A DNA stretch of 64,000 nucleotides from an uncultured Desulfovibrionaceae bacterium. GTDB lineage: Bacteria > Desulfobacterota > Desulfovibrionia > Desulfovibrionales > Desulfovibrionaceae. Within the stretch, counting starts at the first letter, position 1. Each line of letters opens with the position of its first letter. The notes beneath the pieces were generated by a model, which searched no databases, had not been told where the DNA came from, and worked only from the letters and a program-made list of their open reading frames with translations. Both the position numbers and the translations under genes were made by a program. Below are positions 1-64,000 of the stretch, one piece after another. The DNA is taken from NCBI GenBank assembly GCA_944325195.1, contig CALUZB010000004.1, forward strand, positions 248,001 through 312,000, written 5' to 3'.

Positions 1-1109
1 AACAGATGTATATCGACTGGCTTATACCTAATACTGATGCTCAAGTTAGAATGGGGATCCAGATGTTTTCTTTGCCCAATGCGGTATGGCGGGGAGATTA
101 TCTCATGGGCGGCGTTGTTACAGACGATGAAGCGCCAGGCGTTCTGGTCTCCAATTCATTTAACGAAAATATCGGGATCAGCCTAGGTTGGTTCCGCCCC
201 TGGGATCCTTACGCCAACGATGAACTTAAAAATCGTACAATGCCTGGCAGGTTGAATAGTGACGAAATTGACGCTTTCTTTTTGACTGTGCCCATTGACA
301 TGAGAGACATATTCAACCTTACCCCTTATTTTATGTATGCATCCATCGGGGAAGTGGATACAGCTCCTGAGACAAACGGAGAGTTGAGTAGAAACGGTTT
401 GATTTCACACTACCTAACCTCCAACGGCACACTGGGCAATCACGGTCAAGCATGGTGGACCGGACTGGCTTTTACCCTTAATCACTTTGATCCGTTCAAT
501 GCCTATTTGGACCTGGTTTATGGTTCATATAGTGCTGATAGTGTAGAGCCCGGTAATATGGCTATCACCCATAACCCTGACCGTGATGGCTGGGTGGCTG
601 TCGGCAAACTGGAATATAAACTGGATTATTTTACCCCTAACATCTTCGGCTGGTATGCCTCTGGCTCTGACAGTATTACAAAGGACGGTTTTGATGGAAT
701 GATGCCGGGACTGTCCCCGTTTTTTGGGCTGACTTCTTTCGGCTTCTCCAGTGATAGGAGTGATATTTCCAGGCAAACTATTATGGGGTACGACCCCTAT
801 GGGAAATGGGCTGTTGGCGTTGGTCTTGACAATATAAATATGATTGAAGACCTCAATTCGCACTTCCGGATAATGTTCATGCGAGGAACGAACAACACTG
901 ACAATTTTGACTCCGCTTTCTCAGATTACCGTGTGCTTGACTCAAAAGACAAAGCTTTTGAAGTTAATCTGGACAACGTGTACAAAATTTATGACAACCT
1001 TGAATTGCGTGTTGATCTGGCCTATTTCAACTTACAATTACACAACGAGCCTGCTGATTTTGAGGAAAATGCCTGGAAGGCATATACCGGCTTCAGATAC
1101 ACTTTTTAA
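1..1109 (+). CDS. outer-membrane porin, C-terminal part (5' end outside window)
   Basis: The reading frame is open from the window edge, so the start lies upstream and no signal peptide is visible. The protein alternates short amphipathic stretches with Gly/Asp/Asn-rich turns. It has many Trp and Tyr residues and ends in a phenylalanine after an aromatic strand (GFRYTF), the usual C-terminal signature of a BAM-inserted beta-barrel. About 368 residues are visible, close to the full size of the homotrimeric porins common in Desulfovibrio. The role is inferred to be passive diffusion of small solutes across the outer membrane. A hairpin directly after the stop suggests that transcription ends here. 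Substrate specificity cannot be judged. Confidence 0.75.
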   Translation, partial: QMYIDWLIPNTDAQVRMGIQMFSLPNAVWRGDYLMGGVVTDDEAPGVLVSNSFNENIGISLGWFRPWDPYANDELKNRTMPGRLNSDEIDAFFLTVPIDMRDIFNLTPYFMYASIGEVDTAPETNGELSRNGLISHYLTSNGTLGNHGQAWWTGLAFTLNHFDPFNAYLDLVYGSYSADSVEPGNMAITHNPDRDGWVAVGKLEYKLDYFTPNIFGWYASGSDSITKDGFDGMMPGLSPFFGLTSFGFSSDRSDISRQTIMGYDPYGKWAVGVGLDNINMIEDLNSHFRIMFMRGTNNTDNFDSAFSDYRVLDSKDKAFEVNLDNVYKIYDNLELRVDLAYFNLQLHNEPADFEENAWKAYTGFRYTF

Positions 1110-1115
1110 AACCAT

Positions 1116-1146
1116 AAGGAAGCTGTTGGGAACCTGCAGCTTCCTT
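1116..1146 (+). terminator. hairpin after porin gene
   Basis: A perfect 10-bp inverted repeat (AAGGAAGCTG / CAGCTTCCTT) with an 11-nt loop begins seven bases after the porin stop. The T-run after it is weak (TTAATTACAATTT). It is probably an intrinsic terminator. Confidence 0.6.
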
Positions 1147-1274
1147 AATTACAATTTAGGGCCAAATGATTTAGGTCAAATATTCATAAAGCCTGTGTGC
1201 ATTACCATACTTTGGTGGAATCAATAATAAATTTGTATAAGATATTGAAATAACCCCAAAAAAGTAGGTCTTAA

Positions 1275-2159
1275 ATGCTTATCCGCATTAAGCTGATTCT
1301 AACAACATTGTTTATAGGCTTTGTCATTGTCGGCAATAAAATTATTGCCTCAGATGTGCCACCGTATTCCGCTATTATTTTAAGATTTTCAATCGCCACA
1401 ATCCTATTACTGTTTTTGCTCGCTAAACGCAAAGAATTAAAACAGTTACTAAAGCCCTCCCACACACAATGGATTGCGTTTGTTGTTTTGGCTTTCAGCG
1501 GCGTAGTCGGTTACAATCTATTTATGCTTATAGGCGTAAAAACCGTGCCCGCTATCCGAGCAAGCATTCTTTATGCCTTATTTCCAATGCTTACCTGGAT
1601 AGCTGCATGGTTCATATTTAAGGAAAGATTAACACTAAAAGCCATGTTCGGCTCATTGTGCTGTCTGGCCGGCGTGGTACTTGCACTCGGTCAGGGATTT
1701 CAGGATGTTACAAGCAATCTTTCTTTGAACATTGGCGATATCTTTATTTTACTATCGCTTCTGTGTTGGGTGTCCTACGCCCTTATAAGTAAATGGCTGT
1801 TATCAAATTTTGACCCACTGCTGGTTACAACTATAACTTGTCTGGTTGCATGCGTACTACTCGCGCCTTTCGCAGTGGTAGAAGACTTTTTTATAGTTTT
1901 AACTACCCTGAACACCACCGCGTGGATTGTTATAGTCATTCAGGGCATATTCTCCACCTTTTTGACATTTCTATGGTATTGTGAAGGAATGGAAAGTCTC
2001 GGAGCCGGAAAAGCTGCGTTGTTTCTGAATCTCATGCCGGTCGCGACTATTCTTTTGGCGGCGGTATTGCTTGGCGAGCATCTGTGCATAGTACAAATTT
2101 CAGGTATACTCCTGGCCTGCACGGGAGTTGTATTGGCCGGACAAAATAAGGAAGTTTGA
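1275..2159 (+). CDS. DMT-superfamily permease (EamA family, two EamA repeats)
   Basis: This 294-residue protein has ten predicted membrane helices arranged as two five-helix EamA halves. The first half carries the internal motif PAIRASILYALFPMLTWIAAW and the second LGAGKAALFLNLMPVATILLA, typical of RhaT/YdcZ-like inner-membrane exporters of metabolites or amino acids. The Shine-Dalgarno sequence is weak (AGTAGGT, about 8 nt upstream). Base composition is more AT-rich than the neighbouring flagellar genes, which may indicate a separate history. The substrate is unknown. The gene has no operon partner: the porin terminator precedes it and about 360 bp separate it from fliR. Confidence 0.85.
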   Translation: MLIRIKLILTTLFIGFVIVGNKIIASDVPPYSAIILRFSIATILLLFLLAKRKELKQLLKPSHTQWIAFVVLAFSGVVGYNLFMLIGVKTVPAIRASILYALFPMLTWIAAWFIFKERLTLKAMFGSLCCLAGVVLALGQGFQDVTSNLSLNIGDIFILLSLLCWVSYALISKWLLSNFDPLLVTTITCLVACVLLAPFAVVEDFFIVLTTLNTTAWIVIVIQGIFSTFLTFLWYCEGMESLGAGKAALFLNLMPVATILLAAVLLGEHLCIVQISGILLACTGVVLAGQNKEV

Positions 2160-2518
2160 AGGCTGTTATAAGATAAAGCCGGCAAAATAACTACTCCGAT
2201 TCTGAAGAGGAAATGGAGAGTACAGGAGACCTCCATTGAAAATTGCAAGTATTAAAGTGTAATCTAAATTGACGCAGCGTGCTTTTGCTCATGATAGCCG
2301 CAATGTTAAACGGCTTACCATATCATATAATTGAAAAGCGAGTCAATTCGTGAGGTTGCTGTTCCATCTCCGCACTGCATAGGCTGACTTCATAGGTTCA
2401 CGGATCTATTCCATTCTCAGCACTGTTCAAAAAAATGACGTTTATTTCCCTTGCTGCACAAAGCCCATTGCTTACAAGCGCTAAGCAGTCTGGTTCACTT
2501 TTTGCTTCATGAAGGCGT
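2160..2518. other. intergenic region upstream of fliR
   Basis: This 359-bp stretch has no convincing gene. It holds a 7-bp inverted repeat (AATGGAG ... CTCCATT, about 2212-2237). It should contain the promoter of the fliR-flhB-flhA block, but I see no clear -24/-12 or -35/-10 pair. Confidence 0.5.
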
Positions 2519-3304
2519 ATGGATGTCTTTAACTTCAACCCCAACGAATTTCTCGGCTTTCTGCTTACTTTTTTACGAATAAGCCTGATTGTCTTCATGT
2601 TCCCGTTGTTTGGTGCCGATAACCTGCCGCAAGTAGTGAAAGGGGCTATCTGCATAGCCCTAACCCTTGCGCTCTTCCCTTACATGTCTTTTCCCGGCAA
2701 TCTCATGCCCGCATCCGGCGGTCAGATTATCGTCATGATTATCAGTGAATTCATTCTTGGGTTCACCATGGGGCTGGTGGTGCGCTACACCTTTGCCGGC
2801 ATTCAGGCCGGCGGCGAATTACTGGCTGCCCAAATGGGCTTTTCAATGGCCTCTATCGTTGATCCGGCCACCGGCAGCCAGCAAACTATCTTGGGGCATT
2901 TGCTCTACACTGTGGCAATGCTTACCTTTCTGGTTCTTTCAGGGCACTTGTTCCTTTTGAAATCACTGGCCGACACTTTTGAGCTAATCCCGCCGGGCGG
3001 ATTGGTAATGAGCACCTTTTTTGTGAGCGAGGTGCTGGATATGTCAGCTACAATATTCACGCTTGCTCTGAAAATTGTGGCTCCCGTTATGGCTGTGCTG
3101 TTCTTTATTGAGCTTGCGCTGGCGTTGATGGCTAAAGCGGCCCCGCAAATGAACCTGTTGATTATTGGTTTCCCGCTGAAAATCGGAGTGGGCCTGTTTT
3201 TCATGGGGATTATCTTTTTATTGATCAGCCAGCATATGCGCGCTTTCATTCTGGATCTGATTCCCCTAATGACCAACCTGCTGCGTTCCGCAAGTCCGCA
3301 GTAG
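2519..3304 (+). CDS. fliR: flagellar export apparatus protein FliR
   Basis: At 261 residues this matches the usual FliR length. FliR forms the flagellar type III export gate with FliP and FliQ in the inner membrane. Several long hydrophobic helices are visible. Conserved stretches include the N-terminal FRISLIVFMFPLFG, the mid-protein GELLAAQMGFSMASIVDP and LLIIGFPLKIGVGL near the C terminus, all characteristic of FliR/FlhR-type gate proteins. The ATG is preceded by GAAGG. flhB follows after 24 bp, so the two are probably co-transcribed. Confidence 0.95.
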   Translation: MDVFNFNPNEFLGFLLTFLRISLIVFMFPLFGADNLPQVVKGAICIALTLALFPYMSFPGNLMPASGGQIIVMIISEFILGFTMGLVVRYTFAGIQAGGELLAAQMGFSMASIVDPATGSQQTILGHLLYTVAMLTFLVLSGHLFLLKSLADTFELIPPGGLVMSTFFVSEVLDMSATIFTLALKIVAPVMAVLFFIELALALMAKAAPQMNLLIIGFPLKIGVGLFFMGIIFLLISQHMRAFILDLIPLMTNLLRSASPQ

Positions 3305-3328
3305 CACCTCTGATCAAGGGCCGCAACT

Positions 3329-4444
3329 ATGGCAAGAGATCCAAGTCGTACCGAGAAAGCGACACCCAAACACCGCAACAGAGCCAGAAAGAAAGGTAAT
3401 GTTCCCCGTTCGGCCGAGGTCGGTAAAACGTTTACTCTGGTTGTGGGTCTGATTATCCTCTATTTGTGGGTCAGTCATGTAGGCTCGGAAATGCAGGTGC
3501 TGATGCGACACACCTTGCTTCACTCATACGAGTACGAGATTACGCCACAAAACATCACCAATCTGTTTACCAGTAACGTTATTTTTCTGGCTAAACTGGT
3601 CTTGCCGGTACTTTTGGTAATCGGGTTGATGGTACTGATTATTACCCGCCTGCAAGTGGGTAAACTCTGGACCTTTGAACCGATGAAACCCAAGTTATCC
3701 AAGTTCAACGTCATTTCCGGGTTCAAACGGATTATGCTTTCGCCGGCAACCTTGGGACGCATGGGTAAAAGCATGGCCCAGGCTTTTATCATCGGCCTTG
3801 CCCCATATATCGTCATCCGCAACGAATGGGACAACTTTCTGGCATTGTATTATACCGATGCCGGAACGCTGGCGGCCTATATTCTGCAAACCGGCGCCAA
3901 GATAGTTTTCTATGCCTTGATTCCCATGTGCGTTATTGCACTCATAGACTTCATCTACAGCCGTTGGAAATACGAAGAAGACCTGAAAATGACCAAGTCG
4001 GAAGTCAAAGATGAAATGAGACAGGCCGACGGCGACCCGATGATTAAAAACAAACAGCGTCAGAAAATGTTTGAAGTAATGCGCCGCCGAATGATGCAGG
4101 ACGTTCCCAAGGCTGACGTGGTAATCACCAACCCCACCCATATCGCGGTGGCCCTGAAATACAATGCCGATGAAGCGCCGGCTCCGGTGGTCGTGGCAAA
4201 AGGGGCGGACCTGATCGCGGAAAAAATTAAAGAAATCGCCCGCGAGCACCATGTGCCGATTCGTGAAAACAAACCGTTGGCACGAGCTTTGTATAAAGAT
4301 GTTGAGATCGGCGACATGATTCCTGAAGAATTGTATCAGGCCGTGGCCTCAATTCTGGCCTCGCTGAACAAGTTCAAGCGTAACCGCCCCACTCCGCCTA
4401 CAGTCAATGGCAACCCGGGTGGCGGCGGAGCGACTGTCAAGTAA
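3329..4444 (+). CDS. flhB: flagellar export switch protein FlhB
   Basis: FlhB (371 aa) switches flagellar type III secretion from rod/hook to filament substrates. The N-terminal half has four membrane helices and begins with the charged EKATPKHRNRARKKGNVPRS segment typical of the family. The cytoplasmic half holds the autocleavage motif NPTH (within VVITNPTHIAVALKY), followed by the conserved APVVVAKGADLIAEKIKEIA and PLARALYKDVEIG blocks. A short flexible Pro/Gly-rich tail closes the protein. It sits 24 bp after fliR and about 100 bp before flhA. Confidence 0.97.
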   Translation: MARDPSRTEKATPKHRNRARKKGNVPRSAEVGKTFTLVVGLIILYLWVSHVGSEMQVLMRHTLLHSYEYEITPQNITNLFTSNVIFLAKLVLPVLLVIGLMVLIITRLQVGKLWTFEPMKPKLSKFNVISGFKRIMLSPATLGRMGKSMAQAFIIGLAPYIVIRNEWDNFLALYYTDAGTLAAYILQTGAKIVFYALIPMCVIALIDFIYSRWKYEEDLKMTKSEVKDEMRQADGDPMIKNKQRQKMFEVMRRRMMQDVPKADVVITNPTHIAVALKYNADEAPAPVVVAKGADLIAEKIKEIAREHHVPIRENKPLARALYKDVEIGDMIPEELYQAVASILASLNKFKRNRPTPPTVNGNPGGGGATVK

Positions 4445-4548
4445 CTGACTACGCTTGAATTCAAACGCTCAGGAAGACAATACAGTCATTGGTAAAAATG
4501 GAATAACCGTACGGTTGTTTCTTATCGGACAAAGGGAGTGTCAAGCTT

Positions 4549-6699
4549 ATGGCCAAATCAGCCTTGCAACGCATAGATTATAAAAAATTCCAAAAGCAGG
4601 GTGACATTCTGCTCGCCAGTGGAGTGGTAATCATTCTGTTCGTCATGCTGGTTCCCATTCCAACTCCCCTGCTTGATATTCTGCTTGCCGTAAACATCGC
4701 CATTTCCATGACGGTGCTGGTTACCGCCATGTTTGTAACCTCTCCGGTTGAATTTTCCATTTTCCCAAGCCTGCTTCTGGTCACCACCTTGATGCGCCTG
4801 GCTCTGAACGTGGCCACTACCCGAGTGATCTTGCTGCGCGGAAGCGAAGGCACTGATGCGGCCGGACAAGTGATCCAGGCTTTCGGCCAGTTCGTAGTCG
4901 GCGGCAGCTATGTTATCGGGGTAGTGGTCTTCCTGATTTTGTTCCTGCTGAACAAAATGGTTATTGCCGCCGGTACCGTGCGCATTGCAGAAGTAGCAGC
5001 CCGCTTTACCCTGGACGCCATGCCGGGTAAACAAATGGCTATTGAAGCCGACCTGAACGCCGGACTGATTACCGAAGATGAGGCCAACCAGCGCCGCGAA
5101 GATATCCGTTCCGAGGCGGACTTCTACGGGGCCATGGACGGTGCCGGCAAGTTCGTGCAAGGGGACGTGAACGCAAGCGTTCTGATCATGCTGGTAAACA
5201 TCGTGGGCGGTATTTTGATCGGCGTGCTGATGAACGGCATGAGCTGGGGAGACGCCCTATCCACTTACACCATTCTCACTGTGGGGGACGGCCTGGTGGC
5301 AATTATCCCCGGCATCCTTATTTCCACGTCGTCCGGTATCATCGTTTCCCGCTCCGGGGCCAAAGCCAAAATGGGTGAAGAATTCATCGGTCAGCTCACC
5401 CGCCACTACCGCGCTTTGCGCCTGGTGTCGGCAATCATGGTTGTGTTCGCTCTGGTTCCCGGCATGCCCACGATATCTTTTCTGGTGTTGGGCGCGGCCC
5501 TCTATATTGCTTCAAGAGTTGTTCCGCAAGATGAACTTTTTGTTACAGAAACTCCAGGCAGAGCCCTGCCCGGCGGAAGCAAAGCCCTGCCCGGCGGTAC
5601 CAAGGCCCTGGGGCCCGGAAGCTCGTCCGAGCAAAGCCTGGATACACCGGAAGAAGTGCAGACGCTGCTCTCGCTGGATACGCTTGAGCTGGAAGTGGGC
5701 TATGGACTGATTCCGCTGGTTGATGAAGATCAGAACGGCAACCTGTTGTCGCGCATTCGTTCCATTCGCCGTCAATTCGCCCTGGAAATGGGGGTTATCA
5801 TTCCCTCGTTGCATCTGCGCGACAATCTGCAGTTGCGGCCAGGTCAATACAGCGTGCTGATCAAAGGCAATGAAGTAGCCGGCGCTGAAATTTTAATTGA
5901 TCATTATCTGGCTATGGATTCCGGAGCCGTGCGCAACCGTGTGGAAGGTGTGGAAACCCGTGAACCCGCGTTCAACCTGCCCGCGCTCTGGATTCCGGAA
6001 GCACGCAAGGAAGAAGCCATGCTGGCCGGATATACCGTGGTTGACCCGGCTACAGTTATCGCCACTCACCTTACAGAAGTATTCAAAAGGCAGTTGCCGG
6101 AATTCCTGGGACGTCAGGAAGTACAGGCCCTGCTCGACAACCTGGCCAAATATGCGCCCAAAGCGGTGGAAGACCTGGTTCCAGGAACTATGTCTCTGGG
6201 AGCAGTGCAGAAAGTTCTGCAGAACCTGGTTCGGGAAAATGTGTCTATCCGCGACCTGCTGTCCATAGTGGAAACACTTGCGGACTACGCCGGTTCCGGC
6301 AAAGATACCAACGCCCTTACCGAACACGTGCGGGAACGCATCTGCCGTACCGTGGTCAAGCCTTATCTCGGCACAGACGGCGGCTTGTCAATCATCACCT
6401 TGGACTCCATGGTGGAAAAAACTTTGCAGGAATCCATCAGACAAACGGAAACCGGCTCCTATCTGGCCATTCATCCCGCTACTGCCCAGAGCATTATGCG
6501 CGAAATAAATCAAAGTGTGGAAAATGCGGTTGCGGCCGACGGACAACCTGTGGTACTAACCAGCCCCATGGTTCGCCCCCATCTGGCTCAGTTGATGACC
6601 CGTTTCCTGCCCGGAGTGCCGGTTATCTCTCAAGCCGAAATCCCGCCGGACATCCGCCTTACCTCGGTAGGCAACGTAGTGTTCAATGCAGCGGCCTGA
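4549..6699 (+). CDS. flhA: flagellar export gate protein FlhA
   Basis: FlhA (716 aa) is the main proton-coupled export component. The N-terminal half holds about eight membrane helices with the conserved FPSLLLVTTLMRLALNVATTR and the FHIPEP-region equivalent RFTLDAMPGKQMAIEADLNAG. The C-terminal cytoplasmic domain (from about residue 380) binds chaperone-substrate complexes. The linker between them is unusual: it contains a near-tandem ALPGG(S/T)KAL repeat (about 5567-5615), a Gly/Pro-rich spacer. GGGAG lies 13 nt before the ATG. Confidence 0.97.
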   Translation: MAKSALQRIDYKKFQKQGDILLASGVVIILFVMLVPIPTPLLDILLAVNIAISMTVLVTAMFVTSPVEFSIFPSLLLVTTLMRLALNVATTRVILLRGSEGTDAAGQVIQAFGQFVVGGSYVIGVVVFLILFLLNKMVIAAGTVRIAEVAARFTLDAMPGKQMAIEADLNAGLITEDEANQRREDIRSEADFYGAMDGAGKFVQGDVNASVLIMLVNIVGGILIGVLMNGMSWGDALSTYTILTVGDGLVAIIPGILISTSSGIIVSRSGAKAKMGEEFIGQLTRHYRALRLVSAIMVVFALVPGMPTISFLVLGAALYIASRVVPQDELFVTETPGRALPGGSKALPGGTKALGPGSSSEQSLDTPEEVQTLLSLDTLELEVGYGLIPLVDEDQNGNLLSRIRSIRRQFALEMGVIIPSLHLRDNLQLRPGQYSVLIKGNEVAGAEILIDHYLAMDSGAVRNRVEGVETREPAFNLPALWIPEARKEEAMLAGYTVVDPATVIATHLTEVFKRQLPEFLGRQEVQALLDNLAKYAPKAVEDLVPGTMSLGAVQKVLQNLVRENVSIRDLLSIVETLADYAGSGKDTNALTEHVRERICRTVVKPYLGTDGGLSIITLDSMVEKTLQESIRQTETGSYLAIHPATAQSIMREINQSVENAVAADGQPVVLTSPMVRPHLAQLMTRFLPGVPVISQAEIPPDIRLTSVGNVVFNAAA

Positions 6700-6718
6700 A
6701 CCAATTGCTAATCACCAC

Positions 6719-6745
6719 TTGACTTTTGGGTTTTTGTTATATAGT
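6719..6745 (+). promoter_or_regulatory. possible sigma-70 promoter before flhF
   Basis: TTGACT (6719-6724) and TATAGT (6740-6745) are separated by 15 bp, shorter than the ideal 17. They lie in the only sizeable gap between flhA and flhF. Weak support. Confidence 0.3.
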
Positions 6746-6776
6746 TCGGCTAAAATGAAGTGAGTTCGCATAGGTT

Positions 6777-7913
6777 ATGCAGGTTAAAACATTTCTGGGG
6801 AAAGATCCCGCTCAAGTGCTTGCCCAGGTAAAAGATGAAATGGGCCCGGACGCGGTAATTCTGAACTCGCGCGATATATGCAAGGGAAGTGTGCGCCTGT
6901 ATGAAGTGGTTGCCGGGGTTGAGCAGGCAGCCGTTCCGGAGCCCCAGTCAGAACCGGAGACGCAAAACGAATTGCCGACTGCTTCAGGAAGTTCTGGAGC
7001 GGAATACTCTTACAGCGGGAACACTGTTGGGCTGAACCTGCCTTTAGGTTGGCGACAATGGCATAAAGACTGGACTTCCCTGCGTGAAAATATTCTTGCT
7101 CTGCTTAAACCTGAGCTGCATCTGGAAAGGCTGCCGCCCCGCCAGCGGCTTGCATTGGAGTATCTGCAACGCGAAGGGGTTGACGATGAGGTCGTCATCA
7201 AATTATACCGCAGTCTTTGCGCGGATGACAAACAATCCGTCATCAGGCCGCTTGCCGAAATGGTTACAGTGCGGCCTTGGGGATTTAAAGACTGGAGAAA
7301 TAAAGTACACTTGGTTACCGGGCCGTTCGGCGTAGGTAAAACAGTGACTGCACTGCGAATGGGCATTGCTTTGCGAGAAGAAAAATCAGACGCATCAATT
7401 GCAATAATCAATGCCGACTGTGAGCGTGGACACGGGCGCCTGATTCTGAAACACTATTGCGAGCTGTTGGACATAGCCTACAACGAAGCGTCCAACGCTG
7501 TAGAAATGCGTGCTGCTTTTGAAAATAACCGAACTGTCGATCGCGTAATCATAGATTTACCCGGACTGGCCTCAACTGAAACACTGAGCGGCCTTTTAAA
7601 AAACTTCGGACTCACAGGGAAAGCGCCTTTGCATCTGGTTTTAGCTCCCTATTTTTCCAAAGAGCATATCAGAGGCCTGCTTACCGCTTATGAAGCGGAG
7701 CGCTGCGCAAGCTTAATTTGGACCAAGCTTGATGAAGCATATTCATTCGGCAGCATTGCCAACGCATCGGCAATGAGTGGTCTGCCCGTGTCCGCCTTAT
7801 CTTTTGCGCCGGGTTTAACCAACTCTTTGTGTCCGGCTCAAGCAATTCAGATATGGCATTTACTGTTTAAACACGAGTTGCCTTGCGCACAAGCCCCTTT
7901 AACCCATAGTTGA
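6777..7913 (+). CDS. flhF: flagellar SRP-type GTPase FlhF
   Basis: FlhF (378 aa) is an SRP54/FtsY-like GTPase that sets polar flagellum position. The N-terminal motif MQVKTFLGKDPAQVLAQVKDEMGPDAVIL is the classic FlhF start. The G domain carries P-loop GPFGVGKT and the G4 motif TKLDE. The protein is divergent: G1 has Phe where most relatives have Thr (GPTGVGKT), and the G3 region reads IIDLPG instead of DTAGR. The gene is followed 13 bp later by flhG, its usual partner, so they are likely translated from one transcript. Confidence 0.9.
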   Translation: MQVKTFLGKDPAQVLAQVKDEMGPDAVILNSRDICKGSVRLYEVVAGVEQAAVPEPQSEPETQNELPTASGSSGAEYSYSGNTVGLNLPLGWRQWHKDWTSLRENILALLKPELHLERLPPRQRLALEYLQREGVDDEVVIKLYRSLCADDKQSVIRPLAEMVTVRPWGFKDWRNKVHLVTGPFGVGKTVTALRMGIALREEKSDASIAIINADCERGHGRLILKHYCELLDIAYNEASNAVEMRAAFENNRTVDRVIIDLPGLASTETLSGLLKNFGLTGKAPLHLVLAPYFSKEHIRGLLTAYEAERCASLIWTKLDEAYSFGSIANASAMSGLPVSALSFAPGLTNSLCPAQAIQIWHLLFKHELPCAQAPLTHS

Positions 7914-7926
7914 TATGGAGACGTAA

Positions 7927-8739
7927 ATGACAACAAAATTACCATTAGTTTTTTCTGTTACATCAGGCAAGGGTGGAGTGGGGAAAACTAATATCTCTGT
8001 CAACCTGGCCTGCTGCCTGGCAAAAAATGGGAAAAAAGTGGTACTGCTTGATGCCGACTTGGGGCTGGCGAACGTCGATGTGGTGCTGGGAGTGACTCCA
8101 CGTTTTAATTTATTCCACCTGTTCCAGCAAAGTGCCAAACTCACAGATATCTTGTTTGAAACCCCCTACGGGTTCTCCATTTTGCCGGCTGCGTCGGGCG
8201 TAAACGGAATGGTCAGTCTTGATACAGGACAAAAACTTGAACTCCTTGACGCCATGGACATTCTTGAAGATTCAATCGATTATTTAATTGTGGACACAGG
8301 CGCGGGGATTAGCGATAATGTACTCTACTTCAATATGGCCGCTCAGGAGCGTCTGGTGGTGCTGACTCCGGAACCCACGTCGCTTACCGACGCCTATGCG
8401 CTGATTAAAGTGATGAAGCTGAACCATGGTGTTGAAAAATTCCGGGTGGTGGTTAATATGGCTCAGAACATGAGTATGGCCAAAGATATATTCCAGCGCC
8501 TGCACAATGCTTGCGAGTATTTTCTGTCCGGCATCTCTCTTGACCTGGCCGGGTTCATCCCCAGTAATGCTGTTGTGCGGGAAGCCGTGATCAAACAGGA
8601 GCCGGTGGTAATTTGCAAACCGAACAGCAGTGTGGGAAAGGCCTTCGCAAACTTAACAGAAACGATTGAAACTTGGCAGGTGTCTGAAAACTTGGATGGC
8701 AACATCAAATTTTTCTGGAAGAAACTGCTGTTTCAATAA
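7927..8739 (+). CDS. flhG: MinD-like ATPase FlhG (FleN/YlxH)
   Basis: This 270-residue ParA/MinD-type ATPase controls flagellar number and acts with FlhF at the cell pole. The deviant Walker A box is near the N terminus (SGKGGVGKTNISVNLA), followed by LLDADLGLANVDVVLG, and the switch II-like IVDTGAG is in the middle. A GGAG lies 8 nt before the ATG. It sits between flhF and fliA, an arrangement widely seen in polarly flagellated bacteria. Confidence 0.95.
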   Translation: MTTKLPLVFSVTSGKGGVGKTNISVNLACCLAKNGKKVVLLDADLGLANVDVVLGVTPRFNLFHLFQQSAKLTDILFETPYGFSILPAASGVNGMVSLDTGQKLELLDAMDILEDSIDYLIVDTGAGISDNVLYFNMAAQERLVVLTPEPTSLTDAYALIKVMKLNHGVEKFRVVVNMAQNMSMAKDIFQRLHNACEYFLSGISLDLAGFIPSNAVVREAVIKQEPVVICKPNSSVGKAFANLTETIETWQVSENLDGNIKFFWKKLLFQ

Positions 8740-8750
8740 TCTACTGATTT

Positions 8751-9560
8751 ATGCCGGCATCTGAGCTGAAAAACGCATATAACAAAAACAACCCCGCGGA
8801 ACCATGGCATGATTTTGAGTCCGGCCGGGTGGCTTGGCACGATTTTCCCGCTGCAGAACAGGAAAAAATAGTGCGCCACTTCGCTCCTAAAATCAAATTC
8901 CTGGCATTGCGGCTGAAAGCACGTCTGCCCAAAAGCGTGGAATTCTCCGAGCTCATTTCCGCCGGAACTTTAGGTTTGATGGAGTGTTTCGGCAAGTTTC
9001 AACCTAATTTGGGAATAAAGTTTGATACATATGCTGAAAACCGTATCCGGGGTGCAATGCTGGACGATTTGCGCCGCCTGGACTGGTTTCCCCGCTCATT
9101 GCGCCAGAAAGTCCGTCAGGTGGAAGACGCGTCTGCGCGTATAGAAGCAAGCAAAGGCCGCAGCGCAACTGAACACGAAATCGCCGAACTCACCAACTAT
9201 AGCGAGAGAGAAGTGCGGGAGGCGATGGAAGCCATACAAAATCAGCAATGTCTGTCTCTGGACACCCTGCTGGAAAACTCATCCCTGTCCGGCGAAGGCA
9301 TGTCGGATAATGAGCCGTATAAAAATGCAGTGACCACTGAACTGGTGGACAAAGTAGCTGAATTAATAGAACAATTGACACCACGCGAAAAACTGGTATT
9401 GTCCCTCTATTATACCGATGAGCTGAACATGCGCGAAGCCGCTGAAGTTATGGGGGTAACTGAAGGTCGGGTTTCTCAACTCCACTCCCAAGCTCTTGCC
9501 CGTTTGCGTCGTGAATTTAACAGCTTATATGGAGAGTCTGCGACGTTCGATCCGGTATAG
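8751..9560 (+). CDS. fliA: flagellar sigma factor FliA (sigma-28)
   Basis: FliA (269 aa) directs transcription of late flagellar genes. Region 2 is recognisable (FSELISAGTLGLMECFGKFQPNLGIKFDTYAENRIRGAMLDDLR, the promoter-melting and -10 recognition region). Region 4 (LTPREKLVLSLYYTDELNMREAAEVMGVTEGRVSQLHSQAL) forms the -35 helix-turn-helix. It follows flhG by 11 bp with no clear Shine-Dalgarno, so translation may be coupled. A matching sigma-28 promoter lies upstream of fliD, about 500 bp downstream. Confidence 0.96.
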   Translation: MPASELKNAYNKNNPAEPWHDFESGRVAWHDFPAAEQEKIVRHFAPKIKFLALRLKARLPKSVEFSELISAGTLGLMECFGKFQPNLGIKFDTYAENRIRGAMLDDLRRLDWFPRSLRQKVRQVEDASARIEASKGRSATEHEIAELTNYSEREVREAMEAIQNQQCLSLDTLLENSSLSGEGMSDNEPYKNAVTTELVDKVAELIEQLTPREKLVLSLYYTDELNMREAAEVMGVTEGRVSQLHSQALARLRREFNSLYGESATFDPV

Positions 9561-9590
9561 TTTTGAAATCTGAGTTTTAAGGAGCGATTA

Positions 9591-9965
9591 ATGGACCTTA
9601 ACATGCGTATTCTGATAGTCGACGATTTTTCCACAATGCGCAGAATAGTGAAAAATATTTTGCGTCAGCTTGGCTTTAACAATGTAGTGGAAGCCGACGA
9701 CGGCACAACCGCTTGGGAAGTGTTGAACAAAGACAATATCGACTTTATAGTTTCCGACTGGAATATGCCGAAAATGACCGGCATTGAATTGCTCCGTAAA
9801 GTCCGCTCCAGCGAAGAGTTCGCCGATATCCCCTTCCTGATGGTTACAGCAGAAGCTCAACAGGAAAACATCATTGAAGCAGTGCAGGCAAAGGTGTCAA
9901 ATTATATTGTAAAGCCGTTTACTGCGGAAACAATGAAACAAAAAATTGACAAAATCTTCCCCTAA
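9591..9965 (+). CDS. cheY: chemotaxis response regulator CheY
   Basis: This single-domain receiver (124 aa) has the full active site: acidic pair Asp11-Asp12, phosphoacceptor Asp56 (IVSDWNMPKMTG), the switch Thr in VTAE and Lys in VKPF. There is no output domain, so it should act by binding the flagellar switch. The Shine-Dalgarno is strong (AAGGAG, 6 nt before the ATG). It is the last gene of the fliR-cheY run and is followed by strong hairpins. Confidence 0.95.
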   Translation: MDLNMRILIVDDFSTMRRIVKNILRQLGFNNVVEADDGTTAWEVLNKDNIDFIVSDWNMPKMTGIELLRKVRSSEEFADIPFLMVTAEAQQENIIEAVQAKVSNYIVKPFTAETMKQKIDKIFP

Positions 9966-9982
9966 TCTACCGTGTAAATATT

Positions 9983-10062
9983 ATACAGGAAAGACGGACG
10001 ACTTTGAGTTGGATCCGTCTTTCCTGTATCGTTCTGCATATCCCTGACAAGTCGTCTTTTTT
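9983..10062 (+). terminator. terminator region with two overlapping hairpins after cheY
   Basis: A perfect 16-bp stem (9983-9998 with 10014-10029, 15-nt loop) follows the cheY stop. A second pairing, GACGACTT (9997-10004) with AAGTCGTC (10049-10056), ends directly in six T residues (10057-10062). The second 5' arm sits in the loop of the first stem, so the two structures either exclude each other or form a pseudoknot. Confidence 0.65.
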
Positions 10063-10074
10063 ATTTATTCCAAT

Positions 10075-10102
10075 TAAATTATTTTGAAACTTCTGCCGAT
10101 AA
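10075..10102 (+). promoter_or_regulatory. sigma-28 (FliA) promoter of fliD
   Basis: TAAA (10075-10078) and GCCGATAA (10095-10102) are separated by 16 bp. The -10 element is an exact match to the enterobacterial FliA consensus, whose TAAA-to-GCCGATAA spacing is 15. It lies about 105 bp upstream of the fliD start. Confidence 0.6.
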
Positions 10103-10134
10103 AGCTCTATAAGGGGTTGTGTCGGCAGTTGTTC

Positions 10135-10150
10135 TGGCACACAGGTTGCA
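10135..10150 (+). promoter_or_regulatory. sigma-54 (RpoN) promoter of fliD
   Basis: TGGCAC-N5-TTGCA (10135-10150) matches the -24/-12 consensus fully, with GG and GC ten bases apart. Transcription would start near 10162, about 45 nt before the fliD ATG. Confidence 0.7.
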
Positions 10151-10206
10151 GGCAGAGATGGGAAGAAATCTCTGATAAGGCAATTTTTTCCCAAGAGGTA
10201 CCAATC

Positions 10207-13200
10207 ATGGCAGTAGAATACACATCCGGCAGCATTCATTTCAGCGGACTGGGATCGAACACCGATTTCGATACCATGATCTCCCAGTTGAAAACGATAG
10301 AATCAAGCTACAAGAACCGCTTAACTTTGTGGCAAGCCGATTGGAACAGACGTATCGACGCCTTCCAGCAGTTGAACACAGCAATGTTGAGCCTCAGTTC
10401 CACGCTCAGTTCAATGAATACCATGAGCAAATTCCTGCTCAAAAATGCCGTGACCTCAAACGAAAACATTCTGACGGCCACCGCCACTGCCAACGCTCAA
10501 AACAACTCGAATAAAATCGAAGTAAACAAGCTGGCGACCAACGCAGCTTATACTTGGGAAGGGAGCAAATTCTCCAGTGCCAAGGATAAAGCCAACCCTA
10601 CCAATCAGACCCAGAACTTCGTTTATACCTATAAGGGAAAAACTGTCACTATAGCTGTGGGCGCCAACGCAACCATGGAGCAATTCATCAACCAAATCAA
10701 CACTGACGCCAACAATCCCGGCGTGCGCGCCTCTCTGATCAAAAACGGCAGTGAATATGTGTTCCAGCTTCAAGGTCAGGATACCGGCGCTTCCGCCACC
10801 CTGACCATTGACGCCACCAGCTCAAGCGCTTTGGCCATCAAGCCGCCTACTGAAAGCTCCGCTCTGACCACTAAATTTTCTTCGCCCAATGCAGTCATTA
10901 ACTCCAGCGGGGCTGCCCAGAACTTTGTTTACAGCTACAATGGATACGACTTCACCGTGAGCATGAATGACGGAGCCACCTTGCAGGACCTGGCCAATGC
11001 TATTAATTCTGACGCAAACAATCCTGGAGTAACCGCCAAAGTTGTGCAAACCGGGAATATGCACTCCCTGCAAATAACGCCTGACGACGGCACGTCCACA
11101 GTACAGACTTCAGCCAACACTCAAATAGCCATCGAGTTTGCTACGAAAGACTCCGCGGACACAACCGGCTGGAGTACCACCGCCTATAATGTCGAACGCA
11201 CAACTTCCGATTTGCGCTTTGATAAAGCCAGCCGCAGCATTAACAACAGCGGTTCACCGCAGAACTTCGTCTGGACTGACAGCGCTGATACTTATACCCT
11301 GGCAGTGGACAGCGGCACAACCCTGAGCCAACTGGCCGCCGACATTAATGCTGTCGGCTCTTCCACCCGAGCAGAGGTGCTTAAGGACAAAAACGGATAT
11401 TACCTCCAGCTCACAGAGCTTAACCCCAACCATAACGCCGCCCCGCAAATAGACGACAGCAGCAGCGCTTACCTGGCCATTACCGGGGATAATACCTATG
11501 CGTCGGAATACACAACGGAAATTGAATCATACACGCAACATTCGCAAGGTTTTTCCGGCCCCGATGCGGTGATCAACTATTCCGGAAGCACACAGGAGTT
11601 TAAATATACCTATGGCGGGGAAACCTATTCCGTGCAGGTGGGGGCCAATGCCACTCTGGCCGATCTGGTTGATGCGATAAACAACAACCCGGAAACAGGC
11701 TCCGGAACCGACCCGATCAGCAGCAAGGTCAAAGCCCGCATCGGCTGTGACGGAGAAAACGCATATCGCCTGTATTTGTATTCAGCCGACGGCAACACCA
11801 GCGCAAAAATCGCCATTGCCGGCGACTCCAGCACGGCCCTGGAAATTGCTCCGCCCAAGTCCAGTTGGACGAACAGCGGCAACGACACTACATACGGTAA
11901 AAAATTCGACTCCACCGCCGATGTGATCAACAGCACAGGCAGCGGCCAGGATTTTAAATTTATTGACGGAAACGGCAATCTGCAAAGTGTCACTGTCGCG
12001 GACGGCGGAAGCTTGGAATCGCTTATTGATGCAATCAACGCCCAAACCAACAGCGGCGCCAGCCACGGGGTCACCGCATCCGCAGTTAATGTGGACGGCA
12101 AGGTACAACTGAAACTCAGCGGCGCCACCGGCCCGGTGCGCATAGAGAGCACCAGTTCCCGTATGCTGGCCGTTTCTCCGGGTGCAAACTGGAGTACCAG
12201 TACAGCGAACAACAGTATCACCTTCGGTAATTTTGCGGATGTTAACGCCGTGATCAATGACTCCGGGGCAACACAGACTTTTGCCTTTTTATATAAAGAC
12301 CAGCAGTATTCAGTCAATCTGGCGAATAATGCCACTTTACAGGATCTGATCGATGCAATTAACAACGATCCAACCCTTTCGGCGCTGGTAAAGGCTGAAG
12401 CCGTAACCAACGGCAACATTACCCAATTTGTGCTCAAAAGCAATGAAGCGGATAATAAGGCCACTCCCACCATTGCCGACGGCAGCAGCAGTGCGCTGGC
12501 AATCTTCCGCAACACTACCAGCTCGTACATCAATAAGGAAAAAAATACTGTTTCCGGCTTAATTGAAACCAAGGACGACAACAGCATTAACTGGTCAGGC
12601 AGCGATCAGACTTTTACCTATACCTATGACGGTACCACTGGTTCCATAACTGTGCCTGACGGCTGCACCATGGAGCAATTCATTGACCTGATCAATAACA
12701 ATAAAAAAATGAAGAATGTGTATGCCAGCGCTGAATACGTCGGGGTTGACGCCGCCGGTAATGCTCAATACAAGCTGCACCTTTCCGGCACCAACTCCAA
12801 TAAAGCGCCCACTGTCAGCCCTTCAACCAGCAAACATGAGAATTTCGCCATTCGCCCGCCGGCTTCTGAGTTCAGCGAGGACGATAATGTCCCTGTCGCT
12901 GTCTTTGAAACGCCGGTAAACGGCAGTGACGTGGTCAACTCCACTGCCAACGAGCAGAAGTTCATGGTTGAATATATGGGCAAAAACATCAGCCTGACAA
13001 TTCAACCTGGCGAAACTGTTGATGATCTGATCAACAAATTAAACAGCCGGACCGACGGCCAGATTAAAGCCAATCTGTTCACCGCCCAGGACGGCAGTCA
13101 GTACCTGCAATTGTGGGGCACTGACTCAAACGCCACCCGTCCGCCCCAGGTCAGCACATCCAGCAGCAAGGATTTGCTGATTGCTCCGCCCGACATCAGC

Positions 13201-14316
13201 TCAGGAGACTGGTATATCCAGATGAACAGCAATGCTCAGCTCAAGCTGAACGACTGGCCTGAGGGTGATCAGTGGATTGAGTCTGAAACCAACTCGCCCA
13301 CAGAACTGATTGAAGGCGTGAACCTCAACCTCAAAGATGTTGGAACAGCGCAAGTTACGGTAACCACCAACAGCGACGGCATTAAAGAACAGATTGTCGC
13401 ATTTGTGGACGCCTTGAATTCAGTTCGTTACCTGATCAACCAGCTCACCGCTGTGGATACGGGGAAAAGCACAGAGGAAATCGGCGATTCGGCATCCAAC
13501 TTTGACGCCCAACTCGGCTCCATTTTGACAGGCAATTACGGTGTTCAATTACTGTCAAGCATTCTTAAAAGTACCACGGCCTCAAAGGCTCCGGGCTTTG
13601 AATATCAGCATACGGCTGCCGACGGTCTGATTACCGGAGATCTGTTTACCAACCTGTCGCATGTGGGCATTACCACCTGTGCGGAAACCAATAACCCGAA
13701 CATCGGGTTGCTGGTGATTGACGAAGAAAAACTGGATGCAGCTTTGGCGCAGGACGCCCAGGCGGTTGCAGAGTTGTTCGCGGCAGACAACAAGGCCTCC
13801 GTAAATACATCCGATTTCTCGTTTGGCGGGTATATTTCCGGCCAAACTCAAGCCGGGTCATATGAATTCCACTATACTATCAACAGCGACGACAATATTC
13901 TTGACCCGTATGTCATAAGTGACGGCAAGAAATATAAAGCCAGATGGGACAGTGATGCTAACGAAATAACCATTATAGAAGGACCGGGACAGGGTCTGTC
14001 CATTAAAGTCAACAGCACCCAACAGGGCGACTACACCGGCAAAGTAACCTTGAAAATGGGGAAAGTGGGCGAGCTGTCTTCTTTAGTAAGCCAGTTGAAC
14101 AAGGACGACGGCATCTTAAATATTCTGGAAGACAACTATAAGCAAATCAGCCAAAATATTCAGGATAAAATTGATAAGGAAGAAGAACGCCTGATCGTGT
14201 GGGAACGTAATATGCGTAATAAGTTTGCCCGGCTGGAGGCGACCTTGACGCAGTATAACTCACTCAGCACCCAATTGGAAAGCACGATCAGCCAACTATC
14301 TAAAAACAACAAATAA
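10207..14316 (+). CDS. fliD: flagellar filament cap protein FliD, greatly expanded
   Basis: FliD caps the growing filament and assists flagellin folding. The chosen ATG (MAVEYTSGSIHFSGLGSNTDF) has AGAGG nine bases upstream and matches family N termini; an in-frame upstream extension to 10084 would cross the promoter elements. The N-terminal FliD_N region (residues 1-110) and the C-terminal FliD_C region (about 1010-1369, with a final coiled coil) are normal. Between them lie eight repeats of about 95-120 residues, each with a core like N-x-SG-x-x-Q-x-F, an aromatic strand, an N/D-G-x-T-L-x-D-L-x-x-x-I-N helix and a D-G-S-S-S-A-L-A-I end. These resemble the flagellin hook IN motif. At 1369 aa it is two to three times the usual FliD length. 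Confidence 0.93.
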   Translation: MAVEYTSGSIHFSGLGSNTDFDTMISQLKTIESSYKNRLTLWQADWNRRIDAFQQLNTAMLSLSSTLSSMNTMSKFLLKNAVTSNENILTATATANAQNNSNKIEVNKLATNAAYTWEGSKFSSAKDKANPTNQTQNFVYTYKGKTVTIAVGANATMEQFINQINTDANNPGVRASLIKNGSEYVFQLQGQDTGASATLTIDATSSSALAIKPPTESSALTTKFSSPNAVINSSGAAQNFVYSYNGYDFTVSMNDGATLQDLANAINSDANNPGVTAKVVQTGNMHSLQITPDDGTSTVQTSANTQIAIEFATKDSADTTGWSTTAYNVERTTSDLRFDKASRSINNSGSPQNFVWTDSADTYTLAVDSGTTLSQLAADINAVGSSTRAEVLKDKNGYYLQLTELNPNHNAAPQIDDSSSAYLAITGDNTYASEYTTEIESYTQHSQGFSGPDAVINYSGSTQEFKYTYGGETYSVQVGANATLADLVDAINNNPETGSGTDPISSKVKARIGCDGENAYRLYLYSADGNTSAKIAIAGDSSTALEIAPPKSSWTNSGNDTTYGKKFDSTADVINSTGSGQDFKFIDGNGNLQSVTVADGGSLESLIDAINAQTNSGASHGVTASAVNVDGKVQLKLSGATGPVRIESTSSRMLAVSPGANWSTSTANNSITFGNFADVNAVINDSGATQTFAFLYKDQQYSVNLANNATLQDLIDAINNDPTLSALVKAEAVTNGNITQFVLKSNEADNKATPTIADGSSSALAIFRNTTSSYINKEKNTVSGLIETKDDNSINWSGSDQTFTYTYDGTTGSITVPDGCTMEQFIDLINNNKKMKNVYASAEYVGVDAAGNAQYKLHLSGTNSNKAPTVSPSTSKHENFAIRPPASEFSEDDNVPVAVFETPVNGSDVVNSTANEQKFMVEYMGKNISLTIQPGETVDDLINKLNSRTDGQIKANLFTAQDGSQYLQLWGTDSNATRPPQVSTSSSKDLLIAPPDISSGDWYIQMNSNAQLKLNDWPEGDQWIESETNSPTELIEGVNLNLKDVGTAQVTVTTNSDGIKEQIVAFVDALNSVRYLINQLTAVDTGKSTEEIGDSASNFDAQLGSILTGNYGVQLLSSILKSTTASKAPGFEYQHTAADGLITGDLFTNLSHVGITTCAETNNPNIGLLVIDEEKLDAALAQDAQAVAELFAADNKASVNTSDFSFGGYISGQTQAGSYEFHYTINSDDNILDPYVISDGKKYKARWDSDANEITIIEGPGQGLSIKVNSTQQGDYTGKVTLKMGKVGELSSLVSQLNKDDGILNILEDNYKQISQNIQDKIDKEEERLIVWERNMRNKFARLEATLTQYNSLSTQLESTISQLSKNNK

Positions 14317-14480
14317 TTTTGGCAACTTTCTATTCCACGGCCGCGTTTGGCCGATAGGTATGTTGGATAAGTCGTGGCAGCAATTATGGTACAGTCAGGT
14401 TGCATAACTACGGCGGAGCATACGGCAACAAACCTTATTGAATGTGCCCGGCTCCAAATCAAACATACAAAGGTTAAGTT

Positions 14481-15350
14481 ATGTTTAAAGCAAAACAAGC
14501 CTATTTCCAAACCCAGGTTACAACCACCACTCAAGGCGAACTTGTGGTATTGTTATACGATGGGGCGATCAAATATCTCCGTTTGGCAAAGGAGAAAATG
14601 GCGATTAAAGATTTCGCGGAAAAGGGCATTCTCATTTCCAAGGCAATGGACATCATTCAGGAACTCGACTCTTCCCTGAATATGGAACAGGGAGGGGAAA
14701 TATCTGTAAATCTGCATAGCTTGTATATTTTCGCACAAAGACAATTGCTTCAGGCCAACCTGAAAATGGATCCGAAGCTGATTGATGAAGTAATTACAAT
14801 GTTGTCATCTCTGCGCGATGCTTTTGCGGCCATTATCAATACTCCGGAAGCAATCCAGGCCCAGAAGCTTGCGCCGGAACAGGCCCCGGTAAACGTCAGT
14901 CAGTTCAGAGACAGTGGGCCATTTGGCCTTAATGAAGTAAGAGTGGAAAGCGCCACCCCCGCACCAATTGCCAGTATGTCTGTCCGGGCTCGGGCCTACC
15001 GGCAGCAGGCCGCCGGGTTCAACCAGCTTATTGCGCCGAATATTCCGGCGGGAACGCCACAAGCGGCTCCACAGAGCCCGGAACAAAACACTGCTTCGCC
15101 CCAGCCGGCAACCCAAAATATGGGCCCGCAACTCCAGCCCAACGCACAAGCCGCTTCTCAGGCTACGTTTGTTCAATCTAAGAGAACAGAGGCGCAAACT
15201 CAACCGACCCAACCTCAACAGCCTCAAGCTCAACCTGTGCCGAATCAAATGGCCTCACAAGCTTTAACCGGGTTTGCCAGACAGATGATTAACAACAGTC
15301 TGTATAAAAAAATGGCACTGAACAACACAGCTCAGTCACCTGAAAAGTAA
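14481..15350 (+). CDS. fliS: flagellin chaperone FliS with long Pro/Gln-rich tail
   Basis: The first 125 residues form a FliS helical bundle (AYFQTQVTTTTQGELVVLLYDGAIKYL ... SLYIFAQRQLLQANLKMDPKLIDEVITMLSSLRDAF). FliS binds the flagellin C terminus and prevents early polymerisation. The remaining 165 residues are low-complexity, rich in Pro, Gln, Ala and Asn, and probably disordered; most FliS proteins are only 120-150 aa. The gene follows fliD by 164 bp. That gap contains GCCGATAG at 14350, which resembles a FliA -10 element, but I see no good -35. A terminator follows the gene. Confidence 0.92.
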   Translation: MFKAKQAYFQTQVTTTTQGELVVLLYDGAIKYLRLAKEKMAIKDFAEKGILISKAMDIIQELDSSLNMEQGGEISVNLHSLYIFAQRQLLQANLKMDPKLIDEVITMLSSLRDAFAAIINTPEAIQAQKLAPEQAPVNVSQFRDSGPFGLNEVRVESATPAPIASMSVRARAYRQQAAGFNQLIAPNIPAGTPQAAPQSPEQNTASPQPATQNMGPQLQPNAQAASQATFVQSKRTEAQTQPTQPQQPQAQPVPNQMASQALTGFARQMINNSLYKKMALNNTAQSPEK

Positions 15351-15366
15351 TCAGTCAATTCTCATT

Positions 15367-15398
15367 AAAGACCTCTTGTCACAGAGGTCTTTATTTTA
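15367..15398 (+). terminator. intrinsic terminator after fliS
   Basis: A 10-bp stem (AAAGACCTCT / AGAGGTCTTT) with a 6-nt loop is followed by TATTTTAT. It ends the flagellar block. Confidence 0.85.
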
Positions 15399-15541
15399 TC
15401 CTGTGTTTCTTCCAACTCAATCGTCATTGCCACCCAAACCGCATGTGCTTTAAGCCTCTATATGGAATGCGCTGGTTGCAATTTTATCTCCATTGGCTTA
15501 TTAAAGCGACTTATCAGTCAACTGAATATATCGGAGCGGAT

Positions 15542-16942
15542 ATGCACACCAAACCTCGCGATGCTTGCGGGATAGTCGGCATTTATAACCTGGAGGACGC
15601 CGCCCGTCATGCGGTGCTCGGGTTGCACGCCCTCCAACACAGAGGGCAGGAGTCTGCCGGAGTTGTAACTGCGCTGGACGGCAAGTTGCATTGCCATAAA
15701 GGCATGGGCCTGGTAGCAAATGTTTTTCCGGGCGGAAGCCCGGCAGAGGGCGCGGACAGACTTCCCGGAACAACAGCTATAGGGCATGTACGCTACTCTA
15801 CCGCCGGCGGCAGTAATCTGGTCAACGCCCAACCGCTTATAGCCGGCTATATGGATTCGGAAGTTGCCCTGGGGCATAACGGCAACCTCTGCCAAAGCCA
15901 AACCCTGCGCGCACAACTGGCTTCCCACGGTGCTCTCTTCCAAACCAGCACCGACTCAGAGTTGGTTCTACATCTGCTTGCACAACACCAGGCCAAAACA
16001 CCGGAGGAAATCGCCCGGGTGCTGGCCTTACTCGGACCGGCCTTTTCCCTTGTAATGCTCTACCCCCTCCCTCTGCCCGGCCGACTGATTGCAGCCCGGG
16101 ATCCATGGGGATTCAGACCGCTGGTGCTCGGCGAGCTGAAACGGCCCGGCAAAAGCGTAGCTATGGTCGTGGCTTCGGAAACATGTGCTTTAGACCAGAT
16201 TGAGGCTGAATATGTTCGCGAAATTGAGCCGGGCGAAATGGTGATTATCGATCACGCCGGTCTGCGCTCCATACGTTTTGCACAGGCCCAAACCCCACTG
16301 TGGCGTTGCCTTCTCGAACACATTTATTTTGCCCGCCCGGACTCACTGGTGTTTGGCGAAACACCGCATCTGGTACGGGAGCGGTGTGGAGAAGCCCTGG
16401 CCAAAGAACAGCCGGTGGCTGCAGATATCGTCGTGCCCATTCCAGACTCAGGCTTTTCAGCTGCTATGGGCTATGCCAGAGCGATCAATATACCTTTGGA
16501 ACGCGGCCTTATCCGTAACCATTATGTGGGACGCAGTTTTATCGCCCCCGGGCAGCACGCCAGAGCTATGGCTGTACGCATGAAGCATAACATCGTGCGG
16601 GAAGTGGTTGAGGGCAAACGAATTGTGCTTGTAGATGATTCACTGATTCGCGGCACAACGACAGCAACATTGGCCCAAAGTCTGCGTAAAGCCGGTGCCA
16701 AAGAGGTGCATTTGCGCATTGCCTGTCCGCCTACGCGGCATCCCTGCGCATACGGAGTTGACTTTCCGGACCGCGACGAGCTGATTGCCCACAACCGTAG
16801 CGTGGACGAAATTCGACATTTGCTTGAGCTTGATTCATTGGGCTACTTATCTGAACAAGGCTTGTTGAGGCTTTTCGGACAAAACGCCGCTGACTTCTGC
16901 ACAGCCTGCTGGAGCGGCTGTAATCCAAAACTGGAGCCTTAA
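15542..16942 (+). CDS. purF: amidophosphoribosyltransferase PurF
   Basis: PurF catalyses the first committed step of purine synthesis: PRPP plus glutamine gives phosphoribosylamine. The ATG at 15542 is chosen because GGAG lies 5 nt upstream and the Ntn-type nucleophile follows at once (MHTKPRDA|CGIVGIYN, Cys9 after a short propeptide). The glutaminase half spans about 1-235. The PRPP-binding motif VDDSLIRGTT marks the C-terminal phosphoribosyltransferase half. Cysteines near the end (CTACWSGC) and in RIACPP suggest the propeptide/4Fe-4S PurF type. It does not appear to be in an operon. Confidence 0.96.
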   Translation: MHTKPRDACGIVGIYNLEDAARHAVLGLHALQHRGQESAGVVTALDGKLHCHKGMGLVANVFPGGSPAEGADRLPGTTAIGHVRYSTAGGSNLVNAQPLIAGYMDSEVALGHNGNLCQSQTLRAQLASHGALFQTSTDSELVLHLLAQHQAKTPEEIARVLALLGPAFSLVMLYPLPLPGRLIAARDPWGFRPLVLGELKRPGKSVAMVVASETCALDQIEAEYVREIEPGEMVIIDHAGLRSIRFAQAQTPLWRCLLEHIYFARPDSLVFGETPHLVRERCGEALAKEQPVAADIVVPIPDSGFSAAMGYARAINIPLERGLIRNHYVGRSFIAPGQHARAMAVRMKHNIVREVVEGKRIVLVDDSLIRGTTTATLAQSLRKAGAKEVHLRIACPPTRHPCAYGVDFPDRDELIAHNRSVDEIRHLLELDSLGYLSEQGLLRLFGQNAADFCTACWSGCNPKLEP

Positions 16943-17190
16943 GCCTGTTATAGGTGGCGGCACATCCGGGTCAGAACTGAATAACAAAGTGCAGCCGAAT
17001 CTTATCTACCGGGATTATACTCAGCTCGCATCAACGTTAATCCAGGTTGAGAATATGTGGCCAGCTCAGCTTGAAACAGAGTTCAAATTAAAGCTTTTGT
17101 TAATTTACGCACAACAACCAGCCTGAATGCGTTGCACTTATCAGCCGATTAAAGTATATCACCATTTGAACACTGATTTTAGAGTGAATA

Positions 17191-17511
17191 ATGAGCGATA
17201 TTGTTCTGGTTTACATCACCACACCCAGCCCTGAAAGCGCAAAAAAACTGGCTGGCGTGCTGATTGAAGAAAGACTGGCGGCCTGTGCGAACATTGTACC
17301 CGGTCTTGAATCTGTATTTTATTGGAAAGGCGAATTGCGCCGAAAACGCGAAAGCCTCTTGCTGCTGAAAACGCACAAATCCTTATTTGACCGTCTGATG
17401 CAACGCGCTGAAGAGTTGCATGAATACGAGCTGCCATGTATTGTTGCTTTGCCTGTTGCCCAGGGCCTTCCAGGCTTTCTTGACTGGGTTGCAAGTGAAG
17501 TTGTTGTTTAA
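17191..17511 (+). CDS. cutA: divalent-cation tolerance protein CutA
   Basis: This 106-residue protein is the usual CutA1 size. It starts MSDIVLVYITTPSPESAKKLAGVLIEERLAACANIVPG and contains the conserved YWKGEL and LHEYELPCIVALPV segments. CutA forms PII-like trimers and has been linked to copper and other metal tolerance; its real function is unresolved. It lies 21 bp before a PfkB kinase gene and is probably co-transcribed with it. Confidence 0.93.
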   Translation: MSDIVLVYITTPSPESAKKLAGVLIEERLAACANIVPGLESVFYWKGELRRKRESLLLLKTHKSLFDRLMQRAEELHEYELPCIVALPVAQGLPGFLDWVASEVVV

Positions 17512-17532
17512 CCTCCCACCCGACAGGTGATT

Positions 17533-18471
17533 ATGTCTATCTATATCTCCGGCTCTGTAGCCTACGACCGTATAATGACTTTCCCCGGCCTTTTTGAGGA
17601 CCACATCCTACCCGATAAGCTGCACATTGTGAATATTTCATTTCTGGTGGACGACGTACGCGAACATTGCGGCGGAACCGCCGGCAATATTGCCTACACT
17701 GCAGCCCTGCTGGGTGAAAAGCCCATTACTCTGGCCTCTGTAGGCAAAGATTTTGACCGCTATGAACGACGCATGCGTGATATGGGAATACCTTTGGAAG
17801 GTATTCGCGTGGTTGAAGATGAATTCACACCGCTTTGTTTCATTACTACCGACCGGGCCGACAACCAGATTACCGGCTTCTGCCCTTCCGCAATGAATTA
17901 CCCGTGTAAGTACGAATTTAAAAACATCAATGTAAACAAAGACCTGGCTGTGATCGCCGCCGGGAATATGCAGGATATGCTGCACTACCCGGCCTTTTTC
18001 AAACAACAGGGAGTGCGTTACATTTACGATCCAAGCCAGCAGATCCCCAGATTATCTGCAGAAGAGTTGCTTGGTAGTATCGACGGCGCATTTATGTTCA
18101 TCAGCAATGATTATGAACTGGAAATGCTGATGAACTCTACGGGTTACAGCAAAGAGGATTTGCTGCGGCTTACTCCCAACATTGTTACTACTTTAGGCGA
18201 CCAGGGCTGCTTCCTGCTGACAAAGGAGGGTCAGACCCATATCCCGGCAGTGCTTACCGAAGACGTTAAAGATCCCACCGGCGCCGGAGATTCCCTGCGC
18301 GGCGGTATGCTCGCTGCTTTGCACCAGGGAAAAAGCATCCCGGAGGCATTGCAGATAGGAACAGTTGCCGCCAGTTTTTGTGTGGAGCAGCACGGAACTC
18401 AAGAACATAAATTTGACCTGGAAATGTTTAACGCCAGATATGACAAAGCGTTTGGGGAGAATGCAGAATAA
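17533..18471 (+). CDS. PfkB-family carbohydrate/nucleoside kinase
   Basis: This 312-residue ribokinase-fold kinase has the N-terminal substrate region GGTAGNIAYTAALLG and the C-terminal PfkB signature DPTGAGDSLRGGML, where GAGD forms the anion hole and Asp is the catalytic base. The Leu-Arg-Gly after GAGDS differs from the common Phe-Arg-Ala. The family phosphorylates sugars or nucleosides (ribose, fructose, adenosine) with ATP; the exact substrate cannot be called. ATG 17533 is preferred over the GTG two codons upstream. The 3' end overlaps miaB by 11 bp. Confidence 0.88.
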   Translation: MSIYISGSVAYDRIMTFPGLFEDHILPDKLHIVNISFLVDDVREHCGGTAGNIAYTAALLGEKPITLASVGKDFDRYERRMRDMGIPLEGIRVVEDEFTPLCFITTDRADNQITGFCPSAMNYPCKYEFKNINVNKDLAVIAAGNMQDMLHYPAFFKQQGVRYIYDPSQQIPRLSAEELLGSIDGAFMFISNDYELEMLMNSTGYSKEDLLRLTPNIVTTLGDQGCFLLTKEGQTHIPAVLTEDVKDPTGAGDSLRGGMLAALHQGKSIPEALQIGTVAASFCVEQHGTQEHKFDLEMFNARYDKAFGENAE

Positions 18472-19831
18472 CCCGTTGCAATTGAATAACCCCGACGAAG
18501 TTACAGTGAACGACAGAACTTACAACATTGTAACCTTTGGCTGTCAGATGAACGTGAATGAGTCGGCCTGGTTGGAGAGAGGATTGAAGCGCGCCGGTTT
18601 TACGCCGGCGCCGGAAGATTCCGCCCGGGTGCACATTCTCAATACCTGTTCAGTGCGCGCCAAACCTGTACAAAAGGTAATGAGCCTGCTTGGAAGAATA
18701 GAAAAGCTTACCAATGCCGACCCTGATGTGCTGGTTGCTGTGGGCGGCTGCGTAGCCCAACAAGTCGGGGAGCAGTTTTTTAAACGCTTCCCCCAGGTCA
18801 GACTGGTTTTCGGACCGGACGGAACGGCCAATGCCCCGGCCGCCCTGGAACGTCTGCTGGCAGAGCCGGGCCTGAAGCTGTCATTACTTGATTTCAGTGC
18901 AGAATATGTGGATAAGGAGCCACTGCTGAACGGCCCGGCTCCAACGTCGGCTTATGTGGACATCATGCAGGGCTGTGATAACTTCTGCACCTACTGCATT
19001 GTGCCGTTCACCAGAGGCCCCAAAAAATCACGCCCCAAGCAATCTGTTCTGGCGGAATGCCGCACTCTGGTAGAGCAGGGAAGCCGGGAAATAACCCTGC
19101 TGGGTCAAAACGTAAATGCCTATGCCCTTGACCAGCCTGATTGGAATATCTCGTTCGCTGAACTGCTTTACGAAGTGGCGGCCATTCCCGGTCTGCTCCG
19201 GCTGCGTTTTATGACTTCACACCCCAAAGACATTGCCCCGGAAGTGATCGATGCTTTCAAAGATCTGCCCAACCTCTGCCCCCGCCTGCATCTGCCGCTG
19301 CAATCGGGCTCAAACCGGGTACTGGAACGGATGAACCGCGGCTATACCGTTGAACGCTATCTTGAGATAGTGTCCGCTTTGCGGGAAGCCCGCCCTGAGC
19401 TTGAACTGTCCACGGATATAATTGTGGGATTCCCTGGTGAAACAGAAGCGGATTTTGAAGCAACCATGCTGGCAATGCAGAATGCCCGGTTTATAGACAG
19501 TTTCTCGTTTTGTTACTCTGATCGTCCGGGAACAAAATCGGAACGCTTCCTCGACAAAGTTTCTTCCAGCGTGGCTCTGGACCGGCTCGCCCGGTTACAG
19601 GCCTGGCAGACCAACCAACGGGAAGCGTTTCTGAAAAGTCAGGTGGGCAAACAAACCCATATGCTGGTGGAAAGCCCCAGTAAAAGGAATAACGGCTGGC
19701 AAGGACGCGATCCTTACGGGCACATAGTGAATATTGTTTCCGAGCAGGCCTTGCCTGGAAGGTTATTGCCCGTTACTATAATTGAAGCCAAAAAACACTC
19801 GCTTATTGCGAAAGAGGCGCTCAATGATTGA
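18461..19831 (+). CDS. miaB: tRNA-2-methylthio-N6-dimethylallyladenosine synthase MiaB
   Basis: MiaB (456 aa) is a radical-SAM methylthiotransferase modifying A37 of tRNAs that read UNN codons. The N-terminal UPF0004 domain has its cluster cysteines in TFGCQMN, NTCSVR and VGGCVAQ. The radical-SAM motif CDNFCTYC follows at about residue 167, and a TRAM domain ends the protein. ATG 18461 has GGGGAGA directly upstream and the reading frame overlaps the kinase by 11 bp. The downstream DUF151 gene overlaps the miaB end by 8 bp, so all three are likely coupled. Confidence 0.95.
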   Translation: MQNNPLQLNNPDEVTVNDRTYNIVTFGCQMNVNESAWLERGLKRAGFTPAPEDSARVHILNTCSVRAKPVQKVMSLLGRIEKLTNADPDVLVAVGGCVAQQVGEQFFKRFPQVRLVFGPDGTANAPAALERLLAEPGLKLSLLDFSAEYVDKEPLLNGPAPTSAYVDIMQGCDNFCTYCIVPFTRGPKKSRPKQSVLAECRTLVEQGSREITLLGQNVNAYALDQPDWNISFAELLYEVAAIPGLLRLRFMTSHPKDIAPEVIDAFKDLPNLCPRLHLPLQSGSNRVLERMNRGYTVERYLEIVSALREARPELELSTDIIVGFPGETEADFEATMLAMQNARFIDSFSFCYSDRPGTKSERFLDKVSSSVALDRLARLQAWQTNQREAFLKSQVGKQTHMLVESPSKRNNGWQGRDPYGHIVNIVSEQALPGRLLPVTIIEAKKHSLIAKEALND

Positions 19832-20384
19832 ACTATCCGTTGCCGGAATTTCCATAGACCCGGTGAGCAAATCGCCGATTCTGGTGCTGCGCGCCCAATC
19901 CGGTCTGTTTATCCTACCTATCTGGATCGGGCCAAGCGAAGCTGTTTCCATTTCTCTGGCCTTACAGAAACTGGAAGTGCCGCGCCCCTTAACCCACGAT
20001 CTGTTGCTCTCAACCGTTGAGGCGCTGGGATATCTGTTGAAGTCCGTGCAAATCATCAGAGTGGAAGACGGCGTGTTTTTCGCACAACTGGAACTGACTC
20101 GGGAAAATAAAACCGTGTTGGTCGATTGCCGTCCCTCTGATGCCGTGGCCATAGCCTTGCGTGCACAAGCCCCTTTGTTTGCCAGCCGGGAAGTAATGGC
20201 TGAGGCCGGGCTTGAATACCCCGATGCCGAGCAGCAGACTGTTCCGGTTTCCGGCGGGGACGGGGCTGTTGCAATGATTCTTCCCGATCAGGAACTCGAC
20301 GCTATGGCTGACGATGAGGATTTTGACCAGGAAATAAACGACATTCTTGCTAATATGGACCCGGAATCGAAGTACAAAATGTAG
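19824..20384 (+). CDS. bifunctional nuclease family protein (DUF151)
   Basis: This 186-residue DUF151 protein has the conserved core VLRAQSGLFILPIWIGPSEAVSISLAL, PRPLTHDLLLSTVEALG and VDCRPSDAVAIALRAQAPLF. Related proteins are reported to have DNase/RNase activity. The C-terminal 40 residues are acidic and lack the UVR motif found in some members. The ATG overlaps the miaB stop (ATGATTGA), with GAGG upstream, so translational coupling is likely. The gene ends just before a shared terminator. Confidence 0.88.
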   Translation: MIELSVAGISIDPVSKSPILVLRAQSGLFILPIWIGPSEAVSISLALQKLEVPRPLTHDLLLSTVEALGYLLKSVQIIRVEDGVFFAQLELTRENKTVLVDCRPSDAVAIALRAQAPLFASREVMAEAGLEYPDAEQQTVPVSGGDGAVAMILPDQELDAMADDEDFDQEINDILANMDPESKYKM

Positions 20385-20457
20385 CAACCAATCTTACAGT
20401 TGCATTTCTTAGCCGTTTAAAATGCAGCCGCCGTTATCTGTACCGTCCGCTCTATGC

Positions 20458-20486
20458 AAAAAAGGGAACAAACATTGTTCCCTTTT
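20458..20486. terminator. bidirectional terminator between DUF151 gene and paaK
   Basis: AAAAGGGAAC / GTTCCCTTTT forms a 10-bp stem with a 7-nt loop, A-rich on the left and T-rich on the right. It lies between convergent genes and can serve both. Confidence 0.8.
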
Positions 20487-20555
20487 AAACACAATCCGCA
20501 AGCAAATCCCACCGGCTCCCTCAAAGGAGCGACAGATAGATTCCGGCCGTCAAGG

Positions 20556-21851
20556 TTAACGCAAATCCACCACACGCTTGGCCTTGCCTTCACTTACAGG
20601 CAAAGAGTTGTGCTGAACCAGCTCCACCTTAGGCGTAAACAGAATTTCATTCTTGAGTTTTGCCGTGATCCTCTGCTGCAAGGAGCGAAGCGCGCGCATG
20701 TCTTCCACAAAGTGATTGGACATCACTTCCACTTTTACCCGCAAGTCGTCCATTATACCGTCATTATAAATTTCAATGACGTAATTTTCACCCACTTCCT
20801 CAATGCTCATCAGCACTTGCTCAATTTGCATCGGATACACGTTCACGCCCTTGATAATCAGCATATCGTCGGCACGGCCAAGCACTCGGTCAATCCGACG
20901 ATGGGTACGTCCGCACGCGCACTGGCCGGGGATAAATCGGGTAAGGTCACGAGTTCTGTAGCGCAGAAGCGGCATCCCGCGGCGGTCGAGAGTGGTAAGC
21001 ACCAACTCACCCACTTCCCCATCGGGCATCGGCTCGCCGGTTTCCGGGTCGATAATCTCTGCAATATAGGCATCTTCCCAAAGATGCATTCCGGTTTGGT
21101 GCACACATTCAAAAGCAACGCCGGGCCCGTTCATTTCCGACAGGCCGTAAGAATTGTAAGCTTTCACGTCAAGAAGCTTTTCCACTTTGCGGCGGGTTTC
21201 TTCCGTGTGAGGCTCAGCCCCGATTACGGCAATGCGTAAAGGCAGAGTTTTAGGGTCTATGCCGTGTTTTTCCAAATATGACGCCATATACAGCGCATAT
21301 GACGGAATAATGTGGGCCACAGTTACGCCAAAGTCAAACATGAACTTAATCTGCCGCTCTGTATTACCCGCCCCGGCCGGCACAGTAAGACAACCGAGTC
21401 GCTCCGAACCGTAATGAATGCCCAGCCCACCTGTAAACATTCCATACCCGGAAGTATTTTGCAGAATATCACTGCGACGCACCCCGGCAGCGTACAGACT
21501 ACGCGCCATTAAATCGGCCCAATGATCAATGTCCTCCTGGGTATGCAAAATCACGGTAGCCATGCCGGTTGTGCCGGAAGAAGCGTGCAGACGCACACAT
21601 TCATCTTTTGATACCGCAAGCAACCCATAGGGATAGGCGTCACGCAAATGTTTTTTGGTGGTAAATCTGAACTTCCGCAAATCAGCCAGCGAATGCACCG
21701 ATTCAGGGCCAAGCCCCATTTCCTTGAACTGCTCGGCATAAAACCGCGAATTCCCAAGATGGGCGATCAGTTCTTTCAGTTTTCTAACCTGCAGAGCTTC
21801 AAGCTCCGCCCTGGGCATGGTCTCGATTATTGGATTATAATATATACTCAT
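20556..21851 (-). CDS. paaK: phenylacetate-CoA ligase family protein (PaaK-like)
   Basis: This adenylate-forming ligase (431 aa) joins an aryl or other carboxylate to CoA with ATP. The AMP-binding P-loop LHASSGTTGMATV lies near residue 90. Further motifs include GYGMFTGGLGIHYGSERLG, YNSYGLSEMNGPGVAFEC and the C-terminal hinge/Lys domain with RADDMLIIKGVNVYP. In related anaerobes such ligases accompany indolepyruvate or 2-oxoacid oxidoreductases; here a kor operon lies 23 kb away. AAGGGG precedes the ATG. The true acid substrate is unproven. Confidence 0.9.
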   Translation of the reverse strand: MSIYYNPIIETMPRAELEALQVRKLKELIAHLGNSRFYAEQFKEMGLGPESVHSLADLRKFRFTTKKHLRDAYPYGLLAVSKDECVRLHASSGTTGMATVILHTQEDIDHWADLMARSLYAAGVRRSDILQNTSGYGMFTGGLGIHYGSERLGCLTVPAGAGNTERQIKFMFDFGVTVAHIIPSYALYMASYLEKHGIDPKTLPLRIAVIGAEPHTEETRRKVEKLLDVKAYNSYGLSEMNGPGVAFECVHQTGMHLWEDAYIAEIIDPETGEPMPDGEVGELVLTTLDRRGMPLLRYRTRDLTRFIPGQCACGRTHRRIDRVLGRADDMLIIKGVNVYPMQIEQVLMSIEEVGENYVIEIYNDGIMDDLRVKVEVMSNHFVEDMRALRSLQQRITAKLKNEILFTPKVELVQHNSLPVSEGKAKRVVDLR

Positions 21852-21999
21852 AATGAAATTCCCCTTGGGAAGAATCTGTTTTCCCCTGTGCAGGGAACCA
21901 AAAATCTATGTTTTTTAGGCCATATAAGCAAGCATTTTTTCACTTCCAGGCTATCCTCCTCTTAAAACCAGTCGCTTATAATCTGCGAAAAAGCAAAGC

Positions 22000-22480
22000 C
22001 CGGCTCTGGCCACGCTTATATCCGGAATAAACGCAACCGCCTGACGATTGCCAAGAGGTTACGGTTTATCCAGGAGAAGGACATCGACGTTGCCTGCAAA
22101 TTCAATGGCCCTGTCGCTTATGGCCAGCACATTTGTGCGGTTAAGTCGATTCATACCGGCAATGCCGAGAGCGAAAAACAAGGCCCCGATCTTGGTGAGG
22201 AGCAAGGCAAACGAAAGGGCAAACAACGAGGTTGCCGGCGCAGGAACCCACGTCCATCTACGTTGGCAACAAACTGTAACACCAGAGAGAGGCGATCACC
22301 AGCAGGAAAATCAGGATAAGGGCCAACAGCAGAATTTTCAGCGCAATCTCGTCTGGTATTTTTCTGATGCGCCGCTCCTTCCACCATGACGGTCATTTCA
22401 ACCGAAAAGCTCTGTCCGGCCTTATTGCTGACCTTGATTACCAGCAATTCAGACTGACGGCAGTCTCACCGGCCACAGCA
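22000..22480 (-). pseudogene. kdpB: decayed fragment of K+-transporting ATPase subunit KdpB
   Basis: Reading the minus strand across several frames recovers consecutive KdpB landmarks. These are RSAVAGETAVS (like RSAVTGGTRVLS), then ELLVIKVSNKAGQSF and MTVMVEGA, then PDEIALKILLLALILIFLLV, then LLTKIGALFFALGIAGMNRL, then NVLAISDRAIEFAGNVDVLLLDK and PLGNRQA. Frameshifts separate the pieces. The phosphorylation motif DKTGT is destroyed: the frame reads DKP-stop-P, about two codons shorter than in functional KdpB. Only about 150 codons remain, and no kdpA, kdpC, kdpD or kdpE is nearby. The boundaries are approximate. Confidence 0.8.
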
Positions 22481-22533
22481 GAACGGCCACTACCGCACTT
22501 CAAACCAGATGGTTGCGCACTGTTTCTGATCAA

Positions 22534-22578
22534 CCCCTGTTCTGCCATTTTGGAATAAGATTAACGACAGAACAGGGG
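22534..22578 (-). terminator. inverted repeat after the chemoreceptor gene
   Basis: CCCCTGTTCTG (22534-22544) pairs with CAGAACAGGGG (22568-22578) across a 23-nt loop. It begins about 22 bp past the stop of the minus-strand chemoreceptor gene and probably ends its transcript. Confidence 0.5.
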
Positions 22579-22600
22579 CAGGAATAATCCTAATATCTAC

Positions 22601-25009
22601 TTAACGCAGATTCTCAATAGCCGCGCGTAACTCCTGAGCCATACGCGATAACTCTTGAACAGCATCTGATGACTGCAGCAGTCCCTCAGCGGTTTCTGCC
22701 ACTACCCGATTAATCTCTTCAATATTATTGGTTATTTCTTCAGACGAACTGCTCTGCTGCTCTGCAGCCGTGGCGATCGACATTACAAAGTGTGATGTTT
22801 CGGACGCAAGGTTAACTATCTGATTAAGGGCATCGCCGGACTTATGGGCCAAGTCAGTAGCTTCCGCTATGTTTTTCACTGCGTTGGTTACTTCATTGAT
22901 GTTCTGGTGCGTGGAATTTTGAATGGCGGATATGCTTTCGCCAACTTCTTTGGTGGCGTCCATGGTCTTTTCAGCCAACTTACGCACTTCGTCGGCAACC
23001 ACAGCAAATCCCTGACCGGCCTCACCGGCCCGGGCAGCTTCAATGGCCGCATTCAGGGCAAGCAGATTGGTCTGGTCGGCAATATCGGAAATAACACCCA
23101 GGATCCCGCCAATATTCTCAGCCAGACTTCCCAGTTGCTGCATATTTTCTTGCAGACCCAGTGAGACTTTATTAACGTTGCTCATGGAATCCACCACTTG
23201 GCGTACCAAGCCGGCTCCAGATTGGGCATTCTGGCGGGTAGTCTCGCTCTGCTCAGATGCCTGGCTGGCATTGCTGGCAACTTCCAGAACTGTGGAGTTC
23301 ATCTCGCCCATGGCAGTGGCAGTCGATTCCATGCGTTCTCTCTGAACGTCGGCGCCCCTGGAGATCTGCTCAATTTGTGCAGCCAGTTCTTCAGCAGCGG
23401 AGGCGACTCTGTCAGAGATTTCCGATGCCCGTGCGGCAATTTCAATAATTGCGTTCTGTTTAGATTTAATTTCACTAAGATCATTAATGACTTCAAGGAA
23501 GCCAACTGTTTGGCCTTCAATATCTTTAAGCGGAATGGCATTTACCCCGATATCCATTTTGCCGTTAGGGGTATGCAGTCTTGTTTCACCGTTTATCGTA
23601 CCATTTTTATCCATGCAGGCGATGCCAAGACAATTGTGATCGCAAGCTTCTGCATTCAGCAGTTTGAAGCACTCTTGTCCTATGCCGTTACTACCAACGG
23701 CTTCCTCTGCAGCTTTATTAAAGAAACAGATTACTCTGTTTTTGCTGCAAGCCATGATCGGTGATGGAATACTATCAATTATAGTGAGATAAGCGTCCCC
23801 GATAGTATTAAAAATGCGGCTGAGTTCTGCAAACTCCCCGACGAATTTGTCGGTCTTGATACGATCGCGCAAATCTCCTGAAAGAATACTGTGGGCAACA
23901 GCTTTTGCTTCAGTGGTCATGTCGAAGATTACGACAGGAATTTTATGCATGGAGCTAATCATTCGGCCGATTTCTCCACCTTCTTTGATCTGAGGCTCAT
24001 ATGCAAAATTGCCGACAGCAATCTGCTGTGCGTATTCTCCCAGCCTGTTCAGAACACGAATCAGCCCGAATACGATAAAAGCCGCTACCCCTATACCTAA
24101 AGCAATGCCGACCACTGCAATGATGATCATCAATGCCTGCGCGCCGGCAGTCTCGCTTAAGGTGGCATTTTTTGTCTGATCTTCCAAGGTGGTCATTCCC
24201 GCTGTTATTTCATTAGCAATACCCAGGTAACGTTGATTGATCTGGCCTGCCTGTGCAATATTCGCCTCAACTTCCTTACACAATCCGCGAATTTTGGTGA
24301 ATGATTCCTTTATAGTGGACATCTCAGATTGAAGCTCCCGGAAAGCCCGAATAGCGGCGGGATGTTCCAGAATTTCGCCAAGCTGGTTCAGCGTAGTCTC
24401 AAGCTCTTTTATTGCTGCTTCAGCAAGCCGGCCTTTTGCTTCCTGAAATACTTCCGAATACATCCCTACATAGGTGCTGACAAGAGAAACTGCTTCCTGG
24501 GCAACAGTCAACCTTCTGATTGCTTCTGAGTTGCCTGAATTAATAACTGCGTCGGTAATTTCAGCAAAGCTTTTATGCATTCTTTGTTCTGCCGGCAGAT
24601 ACACGTTTTCGTACTGGCTCAGCACACCCATTACATTGTCGCGCAAAGAAGCAATGAGGTTTTTATATTCATCTGTACCAGCCACAACCCCTTTTACGTT
24701 ATCAATATAAGTTGGGTTTTCAAGCATTGTAAGCAACTGCCGACCATATGAATTCAAGGCATCAACATCTTTTAAAGCGAGATCTAACTCAGCCGGGTCA
24801 AGATAGAACAAGAACTGCATTATTCTGAACCGGGCTACCTGCACATAGCTTGAAAAGTCGCTGGAAACCCTATTTATACTGGAAACCCGGACATATTCGT
24901 TTATGTTTTTATCCGTGTTATACGCTGTTCTGTAGCCAATGAAAGCCAGTGCAAGCGTAATGGCGATCATGATGATGAACCCTGAAATTATTTTGATTTT
25001 TGTGGTCAT
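22601..25009 (-). CDS. methyl-accepting chemotaxis protein with PAS domain
   Basis: This 802-residue chemoreceptor has TM1 at about residues 5-27, a long helical periplasmic sensor (about 28-290), and TM2 at about 290-318 ([23 protein letters not shown]). A HAMP-like linker follows. Next is a PAS domain at about 405-520 that contains several Cys residues ([22 protein letters not shown]), which might bind heme, metal or a cofactor. The cytoplasmic coiled coil carries the conserved hairpin tip [32 protein letters not shown] that contacts CheA/CheW. There is no CheR-binding pentapeptide at the C terminus. It is transcribed alone. Confidence 0.93.
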
Positions 25010-25727
25010 TGCTTTCCTCCGCGAAATCCCGTCTATCTGCCTAAACTACCGGCAGCCAGGTTTTTATCAAAAAGTTGATTATTGCTTAAAAAGCAACCTG
25101 TATGGCAATGCAAATCAAGCATGCCTAACGGATTCGCATTAAGTTAAGTTATAAACAACCAGATTCGCCGCATGACATAAGCAGATTGTACGAGCCCATC
25201 ATCCCCCATGGTAAACGTTCTTTACAATATTATATACCAGGATATCAAAAATTCTTATTTCATTTTAGAACAAAAGTCATTATATTTTTTAACATATTGA
25301 CGTTAAATCGACTTCTATTCAAAAATTAAAATAAACATGACAAATTAACTTACCGCCCCGGCGCGGCCGTGACAGTTCCGGAATGTTTTGATTTCCTTTG
25401 CCTGCCGGCGTCGGTCGCAAAGCGGATCAACTTGAGCCGGCTGGAATTGGAGCTGTTTTAATCTGCAAAAAGAAGGGTATTCCTTGTTTTCAGGTGGCTG
25501 GGCTGTTCTGCATAACACTTACAGTTACCAATATTGATACTTTACCCAATGCAAAATTCGGACCAAAGACAGTAGATTGTGTGCGACATTTCCATACTTA
25601 TTACTCCTGATCTCTGATGACAGAGTTTCCAACCATGCTGCCGCACGCAATAGCTGCCCTCTCGTATGAGCATTCTGTTTTTCTATCCCCTAACCATACT
25701 GAGGTGGGCTTTGGCTTTATATTTCGC
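25010..25727. other. long intergenic region upstream of the chemoreceptor
   Basis: This stretch of 718 bp contains no gene I can support. The 25205-25340 part is strongly AT-rich and is a candidate promoter or curved-DNA region for the chemoreceptor. Short open frames toward 25400-25610 show no coding character. Confidence 0.5.
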
Positions 25728-28700
25728 TTATACTTCAAACAGCATTTCCAGGTCTTCCCGGGTAAGCGTTTTGAATGTATCCTGGCCGGGAATGACTGCA
25801 TCTGCAACGCCCCGCTTCATATTCTGGAGCTGCAGAATTTTTTCCTCGACTGTGTTCTGGCAGATCAGCTTATATGAAAACACCTGCTTGGTCTGTCCGA
25901 TGCGGTGGGTGCGGTCTGTTGCCTGGCTTTCCACGGCCGGGTTCCACCAGGGATCATAATGGATCACATAATCAGCGGAGGTCAGGTTGATTCCGGTTCC
26001 ACCGGCTTTAAGCGAAATGAGGAAAATGGGTATATCCGGGCTGTTATTGAACTTATCAACCTGCTCAAAGCGATCTTTACTTGAGCCGTCCAGATAACAG
26101 TAAGGAATTTCCGTTATGTTCAGCCAGGAGCGGATAATCTGCAGCATCTGCACAAATTGAGAGAAAACCAGTACCTTGTGCCCTTCTTCCACGATATCGG
26201 TTATCATATCTTTAAAGGCATCAAATTTGCCGGAAGGCAGGCTGGAAGAAAAACCGGGCATATCCACCTTTAATAAACGCGGGTGGCAGCAAATTTGACG
26301 CAATTTGAGCAGGGCGTCCAAAATGGAAATCTGACTTTTGGCAATGCCTTTTTCTGCTACATCGGAAAGCACCTGCTCGCGGAGTTTTCCGGCCAGGGCG
26401 GCGTAAAGCTCTGCCTGCTCGTCAACCAGGGCGCAATATTGCACTGTTTCCACCTTCGGGGGCAGATCCCCGGCAACTTCCGCCTTTGTCCGCCGCAAGA
26501 TAAACGGCTTTACTCTGGAGCGCAGATAATGCAAAGTATCAATATCTCCATCCTGAATGGGTTTGGAGACTCCTCTCTGGAATGCGTGTTGTGAGCCGAG
26601 AAATCCGGGCATTAAGAACTCGAACAGTGACCAGAGCTCAAACAGATTGTTCTCAATAGGCGTACCGGACAGACAAAGACGCATTTTTGATTGAATTCTT
26701 CGTACACTGCGGGCAGTAATGGTGTTGGGGTTTTTAATGTTCTGAGCTTCGTCCAGAATCAGGCAATTAAACTCGAACTTCTCCAGCTCTTCCATATCGC
26801 GGCGCAGCAAGGCATAGGTGGTCAAAACCAGATCAGAGTTTGCTATCTGTTTGAACATTCCTTCCCGGTTAGTCCCATAAATCGTTAACAGATTGAGTCC
26901 GGGAACAAACTTGGTCGCTTCGCGTTCCCAGTTCGGCAATACTGATGTCGGAACCACTATCAGGTTTGGGCCGATTTCGTCCTGCTCCTTCATATATTGC
27001 AGGAAGGAAAGAGTTTGTACTGTCTTGCCAAGCCCCATTTCATCGGCCAGAATGCCGCCGAACCCATATTCACGTAAAAAGTTCAGATATGAGAGGCCTT
27101 GTTTCTGGTAGGCGCGCAGGGAAGCCTGGAGCCCTTCCGGCTCATTAAGCTGCTTGATTTCATTAAAAGAGCGTAGTTTCAGGCGCAGGTTGTCCCAAAA
27201 AGAATCTGTGGTCACTTCAGGGATATCTTCCAGCAAGCTGTCTAAGACCGGAGCCTCGAACTGCTGGAAATGCTGTTTGGGCGGCGCATTCGGGTCAAGC
27301 CCCAGAGCCTCCAGCTTAGTGCTGATGCGCTTGAGCCATGCTTCCGGCAGCGACGTATATGAGCCGTCTTTCAATTGAACATAACGTTTACTTGAAGTCC
27401 AGGCTTCCCAAAGTTTGTCGAGCGAAACCGACTGTCCTTCATACTCAACATGCACTTCAAAGTTAAACCATTTCTCCTTTTCATTACTTTCAATCTCGGC
27501 GGTAATAACCGGTTGGGCCATTCGTACCCGATAGCGGGAAAGGGTTTGCTCGCCAAATACCCGGTATTTCTGCACCAATTGAGGATAGGCATCTAACAGG
27601 AATGTAATCGCCTCTTCCGGCTCTAGGAACCAAATTCGGTTTGTACGCGGTTGGAAATCCATTTCCAGCAGCATGTTCATCAACCCGGACTCTTCTTCCT
27701 GATTGCGGCGCAGCATAAAAGTCTTACCCTCAAAGTTAATGCTGCCTGTTTGAAAATCCGGGCTTGGTCCCGGCAATACGAACTCCCCGAATTCTGTCTC
27801 ATAAATGTTTTCAATTTCCAAGGTGAGCAGACTGCCTTCCTCATTCAGGAACAGTTTGGGATTATATTTTGCCTGCACAAACATCGGTTTTATCTGATCA
27901 AGGAACTGCTCTTCACCGTAAAGCGCTGAACTCGGAATTTTGGACCAGACCCGGTCCAGAAATTCAGGAATTTCAGCTTTGGGAATGACCGGCGGATTAA
28001 TAATCAGACTATGCGCAAATTGCGAGGAAAGCGGTGTATGCACAGGCTGGAGACGTTTGTTCCTGCATACCCAAAGGGGAAGCTGGCCGTGGAAGGTAAC
28101 ATCGCCTTGCAAGATCGACAGCGGCGGTTTTCCTTCAGCATACATCAGCACATCGAAGGTCAACTCATCATTTGCAAATGAGGGCTGGATTTTCAGGTGC
28201 ATCGGCCGGTTGTAAATGCGGCAGGGATTATCCGTATCTTTCCAGAACAGATAATATTCATTGTGCACCGACCAGAAAAACCATGAGGCCAAACCAGTGG
28301 GAATATCCACCCGGTGCCCTGCAAAGCCAAGCTCTGCCGCAATGTGCCGGCCTACTTGGGCCAGGCCGGGGGATAATTCGCACCAATCGGGATTATCGAT
28401 AATTTGCTGCAAAGTTATCTCTGTGTGTACTGATGACAAGCCAGCTTTATTCTGGCGTGCCCGGAAGAACGCAATCTGCATTCGCCCAGGTTCGGGAAAA
28501 AAACGAAGAACCAGATAATGTTTGCCTACTTCCGGTTCAATTTCATTAGCAAAAAAGCTTCTGAACGTCTGACGCCAGTCAGCAAAAGGACGTAATACGG
28601 GAATTTGGGCTCCCTCCGGCTGTTTGCCGCTCAATGAGCCCAGAAGTTTTAAAGCGGCTGCTCCCACATGCCTGCACACTCCGGAAAAGGAGTCAGGGCA

Positions 28701-28946
28701 ATTACACAGAAAATTCACGCTGTTGTCAGCTATGTTCAAATTCAACTTCGGCGTATAAACCTGAAAGTCGTCCCCCTCCACATTGGCTTCCACATCCCAA
28801 TAGCTTTCGCTTTGCTTAAGGTTGAGCTTGTGCACATGCCCTTCGTCCAGAATTACACGTGAACTGTCAAGAATGTACTCGGGAATTACTCCGTTTATAA
28901 AGTTGTTTAAAATTTCTCGAGCAATCTGCTCGTGATTCTTCTGCAT
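25728..28946 (-). CDS. SNF2-family helicase with N-terminal SWIM zinc finger
   Basis: This protein of about 1072 residues is a bacterial Swi2/Snf2 ATPase (RapA/HepA-like). A SWIM zinc-finger pattern CxC...CxH (FLCNCPDSFSGVCRHVGAAALKLLG) lies near residue 85. The helicase part begins around residue 630, with Walker A DEMGLGKTVQT, the DEAQ box (LILDEAQNIKN), SGTPIENNLFELWSLFEFL, and motifs V/VI (LKAGGTGINLTSADYVIHYDPWWNPAVESQATDRTHRIGQ). It probably remodels nucleic acid-protein complexes; the target is unknown. ATG 28946 is chosen over the TTG two codons upstream. It is divergent from the peptide-binding protein gene. Confidence 0.92.
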   Translation of the reverse strand: MQKNHEQIAREILNNFINGVIPEYILDSSRVILDEGHVHKLNLKQSESYWDVEANVEGDDFQVYTPKLNLNIADNSVNFLCNCPDSFSGVCRHVGAAALKLLGSLSGKQPEGAQIPVLRPFADWRQTFRSFFANEIEPEVGKHYLVLRFFPEPGRMQIAFFRARQNKAGLSSVHTEITLQQIIDNPDWCELSPGLAQVGRHIAAELGFAGHRVDIPTGLASWFFWSVHNEYYLFWKDTDNPCRIYNRPMHLKIQPSFANDELTFDVLMYAEGKPPLSILQGDVTFHGQLPLWVCRNKRLQPVHTPLSSQFAHSLIINPPVIPKAEIPEFLDRVWSKIPSSALYGEEQFLDQIKPMFVQAKYNPKLFLNEEGSLLTLEIENIYETEFGEFVLPGPSPDFQTGSINFEGKTFMLRRNQEEESGLMNMLLEMDFQPRTNRIWFLEPEEAITFLLDAYPQLVQKYRVFGEQTLSRYRVRMAQPVITAEIESNEKEKWFNFEVHVEYEGQSVSLDKLWEAWTSSKRYVQLKDGSYTSLPEAWLKRISTKLEALGLDPNAPPKQHFQQFEAPVLDSLLEDIPEVTTDSFWDNLRLKLRSFNEIKQLNEPEGLQASLRAYQKQGLSYLNFLREYGFGGILADEMGLGKTVQTLSFLQYMKEQDEIGPNLIVVPTSVLPNWEREATKFVPGLNLLTIYGTNREGMFKQIANSDLVLTTYALLRRDMEELEKFEFNCLILDEAQNIKNPNTITARSVRRIQSKMRLCLSGTPIENNLFELWSLFEFLMPGFLGSQHAFQRGVSKPIQDGDIDTLHYLRSRVKPFILRRTKAEVAGDLPPKVETVQYCALVDEQAELYAALAGKLREQVLSDVAEKGIAKSQISILDALLKLRQICCHPRLLKVDMPGFSSSLPSGKFDAFKDMITDIVEEGHKVLVFSQFVQMLQIIRSWLNITEIPYCYLDGSSKDRFEQVDKFNNSPDIPIFLISLKAGGTGINLTSADYVIHYDPWWNPAVESQATDRTHRIGQTKQVFSYKLICQNTVEEKILQLQNMKRGVADAVIPGQDTFKTLTREDLEMLFEV

Positions 28947-29271
28947 ATTCAACCCGTATGATAGACTTTACAGCTTTAATGCCTCAAGGCCCCGGCAATC
29001 AAGTTGCCGGACGCCCTGAACAGTTTTGCCGTGAATATAACCCGATGTCTTGCAACAAGACATGAACGTCCTAATTATCATTACAATCAGGCCAAACTGG
29101 CCGCAAATCAATCAAGAAAAAACTTACGGCTGTCAAGCTTGGATATATACTTCAGTTTTTGTTCTATTTCAATTATGTTGTTAAAAATGACTGGTTATCA
29201 ATGCAGTGTTTTTCTGCGGGGAGTTCGGGAACGGTTTAAAATCAAATCCGCATTGCGGTTGCAGCATTTTA
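28947..29271. other. divergent intergenic region between SNF2 helicase and peptide-binding protein
   Basis: This 325-bp region must hold promoters for both flanking genes. It contains a short hairpin (ATGTCTTG / CAAGACAT, 29045-29063, 3-nt loop). No gene is supported in it. Confidence 0.5.
29045..29063. repeat. 8-bp inverted repeat with 3-nt loop
   Basis: ATGTCTTG-CAA-CAAGACAT lies midway between two divergent genes. It could be an operator or a small RNA hairpin; no T-run follows. Confidence 0.45.
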
Positions 29272-30942
29272 ATGAGCAGGTTTATGATAATACTACACAG
29301 AAAATCAAAGGAATTCAGCGTGGCTGCGCTAATACTATTTTTCTCTGTACTGTTGTTTGCAGTCCCGGCACACGGGCAAGAAAGCGCACTCTCATCAGGC
29401 CCGGAATATGGTGGACGTCTGATTTTGGGCTCTATAGGCGAACCCTCCAACCTTATTCCCTACTTGAGTTCAGATGCCCCCTCGCATGAAGCTGCTTCCT
29501 ATCTGTATGTGGCCCCCTTAAAATATGATAAAGATCTTAATGTTGTGCCCTGGGCCGCGGAAACTTACAGTGTGGAGCAAGGCGGTCGCAAGCTCTCTTT
29601 TAAATTGCATGAGGGCATTTTCTGGCAGGATGGAGTCGAACTTACTGCGGCTGATGTGGAGTTCACTTATAAACTGATGATTGCCGAGACCACTCCCACT
29701 GCCTATGCTGAAGATTTTCTTATGATCAAAAGGTTTGAAAAAACCGGGCGTTATTCCTTTGAGGTCTATTATGACGAGCCTTATGCCAGAGCACTTTCCA
29801 CCTGGATGGGGGCAATCTTGCCTAAACACGCGCTTGAGGGTGAAGATCTGCTCAACACCGCTTATATTCGGGCTCCGTTAAGCTGTGGCTCTTATCTGCT
29901 CTCTGACTGGCTTCCCGGCTCTCGTTTAGAGTTTCGCGCCAACCCCCGTTACTTTATGGGAGAGCCGTATATTGACCAGATAATTTCCAGAGTCATTCCC
30001 GATGTCTCTACCATGTTTTTAGAACTGAAAGCAGGCAAACTGGATATGATGAACCTGTCACCGCACCAATACACCCGCCAAACCAAAGGAGAACGCTGGG
30101 AAGAGCAATATCGAAAGTATAAATATCCTGCATTCGCCTACACTTATATGGGATATAACTTGAAAAACCCCTTGTTTTCCGACCCACGCGTACGCCGGGC
30201 GATTGCCCATGCAATTGACAAAAAAGGTATAGTGCACGGCGTGTTGATGGGATTGGGGGAACCCACCATCGGCCCGTATAAGCCCGGCACCTGGGCCTAT
30301 AATTCGGAAATAAAGGATTATACTTATGACCCTGAGCTGGCTGCAAATTTGCTTGCCCAAGCCGGCTGGACGCAAAAAAACAGTGATGGTATCTTGGTTA
30401 AAGAGGGCAAGCCTTTTTCATTTACCCTGATGACCAATCAAGGCAATGAACAACGAATTAAAATTGCGACAATTATTCAGAACCAACTGGAGAGCGTGGG
30501 GATTGAAGTGCGCATACGCACAGTGGAATGGGCGGCGTTTATCGAAAAGTTCATCAACCCGCGTAATTTTGACGCAATTATCATGGGCTGGACCATTGCC
30601 CAGGACCCTGACAGTTATGATGTATGGCACTCATCAAAGATTAAGGGCTCCGGCCTCAACTTCATCAGTTATTCCAATTCCGAGGTGGACGCCCTGTTAA
30701 CGGAAGGGCGCCACTTACTGGACCCGGCAAAACGCCGGCCGATTTACTGGCGCATTCAGGAAATTCTGCATGAGGAACAGCCTTACCTTTTCCTTTATGT
30801 ACCGTATGCTTTGCCCATTATTCGTTCAGATGTGATGGGGGTGGAACCGGCCCCCGCGGGAATTACCTATAATTCTGACAAATGGTGGATAAAAGGAGCA
30901 GAGAAACATTACGGAGCAAGCAGGCCATTATTGACGGATTAG
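29272..30942 (+). CDS. ABC-type peptide/solute-binding protein (SBP_bac_5 family)
   Basis: This is an extracytoplasmic solute-binding protein of 556 aa. Its signal peptide has a basic n-region (HRKSKEF), the hydrophobic stretch VAALILFFSVLLFAVPA and a likely cleavage after AHG. No lipobox Cys is visible, so it should be soluble in the periplasm. Family-5 motifs include GEPSNLIPYLSSDAPSHE, WQDGVELTAADVEFTYKLM and DPRVRRAIAHAIDKKGIV. ATG 29284, preceded by AGCAGG, is an alternative start. No permease or ATPase gene is adjacent, so its transporter partners must be elsewhere, or it acts alone as a chemoreceptor ligand. Confidence 0.92.
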   Translation: MSRFMIILHRKSKEFSVAALILFFSVLLFAVPAHGQESALSSGPEYGGRLILGSIGEPSNLIPYLSSDAPSHEAASYLYVAPLKYDKDLNVVPWAAETYSVEQGGRKLSFKLHEGIFWQDGVELTAADVEFTYKLMIAETTPTAYAEDFLMIKRFEKTGRYSFEVYYDEPYARALSTWMGAILPKHALEGEDLLNTAYIRAPLSCGSYLLSDWLPGSRLEFRANPRYFMGEPYIDQIISRVIPDVSTMFLELKAGKLDMMNLSPHQYTRQTKGERWEEQYRKYKYPAFAYTYMGYNLKNPLFSDPRVRRAIAHAIDKKGIVHGVLMGLGEPTIGPYKPGTWAYNSEIKDYTYDPELAANLLAQAGWTQKNSDGILVKEGKPFSFTLMTNQGNEQRIKIATIIQNQLESVGIEVRIRTVEWAAFIEKFINPRNFDAIIMGWTIAQDPDSYDVWHSSKIKGSGLNFISYSNSEVDALLTEGRHLLDPAKRRPIYWRIQEILHEEQPYLFLYVPYALPIIRSDVMGVEPAPAGITYNSDKWWIKGAEKHYGASRPLLTD

Positions 30943-31076
30943 CTGTTAGACCACCAACAAACCTTATCCGTTCTGCTTCCAGTCAAAACGGCGGCTCTCC
31001 CCTTTTCCGTCTTCCGACAAGGTCCGCTGATTCAAATGGTGAGGAATGCTGTTTGCTGTTAAGCGCCAAGGCGACT

Positions 31077-31406
31077 TTAATGCCCGACTGTTTTAGAAAA
31101 CAGATTAATTATCAGAACTCCGCCAATGATCAGCGCCATTCCGATGATCGCCGGCAGGTCAAGCGCCTGCTTGAAAAGCCAAAAAGCAAGAAGCGACACC
31201 AACACGATGCCAACCCCGGACCAAATTGCATACGATATACCTATGGGAATGGTTTTCATCGTTAAAGAGAGCAGATAGAAAGCAACCGCATATCCGACTA
31301 TTGAAACCAGTGAGGGCCACAGCCTGGTGAACCCTTCCGTACTTTTAAGAGCCAAGGTTGCCACAATCTCAGCCACGATTGCCAAAAGTAAATACAACCA
31401 ATGCAT
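31077..31406 (-). CDS. small multidrug resistance efflux protein (EmrE/QacE type)
   Basis: This four-helix, 109-residue SMR protein is close to EmrE. It keeps the essential membrane Glu (position 13 in AEIVATLALK), the EGFTRLWPS loop, Tyr60, Trp62 (SYAIWSGVGIV) and LDLPAIIGMALIIGGVLIINL. It works as an antiparallel homodimer that exchanges protons for cationic drugs. AAGGAC precedes the ATG by 4-5 nt. It stands alone, convergent with the peptide-binding protein gene. The sequence favours the multidrug (Qac) type over the guanidinium-exporting Gdx type, but that subtype call is from memory of the motifs. Confidence 0.92.
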   Translation of the reverse strand: MHWLYLLLAIVAEIVATLALKSTEGFTRLWPSLVSIVGYAVAFYLLSLTMKTIPIGISYAIWSGVGIVLVSLLAFWLFKQALDLPAIIGMALIIGGVLIINLFSKTVGH

Positions 31407-32018
31407 ATATGTCCTTTTATGTGTAATTATGCTTCAAACCACAGTTGCTCGGCCACCAACTGATTGAGGTCTCCTGCAGATAGTTGCCGTGCAGAGTATC
31501 CCTCACCTTTCGTGAAAAGTTAGCAAAGCTGATTCAAAGGCTTTGTCAATAGTCAACTTTTCTTCCCGACTATTACTACTAGTTTTAGAGCATAAATGAA
31601 TTTTTGATGAAGTCAATATGTCAGTTAGTCTGCGGATTCTTTAAGTATTTTTACCTTGGTTAAATACCCGTTGCCGTGAAAATATTACTTTACTGAAAAC
31701 AAAGGTTTCTTTATTTGTCTTAAGCGGGGCAGTGTCGGCTTTGGAATTCATCACAACTCAGAGCAATTCGTTCTGGCCGCCATTTTCTCAGAGATTGCTA
31801 TAGCAAAAATGCCCGAATAAAATAGTTTTGCGCCAATCACCTGGGCCAATCAGTAACTAAAATCTGGTTGGATCAACTATAAAGCATTTTCCGATTATCC
31901 ATATCAAACACCACCTGCGTTTCACTGAAAAGCCACACGATTCCACTAATTTACAGCCTCGACGCCAGCCATGCAGCCCGGAACTAATTAACTTTCAAAG
32001 CGGATTTACTCCAGTAGA
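31407..32018. other. intergenic region between SMR gene and symporter locus
   Basis: No gene is supported in about 610 bp. It is AT-rich between 31500 and 31700. A short minus-strand stretch near 31880-31940 translates to a protein-like run interrupted by stops and could be a gene remnant, but I cannot name it. Confidence 0.45.
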
Positions 32019-32059
32019 TACGGCTGTCCGGCTTTTGGGTATAAAGGCGGACAGCCGTA
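32019..32059. repeat. 12-bp perfect hairpin
   Basis: TACGGCTGTCCG (32019-32030) pairs with CGGACAGCCGTA (32048-32059) across 17 nt. It sits just upstream of the next terminator. It may be a second terminator or the 3' part of a small RNA. Confidence 0.5.
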
Positions 32060-32071
32060 GTCTTGTTACGA

Positions 32072-32102
32072 AAAGAGCCCTGAAATTCAGGGCTCTTTGT
32101 TT
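32072..32102. terminator. bidirectional terminator after the symporter gene
   Basis: AAAGAGCCCTGA / TCAGGGCTCTTT forms a 12-bp stem. It is followed on the plus strand by GTTTTTAT and on the minus strand by TTTTCG. It lies about 50 bp beyond the symporter stop. Confidence 0.8.
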
Positions 32103-32150
32103 TTATGTGACTATTTAACTCCCGGACCGGAAGTCTGCCTTTTCAACTGG

Positions 32151-33692
32151 TTAGGCAACAGCGGCCCCTTCCTTCTGAGGTTCATCATGGTCGCTGAATG
32201 CAACGCGCGGGCAACTGCTCATGGTCAGCTTGGAGACCACAACGTATGCGACAGCCGCCACTACGTCACCGGCCAGCGGCCCGATTACCCAATCGCTACC
32301 ACCGGAGATCACCAACCAGGCCGCAGCGGTTCCGCCGCCGAGAATCATGGCGGCGAGAGCGCCGTAAGCATTGCCTCGCCAGAAGGTGCCTATGAATACG
32401 GGCCCAATCAGGATAGCTTGCAAGGTTCCTGTCCCCATAATGTTCAGATAGTTCAGGAATACGTTGTCCGGCACCGCATAGGTGAGAAGCATGCCGATAA
32501 ATCCGAGAATCAGAACGCCCCAGCGGTTCAGAGCAACAGCGCGCTTGGGAGTGGTGGGCGCGTAGTTGTTCGCGGAGCGGCGCATATCATGCATGAGAGC
32601 AGAGGACAGAGTATGCAGAAGACCGTTGGCAGTGGACTGCATGGCGAACAGAATAAACAGGGTAACTACCACCGCAATCAGCTTCGGTACATAGTGTTCC
32701 AGGAACATGGGCATGGCCATGTTCGGGTTGTCCATCAAAACCGGGTTGTCGGGCATCTTCAGCTTCATATACAGACCGACCATGGGGATCAGGCTGAGGA
32801 TGATGCAGAGCACGGTACAAAGCAGCCCCATCTTGTGCAGCGGTGCGTCGTCCTTGAAGGCCAGGAAGCGCATGGCCATGTAGGGCAGCACGGCGGCGAA
32901 GAAGAATGCATAGGGAATGCTGAAGTAGGCTGCAATCTTATGGGTTCCGTAAGGTGCGGCAGTGGGCGGATTAATGAAGTTTTCACCAGCAACGTTGGTG
33001 TATTGACGCAACTGATTAACCATATCCATAATCGAGGTATCGGCAAGACATACGCCCACACAGTAAATACAAGCGATGCACATACCGAATACCATCAAAG
33101 TGTCTGTCCAGGCAACGGCGGCCAGCCCACCAAAAGCAGTGTAGAAGATGATCATGCTGATTACAATGGTGGATGCCAGCCACGGGGGGATGCCCAGCCA
33201 CTGCGAGGTGAGCAGACCCACGGCTTTGATCTGACCGATGATGAACACGGTCAGGAGCAGCAGGGTACAAAGACCGGTAAAGAACTGCAGAATACGGGCC
33301 ATGCCGTCAGTAGTGGCATGGGACTGAGCAATATATTCCGGAATGGTGCTGCTCTTCATGCGGTAGGCCTGTTTGCGCAGATGCCCGGCAAAGAAGGTGA
33401 TTGCAATGGTGTGGGCTACGGCGAAACCGAAGTTGAACAGCAGTTCGATAGGGCCGTAGGCGTAGGATACGCCGGGAGCGCCCATGAAGCACCAACCTGA
33501 ATAACCGGTACCAACCACTGCACAGGTACCAACCAGCACCCCGAGAGAACGTCCGGCTACCAGAAAGCCGTCAGAGTCTTTATCGGCGATACGTTTAGCG
33601 CGGAACCCCACATAAACCATAACCGCAACGGAAAGCAGGAAGAAGGCCCAGTTGAAATAAATCCAATAACCAGCAGTATTAGCTTCCATCAT
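32151..33692 (-). CDS. sodium:solute symporter (SSS family)
   Basis: This 513-residue integral membrane protein has about 13 predicted helices and the SSS signatures GYSGWCFMGAPGVSYAYG and AFGGLAAVAWTDTLMVFGM. The family takes up proline, pantothenate, sugars, choline-like compounds or carboxylates with Na+. ATGATG is preceded by GGAAGGGGG. A gene for a 36-residue membrane peptide lies 22 bp upstream, so both are in one transcript. The surrounding amidinotransferase, YkvI permease and PAS-LuxR genes suggest that it imports the substrate of that pathway, possibly a guanidino or amino compound. Confidence 0.93.
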   Translation of the reverse strand: MMEANTAGYWIYFNWAFFLLSVAVMVYVGFRAKRIADKDSDGFLVAGRSLGVLVGTCAVVGTGYSGWCFMGAPGVSYAYGPIELLFNFGFAVAHTIAITFFAGHLRKQAYRMKSSTIPEYIAQSHATTDGMARILQFFTGLCTLLLLTVFIIGQIKAVGLLTSQWLGIPPWLASTIVISMIIFYTAFGGLAAVAWTDTLMVFGMCIACIYCVGVCLADTSIMDMVNQLRQYTNVAGENFINPPTAAPYGTHKIAAYFSIPYAFFFAAVLPYMAMRFLAFKDDAPLHKMGLLCTVLCIILSLIPMVGLYMKLKMPDNPVLMDNPNMAMPMFLEHYVPKLIAVVVTLFILFAMQSTANGLLHTLSSALMHDMRRSANNYAPTTPKRAVALNRWGVLILGFIGMLLTYAVPDNVFLNYLNIMGTGTLQAILIGPVFIGTFWRGNAYGALAAMILGGGTAAAWLVISGGSDWVIGPLAGDVVAAVAYVVVSKLTMSSCPRVAFSDHDEPQKEGAAVA

Positions 33693-33714
33693 AACTTATT
33701 AACCCCCTTCCTCA

Positions 33715-33825
33715 TTAATGGCTCTTGGAGCGGACTTCACAGATGAAATACCAGACTACAGACAATAGGAATAACCCTATGTTGCTCCACACGAAGCCAT
33801 CTAATAACCATGAGTCAAAGAACAT
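33715..33825 (-). CDS. 36-residue membrane peptide, likely symporter accessory protein
   Basis: This short frame encodes 36 residues: an acidic N terminus (MFFDSWLLD), one hydrophobic helix (VWSNIGLFLLSVVWYFI), then a basic tail (CEVRSKSH). A perfect AGGAGG lies 5 nt before the ATG, stronger than the signal of the symporter itself, and the symporter starts 22 bp after the stop. Small hydrophobic accessory peptides encoded just before SSS transporters are known. Here the helix position, ribosome site and spacing all support a real gene. A 16-bp motif shared with the amidinotransferase promoter lies 27 bp upstream. Confidence 0.8.
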   Translation of the reverse strand: MFFDSWLLDGFVWSNIGLFLLSVVWYFICEVRSKSH

Positions 33826-33846
33826 ATGTACCTCCTACGCTCTTTA

Positions 33847-33867
33847 TGCAAGTGGCCTCCTTGCAAT
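33847..33867 (-). promoter_or_regulatory. candidate operator, copy 1 (upstream of symporter pair)
   Basis: TGCAAG-N7-CTTGCA is a near-palindrome. The minus strand carries ATTGCAAGGAGGCCAC (33852-33867), identical over 16 bases to the sequence at 38292-38307 upstream of the amidinotransferase gene. Confidence 0.6.
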
Positions 33868-33926
33868 TACCCCCAACATTATTATATGTCGCAAACTTCA
33901 AAAGCTTGCTTACATGAAATTTAAAC

Positions 33927-35624
33927 TCACAACATTCCCCTCAAATAGGTTTTTAAATTCACCTTTTTGTCCACCAGGCCCAGTTTCTTTCTGATGTTGT
34001 GACGGTGGAATTCAACGGAGCTTTCTGAGATATACAGAATTGCCGCAATGTCTTTGTTTGTCATATTCTCATTAATCATATTAGCGATTTGAATTTCGCG
34101 CGGGGTAAGGCTCACATTCCGTTTTGAAAACTGTACGGCGAACGACGAAGCGATATTTTGCAGATTCTGCTTGATGATATTCAGATAAGACTGCTGCACT
34201 TCATTATGGCTTATACTTTCAAGCTTATCTACATAGGGCATGACCAAATCGCGGATATTCATGTACACTTTGCTTTCAAGCTCATCCTTATCTGAATTCA
34301 TCCGGTTTAAAATTACCCGCAAAGCTGAATTCATTTCTTCCAATTTTTCCGATTTTTCATGAAGCTCTTTTTCACGCCTGAGCAGAGTACGCTCATAAAT
34401 AAACTGTGACGTGATGTCTTCATAGGCAATGAAGCTGGAACAATCAGGCAGCTTTGCAAAATGTACGATAACATGCTTTTCCAAACCGCCCCGTCCCATA
34501 ATTTCAGTTTGAAACGGCCTGCCTTCCTGTAGCTTCGTTAAAAATTCCGCATGTGCGGCTTCATTGGGGTAAGCTGCCTCCCACCAGTTTTCAATGGAGT
34601 CAAGTTTGCCGTGATCAAACCCGGAAAGCTCTGTAAAACGAGGGTTGGCATAGATAATTTTCCCGTTGGGGGACACAAGAATCAAAGCAACCGGGGCATT
34701 TTCCACCAGAGTGCGAAATAAGTTTTCGCTTTTACGCAATTCATCTTCTATGCCCTTCAGGCGGTCTATATCAATATGCGTGCCCACAGCCTCTAATGGC
34801 TTGCCGTCCTCATCGCGGCGCACCACTTTCCCATGTCCTAAAATCCAGCGCCATTCTCCATTTTTCGCTTTGGCCCGGTATTCTGCTTCATAAAAAGGAC
34901 TGATGCCGTCAAGATGGTCCTGAAGACGACGGCGTACCTCCGGTAAGTCGTCCGGGTGGGTCAGATTATCCCAGGACGATTGTGTGTTCTCTATATCTTT
35001 AGAGCTATAACCCAAAATGCTCAGTAAATTGGTATAGACAAAATTCATGGTGTCGGTTTTAAAATCTATAGTCCATACCCCTTCTCTGCTTCCCTCCAGG
35101 GCCATTTCCAGCCATTGTTTGTGCTTTTCAAGCTCGCTTGCACTTTCCTGAATGCGACTGTTTAATTCTACGCTATAATTGCGTAAGCGTTCTACAACCG
35201 GATCATTTGATGAAAGCTCAAGCACATGCAAACCGCGTACATTCGCAGGATAGTCTCGACCTGTGGCTTGCCAAACCTGCATTTCCGCTATAAAGATACG
35301 CCCTTCTTTAGTCAGACAGGTAACAGGGGTGCGCTGCACCTCGTCGCCTTGCAATGGCACAAATAATAACTTTTTGAAAAGTTCACATGTTTCGGTGTTA
35401 GGAATTGCTGTGTCGGCAAAATCGCTTATTGAACTGAAAAACTTGGATTCATAACCGGTGAGATTGCTGCAGGCCCGATTCCAGGACACAATTTTCCCAT
35501 CGACTACATTAAAAAATATGCTTGCAACCGGATAGTCCTCGAAGATTACCAGCCCGGGAAAACTTTTTTCAGAGACAGCAGAAACGCACAGATTTACTTC
35601 TTGCATCTCAACTTTTGCTTTCAT
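33927..35624 (-). CDS. triple-PAS sensor with LuxR-type DNA-binding domain
   Basis: This 565-residue protein is soluble, with no membrane helix. PAS-like segments lie at about residues 22-140, 165-290 (second with a PAC end, YEAEYRAKAKNGEWRWILGHGKVV) and 300-410 (ENAPVALILVSPNGKIIYANPRFTELSG). A coiled coil follows, then a C-terminal GerE/LuxR helix-turn-helix (LTPREIQIANMINENMTNKDIAAILYISESSVEFHRHNIRKKLGL). There is no receiver or kinase domain, so it probably senses a ligand or redox state directly. It lies between the YkvI permease and symporter genes, which suggests local control. Confidence 0.9.
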   Translation of the reverse strand: MKAKVEMQEVNLCVSAVSEKSFPGLVIFEDYPVASIFFNVVDGKIVSWNRACSNLTGYESKFFSSISDFADTAIPNTETCELFKKLLFVPLQGDEVQRTPVTCLTKEGRIFIAEMQVWQATGRDYPANVRGLHVLELSSNDPVVERLRNYSVELNSRIQESASELEKHKQWLEMALEGSREGVWTIDFKTDTMNFVYTNLLSILGYSSKDIENTQSSWDNLTHPDDLPEVRRRLQDHLDGISPFYEAEYRAKAKNGEWRWILGHGKVVRRDEDGKPLEAVGTHIDIDRLKGIEDELRKSENLFRTLVENAPVALILVSPNGKIIYANPRFTELSGFDHGKLDSIENWWEAAYPNEAAHAEFLTKLQEGRPFQTEIMGRGGLEKHVIVHFAKLPDCSSFIAYEDITSQFIYERTLLRREKELHEKSEKLEEMNSALRVILNRMNSDKDELESKVYMNIRDLVMPYVDKLESISHNEVQQSYLNIIKQNLQNIASSFAVQFSKRNVSLTPREIQIANMINENMTNKDIAAILYISESSVEFHRHNIRKKLGLVDKKVNLKTYLRGML

Positions 35625-35668
35625 TTTGCTACCCCGCCTTTATAAGGTAAGTAGTTTCTGTCTCTCTA

Positions 35669-35682
35669 ACCGGTGAACCGGT
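35669..35682. promoter_or_regulatory. paired ACCGGT boxes upstream of the PAS-LuxR gene
   Basis: Two palindromic ACCGGT hexamers are separated by two bases, 45-58 bp before the regulator's start codon. They may be an autoregulatory site. No second copy was noted. Confidence 0.4.
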
Positions 35683-35803
35683 GTGTTGAACCCGGCTCAA
35701 AATCCCCCGACCAACCCCTTTAATTAAGAAGCACACTTAATTTACTAATCAGACCAAGACTTGAAAATAATTTCAAATTCCAAACTGATAATTTAATAAA
35801 ATA

Positions 35804-35831
35804 CTCCTGCCGGGCACTACCCCGGCAGGAG
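35804..35831. terminator. terminator after the YkvI-type permease gene
   Basis: CTCCTGCCGGG / CCCGGCAGGAG is an 11-bp GC-rich stem with a 6-nt loop. T-rich sequence lies on both sides (TATTTTATT on the minus strand, eight or more T on the plus strand). It separates the permease from the regulator gene. Confidence 0.85.
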
Positions 35832-35841
35832 CCCGTTTTTT

Positions 35842-36948
35842 TTAACGTAATGCAGCGGACTTTGTCCGGATTTTTTTCACAATCATCAGTATGAGCAGTA
35901 AAATGCCCACATAACCATTAAGTACATAGACAAAGTTAACGAGTTTAGCAAAAGGAATGGCAATAGCAATTACTGTACCTAACGCTGCCAACCCAAAGGT
36001 GATCAAGGTGTACTTCTTGGTTCCGTGCGTGGCCAGACGCTGTACTACAGTCCAAAGCAGGGGCACAGCGGCCGAATACACACCCAGCACAATAATAACG
36101 GAGAAAACCGTAGCCATATATGGGCTCATTGCTTCAGCAAGGTATAACGACGGAACCTGAACGCCAACCACATCCCAAACTACCGACATCAGCCCGAACA
36201 TTACAATCACCAAAGCCACGCAGAAAAGAACCGCCCCAATGGTGGCGCCCAGCTTGGCTTCTTTGGCACTGTTGGACACTTTACCCAAGGAAGCGAGGAA
36301 AGCACCAAGCCAGAGCATACAAAAGCCTACATAGGACAGGGCAGCGAGAGACCAGTCCATGGAGACATTATCGAAGAACGAAGAAGCATGCAGTAGGCCC
36401 AAACTGGGAATAGCGGCGTTGGCTACCGGAATTTTATCAAAATGGAAGATGATACCGTACAGACCAATGACAATGAACAATCCCGCTTTAAGCGGGCCGA
36501 TTTTGCCGATAATCTGTACAATACGGCTGAGACCAAGCACAACAGTAAAGGCCACACATATGCCCATAGCCGTGCACCCGTAGTTCTTTTCCAGACCGTA
36601 ATACTGTTCAAGCGTTGAGCCGGCACCGGAGACCATGATAAAAAAGGACATAAAGATGAAAATGATCGAGAAATAGTCGTAAAACCCGCCGATATATTTC
36701 CCGCCATAATATATATATATATCGTTGCCGTTCTCAAACTTTTCATGATGACCTACAGCCATAAACTCTCTGCCCACATAAAGGAAGAGAAGCAAAACCA
36801 ATATGGCGCCGGCAAGACCCCAGTAACCATATGAAACGAAATACTGCATTACTTCCTGGCCCGTAGCGAAGCCGGAACCGATGAGCAACGCGCAAAACGC
36901 GCCAGCGAACCCAAAAACGTTGCTCCATTTTACAACAGGTTTACCCAT
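35842..36948 (-). CDS. YkvI-family membrane protein (putative amino-acid/solute transporter)
   Basis: The protein has about 368 residues and ten predicted helices. It begins KWSNVFGFAGAFCALLIGSGFATGQEVMQYF, the unwound-helix Gly-rich signature of YkvI/LeuT-fold-like proteins. ATG 36948 is chosen over an in-frame GTG four codons upstream because GGGAG lies 5 nt before it. A (AT)7 tract falls inside the coding region (36709-36722). The gene follows the amidinotransferase gene by 134 bp, with a strong hairpin in the gap. The substrate is unknown; context suggests import or export of an amidinotransferase substrate or product. Confidence 0.85.
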   Translation of the reverse strand: MGKPVVKWSNVFGFAGAFCALLIGSGFATGQEVMQYFVSYGYWGLAGAILVLLLFLYVGREFMAVGHHEKFENGNDIYIYYGGKYIGGFYDYFSIIFIFMSFFIMVSGAGSTLEQYYGLEKNYGCTAMGICVAFTVVLGLSRIVQIIGKIGPLKAGLFIVIGLYGIIFHFDKIPVANAAIPSLGLLHASSFFDNVSMDWSLAALSYVGFCMLWLGAFLASLGKVSNSAKEAKLGATIGAVLFCVALVIVMFGLMSVVWDVVGVQVPSLYLAEAMSPYMATVFSVIIVLGVYSAAVPLLWTVVQRLATHGTKKYTLITFGLAALGTVIAIAIPFAKLVNFVYVLNGYVGILLLILMIVKKIRTKSAALR

Positions 36949-37011
36949 TATCACTCCCACACCCTTTTAAAGATTTACAGCGGGAAAATTTGCATCTATT
37001 GAAAGTTAGAT

Positions 37012-37048
37012 GGCGGCCCGCCCTTAGGAGGCGAACGGGCAGGCCACC
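37012..37048 (-). terminator. GC-rich hairpin between amidinotransferase and YkvI genes
   Basis: In minus-strand RNA, GGUGGCCUGCCC pairs with GGGCGGGCCGCC over 12 bp (two G-U pairs). No U-run follows, so it may reduce read-through or stabilise the upstream mRNA rather than terminate fully. Confidence 0.5.
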
Positions 37049-37082
37049 GGATGGTCTAGCAGAGTAAGCCTAGTTTTCAGAC

Positions 37083-38225
37083 TTACAGCTTATAAGAGAT
37101 AACAAGAGTTTTGCCGACCTGCTTGGGGAAGTAATCCTTGCAGGTACCTTCGCGGTACACGTCAGCGGTGGAGCAGTGCAGGCCGCCGCCGAACGGATAA
37201 GCATCGCGGAACGGTACAGGCAGAGCTTCCATACCCAGCTTGTCCATCTGCTCGAGCTGATTTACTTCGCTGGCTTCCACGCAAACGGTCTTGGGATCAA
37301 GTACCAGGCAGTTCATGGACAGCCATACGCTGGAGTAGCACAGTGGAGGCGGGGTCTTGTGGGCCGGTTGAGCGGCGGGTACGATTTCCCAATCGTTTTC
37401 CACGAAGATCTGTTCCATGCCTTTGGGCAGGGTGCGGTTCGGGTTATTGATGATCAAGCCTTCACGCAGCGGCACGAAGGTGGCGTCGATGTGAATCGGG
37501 TATGCGTCGCCGGGGAAGTTCAGGCTGTGAATGCGATGATTGGGGAAGTGACGGCGCAACCAGTCCATGGCTTTACGGTTGGTGGTAAGACCATGCTGAC
37601 AGAAGATGTCTTTACCCATACGCATCATGTCGGCGGCGTCGAACAGGGGTTCATATTCAGTGGTTACGAAGAACAGGTCAGCAACTCTCTTGAGACGTTC
37701 TTCCATGGTGATACCGTCATACAGGTACCCCTTGTTGTAGCTCTTGTCGGTCAGGCGCGGTTTCGGAGCGGCTTCCCAACGCATTTCGGGGTCGTTGTCG
37801 AAATAGCTCTGCAGAAGAGGACGGTAGCAGAGATATTCAAACCAACGGCTGCGATAGGACATGGTGGCTTCAAGAATTTCATTACCAACGGTCAGAAGCA
37901 CGTCGCGGGGCGGCATGCAGCCGAACATGCAGGCGTTTTTCCAATCGGGGGTGCCGATTTCCTGGTAGAAATTAATGGGGGTAGGACGGTCAACTTTAAT
38001 ACCGCGCTTTTCCAGAAGAGCCTGGAAGGCGTCAAGCTGAGCGTTACCTTTGTCTACGGATTCCTGGGAGCGGGGACCGTAAGGCATACCGCGCATATCG
38101 GAATCTTCAGGAATTTTCATTTCGCTGGGCTCTTCCGACGGAGGAATACAGCAACCGGTGCAGCTACCGATGATTACATGCTTCAACGGATCCCAATCGT
38201 TCCATGAATTTACGATTTTAGCCAT
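37083..38225 (-). CDS. arginine:glycine amidinotransferase-like enzyme
   Basis: This 380-residue protein follows the AGAT (GATM) family along its whole length. Recognisable blocks are NSWNDWDPLKHVIIG, MPPRDVLLTVGNEILEATMSYRSRWFEYL, FDAADMMRMGKDIF, HIDATF and PFGGGLHCSTAD. The catalytic residues correspond to Asp196, His245 (with Asp247) and nucleophile Cys351, equivalent to human Asp254, His303 and Cys407. Family members transfer the amidino group from arginine to an amine acceptor (glycine in creatine synthesis; inosamines or lysine elsewhere). The acceptor here is unknown. The gene starts with GGAG 7 nt before the ATG and is followed by a putative permease gene. Confidence 0.92.
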   Translation of the reverse strand: MAKIVNSWNDWDPLKHVIIGSCTGCCIPPSEEPSEMKIPEDSDMRGMPYGPRSQESVDKGNAQLDAFQALLEKRGIKVDRPTPINFYQEIGTPDWKNACMFGCMPPRDVLLTVGNEILEATMSYRSRWFEYLCYRPLLQSYFDNDPEMRWEAAPKPRLTDKSYNKGYLYDGITMEERLKRVADLFFVTTEYEPLFDAADMMRMGKDIFCQHGLTTNRKAMDWLRRHFPNHRIHSLNFPGDAYPIHIDATFVPLREGLIINNPNRTLPKGMEQIFVENDWEIVPAAQPAHKTPPPLCYSSVWLSMNCLVLDPKTVCVEASEVNQLEQMDKLGMEALPVPFRDAYPFGGGLHCSTADVYREGTCKDYFPKQVGKTLVISYKL

Positions 38226-38291
38226 TTCACATCTCCATGATTTGTTAATGTTTTCAGCCCCTATTAATCTTACAGATGAAAATTTTTACTC

Positions 38292-38311
38292 ATTGCAAGG
38301 AGGCCACCTTT
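38292..38311 (+). promoter_or_regulatory. candidate operator, copy 2 (upstream of amidinotransferase)
   Basis: ATTGCAAGGAGGCCAC (38292-38307) is identical to the minus-strand sequence at 33852-33867. The core AAGGAGGCCACCTT is palindromic except for two positions. It lies 67 bp before the amidinotransferase ATG. Confidence 0.6.
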
Positions 38312-38370
38312 TAGAGTAATAACTTTTAATCCTCATCTGTTCAGATTATTACTTGGGGCATTGTTGAATT

Positions 38371-38425
38371 AAACCTAGCGGAAAACCGCACAATCAAACA
38401 ACCCTAGAAGATTGCTAGGTTTTCC
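38371..38425. repeat. nested CTAG-containing inverted repeats upstream of amidinotransferase
   Basis: AAACCTAGC (38371-38379) pairs with GCTAGGTTT (38414-38422). GGAAAACC (38380-38387) pairs with GGTTTTCC (38418-38425). CCTAG (38403-38407) pairs with CTAGG (38415-38419). These pairings exclude each other. They could be clustered protein sites or a leader switch. Confidence 0.45.
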
Positions 38426-38629
38426 TTAGGTATAAAAGACGAATGTCGATGTGAAAATAAGTGTAAGCTTTTGCTACCCTTAAGCATTATTAAGATAACT
38501 GCTTTAAAATATTGTTAAAATTTCATAGTGGAGTTTAAATAAAATGAGACAAATGCCTGAAATTTAATACCAGCATACCTAGGGAAATAAGGTGAAGTTT
38601 TTACTATCAGAGATAAAATTGATAGGTTG

Positions 38630-38775
38630 GCAGAGCAGCCCAGAGGTTGTGGGCTGTCCATCTCCACATCAGGTTTGCTGTTGGAAACGAAGAAGACCGG
38701 ATAACAGCTTACCGTCGTTCGGTGTGAGGGGGGATAGACGACGGCATCAGGCGTACAAGTTATACGGTCATTAAA
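38630..38775 (+). ncRNA. structured intergenic segment, possible group II intron 3' remnant
   Basis: Several hairpins follow one another: CAGCCCA/TGGGCTG (38636-38656), GCTGTT/AACAGC (38677-38708) and CCGTCGT/ACGACGG (38712-38744). The run ACCGGATAAC ... TTCGGTGTGAGGGGGG resembles the domain V to VI junction of bacterial group II introns by eye. There is no reverse transcriptase and too little room for a full intron. This could equally be an unrelated RNA. Confidence 0.25.
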
Positions 38776-38806
38776 TTAGGGAAGGGAATAGGCCGCAAAT
38801 ATAGAG

Positions 38807-39145
38807 CTATGCATTACCTATGGTGATATCAAGTTGCTCCAGGTCTTCATCCGTAGTGTGTGAAAGTCGTACTACCTGAATTTTAATTGCCAGAATATCA
38901 GGCTGACAGACCGGACAGGTTTCAGTAAGCAGCATGCATTGGCTATCCAAAAGCTCAAGGCTCACTTGCGCCTCATTTAATAAATGAGTAGTTTTCCCTG
39001 CTTCCCAAATTACCGGTCGCCCACAAGAACGGCACTCTACATAAAGCAGTTCCGGATCAATAGATACAAAGACAGACCGATCTGCCTCTTGCAGTGAAAA
39101 GATATCTTGAGCAGTTATTAAATACTCGTGTGGCAGGTAGCTCAT
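38807..39145 (-). CDS. small Cys-rich (zinc-ribbon-like) protein
   Basis: I do not recognise the family of this 112-residue protein. Two Cys pairs (CRSCGRP and CPVCQ) about 40 residues apart suggest a metal-binding ribbon. Its ATG overlaps the stop of the upstream small gene (TCATGA on the coding strand), a strong sign of translational coupling and of both frames being real. It is soluble, acidic and lacks a signal peptide. Confidence 0.6.
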   Translation of the reverse strand: MSYLPHEYLITAQDIFSLQEADRSVFVSIDPELLYVECRSCGRPVIWEAGKTTHLLNEAQVSLELLDSQCMLLTETCPVCQPDILAIKIQVVRLSHTTDEDLEQLDITIGNA

Positions 39146-39405
39146 GAACTTCCCTTCCTTGGATGAACCGGCAACACTTTTTCAGCCTGGGGCTCTAGGA
39201 GAATTTCGTCTTGGAGGCACAAGATACACAAAGCGCGTCCACTTCGACGTTTACCTGGCAATAATCTCAAATGCTCTGGTGCTTGCCGAACTGCTTTTAA
39301 AATAATGGGATTTTTACCTGATGGCAAGTGAAAACGCTCAGCATTTGTTAAATCTGAGCTATCCAATTCCCGACAGTATCGGCGCCTTTGCTGAAAACAA
39401 TTCAA
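39142..39405 (-). CDS. hypothetical 87-residue basic protein, coupled to the next gene
   Basis: This small basic protein contains one CILC motif (RALCILCLQDEILLEPQ) and is not recognised. The start is a TTG with GGAG nine bases upstream. Its TGA overlaps the ATG of the Cys-rich protein by four bases. The pair lies between the MdtJI-type genes and the amidinotransferase on the same strand. Function unknown. Confidence 0.5.
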   Translation of the reverse strand: MNCFQQRRRYCRELDSSDLTNAERFHLPSGKNPIILKAVRQAPEHLRLLPGKRRSGRALCILCLQDEILLEPQAEKVLPVHPRKGSS

Positions 39406-39491
39406 TTTCTATAGCTCCAGTAGTGAATCTAATTTAATTGGGAGTGCGAATAAGCCGGGGTGGTCAGCGGTAAACTGTCCACCCCACAAGC

Positions 39492-39830
39492 TTACATGCT
39501 GCTGTAATGCAGCAGACTGATCCCGGCAATGAGGGTAAAAATCCCCAACCAGCCGATGGGGCGGATTTTCTGTCCAAACAGAGCCCATGCGGCAAGGGAA
39601 GTGCCCAGAATACCGAAAGCGCCCCACAAAGCATAGGCCACGGCCAGATCCAGGGCGGTTACGGCGTAGGCAAGACATGAAAATGCCAGTAAAATCATTA
39701 TAATTGCACTAATACCATAACTGATATGCTTAAATCCCTTGGATTTGGCAAGAAAGAGATTGGCAATAATATCGAGTATTGCAGCAATGACCAAGGCGCC
39801 AAGATAGGGCAATAATTGTGCAATATTCAT
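39492..39830 (-). CDS. mdtI: SMR-family protein, MdtI-like subunit
   Basis: This four-helix, 112-residue SMR protein resembles MdtI (AVTALDLAVAYALWGAFGILGTSLAAWALFGQKIRPIGWLGI). The essential membrane carboxylate of helix 1, Glu in MdtI and EmrE, is Asp20 here (ILDIIANLFLAKS). Its ATG overlaps the stop codon of the partner gene (TAATG), as expected for subunits of a heterodimer. MdtJI in Escherichia coli exports spermidine; here the cargo is inferred only by similarity. Confidence 0.82.
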   Translation of the reverse strand: MNIAQLLPYLGALVIAAILDIIANLFLAKSKGFKHISYGISAIIMILLAFSCLAYAVTALDLAVAYALWGAFGILGTSLAAWALFGQKIRPIGWLGIFTLIAGISLLHYSSM

Positions 39831-40252
39831 TACATACCACCTTTTGATTGACTGTTCTGCGCTTGGGAAATCTGTGCGCCGGAACCGGCTGTGTTTTTAC
39901 CGGGATCTGGCACATGGCCTTCTTCAGTGCCTTTGTTCACCATGTATGTGCCGCAAAGCAGCATACAAATGGCCAGAAATTTTAACGAATTCATCTGTTC
40001 ACCCAGCAGCATGGTAGAGATAAGAGTGATAAGGGCAAGACCTAACCCTTCCCAATAAGCAAAGGCCACACCTACAGGCAATTTGAGCACAGCTTTGGAT
40101 AAGGTAAAATAAGCTAAGGCCAGCAGGATGAACATTAATCCCATTCCGAGAACAGGCCAGTTTTCTTGTGAAGCTTTCATGATGCTGGTCCCGGTTACTT
40201 CAAAGCCAATCGACATAAATAGAAAAAACCAATAAATTTTATTGGACGTCAT
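39830..40252 (-). CDS. mdtJ: SMR-family protein, MdtJ-like subunit
   Basis: This 140-residue SMR protein keeps Glu18 in helix 1 (GFEVTGTSIMKAS) and the MdtJ-like stretch LKLPVGVAFAYWEGLGLALITLISTMLLGEQ. A hydrophilic tail of about 30 residues (Gly, Gln, Ser-rich) extends past the fourth helix, longer than usual. It precedes and overlaps the MdtI-like gene by one base. The 5' region has a good promoter and a possible 27-codon leader, which suggests regulation after transcription starts. Confidence 0.85.
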   Translation of the reverse strand: MTSNKIYWFFLFMSIGFEVTGTSIMKASQENWPVLGMGLMFILLALAYFTLSKAVLKLPVGVAFAYWEGLGLALITLISTMLLGEQMNSLKFLAICMLLCGTYMVNKGTEEGHVPDPGKNTAGSGAQISQAQNSQSKGGM

Positions 40253-40367
40253 ATCAAACCTTTTGATGTTTAAGTATCAAGTTATTCGTTACTTAACTGC
40301 AAATTATCATTAACAAAATTATTAACAGATATTCAGGTACGGGTGCTGAATGCCAGAATCTGATCAG

Positions 40368-40451
40368 CTAGATATGACCGCGAAAAACATACTCTTCGCA
40401 GAAGTAGGCTTGTTGCAAGGCAGGAATATGGAAAAAAATCATCAATAACAT
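40368..40451 (-). CDS. possible 27-codon leader peptide of the mdtJI operon
   Basis: The frame encodes M-L-L-M-I-F-F-H-I-P then A-L-Q-Q-A-Y-F-C-E-E-Y-V-F-R-G-H-I. Its ATG coincides with the transcription start predicted from the -10 box, so it would be translated leaderless. It ends 115 nt before the mdtJ start. No Shine-Dalgarno exists. Confidence 0.35.
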   Translation of the reverse strand: MLLMIFFHIPALQQAYFCEEYVFRGHI

Positions 40452-40457
40452 GGCGAT

Positions 40458-40485
40458 AGTATACCTGGAAATAAGGTCAGGTCAA
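40458..40485 (-). promoter_or_regulatory. sigma-70 promoter of the mdtJI operon
   Basis: On the minus strand TTGACC (40485-40480) and TATACT (40463-40458) are separated by 16 bp. This is the best -35/-10 pair seen in the window and points to the MdtJI-type genes. Confidence 0.65.
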
Positions 40486-40619
40486 GCAGCTATCAAAATT
40501 ATTAATAAAATAAAGAAGTTATATAACTTATTGACGTTGCGTTAGATTTATGACTGCCTTTGGACAGGTATGGAGAGGCTATACCTTTTGAAGAGGCATG
40601 GCTGTATGAGATTATTTTC

Positions 40620-40648
40620 TTGACATTAAACAGAGATGCGGATAGTTT
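40620..40648 (+). promoter_or_regulatory. promoter of tRNA-Ser
   Basis: TTGACA (40620-40625) and TAGTTT (40643-40648) lie 17 bp apart, 42 bp before the mature tRNA start. Confidence 0.6.
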
Positions 40649-40689
40649 TAACACCCTGCATGTTGTGATAACAACATCACCCGAAATGC

Positions 40690-40784
40690 GGAGAGGTGTC
40701 CGAGCCGGCCGAAGGAGCACGCCTGCTAAGCGTGTAAACGGGCTTAAACCTGTTTCAAGGGTTCGAATCCCTTCCTCTCCGCCA
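40690..40784 (+). tRNA. tRNA-Ser(GCU), CCA encoded
   Basis: The acceptor stem GGAGAGG (40690-40696) pairs with CCTCTCC (40774-40780), followed by G and an encoded CCA. The anticodon stem CACGC/GCGTG encloses loop CTGCTAA with anticodon GCT. A long variable arm (AAACGGGCTTAAACCTGTTT region) and the T loop GGTTCGAATCC confirm a class II serine tRNA that reads AGC/AGU. Confidence 0.97.
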
Positions 40785-40792
40785 GAGTTCAG

Positions 40793-40832
40793 ATAATACC
40801 GTCAAGTTCCCCCTACAACTTGACGGTATTAT
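40793..40832 (+). terminator. terminator after tRNA-Ser
   Basis: A 16-bp perfect stem (ATAATACCGTCAAGTT with its complement) and an 8-nt loop begin 8 bp after the tRNA. The T-run is weak (TGTATCTGG). Confidence 0.8.
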
Positions 40833-41562
40833 TGTATCTGGCTGGTGATCTCTACACAAGGTCCGGTTAACAGACCATTTTATGCTTTACTGATAGGATT
40901 TCTCAATTTCTGCACGGTGCCGGCTTATTAAATTGGAGAGGCTCCTTTGGATGGAGCGAAGAACAACAATGAAGCGGTGTAAGTCACCCCTCGCTTTATA
41001 GGCGTATTCAGAAGGGCGGGGCATGCCATAACACAGCGGCGCTAAAGGCTCTTTCAAGCAGATGCACATAGCGGTCATGTCATGCAGGCCCAATCATCTT
41101 CCACTCCATATATAACGCAACCTGGTATTAACAACGTGTGATAGCTGCTTGGAATTGGGGATCCAGTTAATTGGTGATATAAAGTTTTTGGTTTTAAAGC
41201 CTGGATATATCCAGTTTTTACATGCCAAAGAGGGGTATGCGTTTTTTCTTACGGCATCTCCCGCTTTGGCGTGCTTCAATGGTCCGAGTGCAGCAGCAAT
41301 GCAGGCTGCAACGGTTATACCACTCTGGATGTCCCTGAAGCAACTACCTGTGTCATGACTGGAAGAAATATTATTGAGCAGCTTAACCGCGATCGTTATA
41401 CTTTCAGAGGCAGCAGAAGCATTACTACCACCTTCCCGCGCATGTATTTGGTGCGCTGCTCTCAAGGTAAGCCCTGAAAATATACAAAGGCGACGTCACT
41501 TGACACTGTCTGCTTGCGGCTTGGCCATAAATCCGGATAAAGCGATAATGGAAATAATCCCC
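40833..41562. other. 730-bp region between tRNA-Ser and an MFS gene
   Basis: Several open frames occur on both strands, up to 123 codons, but none has a ribosome site plus recognisable protein features. No duplicated tRNA 3' end was seen. I see nothing I can name here; it may be decayed accessory DNA beside the tRNA. Confidence 0.5.
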
Positions 41563-42804
41563 TTATCCAAATGTATCCGGCTTTAGAGCACCGGCTAAAG
41601 CAGGCTGGGAACGTGCCGCTGCAATGAAGAGAAGTAATCCTATACACGGAGCCGCAGCCAAGGCCAGAAAGGCGGTGCTGTAACTCAGGTGATGCGCAAA
41701 AAGACCACCGTAAGCATTGCTGAGCGCTGCCCCTGTTCCCTGAATGGTCAGCACAAAGCCAAGCCCCATATTAATATGTCCACTGCCTCGCAAAATGCGG
41801 GCCGTGAGCCCTGGCGTAGCCACGCCTAAAAGCCCTGCTCCCACTCCGTCAAGTACCTGCACCGGGATGATGTTCCATGGGCTTGCCCACATTCCGGCAA
41901 CACAACCGCGCAGGGGAAGCGCCAGTAAGGCAATTAAAAAGATAGTTCCATAACCTCTTTTTTGAGCAACCCGCGCCCCCCACAGAGCGGTAATAATCAT
42001 GGTTCCCTGGGCCAGCACAACTGTGCCGGCCGTGTAGGCTGCGGCGTTAACCTCAAAACGCGCTACTGCTGACTGCCCAAGCAAAGGTAACATCGCTGCA
42101 TTTCCGAGGTGAAAAAAGAAAAGAGTGAGCCCTACAAGCAGGAGTGGTCTATCTGTAAGCAGCAGGCGTATATCGCCTGCTTCCTTTGCTCTGTATGATG
42201 TAGCTGAGCTGTCAAGGCCGCGCGCAGCCGCGTAGTCGATATGCATCGGGTTAATGTGCAGCAAGCTTAGTAGTGCGACGCTCCCCATAAGTGCCATGAT
42301 GAAAAAGACCCCCGGAATGCCGTGGCTGTATCCGATAATGCCCCCCATGACAGCGGTTGCCGCATTGCCGGCATGGCTCCATGCTTCATTCCTGCCCAGA
42401 CGGGCAGCAAGCCCTTTTTGCCCGACTATACCCAGAGTGATGCCGGTAAGGGCCGGCATGATTACCGCCGCCGCCACACTTTGCAAAACTTTGGAGAATG
42501 TCGCGCTCAGCGCTCCGCTCCAGGAAAAGATCACTCCACAACCAATTACAATCAGGCTTATGCTAACGGCAATTAATCCGCGTTTGCGTCGCGTATAGTC
42601 AGCCAACGCTCCCAAAGGCGTAGTGCATAAAAGTCCTGCCGCACCGCCCGCTGTCATCACAAAACCTATTTCATCCGGCAGCCAGCCTTTTTCCTGTAAA
42701 TATACACCGAAAAAAGGCCCCAGACCATCACGCACATCTGCAAGCGCAAAGCAGAGCAAAGAAAGGAATGTTAATGATTTTTGCTTGGAGACTAATTCTG
42801 TCAT
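41563..42804 (-). CDS. major facilitator superfamily transporter
   Basis: This 413-residue protein has twelve hydrophobic helices. The MFS loop 2-3 motif is visible (PLGALADYTRRKRG), and the helix 5 region reads GNAATAVMGGIIGYSHGIPGVFFIMA. The N terminus (FALADVRDGLGPFFGVYLQEKGW) resembles a group of uncharacterised proteobacterial MFS proteins. The cargo is unknown. A small DMT gene starts about 25 bp away in the same direction and may be co-transcribed. Confidence 0.9.
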   Translation of the reverse strand: MTELVSKQKSLTFLSLLCFALADVRDGLGPFFGVYLQEKGWLPDEIGFVMTAGGAAGLLCTTPLGALADYTRRKRGLIAVSISLIVIGCGVIFSWSGALSATFSKVLQSVAAAVIMPALTGITLGIVGQKGLAARLGRNEAWSHAGNAATAVMGGIIGYSHGIPGVFFIMALMGSVALLSLLHINPMHIDYAAARGLDSSATSYRAKEAGDIRLLLTDRPLLLVGLTLFFFHLGNAAMLPLLGQSAVARFEVNAAAYTAGTVVLAQGTMIITALWGARVAQKRGYGTIFLIALLALPLRGCVAGMWASPWNIIPVQVLDGVGAGLLGVATPGLTARILRGSGHINMGLGFVLTIQGTGAALSNAYGGLFAHHLSYSTAFLALAAAPCIGLLLFIAAARSQPALAGALKPDTFG

Positions 42805-42828
42805 TTAGAGTCTGCCGTGGAGATTGAA

Positions 42829-43242
42829 TTACAGAAGAAGGATAATTGATCCCAGGGTGATTATTAATCCACCGAGAATGGTTTTTAGATTTGCAGGTTC
42901 GCCCAGAAACACTATGGATAGAAAAATAGTTATGGCAACACTGAGCTTATCAATCGGCGCTACCTTCGATACATCACCGATCTGGATTGCCTTAAAATAA
43001 AACAGCCACGAGAGTCCGGTTGCCATTGCCGACAAAAACAGAAAGAGAAGAGTACCCCCGTCGATAGCTTTGATATTCCGTGCCGTTCCCGAAACGATAA
43101 CTATCCCCCAAGTCAGTACCAGAATGAAGCTGACCCGGATGGCTGTTGCCAGGTTTGAATCTATATTCCTGACGCCGATTTTGGAAAAGATAGCTGTTAA
43201 AGCTGCAAAAACTGCCGCAAGCAGCGCATATGCTTTCCACAT
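42829..43242 (-). CDS. single-domain EamA/DMT transporter
   Basis: This 137-residue protein holds one five-helix EamA unit (AVFAALTAIFSKIGVRNIDSNLATAIR ... WLFYFKAIQIGDVSKVAPIDKLSVAITIFLSIVFLGE), so it should work as a dimer. ATG 43242 is preferred over GTG two codons upstream because AGAAG precedes it. Its conserved sequence is typical of a widespread family of unknown substrate. It lies 24 bp before the MFS gene. Confidence 0.87.
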   Translation of the reverse strand: MWKAYALLAAVFAALTAIFSKIGVRNIDSNLATAIRVSFILVLTWGIVIVSGTARNIKAIDGGTLLFLFLSAMATGLSWLFYFKAIQIGDVSKVAPIDKLSVAITIFLSIVFLGEPANLKTILGGLIITLGSIILLL

Positions 43243-43482
43243 CGTCACTTCTCACAATCAAAGTTAATGTTCAATTATGAAAGGCAGCGTTCATTCTTCA
43301 GGTCTTACTTTGCAGTGCAACTGCAAGGCGGCGTTTATGGGAATTAACTTACCGGATGCTTTGGCTGATAACCCCGGAAGTCCATAATGGCATGGGGCCT
43401 ATCCACATCGGCTGTATTGTCTGCCCGCAAACGCATCTGGTAATTTACCATAGCGGCGGTTGGGCAGTATGCTCCGGGCATA

Positions 43483-43515
43483 CAGAATAAAGAAAGCCGC
43501 GCAAAGGCGGCTTTC
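43483..43515 (-). terminator. terminator after ferredoxin gene
   Basis: GAAAGCCGC / GCGGCTTTC (43492-43515) forms a 9-bp stem. On the minus strand it is followed by TTTATTCTG. It lies 18 bp past the ferredoxin stop. Confidence 0.8.
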
Positions 43516-43533
43516 TCAGGAATTGAATGAATT

Positions 43534-43719
43534 TTAGGCTTCTTCAACCGTAATTGCTTCAACCGGGCAAATTTCTACACATGACATGCAGCCGATGCAC
43601 TCTTCTGCATTAACCGGAACGGATTTGTTGTTATCCATTTCGTATACATTTACCGGGCACACATCGACACACTCGCCACAGCCGATGCAGTTATCCGCAA
43701 CTTGAACATTAAACGACAT
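43534..43719 (-). CDS. 2[4Fe-4S] ferredoxin
   Basis: This 61-residue protein has two CxxCxxCxxxCP clusters (CIGCGECVDVCP and CIGCMSCVEICP). It is a low-potential electron carrier and a plausible partner of the adjacent 2-oxoacid oxidoreductase. GGAGG lies 7 nt before the ATG. It has its own terminator and is separated from the kor operon by about 315 bp, so it may have its own promoter. Confidence 0.95.
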   Translation of the reverse strand: MSFNVQVADNCIGCGECVDVCPVNVYEMDNNKSVPVNAEECIGCMSCVEICPVEAITVEEA

Positions 43720-44034
43720 CTTATCCTCCGTAGATTTCCATACTGCTTATAGTTGATTATCCTGTTAAGATCCTGCCGGGTTGCCACACCAGGCCGGATT
43801 ATCCTCCGATCAAACCTCTTTATCTGTCTGCCAAGAAAAACACAATCGATTTCTCTGCTTCCCCGCGTGCTTATCTGAATATCGGGTTATCGCTTATCCA
43901 GAGCCCGAAGCATGAAAATTAGAATGCCACATAAGCAGTAATCCACTGAGGCGATGCAACTTACTTGCTTATTGTATGTCCTAAGTCCAGTTTGCTTTTT
44001 TGTAAATGCCCACCAGGACTACTGCTGCCCAGGA
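43720..44034. other. intergenic region between kor operon and ferredoxin gene
   Basis: No gene is supported in these 315 bp. The ferredoxin promoter is expected here but no clear -35/-10 pair was found. Confidence 0.5.
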
Positions 44035-44592
44035 TTAATGATTATTCCTTACATATTCCGCGCCTGCTTCCAACGCTTCGGAATTTTTAGGAATCAGGTG
44101 AGCGTAATGCGGCGCAATTACATTTTTAAGCGCCTTATTCACCACGTCCAGTCCGATAATTCCCATGCTTTCGATATATGCCCCTAACGCGACCATATTT
44201 GCCATTCTGGTATTGCCCAAACGGTCGGCAATTTCGTTGGCCGGAACTGACACCAGGCGGACATTGTCGGCAGCCGCCTCCGGAACACTTACGAGAGACG
44301 AATTGATCACCGCAAGTCCATTCTGCTCCAGGCGGGGCAGAAACTTGTCCAGCGAGGGCTGGTTCATGATGATTAAGCTTTTCGGCCGTTTGATAATCGG
44401 CGAGCCGATCTCATCGGAAGCAATAACCACAGTGCAATTGGCCGTACCGCCCCGCATTTCCGGACCATATTCCGGCATATAGGTAACATTAAGCCCGAAT
44501 TCCATACCGGAATAGGCCAGCAGATTGCCGATCAGCATTACACCCTGCCCGCCGAATCCGGCAATGATTACATCAACATACTTATTACTCAT
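44035..44592 (-). CDS. korC: 2-oxoacid:ferredoxin oxidoreductase, gamma subunit
   Basis: This 185-residue subunit has the family start IIAGFGGQGVMLIGNLLAYSGM, then YMPEYGPEMRGGTANC and IGSPIIKRPKSLIIMNQPSL. It is part of the CoA-dependent oxidative decarboxylase of 2-oxoglutarate or branched-chain 2-oxoacids, which reduces ferredoxin. Its ATG overlaps the beta-subunit stop (ATGA). It is the last gene of the four-gene operon. Confidence 0.93.
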   Translation of the reverse strand: MSNKYVDVIIAGFGGQGVMLIGNLLAYSGMEFGLNVTYMPEYGPEMRGGTANCTVVIASDEIGSPIIKRPKSLIIMNQPSLDKFLPRLEQNGLAVINSSLVSVPEAAADNVRLVSVPANEIADRLGNTRMANMVALGAYIESMGIIGLDVVNKALKNVIAPHYAHLIPKNSEALEAGAEYVRNNH

Positions 44593-45371
44593 TGCGCACC
44601 TTCCTTGATTTCTGAGGAAGCATCAACAAATACCCCCAGAGGGAAGGCGGGAATCATTTCCTCGGTCAAACGCTTGTTCGCAGTCACTGCATCCATACGC
44701 CAGTTGGTAGGACAAGTGGCCAGTATTTCCACAAAGCTCAAACCAAGTTCCTGCTGCTGAATTTCAAAAGCATGACGAATTGCCTTTTTCGCCTTCCGGA
44801 TATTCGGCACAGTGTCTAAAGCTACTCGAGCGGAATATGCGCAGCCGCCTAAAGTGGCGATGATTTCAGCCATTTTCATAGGGGCGCCTTCATTTTCCAG
44901 GGTTCTGCCCCCGGGTGAAGTGGTGGTTTTCTGTCCAATCAGAGTAGTGGGAGCCATTTGGCCGCCGGTCATGCCGTAAACAGTGTTGTTAATAAAGATA
45001 ATGGTAATCCGCTCCCCCCGGTTGGCTGCATGCATAATTTCCGCAAGGCCTATGGAAGCAAGGTCGCCGTCTCCCTGATAGGTGAACACAATCCGATCCG
45101 GACGGGAACGCTTCACGCCGGTAGCTACTGCCGGAGCGCGTCCGTGCGGGGCTTCAACTGTATCCAGTTCCAGATAGTTGTATATGAACACAGAACAACC
45201 AATGGAACCGATGCAAATGGTTTCCTTCGGCAAATTCATTTCTTCCAACACTTCCGCCACTAACCTGTGAGCCGTGCCGTGATGACAGCCCGGACAGTAA
45301 TGGGTGGCTTTGGTCGTCATTAATTTGGGCGCTTCAAACACCAATTCTTCATTTACATGAGTAACAGACAT
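44589..45371 (-). CDS. korB: 2-oxoacid:ferredoxin oxidoreductase, beta subunit (TPP-binding)
   Basis: The 260-residue beta subunit binds thiamine diphosphate. The motif YQGDGDLASIGLAEIMHAANRGERITIIFINNTVYGMTGGQ holds the GDG...NN signature. The N-terminal CPGCHHGTAHRLVAEVLEE is typical of the KorB/VorA type. It lies 44 bp after the alpha subunit and overlaps gamma by 4 bp. The sequence alone does not settle 2-oxoglutarate versus 2-oxoisovalerate specificity. Confidence 0.94.
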   Translation of the reverse strand: MSVTHVNEELVFEAPKLMTTKATHYCPGCHHGTAHRLVAEVLEEMNLPKETICIGSIGCSVFIYNYLELDTVEAPHGRAPAVATGVKRSRPDRIVFTYQGDGDLASIGLAEIMHAANRGERITIIFINNTVYGMTGGQMAPTTLIGQKTTTSPGGRTLENEGAPMKMAEIIATLGGCAYSARVALDTVPNIRKAKKAIRHAFEIQQQELGLSFVEILATCPTNWRMDAVTANKRLTEEMIPAFPLGVFVDASSEIKEGAQ

Positions 45372-45415
45372 AATTTGATCCTTAAAGTCGTTCCGGCAGT
45401 TAAGCCTGTACCGAA

Positions 45416-46468
45416 CTATTCCAATGCCTTGAGAATGGGCTCCATAAAGTCGTCGGAAGCGGGCATGTTGCCCGGCATATATCCGAAAAAGGCGCTGTCG
45501 GTATGATGACGTACGGCTAAACGCACGTCCTCAACCATCTGGCCTGTGTTGTGTTCAATGGTAATGAACTTTTTGCCCTGGGCGGCCAGGTTTTCAAGCA
45601 CCTTATCCGGATAAGGATAAAGGGTAAGCGGGCGCACTAAACCTACCCGATGACCTTGCTCCCTGAGTTTGCGCACACTGCTTTTGGCAATGCGGCCAAT
45701 GGATCCGTAGGCAACCACGATCAGTTCAGCGTCTTCCACAGCGTAGGTTTCAGCGGCCACTTCCGTTTTCATTCGTTCATATTTGGCCATCAAACAACGG
45801 TTTTGTCCGGCAAGCGCTCCCTCAGCAAGGTAAAGAGACATTATAACCCGGCTTTCGCGCCCATCTGCCCCCTCCAACCGCCAGTCCGCCGCTTCAGCAG
45901 GGTTAACAGGAGCGGGCTGCCACATTTTTACCGGCTCTTTCATCTGGCCCACAATGGCATCGCCCAGCAGCAACACCGGGTTGCGGTATTTGAACGCCAG
46001 GTCAAAGGCTTGGATCATCATGTCGTATGCTTCCTGACAAGACGCCGGGGCAAGCACCAAGGTGCGGTAATCGCCATGTCCGCCGCCGCGGGTGGCTTGA
46101 AAATAGTCGCCCTGGGAAGAGCCGATATCTCCAAGCCCCGGACCACCGCGGTTCATGTTTACAATTACGCCGGGCAGATGGCTTGCCGCCATATAAGAAA
46201 TCGCTTCCTGTTTCAACGATATACCGGGGCTTGAGGATGACGTCATGGCTCTGGTACCGGTGGCTGCTGCGCCAAGCAGCATGTTGGCGGAGGCTACTTC
46301 ACTTTCAGCCTGCACAAACTGGCCGCCCACTTCAGGTAAAAGCTGGCTCATCAGCTCCGGAATGGCGTTTTGCGGAGTGATCGGGTATCCGAAGTAACAG
46401 CGGCAACCAGCGGCAAGGGCTCCACGCACAACTGCCTCGTTACCGGTGAGCAACCTGATTTCACTCAT
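45416..46468 (-). CDS. korA: 2-oxoacid:ferredoxin oxidoreductase, alpha subunit
   Basis: The 350-residue alpha subunit starts LLTGNEAVVRGALAAGCRCYFGYPITPQNAIPELM, with SSSSPGISLKQEAISYMAASHLPGVIVNMNRGGPGLG in the middle. These are the pyrimidine-binding-type motifs of KorA/VorB. GGAG lies 6 nt before the ATG. It follows the small ferredoxin subunit by a few bases in one transcript. Confidence 0.94.
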   Translation of the reverse strand: MSEIRLLTGNEAVVRGALAAGCRCYFGYPITPQNAIPELMSQLLPEVGGQFVQAESEVASANMLLGAAATGTRAMTSSSSPGISLKQEAISYMAASHLPGVIVNMNRGGPGLGDIGSSQGDYFQATRGGGHGDYRTLVLAPASCQEAYDMMIQAFDLAFKYRNPVLLLGDAIVGQMKEPVKMWQPAPVNPAEAADWRLEGADGRESRVIMSLYLAEGALAGQNRCLMAKYERMKTEVAAETYAVEDAELIVVAYGSIGRIAKSSVRKLREQGHRVGLVRPLTLYPYPDKVLENLAAQGKKFITIEHNTGQMVEDVRLAVRHHTDSAFFGYMPGNMPASDDFMEPILKALE

Positions 46469-46471
46469 TAC

Positions 46472-46702
46472 TTACTCCTTTTCCGTTTTTTTACTGCGAT
46501 AAACGGTGATCACGCAATCGGGGCAGACTGTAGCGCAGAAAGCGCAGCCGATACATTTAGACATATTCTCATCGCTGACCTCAACCACTTTATAGCCGTG
46601 CCGGTTAAAGCGACTGGACTGTTCAATAATTTTTTTGGGGCAGGCCAATGTGCAAAGCAAGCACCCCTTGCAACGCTCCTCCAAAAAAACAACTCTGGAC
46701 AT
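46472..46702 (-). CDS. korD: 2-oxoacid:ferredoxin oxidoreductase, ferredoxin (delta) subunit
   Basis: This 76-residue 2[4Fe-4S] protein has clusters CKGCLLCTLACPKK and CIGCAFCATVCPDC and hands electrons from the enzyme to free ferredoxin. ATG 46702 is chosen (GAGG 7 nt upstream) over the ATG two codons earlier. It is first in the four-gene operon. Confidence 0.93.
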   Translation of the reverse strand: MSRVVFLEERCKGCLLCTLACPKKIIEQSSRFNRHGYKVVEVSDENMSKCIGCAFCATVCPDCVITVYRSKKTEKE

Positions 46703-47065
46703 AATCATTCCTCAGCCTCGAACAAATATCTTTGCTGCAGGCGGTTTTTGCCGAAATCCCGATAAACTGCCGTTACACAGCACATGAGGGGCCGGCATCA
46801 CTATCACAAATAGCCTCTTGGCAAGAGAAATAAATCACATTCCCTTGCGTTCACATAAAAACACAAACCTTCGATGTAAATTGTTGCTTTGAAGATAGTG
46901 CAAAATCTCACAAAGTGCAATAAGAAAAGTTGAACATGGTCTTGTTGTCGGTTTCCGGTTCAAAGAGTAACAGGCAGTAAAAGCGGAAAAGCATAATTAA
47001 AGAGGTCACGTCTTTGGTCTTGCCTGACAAACCAGATTACAGATAAGATGCAAAAACCAGCTGGG
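46703..47065. other. upstream region of the kor operon
   Basis: No gene is supported in about 360 bp. It holds the putative kor promoter (46892-46920) and an imperfect direct repeat built on TTGCACT. Confidence 0.5.
46892..46920 (-). promoter_or_regulatory. possible sigma-70 promoter of the kor operon
   Basis: On the minus strand TTGCAC (46920-46915) and TATCTT (46897-46892) are separated by 17 bp. It would give a leader of about 185 nt. Confidence 0.45.
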
Positions 47066-47101
47066 TTGGAACAGACTCTTTTTTACGAGAGTCTGTTCCA
47101 A
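47066..47101 (-). terminator. hairpin after the muramidase-like gene
   Basis: TTGGAACAGACTCT / AGAGTCTGTTCCAA is a 14-bp perfect stem with an 8-nt loop, 29 bp past the stop. A T-run is absent on the minus strand. Confidence 0.7.
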
Positions 47102-47129
47102 GGGTTAAAGAGTTTAGAGGATTAGGATA

Positions 47130-48278
47130 TTAAGCTAAATGGCTGAGCATGTTCAATGCCAAACTCTTTTCCTCACGCAAACGGTTCTGTACGGCGCTCT
47201 GAACCCGCGCGGTTGATGAATCGAACTGCGTGGAGCGGACATTGTAGACCTTTTCGATCATGGCTTGCTCAAATTCTTTACTGCCCGGCGCTTCCGCCAG
47301 CTTGGGATCCACCTGGTGCATGGCTTTGGAGAAAATACGCGCAGCCGCGTTGGGCCCATGTTGCACTGCGGTTGACCAGAGCACTTCCTGCAGAGCAACC
47401 GACATATTGCTGTTATCCAGCTCTGTGCGCTGGGCAAGAGCCATCAAAGCCGGCTTATAGTGACTGTCGTGAATAAAACGCTCTTGCAGTTCTTTGAAGA
47501 AGTCAGGGTGTTCCTGAGCAATCTTCCGCCACTCTGAAGGCATTTCTCCAGTTCTGCTGCCTGTGTTTGCGGGGCCGGCCGCCTCCAGGCGCCTTGCCAG
47601 ATCCGGAGCTTCTTTTCTTAAGAATTTCAGGAACTGATCCATGCTGCCCGCTTTGGATGAAATCTGGTACTTCCCGTAAGAAGTACCGCCGTGCCGGTCA
47701 TAGCCGATGGCCGCAATGCCGTCTTCCCCCGACTCAAAGCGGGCGGACAAGGCGCCACTCACAGTCATACCTGAACTGGAAGGCTCAATGGTTGCTTTTT
47801 TAGGCCGGGCATGGGTAGGTACCGGCTTTATGCTGCTGATTACAGTATTGCTTGACGGTGGGGTTATTTGGCGCCGCACGATATGCCCTCCGCCATCGTT
47901 TTGCACTACCTGTCCGGATACAGTGGCAAGAATGTTACGGGTTCCGAGCACATTGCGCGCGACGTCCAGACTGCTGTCACCTTTGGAATTCATAAAATCA
48001 GAAATCTGCGCCAACGCCCGGGCATTTACCAGGCCGATACTGTCACCTAAAACCTGTTCAAAATGCCGCTCAGTGCTGGAACGTCCGGCCAGCCCCGCCT
48101 GAGCGGGCGAAGCCTGGTTCATTAGAGCCTCAACAACCTGCTGATTTCCACCCAATTGGCTCATTACTGCGGCAAAATTTTTGCCTGCCGGCTTGGCCTG
48201 AGGGCGTTGTATGCCGGCTGCTTCAGCTCTTGATGCGCTTGCCGGCATTTGAATTGCTGAATTCAAGTTTGTAGCCAT
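47130..48278 (-). CDS. muramidase-like protein, probably flagellum-associated
   Basis: The N-terminal 170 residues of this 382-aa protein are low-complexity. The C-terminal part (about 175-375) contains FESGEDGIAAIGYDRHGGTSYGKYQIS, then FLKFLRKEAPDLARRL, HPDFFKELQERFIHDSHYKPAL and EVLWSTAVQHGPNAAARIF. This pattern is found in lysozyme-like domains of phage tails and VgrG-type proteins, with Glu in FESGED as the likely catalytic acid. There is no signal peptide, so export through the flagellar type III apparatus is plausible, by analogy with FlgJ. A sigma-54 promoter upstream supports the flagellar link. This role is inference. Confidence 0.7.
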   Translation of the reverse strand: MATNLNSAIQMPASASRAEAAGIQRPQAKPAGKNFAAVMSQLGGNQQVVEALMNQASPAQAGLAGRSSTERHFEQVLGDSIGLVNARALAQISDFMNSKGDSSLDVARNVLGTRNILATVSGQVVQNDGGGHIVRRQITPPSSNTVISSIKPVPTHARPKKATIEPSSSGMTVSGALSARFESGEDGIAAIGYDRHGGTSYGKYQISSKAGSMDQFLKFLRKEAPDLARRLEAAGPANTGSRTGEMPSEWRKIAQEHPDFFKELQERFIHDSHYKPALMALAQRTELDNSNMSVALQEVLWSTAVQHGPNAAARIFSKAMHQVDPKLAEAPGSKEFEQAMIEKVYNVRSTQFDSSTARVQSAVQNRLREEKSLALNMLSHLA

Positions 48279-48303
48279 ATCCTATCCTCCCCTGAACCTG
48301 ATT

Positions 48304-48319
48304 ATTGGCTTAAGCCAAT
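48304..48319. repeat. perfect 16-bp palindrome in the leader of the muramidase-like gene
   Basis: ATTGGCTTAAGCCAAT lies between the sigma-54 promoter and the start codon. It could be an operator or an mRNA 5' hairpin. Confidence 0.55.
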
Positions 48320-48342
48320 GCAACATGGGGCACTTTGGCTAA

Positions 48343-48358
48343 TGCAGAAAATATGCCA
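48343..48358 (-). promoter_or_regulatory. sigma-54 promoter of the muramidase-like gene
   Basis: The minus strand reads TGGCAT-N5-CTGCA, with GG and GC ten bases apart, as required. It lies 65 bp before the ATG. The -12 box has C instead of the first T. Confidence 0.55.
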
Positions 48359-48493
48359 CGTGTAAATTGGCAAGAAAAAACAATGGGTTGTCATAAAAAT
48401 AACAAGCGATTGACAAGCTGTTGTCAGAAGTTCGACAAGCTGTTTTCCGCTTAAAAGGCATTGCTGTTTCCAATGTATTGGTGTTCTGGTCCA

Positions 48494-49468
48494 TTAATCG
48501 TTATTTCCAAAGCAGGCTTTGAATTCCGCATATCCCTCTTCATCTAATTTGTCGTATGGGATAAAACGCAATGCTGCGCTGTTTATGCAATAACGCTGTC
48601 CACCCAGTTCACGCGGCCCGTCTGGAAAAACATGGCCGAGATGTGAATTTCCCACTCTGCTGCGGACCTCTGTACGACGCATTCCGAATGATAGGTCTTC
48701 CAACTCAAGCACGCTGGTGGGTTGAACCGGCTTTGCAAAGCTGGCCCAGCCACAGGGCGAGTCGAATTTATGTTCAGACAAAAATAAAGGCTCGCCTGTG
48801 GCGATATCTACATACAGGCCGCGTTCGTTACTATTCCAATATTTGCCGGAGAAAGGGGGTTCAGTGGCGTTAAGCTGGGTTACCCGATACTGCATTTCAG
48901 TAAGCCTGGCCTTAAGCTCGGAATCTGACGGTTTTGTGTATGGAGTTGCGCTACCAGCTCTGTCGCGGGCCGGCTCCTGGTTAAGCTCACTTAAGCTGTC
49001 AAAACTGATATGACAATACCCGCCTGGATTTTTATCAAGGTATTGCTGGTGATATTCTTCCGCCGGGCAATAGTTCTTCAAGGGGGCCAATTCCACAGCT
49101 ACCTTGCGATGGTGTGCATTTTCCACGGCCGATATTACCCGCCGGGCAACTTCAGCATCGGCCGTATCCGTATAATATATTCCGGTGCGATATTGTATGC
49201 CGCGATCATTGCCTTGACGGTTAATGCTGAAAGGGTCAATAATTTTAAAGAATTGCTTTAATAAAATTTCAAGACTGATTTCAGAAGAACTATAGCGCAC
49301 CTGGACGGCCTCAGCATGGCCCGAGCCGTGGCAGACTTCTTCATATGACACTTCCGGGTTCGGACCATTGGCATAACCAACGCTGGTGGATAACACACCG
49401 GGAATTCTTGAAAAATATGCCTCCAGGCCCCAAAAACAGCCGCCAGCCAAATATATTTCCTTGTTCAT
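48494..49468 (-). CDS. msrAB: fused methionine sulfoxide reductase MsrA-MsrB
   Basis: This 324-residue fusion repairs both methionine sulfoxide stereoisomers. MsrA comes first, with nucleophile Cys in GGCFWGLEAYF and the family block YQQYLDKNPGGYCHI. MsrB follows from about residue 185 with CGWASF, RVGNSHLGHVF and nucleophile Cys in RYCINSAALRF. The usual CxxC zinc pairs of MsrB appear to be missing. ATG 49468, preceded by GGAAAG, is preferred. There is no signal peptide, so it is cytoplasmic. The Fur-family gene lies upstream on the same strand. Confidence 0.95.
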   Translation of the reverse strand: MNKEIYLAGGCFWGLEAYFSRIPGVLSTSVGYANGPNPEVSYEEVCHGSGHAEAVQVRYSSSEISLEILLKQFFKIIDPFSINRQGNDRGIQYRTGIYYTDTADAEVARRVISAVENAHHRKVAVELAPLKNYCPAEEYHQQYLDKNPGGYCHISFDSLSELNQEPARDRAGSATPYTKPSDSELKARLTEMQYRVTQLNATEPPFSGKYWNSNERGLYVDIATGEPLFLSEHKFDSPCGWASFAKPVQPTSVLELEDLSFGMRRTEVRSRVGNSHLGHVFPDGPRELGGQRYCINSAALRFIPYDKLDEEGYAEFKACFGNND

Positions 49469-49753
49469 CATTACTTTCCATAAGGTTGAATTTTAAAACA
49501 ACCAGCCGTAAAACAGCCAAAACACGATGTACAACTGAATCGCCGGTGCTGTGCCGATATTCAGAGCGGAGCCAAGGTGCCGCCAGCTTCTCAAAGTTAA
49601 CTGGAATTTTCAGCCTGTACTTGCTGATTGCAGCAGAGGGAGCCGCATTGCCGTTTTTACGGGCTATTAAAGAAATTGTGGTAAACTAAGCACGTTATGT
49701 CGGTTCCAGAGCGTGCAACCTGCGGTGAAGTGTGGGAACAAAGCGTTATCGAC

Positions 49754-50197
49754 TCATGCTGAATGGTTTTTGGTTTTGCATTTTGGGCAGATTCCGTAAA
49801 GGTAGAGGCGATGCGACGTGAGGGTATAGCCGTAACGGGCGGCAAGAACCCGCTGCAACGATTCAATTTCCTCGTCCAGTACTTCCAGATTCTCTTTACA
49901 CAACTCACAAATCAGATGATCATGATGCCCGTTGCCGTAACCCACTTCAAAGCGGGTGATTCCGTCACCGAAATTTACTTCTTTGGCTATGCCGGCTGCA
50001 CACAGCAGTTTGAGGGTGCGGTAAACAGTTGCCTGCCCCACATCTTCGCCCTTCTGGTGCAGGTAATGATAGAACTCTTCAGCGGAGTAATGTTCATTGC
50101 CGTCAAGAAAGTGCTTCAGTATGGTTCGGCGCTGTGGAGTATCTTTAAGCGAATTCTGTTGAAGATACTCGCTGAATATGGATAATGCGTCTTTCAA
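49754..50197 (-). CDS. fur: Fur-family metal-responsive repressor
   Basis: The family winged-helix starts at SEYLQQNSLKDTPQRRTIL, with recognition helix GQATVYRTLKLL. Metal ligands are visible: HHDHLICELC (regulatory site plus first CxxC) and the C-terminal CPKC. TTG 50197 is chosen because GGGAG lies 5 nt upstream; in-frame ATG codons at 50224 and 50266 have poorer signals. Whether it senses iron, peroxide or zinc is not clear, although msrAB lies next to it. Confidence 0.9.
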   Translation of the reverse strand: MKDALSIFSEYLQQNSLKDTPQRRTILKHFLDGNEHYSAEEFYHYLHQKGEDVGQATVYRTLKLLCAAGIAKEVNFGDGITRFEVGYGNGHHDHLICELCKENLEVLDEEIESLQRVLAARYGYTLTSHRLYLYGICPKCKTKNHSA

Positions 50198-50366
50198 TAT
50201 AACTCCCGTTTCTGAAAGCGTCATTTCCGCAAGCGGTCTGACGTTAAAAGCAGGTAAGCTTCTCAAGTATCTGCCTGTTGGCTGCGTTGCTCAACCTCAA
50301 CATTGAACGTTCGACATGAAGCATGGCTTGGCAGCCGGGCAAACAGTCTTTTATATAAATAGCAAA

Positions 50367-50393
50367 CGGGCGCCATTTCTGCAATAGCGCCCG
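50367..50393 (-). terminator. terminator after the M16C protease gene
   Basis: CGGGCGC / GCGCCCG forms a 7-bp GC-rich stem with a 13-nt loop. On the minus strand GTTTGCTATTTAT follows. Confidence 0.7.
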
Positions 50394-50427
50394 CATAAAT
50401 CAAGTCTGTACCCGTCCGGTTTCAGTT

Positions 50428-53364
50428 TTAGGCAGGTCTTACTTCCATTCCGTGCTTTTTGGCGTAAGTTTCTGCATGTTGTCCACCCAGAATGCAGATA
50501 TTGCCTTGAGCAAAACTGCTTAGAAGTTCACCCAGTTCATGGAAGCGTTCAATTTTGGTTTCTAAAATCTGACGACGCATATTTTGCCGGAAATTGTCGT
50601 CATCGCCGCTTAAAAAGCGGGCGAATGAAGCGCTGCCCTTGGCATCGGGAAGCAAATGCACGTCCAACTCGCCGATTGCTCCAATAATATTACGTTCCAG
50701 ATCCTCCTGACTTAAACTCAATTTCTTCAGGTGTTCGCCCATTTTGCCGTAAACTGCGAGGGTGTTTGAGACGTTGGGATCACGATAGGAAACAAGGCAA
50801 AGTGTGCCGGTCATGCGATCGAAATTGAGCATTGCCCCATACGCACCGCCCTTCACCCGGATTTCTTCCCACAGATAGCTTGTGCGCAGGTATTTAAGCA
50901 CCACATGGATTGAACCGTCATATTTATAACCCAGGGCGTAAAGATTTGCGGCCTGACCTACATAATTGACTTGGGCGGGCAGAATCAGAGCTTCCCTGGC
51001 TTTGAGCCGACTGAAACCTGCTTGCGGCAGACGGGTATAAGGCGCTGCGGCTTCTTGGGCAGGCAGGTTCGCCAGAAGACGGGAAAATGCCTGCTCGCAT
51101 TCCGGCCAGTCCTCTGCCCGGGCTGTGATGCTTACCGTCAACCCGCCGCGCTGAATCAACGTTTTGCGCACGATTTCAAGGTTTTCGCGCACTTCCGGCC
51201 AATGAGACTCGATTTTGGCGGCCAGAGCACGCAAATAGTCCAGATAACTTATTCCGGAAGTCAGTTCGGCAAGATGTGCGCTCTGATTCAGTGAGCCAGC
51301 CAGACGCAAGCCCACTACACTGTGCCCGGCCGGGATCATGGCTTGTTCCTGGCGGGATTTTTCTTCCAGAACGATTTGCCGGAACCGGGCCTGGTCATCA
51401 AACCGCGTGTCGGTCAACACTTCCATAAAAATATCCGCCAAGTCATTTACTTTGTCGACTGTGGCTTTGCCGCTCAGCGAAAAAGCAGAGAGGGTATCGC
51501 TGCTTCCCGTGGTTATCGGGTTGGTAGTTAAAAATACACAATCTGTCTCCAGCCCGCCGGTTTTAGCGGCCATGCGCATACCCAGTTCGGCAAAATTGCG
51601 TTTTGAGTTGCCCATTTCCAGAATAGCCCGTCCAAATAACGGCATTAAGGGTAGAAGCTCGCGGCTGATCTTGGCGGCATTGAACAATAAATCCGCATAA
51701 ATAATTCCGGCGGTCGGCTGGGGATGAAACAACGCCGGGGTGCCCACCAAGTTTTTTTCTTCGCGTGGAATAAGACGGTTTTCCGGGGGTAAATCGCTGA
51801 GCTTGAGTACTGGAATTGCCGCCAGTGCTTCCGGATTTTCCGGAGCCTCTTGAATGGCCCGTAGTTCTTTACTGCGTTCAATCAATTGGTTCAGGGCAGA
51901 TTCCGTCAAGCCGGCTTTTATTTTTGCGAGCTTATCTGTCTCTTCCTGGGCTGCCCGAGCGGCGGCCTCAAAATCGGGGGTGAGCACTACTGTTGAGCGA
52001 TGGCAATTGTCCAGAAACCATTTTTTGATCAGGTTTTCAAACACCCGTTCCCCTTGAGCCAGCCGCTGTTTGATATTGGCCAAAGGCTTTTCATAGGAAA
52101 GCAGGGCCAGAGGGTCGCCCCCATAAAGCCAGGTAGTAAGCGAGGACAGCATCACCGCCAGACCGACCGGGAAGCGGCCCGGATTTTTTTCGCGCAAAGC
52201 GAACTCCACGCTGTTGACCGCTGCTTCCACCGCTTCCTCAGAGATGCCATCTTCATATACGGCATGCAAGGTATCCATAATCAGCACTTCCACCGCCTGG
52301 ACCGACTCCGCTCTTACCCCGCGCAAGCCAATGGAAAAAAACATTTCGCGCAACTCATTTTCCAGGCCGTGCCCGGTAATGTCGTCGCCCAGCCCCGATT
52401 CAATCAGGGCGCGGCGCAGAGGCGAACCCGGCAGTCCGATTAAGATGTGATCAAGCATTTGCAGTTCAAAGTTTTCTTCTACCCGGGTGGTTTCCGCAAG
52501 CTTCCAGTTCATTGTGAGCATATATTGGCCAGCGTTGTAATTTTCGCTGCTTGCGTCCGCCGCGTAAGCAACTTCAATCTGGCGGGGCCGGTCAAAAGCC
52601 GACTGCAGACCCACTTCGGAATTCACCTCAATGCGCTGAAAATCTTTAAGCACATCGTTCAGCAATTCCAGGCGTTTTTCTTCCGGATCATCTCCCCAGA
52701 AGAAAAACCGTCCATTGGCCGGATGATAAAAACGGGCATGGAAATCTTTGAATTGAGCGTAGCTCAAATGTGGAATGGCGTCGGGACGCCCGCCTGAATC
52801 CAGACCGTATGTAGTGTCCGGGAAAAGCGATTGCTGCGATTGCTCGGCGAGCACCGAATCGGGAGACGAGTAAACGCCCTTCATTTCATTATACACAACC
52901 CCTTTATAAATCAACGGCGCTTCAAGGCTTTCCGCCTCAATATGCCAACCTTCCTGTTCAAAGGTAGCTTCACTGATTAAGGGGTGAAACACTGCATCCA
53001 GATACACGTCAACCAGATTGTAGAAGTCCTGTAAATTGGTGCTGGCCACCGGATAGCAGGTTTTGTCCGGGTAAGTGAATGCATTCAGAAAAGTTTGCAA
53101 TGAGCCCTTCAGCAGTTCCACAAACGGCTCTTTGGAAGGGTATTTTTCTGAACCGTTCAGAACGGCATGTTCCAGAATGTGCGCCACACCGGTAGAGTCT
53201 TTAGGTGGGGTGCGGAATGATACTCCGAAAACCTTGTTTTCATCCCGGTTGCAGCAGGAGAGCAGATGCGCTCCTGATTGCCGGTGTTCCCATAAACTGA
53301 CCCGGCTGCTCAATTCTTTAACATCTTTGCTCCACTTCAGTTCAAACCCGAATTTTTCAGTCAT
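50428..53364 (-). CDS. M16C zinc metallopeptidase (presequence protease-like)
   Basis: This 978-residue protein of the PreP/insulinase group has the inverted zinc motif HILEH (residues 62-66, within GVAHILEHAVLNGSEKYP), and the third ligand Glu is probably in NEMKGVYSS. Four M16 repeats form two halves that close around short peptides. There is no signal peptide, so it should degrade peptides in the cytoplasm. It is transcribed alone, with a terminator after it. Confidence 0.94.
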   Translation of the reverse strand: MTEKFGFELKWSKDVKELSSRVSLWEHRQSGAHLLSCCNRDENKVFGVSFRTPPKDSTGVAHILEHAVLNGSEKYPSKEPFVELLKGSLQTFLNAFTYPDKTCYPVASTNLQDFYNLVDVYLDAVFHPLISEATFEQEGWHIEAESLEAPLIYKGVVYNEMKGVYSSPDSVLAEQSQQSLFPDTTYGLDSGGRPDAIPHLSYAQFKDFHARFYHPANGRFFFWGDDPEEKRLELLNDVLKDFQRIEVNSEVGLQSAFDRPRQIEVAYAADASSENYNAGQYMLTMNWKLAETTRVEENFELQMLDHILIGLPGSPLRRALIESGLGDDITGHGLENELREMFFSIGLRGVRAESVQAVEVLIMDTLHAVYEDGISEEAVEAAVNSVEFALREKNPGRFPVGLAVMLSSLTTWLYGGDPLALLSYEKPLANIKQRLAQGERVFENLIKKWFLDNCHRSTVVLTPDFEAAARAAQEETDKLAKIKAGLTESALNQLIERSKELRAIQEAPENPEALAAIPVLKLSDLPPENRLIPREEKNLVGTPALFHPQPTAGIIYADLLFNAAKISRELLPLMPLFGRAILEMGNSKRNFAELGMRMAAKTGGLETDCVFLTTNPITTGSSDTLSAFSLSGKATVDKVNDLADIFMEVLTDTRFDDQARFRQIVLEEKSRQEQAMIPAGHSVVGLRLAGSLNQSAHLAELTSGISYLDYLRALAAKIESHWPEVRENLEIVRKTLIQRGGLTVSITARAEDWPECEQAFSRLLANLPAQEAAAPYTRLPQAGFSRLKAREALILPAQVNYVGQAANLYALGYKYDGSIHVVLKYLRTSYLWEEIRVKGGAYGAMLNFDRMTGTLCLVSYRDPNVSNTLAVYGKMGEHLKKLSLSQEDLERNIIGAIGELDVHLLPDAKGSASFARFLSGDDDNFRQNMRRQILETKIERFHELGELLSSFAQGNICILGGQHAETYAKKHGMEVRPA

Positions 53365-53513
53365 AATTGCCTCGTATAAAATTACCCGTCATTTACTTGA
53401 CGATATATGGTTATAATCGCATTATAACTTATAGTAACAGATGCGAAAATGGGCGGCAACATTACAGGCGAGGCGATCAAAGAAATATTATAATCCGCCT
53501 TTGCGTAATGTTT

Positions 53514-54596
53514 TCAGGCAATGATGCCTGCTCCTAAAATAAAGCCTTCCGGATGATAAATTACCGCCAGTTGTCCTTTGGCGCCCGGATCCTGGGGGCA
53601 TTCATAGGCTATTTTCATTCGGTCATCTACAATCTGTACTTGAGCCGGAACCGCCTTTTGGCGGTAGCGGACTCTGGCCAGTACGGTCTGGGGCCAGAAC
53701 TCAAAAGGAATATACAGATTCAACTGCTCCGCTTCACAGCCTGGAGATTTAAGCGCACTGCCCGGACCGACAAAAAGAGTATTGCGCTTCAAATCCTTAG
53801 CCAGCACATACAGGGGTTCTGACCAGGCTATGCCTAAACCGCGGCGCTGCCCTTCCGTATATTGCCAGAGCCCCTGATGCCGCGCGATTTCCCGTCCATC
53901 CGGCAAACATACCGGACCGGCTCCGGAAAGCGGCGCATTGCGGTTAAGCAGGAATAAGCGGTAGTCGTCATCGGGCACAAAACAGATTTCCTGGCTTTCT
54001 TTGGGTTCCGGCAAGGGTATTCCCAACTCCAGGGCTGTTCGCTTCAACTCCTGTTTACTTTTGTTCTGCAGGGGGAAGAGGGCTTTGGCCAGATTTGCCT
54101 GTGGTACCAGAGCAAGAAAGTAGCCCTGATCCTTACTCTGATCCTGAGCGGGGTAAATAGTCGGGTATTCCTCACCGTTTCCTGCAGGCGGGCGCCAGTT
54201 AGCCTTGCGGGCGTAATGACCGGTGGCGAGGAAGTCTGCCCCCAACTTGAGCGCACACTCAAGCAAAAAACCGAATTTAAGCCGGGGGTTGCATAAAACG
54301 CAAGGATTTGGGGTAAGCCCGGACGCATACGCTGAAACAAACGGTTTGATTACCTGGTTTTCAAACTGGTTGCGCAAATCTGCAATCTCCAGCGGAATGC
54401 CCACAAAAGTGCAGGCCCGCTGCAGCGCTTCCAGGCGGGCTTCAAAGTTATTGCCGTCAAGAAAACGGGCGTGCAGTCCGATGACGTTATGCCCCAACTG
54501 CACCAACTCCCATGCGGCCATCAAACTGTCCAGCCCGCCTGACAGGGCCACGGCTATGGTGGAATGGGCGGGTATGTTCAAGTTGTTTTGAGTCAT
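53514..54596 (-). CDS. mnmA: tRNA-specific 2-thiouridylase MnmA
   Basis: MnmA (360 aa) thiolates U34 of tRNA-Lys, tRNA-Glu and tRNA-Gln. The PP-loop is SGGLDS (residues 19-24; the usual third residue is Val-Asp-Ser type). Catalytic Cys residues lie in PNPCVLCN and ESQEICFVPDD, and the ATP motif is SKDQGYFLALV. It follows queA by 31 bp on the same strand, so two tRNA-wobble modification genes form one operon. Confidence 0.94.
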   Translation of the reverse strand: MTQNNLNIPAHSTIAVALSGGLDSLMAAWELVQLGHNVIGLHARFLDGNNFEARLEALQRACTFVGIPLEIADLRNQFENQVIKPFVSAYASGLTPNPCVLCNPRLKFGFLLECALKLGADFLATGHYARKANWRPPAGNGEEYPTIYPAQDQSKDQGYFLALVPQANLAKALFPLQNKSKQELKRTALELGIPLPEPKESQEICFVPDDDYRLFLLNRNAPLSGAGPVCLPDGREIARHQGLWQYTEGQRRGLGIAWSEPLYVLAKDLKRNTLFVGPGSALKSPGCEAEQLNLYIPFEFWPQTVLARVRYRQKAVPAQVQIVDDRMKIAYECPQDPGAKGQLAVIYHPEGFILGAGIIA

Positions 54597-54627
54597 TTAT
54601 AAACAGGTAAAGTTTAAGCGGGTCGCT

Positions 54628-55725
54628 CTAAATGAGCATGGCGTCTCCATAGGAAAAAAACTTGTACCCCTGCTCCACGGCCTGCCGGTATGCCGCAAGG
54701 ATACGCTCTCTGCCCGCAAGCGCTGAAACCAGAAGAAGCAGGCTGGAACCGGGCAGATGAAAATTCGTGATCAGGCGATCCACCAGTTTAAATCGGTAGC
54801 CGGGGTAGATGAAAATATCAGTTGAACCAAAAAAGTCATGATTGGGCTTCAACTTATCGGCTGAGCCTTCCAGAGCGCGGGCCGAGGTTGTGCCCACAGC
54901 CACAACCGGACGCCTGTCCTGTTTGGCTTGCAGAACCAGATTAACAGTTTCAGCGGGGATATCCAGCCACTCCTCATGTATTTGGTGTAAGCGCACATCT
55001 TCCACTCTGATCGGGCTGAACGTGCCGTAACCCACATACAAAGTCAATTCCGCCCAGGCATGGCCTGCGGCGGCAAGTTCTTGCCTTAATTCCGGGGTGA
55101 AGTGCAGTCCGGCGGTCGGGGCGGCCACTGCCCCGGTTTTATCAGCGCGGGCAAAAGTAGTCTGGTAGCGCAACGCGTCGGCTTCGGAGATGGGGCGGCG
55201 GATATAAGGTGGAAGCGGCATTTCTCCGGCTTGATTCAGGCAGGCGCTCAAATCGCCTCGCCAGACCAGCCGTCCGGTTATTTTTCCGAATGCGCCTGCT
55301 TCAATCGGGTAAAAGACGATATCGCCGGGAAATTCCAGCTTACGCCCCGGTTTGAACTGACGAGCCGGTTTGGCCAGAGCTTCGGTTATGGCGGAGTAAC
55401 GGCCGCCGCCCTCATTTTCCACCTTCAGCAAAGGAAGGGGAGTAAGCAACAGCAGTTCCATTTTCCCGCCACTGGGCAGAATTCCTTTGAGCCTGGCGGG
55501 AATTACCCGCACGTTATTTGCAACCAGCAAGGACTTTTCCGGAAGCAGGCCAGGCAGTGAACTGAACAGTGTATGTTTATTCTCCGCTTCTCCATGCCCC
55601 AACACCAGTAAACGCGATTCGCCACGTTTTTCAGGTGGGCTTTGCGCTATCTGGTTTTCCGGCAGTTCAAACCGGTAAGAACTCAAAAGATAATCGGAAG
55701 CTGAGGCGGGTGAATTCCAGGTCAT
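54628..55725 (-). CDS. queA: S-adenosylmethionine:tRNA ribosyltransferase-isomerase QueA
   Basis: QueA (365 aa) makes epoxyqueuosine in tRNA from SAM and preQ1-tRNA. Motifs: DYLLSSYRFELPENQIAQSPPEKR at the N terminus, GAVAAPTAGLHFTPEL in the middle, TLYVGYGTFSPIRVEDVRLHQIHEEW, and VAVGTTSARALEG. ATG 55725 is chosen because family proteins begin just before the DYLLS segment; a GTG 18 codons upstream would extend it. It lies upstream of mnmA. Confidence 0.94.
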   Translation of the reverse strand: MTWNSPASASDYLLSSYRFELPENQIAQSPPEKRGESRLLVLGHGEAENKHTLFSSLPGLLPEKSLLVANNVRVIPARLKGILPSGGKMELLLLTPLPLLKVENEGGGRYSAITEALAKPARQFKPGRKLEFPGDIVFYPIEAGAFGKITGRLVWRGDLSACLNQAGEMPLPPYIRRPISEADALRYQTTFARADKTGAVAAPTAGLHFTPELRQELAAAGHAWAELTLYVGYGTFSPIRVEDVRLHQIHEEWLDIPAETVNLVLQAKQDRRPVVAVGTTSARALEGSADKLKPNHDFFGSTDIFIYPGYRFKLVDRLITNFHLPGSSLLLLVSALAGRERILAAYRQAVEQGYKFFSYGDAMLI

Positions 55726-55831
55726 CGGCAGTGGTAAATCGATCTGAATTTTGTTAGATTGGTTTATGCAACGCGACACGCAGTTGCACTGTTGGAATTA
55801 CTTGTACACTCAATAGCTCCGTCAGGCAAGC

Positions 55832-56836
55832 ATGTCAAAAGAACCAATTGAAACTGAAATTCCGCTCCCCACATTCCTTTTACAGGAAACAGATGTTTTT
55901 GCTGAGCCGCCCTATTCAAGAATCAAAGCACAGATGCTGGCCATGTCGGCGGCTGCTCCACAAGTGCTGCTGATTGAGGGGGGAAGCCGGAACGAGCGGC
56001 TGGCTGTAAGTTTACTGTGGGCTTGTCTGCTCAATTGCGAGCACAACGGCGGCGGACTGCCCTGTCTGGCCTGCTCTACCTGCAACCGATTTATCCACGC
56101 GGTGCATCGGGATTTTTTCATTTTGGACGGGCGCGAAGAGAGCATAAAACTTGATGCAGTGCGGGAATGGGTGAGGCCTGTTCTGGGTGAGCCGCCGCGC
56201 GAAGCCGGAAAACGGGTGATCCTGCTTGCTGAGGCCCAGGCCCTCGGCATTGAGGCTGCTAATGCCCTGCTCAAATCTCTTGAGGAACCTAAGCCCCAAA
56301 ATGCCTTTATTATGACCGTCCCTCAGCGGGAGCGCCTGCTTCCCACCCTGGTATCCCGCTCCTGGACGCTTACTCTGCCCTGGCCTGAACCGGGTAAACG
56401 CTTGGGAGCCTGGGAGGAGCGGGCCGCTAGGCGTCAAACCGCTGTTTCTGCCTCTGAAGGGGGGCAGTCTGACTGTCTGGAGTGGGAAATCGCTTTGGCC
56501 GATTACTTAAAAAGCGGACGCGGCTGGTTTGGAAAAACCGGAGCAAAGGGAGCCGTTACCGCGACCGGTGCTCAAGAACTGCTGGCATTGGTACAGTCTG
56601 CTCTTGCCGCGGTGCTGCTTGACGGCAAACACGCGGCTGCAGGTGGGGAGCTGTATAAAGTACTGTCCGGAAATATTGATTATATCATTGCCCGGCGTGT
56701 ATATGAGGCGGTTGCAGTGTGTCAGACCGCTTTGCAATATAAAGTAAACCCGGCCTTGGTGATCGACTGGCTGGCGGTACGCCTATTTGTATGGCTGGAA
56801 GAGTTACGTAGGCAGAGGCATCAGCAAGGAGGCTGA
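55832..56836 (+). CDS. holB: DNA polymerase III delta' subunit HolB
   Basis: This 334-residue clamp-loader subunit carries the AAA+ zinc module CEHNGGGLPCLACSTCNRF, the sensor block KRVILLAEAQALGIEAANALLKSLEEPKPQNAF and VPQRERLLPTLVSRSWTL. The P-loop is degenerate (IEGGSRNERLAV), as is common for the non-ATPase delta' subunit. It is divergent from queA, and its 3' end overlaps rnhB by 33 bp in the opposite direction. Confidence 0.9.
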   Translation: MSKEPIETEIPLPTFLLQETDVFAEPPYSRIKAQMLAMSAAAPQVLLIEGGSRNERLAVSLLWACLLNCEHNGGGLPCLACSTCNRFIHAVHRDFFILDGREESIKLDAVREWVRPVLGEPPREAGKRVILLAEAQALGIEAANALLKSLEEPKPQNAFIMTVPQRERLLPTLVSRSWTLTLPWPEPGKRLGAWEERAARRQTAVSASEGGQSDCLEWEIALADYLKSGRGWFGKTGAKGAVTATGAQELLALVQSALAAVLLDGKHAAAGGELYKVLSGNIDYIIARRVYEAVAVCQTALQYKVNPALVIDWLAVRLFVWLEELRRQRHQQGG

Positions 56837-57562
56837 AGCCTCGGACAGGATAACCTTTTCCTCTTCCTTGCAACCTCTGAAGCTCAACCGGTGCAACGGA
56901 CATATGCCGTGCAGTTTTATGGCTTCCAGATGCTCCCTTGTGGCATAGCCTTTGTGGCGCTTAAAACCGTATTCCGGGTATTTTTTATGTGCGGCCTGCA
57001 TGAACCTGTCGCGGGCGACCTTGGCCAGCACCGATGCCGCTGCAATGGCCAATATTTTTGAATCGCCTTTGACCACTGCCTGTTGCGGGGGGATTTGCTC
57101 CCCGCTCAAGCCCCACCGGGCCAAGGCGGCTTGCAGCACCGGCAGCGGCAGCCGCTGATTACCGTCAAGCAAAACCGATCGGATTTCAATCTGCCTGGAA
57201 GCGGCCCGAACCAGCATGGCGGCGTAAGCTTTGCTCATTGCTTTCAGGCTGGCTTGCAGAATGTTGATCCGGTCTATTTCCTCAGGCCAGACAAAACCCA
57301 GCGCCCAGGCCAGCGCCGCTTTTTTAATCTCCTGCTCCAATCCGGCGCGTAAAGGCGCGCTCAGCAATTTCGAGTCGGTCAGCAGCTCCAGTTCGGGCAT
57401 CTCGCCGGCATACCCGGGCAGGCACACGCAGGCGGCAACTACCGGGCCGGCCAGACAGCCTCTTCCGGCCTCATCCAGCCCGGCTGCATCTCTCACATGA
57501 ATTGGGCGGACAGGTTTTTCCACTTGGCTAAAATCAATGGGATTGGTAAGGTGGGCCAACAT
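56804..57562 (-). CDS. rnhB: ribonuclease HII
   Basis: RNase HII (252 aa) nicks DNA at embedded ribonucleotides. The active site begins GLDEAGRGCLAGPVVAACV, with further acids in LTDSKLL and in the downstream KGDSKILAIAAASVLAKVARDRFM block. The YGFKRHKGYATREHLEAI segment is diagnostic. It is divergent from the UvrD-type helicase gene (43-bp gap) and overlaps the holB end. Confidence 0.95.
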   Translation of the reverse strand: MLAHLTNPIDFSQVEKPVRPIHVRDAAGLDEAGRGCLAGPVVAACVCLPGYAGEMPELELLTDSKLLSAPLRAGLEQEIKKAALAWALGFVWPEEIDRINILQASLKAMSKAYAAMLVRAASRQIEIRSVLLDGNQRLPLPVLQAALARWGLSGEQIPPQQAVVKGDSKILAIAAASVLAKVARDRFMQAAHKKYPEYGFKRHKGYATREHLEAIKLHGICPLHRLSFRGCKEEEKVILSEASASLLMPLPT

Positions 57563-57605
57563 GAGCTTTGAATAACACTATGCCCCATAACCGTCAAAAC
57601 AAATT

Positions 57606-59996
57606 ATGGCTTACCATATCGACTATGCACAAGAACTGAACAGCGCGCAACTGGAGGCGGTGACCTACGGCAACGGTCCTTTACTGGTGATTGCCGGAGC
57701 GGGAAGCGGCAAAACCCGCACCTTGGTTTATCGTCTGGCCCGACTGATTGAAGATGGAGTTGATCCGGCAGAAATACTGCTGCTTACTTTCACCCGCAAG
57801 GCAGCGGCTGAAATGACCAGGCGGGCGGGGCATCTGTTGGCTGGAAGTGTTCTGGGTGGAGCGTCTGACCAGTTTGGCGTTCACCCGGGAAGCCATACTC
57901 AAATGGCCGTGGCTCCAATCAATATTCGCGGCGGCACCTTTCACGCTTTTGCTTACAGCATCTTGCGGCGTTTCCGCCCCTCAGGATATGAGGGCACTCT
58001 CAGCCTGATGGATGCTCCGGATATAATTTCGACTTTGCAGCTTTGTAAGGACAGGCTCGAGCTTGGCCGGGGCGACCGGGCTTTCCCCAAGAACCAGACC
58101 ATAGAAGGACTGTTGAGTAAAGCCCGTAACAAGGAAACCAACGTTGAATCCATCATGCGTTTTGAGGCCCCGCATCTGATGCCCTATGTGGAAGACCTGA
58201 CCCGTCTGGCGGAAGAATATTCCAGGTTTAAACATGAGCATTGTCTGTTGGATTACGACGATTTGCTTTTTGAGCTGGAACACCTGTTTATTGATAACCC
58301 CGATGTTCTGGAGCTGCAAAGAAGCGTGTACAGACACATAATGGTGGACGAATATCAGGACACCAACCGGGTTCAGGCCCGTCTGGCCCATATGCTGGCC
58401 GGAGAGGGCGGCAATATTCTGGCTGTGGGTGACGATGCCCAGTCTATTTATGCTTTCCGGGGCGCGGATGTGCAGAATATCCTGGATTTCCCCAAACTTT
58501 TTGCCGGGGCCAAAATCATTACCCTGGAAGAAAACTACCGCTCCGTGCAGCCGGTATTGGATTTGACAAACGCCATTTTAGCCTCCGCCCGCGAGGCTTA
58601 CCCGAAAAATCTGTTCACCAGACAACCGGGGGGCAGTCTGCCCCGGTTGATCAAGCCGCTTTCCGATATGAGTCAGGCCAACCTTGCCTGTCAGGTGATT
58701 AATGAGTTGTTGGGGAGATATAAACCCGGTGAAATTGCAGTGCTGTTCCGTTCCGGCTTCCATTCCTTCCAGCTCGAGGTGCAGCTTTCCAAACAGGGCA
58801 TCGCTTTCCGCAAATACGGGGGGCTGCGTTATTCCGACGCCGCCCACATCAAGGATTTGTTGAGCATGGCGCGGCTGCTGCTGAATCCTTTGGATTTACC
58901 TTCCTTCACCCGTGTGGCCGAGTTGTTCAAAGGCGTTGGGCCTAAAACCGCCCGGAAGATTTATGCCGCGGCCGCCGGGGAGGTACCCGGTGATTTGGAG
59001 AAAGCCTGCGCCAAGTTTCCGGGTTTGCTGGCTGTGCTGAAGAAAATTGCGGAGTTGCGCGAAAATCTGCTGCAACCCCGACAAACTCTGGAAGTATTGC
59101 TTGAAACCTATCTGCCGTTGCTCAAAGCGCATTATGTAGATGATTATCCATACCGGGAACAGGCATTGGAAGAACTATTGCGGATCGCCGAACCCTACGA
59201 GGAGCTTGATCTTTTAATCTCTGATCTTTCGCTGGAAGACCCGGATAACCCGGATGAGGCCCAGGCAGACAATGCAATTACCTTATCCACCGTGCATTCT
59301 GCCAAAGGCCTGGAGTGGGGGGCGGTGTTGGTTATTGACCTGGTCCAGAACCGCTTCCCGTCCCGGCACGCTGTGCTCAGAGACGACGATTACGAGGAAG
59401 AGCGCCGCCTGCTTTATGTGGCCTGCACCAGAGCCAAAAGTGAGCTGTTTCTTTTTGCTCCTGCAACTTTATATCATCGGGAACATGGGGGCTATGAGCC
59501 GGTGAATTTAAGCCCGTTCATTGCTGAATTACCGCCAAATACATATGAGAGCTGGGTGGAAACCTACGGCGGAGAATTGCGCAAGCAATTGTTGAAGTCA
59601 GACCCGTTTGCCCCGCAACCATGCAGCCGGGGAAGAAGCTTTGGGCTGGATGTCTATGGCGGGCGTCCGGATTTTTCTGTTGAAACTACAGCAAGGGCAG
59701 AGAAGAAAACTTTCCGGGAGCTGAGCGATTTCCCCAATCGCCGCACTGCGCTGAAACCGACCAGGCCTTTGGAAGAACGCGATTCCTTGGCTGAAGATTG
59801 TCCGGATAACCACAGCGAAACGTCGTCCACCGGGCTTTCGCCTTTGAGCTTGCAAGGGAAAAGCGGTTATTGTCTGCACAAGATTTTTGGGCGGGGGAAA
59901 ATTATTCAACACCTGCCCCCGGACAAATACCGGGTGAATTTCCCGGGCTTTGGATTAAAAGTAATTATGGCCGCTTTCCTTACCCTGGAAGATTGA
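57606..59996 (+). CDS. UvrD/PcrA-type superfamily 1 DNA helicase
   Basis: This 796-residue 3'-5' helicase has motif Q/I (LNSAQLEAVTYGNGPLLVIAGAGSGKTRTL), motif II (HIMVDEYQDTNRVQ), motif III (VGDDAQSIYAFRGAD), motif IV (LEENYRSVQPVL), motif V (STVHSAKGLEW) and motif VI (YVACTRAKSELF). The C-terminal tail (HKIFGRGKIIQHL ... VNFPGFGLKVIMAAFLTLE) is the RNA-polymerase-binding type seen in PcrA/UvrD. It probably acts in repair and in removing stalled polymerase. thiL starts one base after its stop. Confidence 0.93.
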   Translation: MAYHIDYAQELNSAQLEAVTYGNGPLLVIAGAGSGKTRTLVYRLARLIEDGVDPAEILLLTFTRKAAAEMTRRAGHLLAGSVLGGASDQFGVHPGSHTQMAVAPINIRGGTFHAFAYSILRRFRPSGYEGTLSLMDAPDIISTLQLCKDRLELGRGDRAFPKNQTIEGLLSKARNKETNVESIMRFEAPHLMPYVEDLTRLAEEYSRFKHEHCLLDYDDLLFELEHLFIDNPDVLELQRSVYRHIMVDEYQDTNRVQARLAHMLAGEGGNILAVGDDAQSIYAFRGADVQNILDFPKLFAGAKIITLEENYRSVQPVLDLTNAILASAREAYPKNLFTRQPGGSLPRLIKPLSDMSQANLACQVINELLGRYKPGEIAVLFRSGFHSFQLEVQLSKQGIAFRKYGGLRYSDAAHIKDLLSMARLLLNPLDLPSFTRVAELFKGVGPKTARKIYAAAAGEVPGDLEKACAKFPGLLAVLKKIAELRENLLQPRQTLEVLLETYLPLLKAHYVDDYPYREQALEELLRIAEPYEELDLLISDLSLEDPDNPDEAQADNAITLSTVHSAKGLEWGAVLVIDLVQNRFPSRHAVLRDDDYEEERRLLYVACTRAKSELFLFAPATLYHREHGGYEPVNLSPFIAELPPNTYESWVETYGGELRKQLLKSDPFAPQPCSRGRSFGLDVYGGRPDFSVETTARAEKKTFRELSDFPNRRTALKPTRPLEERDSLAEDCPDNHSETSSTGLSPLSLQGKSGYCLHKIFGRGKIIQHLPPDKYRVNFPGFGLKVIMAAFLTLED

Positions 59997-59997
59997 T

Positions 59998-61050
59998 ATG
60001 GTTGATCGCATTACTTCTGAAAATGATTTTCTCGTTTTGGTGGATCGCTGTTTTGATCTGACTACGCCTCACCAACTCAGTCTGCGCGGCGACGACTGCG
60101 CGGAACTGGCCATGCCCGAAGCAATTTGCCTTTCATCGGATTTGTTTTTGGAAGATGTGCATTTTCGTACGGCTTATTTCAGCTTTTACGAGATAGGGCA
60201 CAAGGCTCTGGCTGTGAATCTTTCAGATCTGGCTGCTGCCGGAGCCGTGCCGTTGGGGTTCAACATGAACCTGATTTTGCCCGCGCCCACTCCGCGTTCG
60301 GCGGTTGAGCAATTGCTGCGGGGAATGAGCGAACTTGCCGCCGCGCATAATTTGCCGCTTACCGGGGGTGATCTATCGCAAGGGCAGAAACTGGGCCTTT
60401 GCATCAGTATCTGGGGGAAGCAAGCCGGACGGAAATTCCTGCGCCGGGGCGGATGCCGTCCGGGGGACACTTTGTTTATAGCAGCAGATTCCCGCCCGCT
60501 TCCGTTAGGTCTTGCCAGAGCAGGCCTATACTCTTTGGAAAGTTTGGGACGGGGAAATGCCCTTTCACTCGCTCCCGATGCCTGCAAGCGTCATCTGTTG
60601 CCTAACCCTTTAATCAGGGCGGGCATTGCCATTGCAAAACTGGCCCCGGAAACCGCACTGATGGACCTGTCCGATGGGTTGGCCCGAGATCTGCCCAGAT
60701 TACTGGGTTATAATCATGCAGGACTGAGCTTAAATAAACGGACTCATTCCCCCGAACATGCTCCTGCCGTCTCTCTTGGTGCGGAAATTGCTCTGACCGA
60801 TTGCGCCCTGCACCCGGAACTGCTGGCTTGGTGCAGACGCTCCGGCTTAAATCCGGTTGAACAGGCCGTGCTTGGCGGGGAAGACTATCTGCTGCTAGGC
60901 AGTACAGATAAGCCGGAGCTTCTGAAAACCATTGAGGCTGAAGCCGACGGCTTCTATTGTCTGGTCATCGGCAAGGTCAATGACAGTGGTATGATCATGG
61001 TCAATGGCAATGAGTTTTCTCAAACCGGGTTTGACCATTTCAGCGGCTGA
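59998..61050 (+). CDS. thiL: thiamine-monophosphate kinase ThiL
   Basis: ThiL (350 aa) phosphorylates thiamine monophosphate to the active diphosphate cofactor, which the KorB subunit needs. The Mg/ATP site includes GDDCAEL, SSDLFLEDVHF and GHKALAVNLSDLAAAGAVP (AIR synthase fold). GGDLSQGQKLGLCISIWG and MDLSDGLARDLPRLL are family motifs. It begins one base after the helicase stop, so the two are translationally coupled. Confidence 0.95.
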   Translation: MVDRITSENDFLVLVDRCFDLTTPHQLSLRGDDCAELAMPEAICLSSDLFLEDVHFRTAYFSFYEIGHKALAVNLSDLAAAGAVPLGFNMNLILPAPTPRSAVEQLLRGMSELAAAHNLPLTGGDLSQGQKLGLCISIWGKQAGRKFLRRGGCRPGDTLFIAADSRPLPLGLARAGLYSLESLGRGNALSLAPDACKRHLLPNPLIRAGIAIAKLAPETALMDLSDGLARDLPRLLGYNHAGLSLNKRTHSPEHAPAVSLGAEIALTDCALHPELLAWCRRSGLNPVEQAVLGGEDYLLLGSTDKPELLKTIEAEADGFYCLVIGKVNDSGMIMVNGNEFSQTGFDHFSG

Positions 61051-61559
61051 TTCGGTTTGTGTCTTCAAAAGTCGTTACTTGAAGCAAGCTATTGCATCGC
61101 CTTCTCTGCAAACCGTGCGGGCTGCTGAGGCTCCTTTTGCAGCATGAATGTTCTCCTGTAAGTGAGCAAAAACCGCGTTTTTTCAAGGCAGGCAATGTAA
61201 TAATGAAATGCGGAACATTTCATCCAAGCTATTCCGGACTATGTATTTCAGATAGAAACAAGACTGGTTTCGGTTCAAACAAGTAAGGTAATCCGTTTTG
61301 CGGGCCATCTAGTACATTGCTCCTTGGATAGCGCAATCTCCGACAGTCTCCCATGGCAACAATATACATAATCCCCGCTCTGCAAGCACAGGCGGGGATT
61401 ATTCGCATTTTTATTCTATGGCCGGATCCGGAAAGGCCGTGTGTTTTGCCGTTGAAACCTCAGCGCCCTGACAACATGAGTTCCACCAATCCCGCAGGTG
61501 TGGATGAACCTGTGTTTAGCCGTTAAACGCCTGCAGGAACGTCTGGAAATCCAACAGCT
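61051..61559. other. intergenic region between thiL and alaS
   Basis: No gene is supported in 509 bp. It contains one good hairpin (61368-61402). A minus-strand frame just past alaS translates to a protein-like run (about 61420-61515) broken by a stop and lacking a start; I treat it as non-coding. Confidence 0.5.
61368..61402. terminator. hairpin between convergent thiL and alaS
   Basis: ATAATCCCCGC / GCGGGGATTAT forms an 11-bp stem with a 13-nt loop. TCGCATTTTTATT follows on the plus strand. Confidence 0.7.
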
Positions 61560-64000
61560 TTAAGCCCCGATCAGCTCTTTAAGCCGGGCGAAAGCCTTAT
61601 CCAATCCGGCTGTTTCCGGACCGCCTGCCTGCGCCATATCCGGCCGGCCGCCGCCGCTGCCGCCTATCAGAGGGGCGATTTCTTTAATCAGGGCCGGGGC
61701 CTGGAAACGATCGAGCAAGTCTTTGGAAACCGCTACAATCAAACTGGCCTTGCCCTCCTCTTCAGCAGAGAGACAGATAACGCCGCTGTTCAATTTTGAG
61801 CGCACATCGTCCATCAACTCGCGCAATACTTTGATATTCGGAGCCGGAGTGCGGCTTGCCAGCACTTTCACCCCGTTAATTTCCGTAAGCCCGCTCAGGA
61901 TATCACCGCCTTGTCCGGCTGCGGCTTGAGCGGCCACGCGCTGCATTTCCTTGCGGGTATTGCGCAAATCGGCCTGCAGGCCTTCCACCTTTTTCACCAG
62001 TTCCCCGGGCCGGGCCTTCACCAGGCTGGAAACAGCCGCGATTTCTTTCTTAAGCCCCTGCAAAATAGCCAAGCTGTTCAATCCAGTAGCTGCTTCAATG
62101 CGCCGCACCCCTGCAGCAACGCCGCTTTCAGAAATAATAGTGAACAACCCCGCCTGCCCGGTTCTGCTCAGGTGCGTTCCACCGCAAAGCTCCATGCTTT
62201 CCCCGGGCACTTCCACCACCCTGACCATATCGCCATATTTATCCTCAAACAGACCGATGGCGCCTCTGGCCTTGGCTTCGTCCATTGTGCAGACTTGAAC
62301 TGTCAGGGGGATATCGGCCAGAATCATTCGGTTTACATCGTTTTCCACCTGCTCAAGCTCTTCCGGAGTTAAAGCGGAGATATGGGTGAAGTCGAAACGC
62401 AGACGGGTTGGTGACACCAGCGAACCAGCCTGCTGCACATGTCCGCCCAAAGCCCGGCGTAAAGCCGCATGGAGCAGATGAGTGCAGGTATGGTTACGGG
62501 CCACGGCCTGGCGTTCACCCGCCCCGACTTTCATCTCGGCTTCCTGATCAAGCAGCACTTCCCCATCCGCCACTTCAATATGATGCACAATCAGGTTCGG
62601 TGAGGGCTTGAGCGTATCAAGCACCAAGGCGGTACCGGTGGAAGTTCTGATGCTTCCCAAATCACCGGTCTGCCCACCGGATTCTCCATAAAACGGTGTC
62701 TGTCCGGTAACAATATAGCCTTTTTGCCCTTCCTTTAAACTATCGGCAAATCCGGCGTCCGCATCCAACAGGGTGATGATCCGGGAATTCGCTTCCAGAC
62801 ACTCGTAGCCAATGAATTGGGACTCCAACCCATCTTCCAGCAACTTGGCGAAACGGCCGGCAATGTCCACTTCTCCGGAACCTTTCCAGTTGGCTTTGGC
62901 CCGCTCTTTCTGCTCGGACATCAGGCGGTCGAACGATTCAGCGTCCACACCCAAACCTGCAAGCTCTGCGATATCGTTAACAATGTCTATGGGGAAGCCG
63001 TAAGTATCGTACAGGCGGAAAGCGTCTTCCCCGGAAACCATGGTGTCGCCGTTCTTTTTGAGATTTGCAATTACTTCTTCCAAGAGGCCCAGGCCTTTGT
63101 CCAATGTGCGCTCAAAGCGCTCCTCTTCTTCCCGCACCACCCGGGACATGAATTCCTGATTTGCCTTCAGCTCCGGGTAATCGTCGCCCATACATTCCAC
63201 TACTTTAAGGGCGGTTTTATACAGGAAGGGCTCTTTCAGATCGATCAGGCGGCCAAAGCGGTAGGCGCGGCGGATCAGGCGGCGCAGAACATAGCCGCGT
63301 CCTTCGTTGGAGGGCAGAATGCCATCGGTGATCATGAACGCCAAAGCCCGGCTGTGGTCGGCGATTACGCGCAGGGCAGTGTCGCCGTCGTCGGTATTGG
63401 GGTCACTCTTCTTGTAGGTCACACCCGCCAGTTTGCAGGTGTACTGGATAATTTCCTGGAACAGGTCTGTATCATAATTCGAGTATACCCCTTGACAGAC
63501 CGCAGCGGCGCGCTCCAGGCCAAGCCCGGTATCAATGCTGGGCTTAGGCAGATTTTCCCGGTGGCCGGGGGCGATCTGGTCGTATTGCATGAATACCAGG
63601 TTCCAGATTTCCAGGAAACGGTCGCAATCGCACTGTCCGATGCCGCAATTATCGCCGCATTTCATGTGTTCGCCCTGGTCGTAGAGAATTTCAGAGCAGG
63701 GACCGCAGGGACCGGTATCACCCATTGCCCAGAAGTTGTCTTTCTCGCCCAATTTATAGATCCGGTCACGGGTGAGCGGAGTGTTTTTCAGCCAAAGCTC
63801 AATCGCCTCATCATCGTCTTTAAATACAGTAGCGTAAAGACGGTCTTCCGGCAGCCTGAGGTATTTAGTCAGGAACTCCCAAGCGTATTTGATGGCATCA
63901 TCTTTAAAATAATCTCCAAAGGAGAAGTTGCCCATCATCTCGAAAAAAGTATGGTGGCGGGCCGTGCGTCCTACGTTTTCAAGGTCGTTGTGCTTGCCGC
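61560..64000 (-). CDS. alaS: alanyl-tRNA synthetase, C-terminal part (5' end outside window)
   Basis: The frame is open to the window edge, where it reads [31 protein letters not shown], so only the first 50 or so residues are missing. The class II aminoacylation core, an editing domain with zinc ligands ([16 protein letters not shown] ... [13 protein letters not shown]) and the C-Ala domain with the Gly-rich [16 protein letters not shown] are all present. It charges tRNA-Ala and hydrolyses mischarged Ser/Gly. It is intact within the window. Confidence 0.97.

Follow-up and report, generated by a model that had tools for sequence, protein, structure and literature searches.

An array of eight tandem D3 head domains in the flagellar cap protein FliD of an uncultured Desulfovibrionaceae bacterium

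We analyzed a stretch of 64,000 nucleotides (the window) from the genome of an uncultured, gut-type Desulfovibrionaceae bacterium and found that its flagellar filament cap protein, FliD, carries eight tandem copies of the D3 head domain, inserted in a loop of domain D2 at the normal site of a single D3. This eight-D3 FliD is a new, extreme version of a known protein architecture; nothing specific on tandem D3 repeats or on a long FliD was found in the open-access literature. The same eight modules occur in the same order in the FliD of the one sampled congener (G001, contig JAFQMU010000009.1, a Desulfovibrionaceae MAG from goat caecum). Overall, the protein is best explained, with fair probability, as a cap in which the amplified D3 domains would form flexible arms, kept by selection and serving as a binding tuft at the filament tip.

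The cap protein is encoded by a single intact open reading frame with an ATG at 10207 and no internal stop codon. The first-pass annotation had recognized it as a FliD with normal ends, and this is borne out by the Pfam families FliD_N (residues 17-112, E 7e-18) and FliD_C (residues 1009-1352, E 4.5e-25), both above the gathering score, by the adjoining fliS within a flagellar neighborhood, and by a domain D2 split by the D3 insertion. The gene and its parts outside the module array are located in the window as follows.

10207 to 14316, plus strand, stop codon included: fliD, flagellar filament cap protein, 1369 amino acids (open reading frame and Pfam; sole FliD of the genome)
10207 to 10431, plus strand: N-terminal D0/D1 leg helices, residues 1-75 (FliD_N; 95% identity with the congener)
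10432 to 10554, plus strand: first half of head domain D2, residues 76-116 (model strands preceding module M1; position as in P. aeruginosa FliD, PMC5072837)
13234 to 13392, plus strand: second half of head domain D2, residues 1010-1062 (model strands following module M8; 96% identity with the congener)
13393 to 14313, plus strand: C-terminal D1/D0 leg helices, residues 1063-1369 (FliD_C)

A second FliD was searched for in the window genome and was not found, and the 1369-residue protein must therefore serve as the cap. The gene order of the cluster is FlhB, FlhA, FlhF-like SRP GTPase, FlhG/MinD-like ATPase, FliA-type sigma factor, CheY-like regulator, FliD, and FliS, with the following positions.

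3329 to 4444: flhB, upstream of the sigma factor gene
4549 to 6699: flhA, upstream of the sigma factor gene
6777 to 7913: flhF-like gene, upstream of the sigma factor gene
7927 to 8739: flhG/MinD-like gene, upstream of the sigma factor gene
8751 to 9560, plus strand: flagellar sigma factor of the FliA type, in the flagellar cluster shared with fliD
14481 to 15350, plus strand: fliS, flagellin export chaperone with a long Q/P/A-rich tail (PF02561, E 2.7e-38, residues 6-118 of 289)

In the 289-residue FliS, the chaperone domain extends to about residue 118 and is followed by a Q/P/A-rich tail of about 170 residues; a long FliS frame is also present in the congener (315 residues), and frames of 200-300 residues occur in many relatives. 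Elsewhere, the window genome contains at least six flagellin-type genes or fragments (L107-L115, on contigs C25, C22, C6, C24, C14, and C16), in short (297 residues) and longer forms, which rules out a filament made of short flagellins only. Several of these genes are found at the ends of contigs, as would be expected if the assembly had broken at near-identical copies. On contig C25, the flagellin frame L108 appears to be interrupted at about codon 290, its C-terminal part continuing in another frame, which would reflect a frameshift, a pseudogene, or an assembly error.

The eight modules, designated M1 to M8, are 102-118 residues long, span residues 121-1009 (window positions 10567-13233), and start at residues 121, 223, 337, 448, 566, 675, 786, and 902, the array ending at 1009.

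10567 to 10872, plus strand: M1, residues 121-222, ancestral D3 head domain, pI 8.2 (clusters with the first modules of other FliDs; 87% identity with the congener)
10873 to 11214, plus strand: M2, residues 223-336, extra D3 copy (best Pfam Flagellin_IN stretch)
11215 to 11547, plus strand: M3, residues 337-447, extra D3 copy (module alignment, tree, and model)
11548 to 11901, plus strand: M4, residues 448-565, extra D3 copy (mean pLDDT 86.8 when folded alone)
11902 to 12228, plus strand: M5, residues 566-674, extra D3 copy (module alignment, tree, and model)
12229 to 12561, plus strand: M6, residues 675-785, extra D3 copy (module alignment, tree, and model)
12562 to 12909, plus strand: M7, residues 786-901, extra D3 copy (module alignment, tree, and model)
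12910 to 13233, plus strand: M8, residues 902-1009, extra D3 copy, the most divergent of all (module alignment, tree, and model)

The repeat is real and does not arise by chance, as the module profile finds one to five modules in other FliDs and recovers all eight in the congener, and the structural model repeats the unit eight times; the count of eight internal modules of about 100 residues, proposed from the sequence at first reading, thus holds. The core common to the modules consists of a strand, a YxG turn, a second strand, a T-L-x-x-L helix ending in IN, and two more strands. The motifs N-x-SG-x-x-Q-x-F and DL-x-x-x-IN, previously described as a shared core, stand as a consensus but not as an invariant signature: the N-x-[ST]-G part is absent from M1 and M8, and DLxxxIN is exact in M2, M4, and M6 and slightly altered in the remaining modules. 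Between the two FliD ends, Pfam detects Flagellin_IN (PF07196) with an E value of 1.3e-27, six of the eight stretches being significant individually. We conclude that M1 is the ancestral D3 and that M2-M8 are additions, since FliD_N and the first module are separated by about as many residues in the window FliD as in one-module relatives and M1 falls with the leading modules of other FliDs in the tree; in addition, no module is better conserved than M1 (87% identity to the congener), and it alone is basic (pI 8.2), the pI of M2-M8 being 4.1-4.7.

The identity of the modules was assessed by sequence profile and by structure prediction, and both approaches make us nearly certain that each module is a FliD D3 head domain, a beta-grasp of the Pfam family Flagellin_IN, which was not recognized at first reading; the view, put forward then, that the copies arose by duplication is right. 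A profile built from 84 modules and searched against the sequences of solved structures matched the FliDs of C. jejuni (6sih, E 1.8e-12; 9gsx, 2.6e-12), H. pylori (6iwy, 5e-6), and P. aeruginosa (5fhy, 1.5e-5). By our own arithmetic, with the expression tag allowed for, the match in 5fhy falls within the contiguous second head domain (D2/D3 naming as in PMC8533109). M4 folded alone by AlphaFold2 gave a mean pLDDT of 86.8 and a pTM of 0.83, and the best solved-structure matches of this model were FliD D2-D3 crystal structures (5h5w, E 8e-4, probability 1.00), the closest being the FliD heads of E. coli, C. jejuni, H. pylori, Salmonella, and Serratia. The profile match is accordingly accompanied by the fold of two strands, a helix, and two or more strands that characterizes the Flagellin_IN / FliD D3 beta-grasp; a five-stranded beta-grasp has been recognized in FliD, FlgL, and FlgK (PMC1949818). 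The module also weakly matches solved tail tube or baseplate proteins of phage Mu and its relatives (9ki1, 9khy, 7kh1), in agreement with the published FliD/Mu-tail beta-grasp relation (PMC1949818). A ubiquitin-like identity was considered and rejected: the polyubiquitin match (E 6e-23) is a sum over nine copies of about 10 bits each, none significant singly, that arises only over linear polyubiquitin, and the fold search returns FliD, not ubiquitin. A Pfam match to OTU1_UBXL (E 5e-15) was discounted, no stretch being significant individually.

Structure prediction of the modules had been proposed as a check, and it was extended to residues 60-1110 (1051 residues), comprising the first D2 strands, the eight modules, the last D2 strands, and the D1 helix. 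The best structural matches of the split-D2 architecture were solved FliDs. Each of the eight units in this model has the order strand-strand-helix-strand-strand, with the modules mostly at pLDDT 70-95. In contrast, the linkers (about 15-40 residues) fall below pLDDT 50 and the pTM is 0.33, so the modules are best regarded as folded beads whose mutual arrangement is not predicted.

It had been suggested that a 17-bp sequence shared by two modules is a mark of duplication and that the copies may still recombine. The window indeed has two exact copies of ACCATGGAGCAATTCAT and no others, at positions 10672 and 12667, which encode TMEQFI in M1 and M7, respectively. However, when synonymous codons were shuffled with the protein kept, a repeat of at least 17 bp appeared in 12% of 500 trials, which places the match within chance; fliD has no other exact repeat of at least 13 bp outside the 17-mer. 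The congener retains the peptides of M1 and M7 at the TMEQFI site with partly different codons. Pairwise identity among the modules of the window FliD is only 22-43% at the amino acid level, highest for M4-M6, far from the near-identical copies of recombining repeat proteins.

The relationship between the two eight-module proteins dates the array. In the module tree, every module of the window pairs with its positional counterpart in the congener; seven of the eight pairs are starred, and the M7 pair sits in an unresolved group with one other row. This positional pairing indicates that the duplications predate the split of the genus and that the copies have not been homogenized. At the amino acid level, the N-terminal leg is 95% identical to that of the congener, the closing strands of D2 are 96% identical, the C-terminal leg 84%, and M2-M8 61-77%. 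Between the two genes, synonymous differences amount to 56-80% per site and dN in the modules to 0.07-0.27; synonymous sites are near saturation, which makes dN/dS ratios rough, and change in the modules is constrained. The positional orthology of all eight modules, together with low dN at near-saturated synonymous sites, points to selection that keeps each module copy. These results leave the idea of recent duplication and ongoing recombination without support, between-copy identity, codon shuffles, module tree, and congener all standing against it. Antigenic or phase variation through recombination between repeats, also put forward at first reading, is by the same evidence very improbable: the tandem modules would be exposed and share one exact repeat, but the copies are old, distinct, and constrained, and they show one-to-one orthology in number and order with the congener and no sign of gene conversion, at least at the species level. 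The copy number is eight in both sampled species of the genus, two being the whole sample.

The same comparison bears on whether the long gene is an assembly artefact or a misjoin. The window genome is a draft of 27 contigs, but fliD lies inside a contig of 736 kb, and the independent assembly encodes a colinear protein with 78% identity over 1367 residues and no stops. This independent eight-module copy already refutes a misjoin, to which we give practically no weight.

To place the array among relatives, modules were counted in 79 distinct FliD open reading frames, mainly from the family and the order, counts of divergent modules being lower bounds. One module was detectable in 50 of the 79, two in 11, and three or more in 18, and eight only in the window genome and its congener. 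The core-domain tree puts 17 of the 18 FliDs that have at least three modules in one well-supported group of 25; it is therefore this clade that has multiplied the module, and eight is the highest number in it. Copy number ranges from one to eight within one clade of the family; one clade has two to five modules, and eight is restricted, among the sampled relatives, to the window genus. Genomes of FliDs with at least three modules have a median size of 2.6 Mb vs 4.1 Mb for those with one (p 1e-6), with only two phylogenetically independent pairs on supported branches; the association with small, host-type genomes is strong in raw numbers but inseparable from shared ancestry.

Length alone is not unusual: of the roughly 150 open frames listed as FliD in the phylum, 23 are longer than 1000 residues. 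Repeat expansion does not account for all of them, since many carry unrelated inserts. Among the long FliDs examined, three from other families of the phylum (L116:365-4507, L117:409-4440, and L118:2-3763) have a Laminin_G_3 (concanavalin A-like lectin) insert before FliD_C, with E values of 2e-22 to 3e-26. Such fusions of cap proteins to a lectin-like domain lend support to head inserts as binding modules; the Pfam scan found no known carbohydrate-binding domain in the window FliD. In five FliDs above 1000 residues (L119, L120, L122, L123, and L126), FliD_C is split into two stretches, which suggests a large insertion within the D1 region, another route of enlargement that resembles D4 of C. 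jejuni.

We propose that the protein is the ordinary and sole cap protein of the organism, with D3 multiplied inside the D2 loop. From family knowledge, the D0/D1 helices, intact and conserved, would still form a pentamer-type tip cap and assist flagellin insertion. M1 would occupy the normal place of D3 on the cap plate, and M2-M8 would follow it as a string of beta-grasp domains on flexible linkers. Each subunit would then bear an acidic arm reaching, judging from module size, tens of nanometers past the cap. Capping itself relies on D0/D1: in P. aeruginosa, the D2-D3 head is dispensable for filament formation, D1 alone being enough for functional flagella, and FliD with the larger H. pylori D2-D5 head still works (PMC8533109). 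Since heads are dispensable and tolerant of size, and H. pylori and C. jejuni carry extra domains, M2-M8 most likely reach outward from the cap as acidic, flexible arms, as had been surmised earlier. Projection is plausible on a model in which the modules fold confidently and the linkers and geometry do not; the modules could also fold back on the cap, the model being silent on the arrangement of the eight.

Retention in two species argues for a job of M2-M8. The arms, kept by selection, would most likely form a multivalent surface-contacting or substrate-binding tuft at the tip, for example for mucus or gut particles. Specifically, we prefer a role in which the arms make multivalent contact with mucus, particles, or a surface, at somewhat less than even odds. 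A fuller and more speculative proposal is possible: with eight D3 domains per subunit, about 40 per cap if pentameric, the tuft would serve as a multivalent organ of adhesion or sensing, directed at gut mucus or particles, that arose when the cap amplified a head domain of its own. Adhesion or mucus binding by the modules is plausible by analogy with the FliDs of P. aeruginosa, C. jejuni, and C. difficile. The evidence for FliD as an adhesin is mixed: FliD of P. aeruginosa PAK mediates mucin adhesion (reviewed in PMC8306008), whereas the adhesion effect of C. difficile FliD is inseparable from the loss of flagella (PMC12713411).

Two readings would dispense with an external ligand or a binding role. 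The tandem D3 duplicates might persist as a neutral or slightly costly expansion, the heads being dispensable for capping. That filament formation is little affected when heads are deleted or made larger (PMC8533109), that copy number varies inside one family clade, and that M2-M8 diverge faster than the core (61-77% vs 84-96% identity) would all fit; yet passive duplicates are expected to decay or be lost, and here eight in-frame modules have been kept across two species at near-saturated synonymous sites, with dN far below synonymous change in every module, which leaves this reading unlikely. A purely assembly-related or mechanical role appears slightly less likely again. The large head might fit the filament or the hook-filament junction, shield the growing tip, or tune cap rotation; the D2-D3 plate of Salmonella and C. 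jejuni, stacked between subunits, seals the export cavity (PMC12221982), and the window genome has several flagellin genes of differing size. However, P. aeruginosa flagella are functional with D1 alone (PMC8533109), D4 of C. jejuni lies away from the cap cavity (PMC12221982), and only the first D3 is canonically placed, seven flexibly linked modules being hard to fit on the plate.

Compared with canonical FliD (HAP2; P. aeruginosa 5FHY, E. coli 5H5V/5H5W, Salmonella 5H5T), the window protein shares the D0/D1 legs, a D2 split around D3, the D3 fold of each module, and the cluster with fliS, but has eight D3 domains instead of one and 1369 residues instead of about 470-600. H. pylori FliD (D2-D5, 6IWY) likewise has an enlarged head that matches by profile and fold; its two additional domains (D4 and D5; PMC8306008) differ from the homogeneous D3 series found here. 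C. jejuni FliD (6SIH/9GSX) is the best solved sequence match to the module, and its extra domain D4 has been proposed to be adhesive (PMC7316729). As members of PF07196 and the FliD-FlgK-FlgL beta-grasp (PMC1949818), the modules are exceptional in number, with eight per protein vs one in most of the sampled related FliDs. In giant flagellins with expanded outer domains (PMC6248924), a flagellar axial protein is likewise enlarged in its exposed middle part; these are, however, filament subunits present in thousands of copies, and not cap proteins.

The array shows that a cap can grow by repeating a domain that it already has; elsewhere in the phylum, caps are enlarged with unrelated domains, among them lectin-like ones. 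Capping can do without the FliD heads, and a clade in which D3 has been amplified from one up to eight, with all copies kept, offers a natural series for testing the head as a platform for external interactions.
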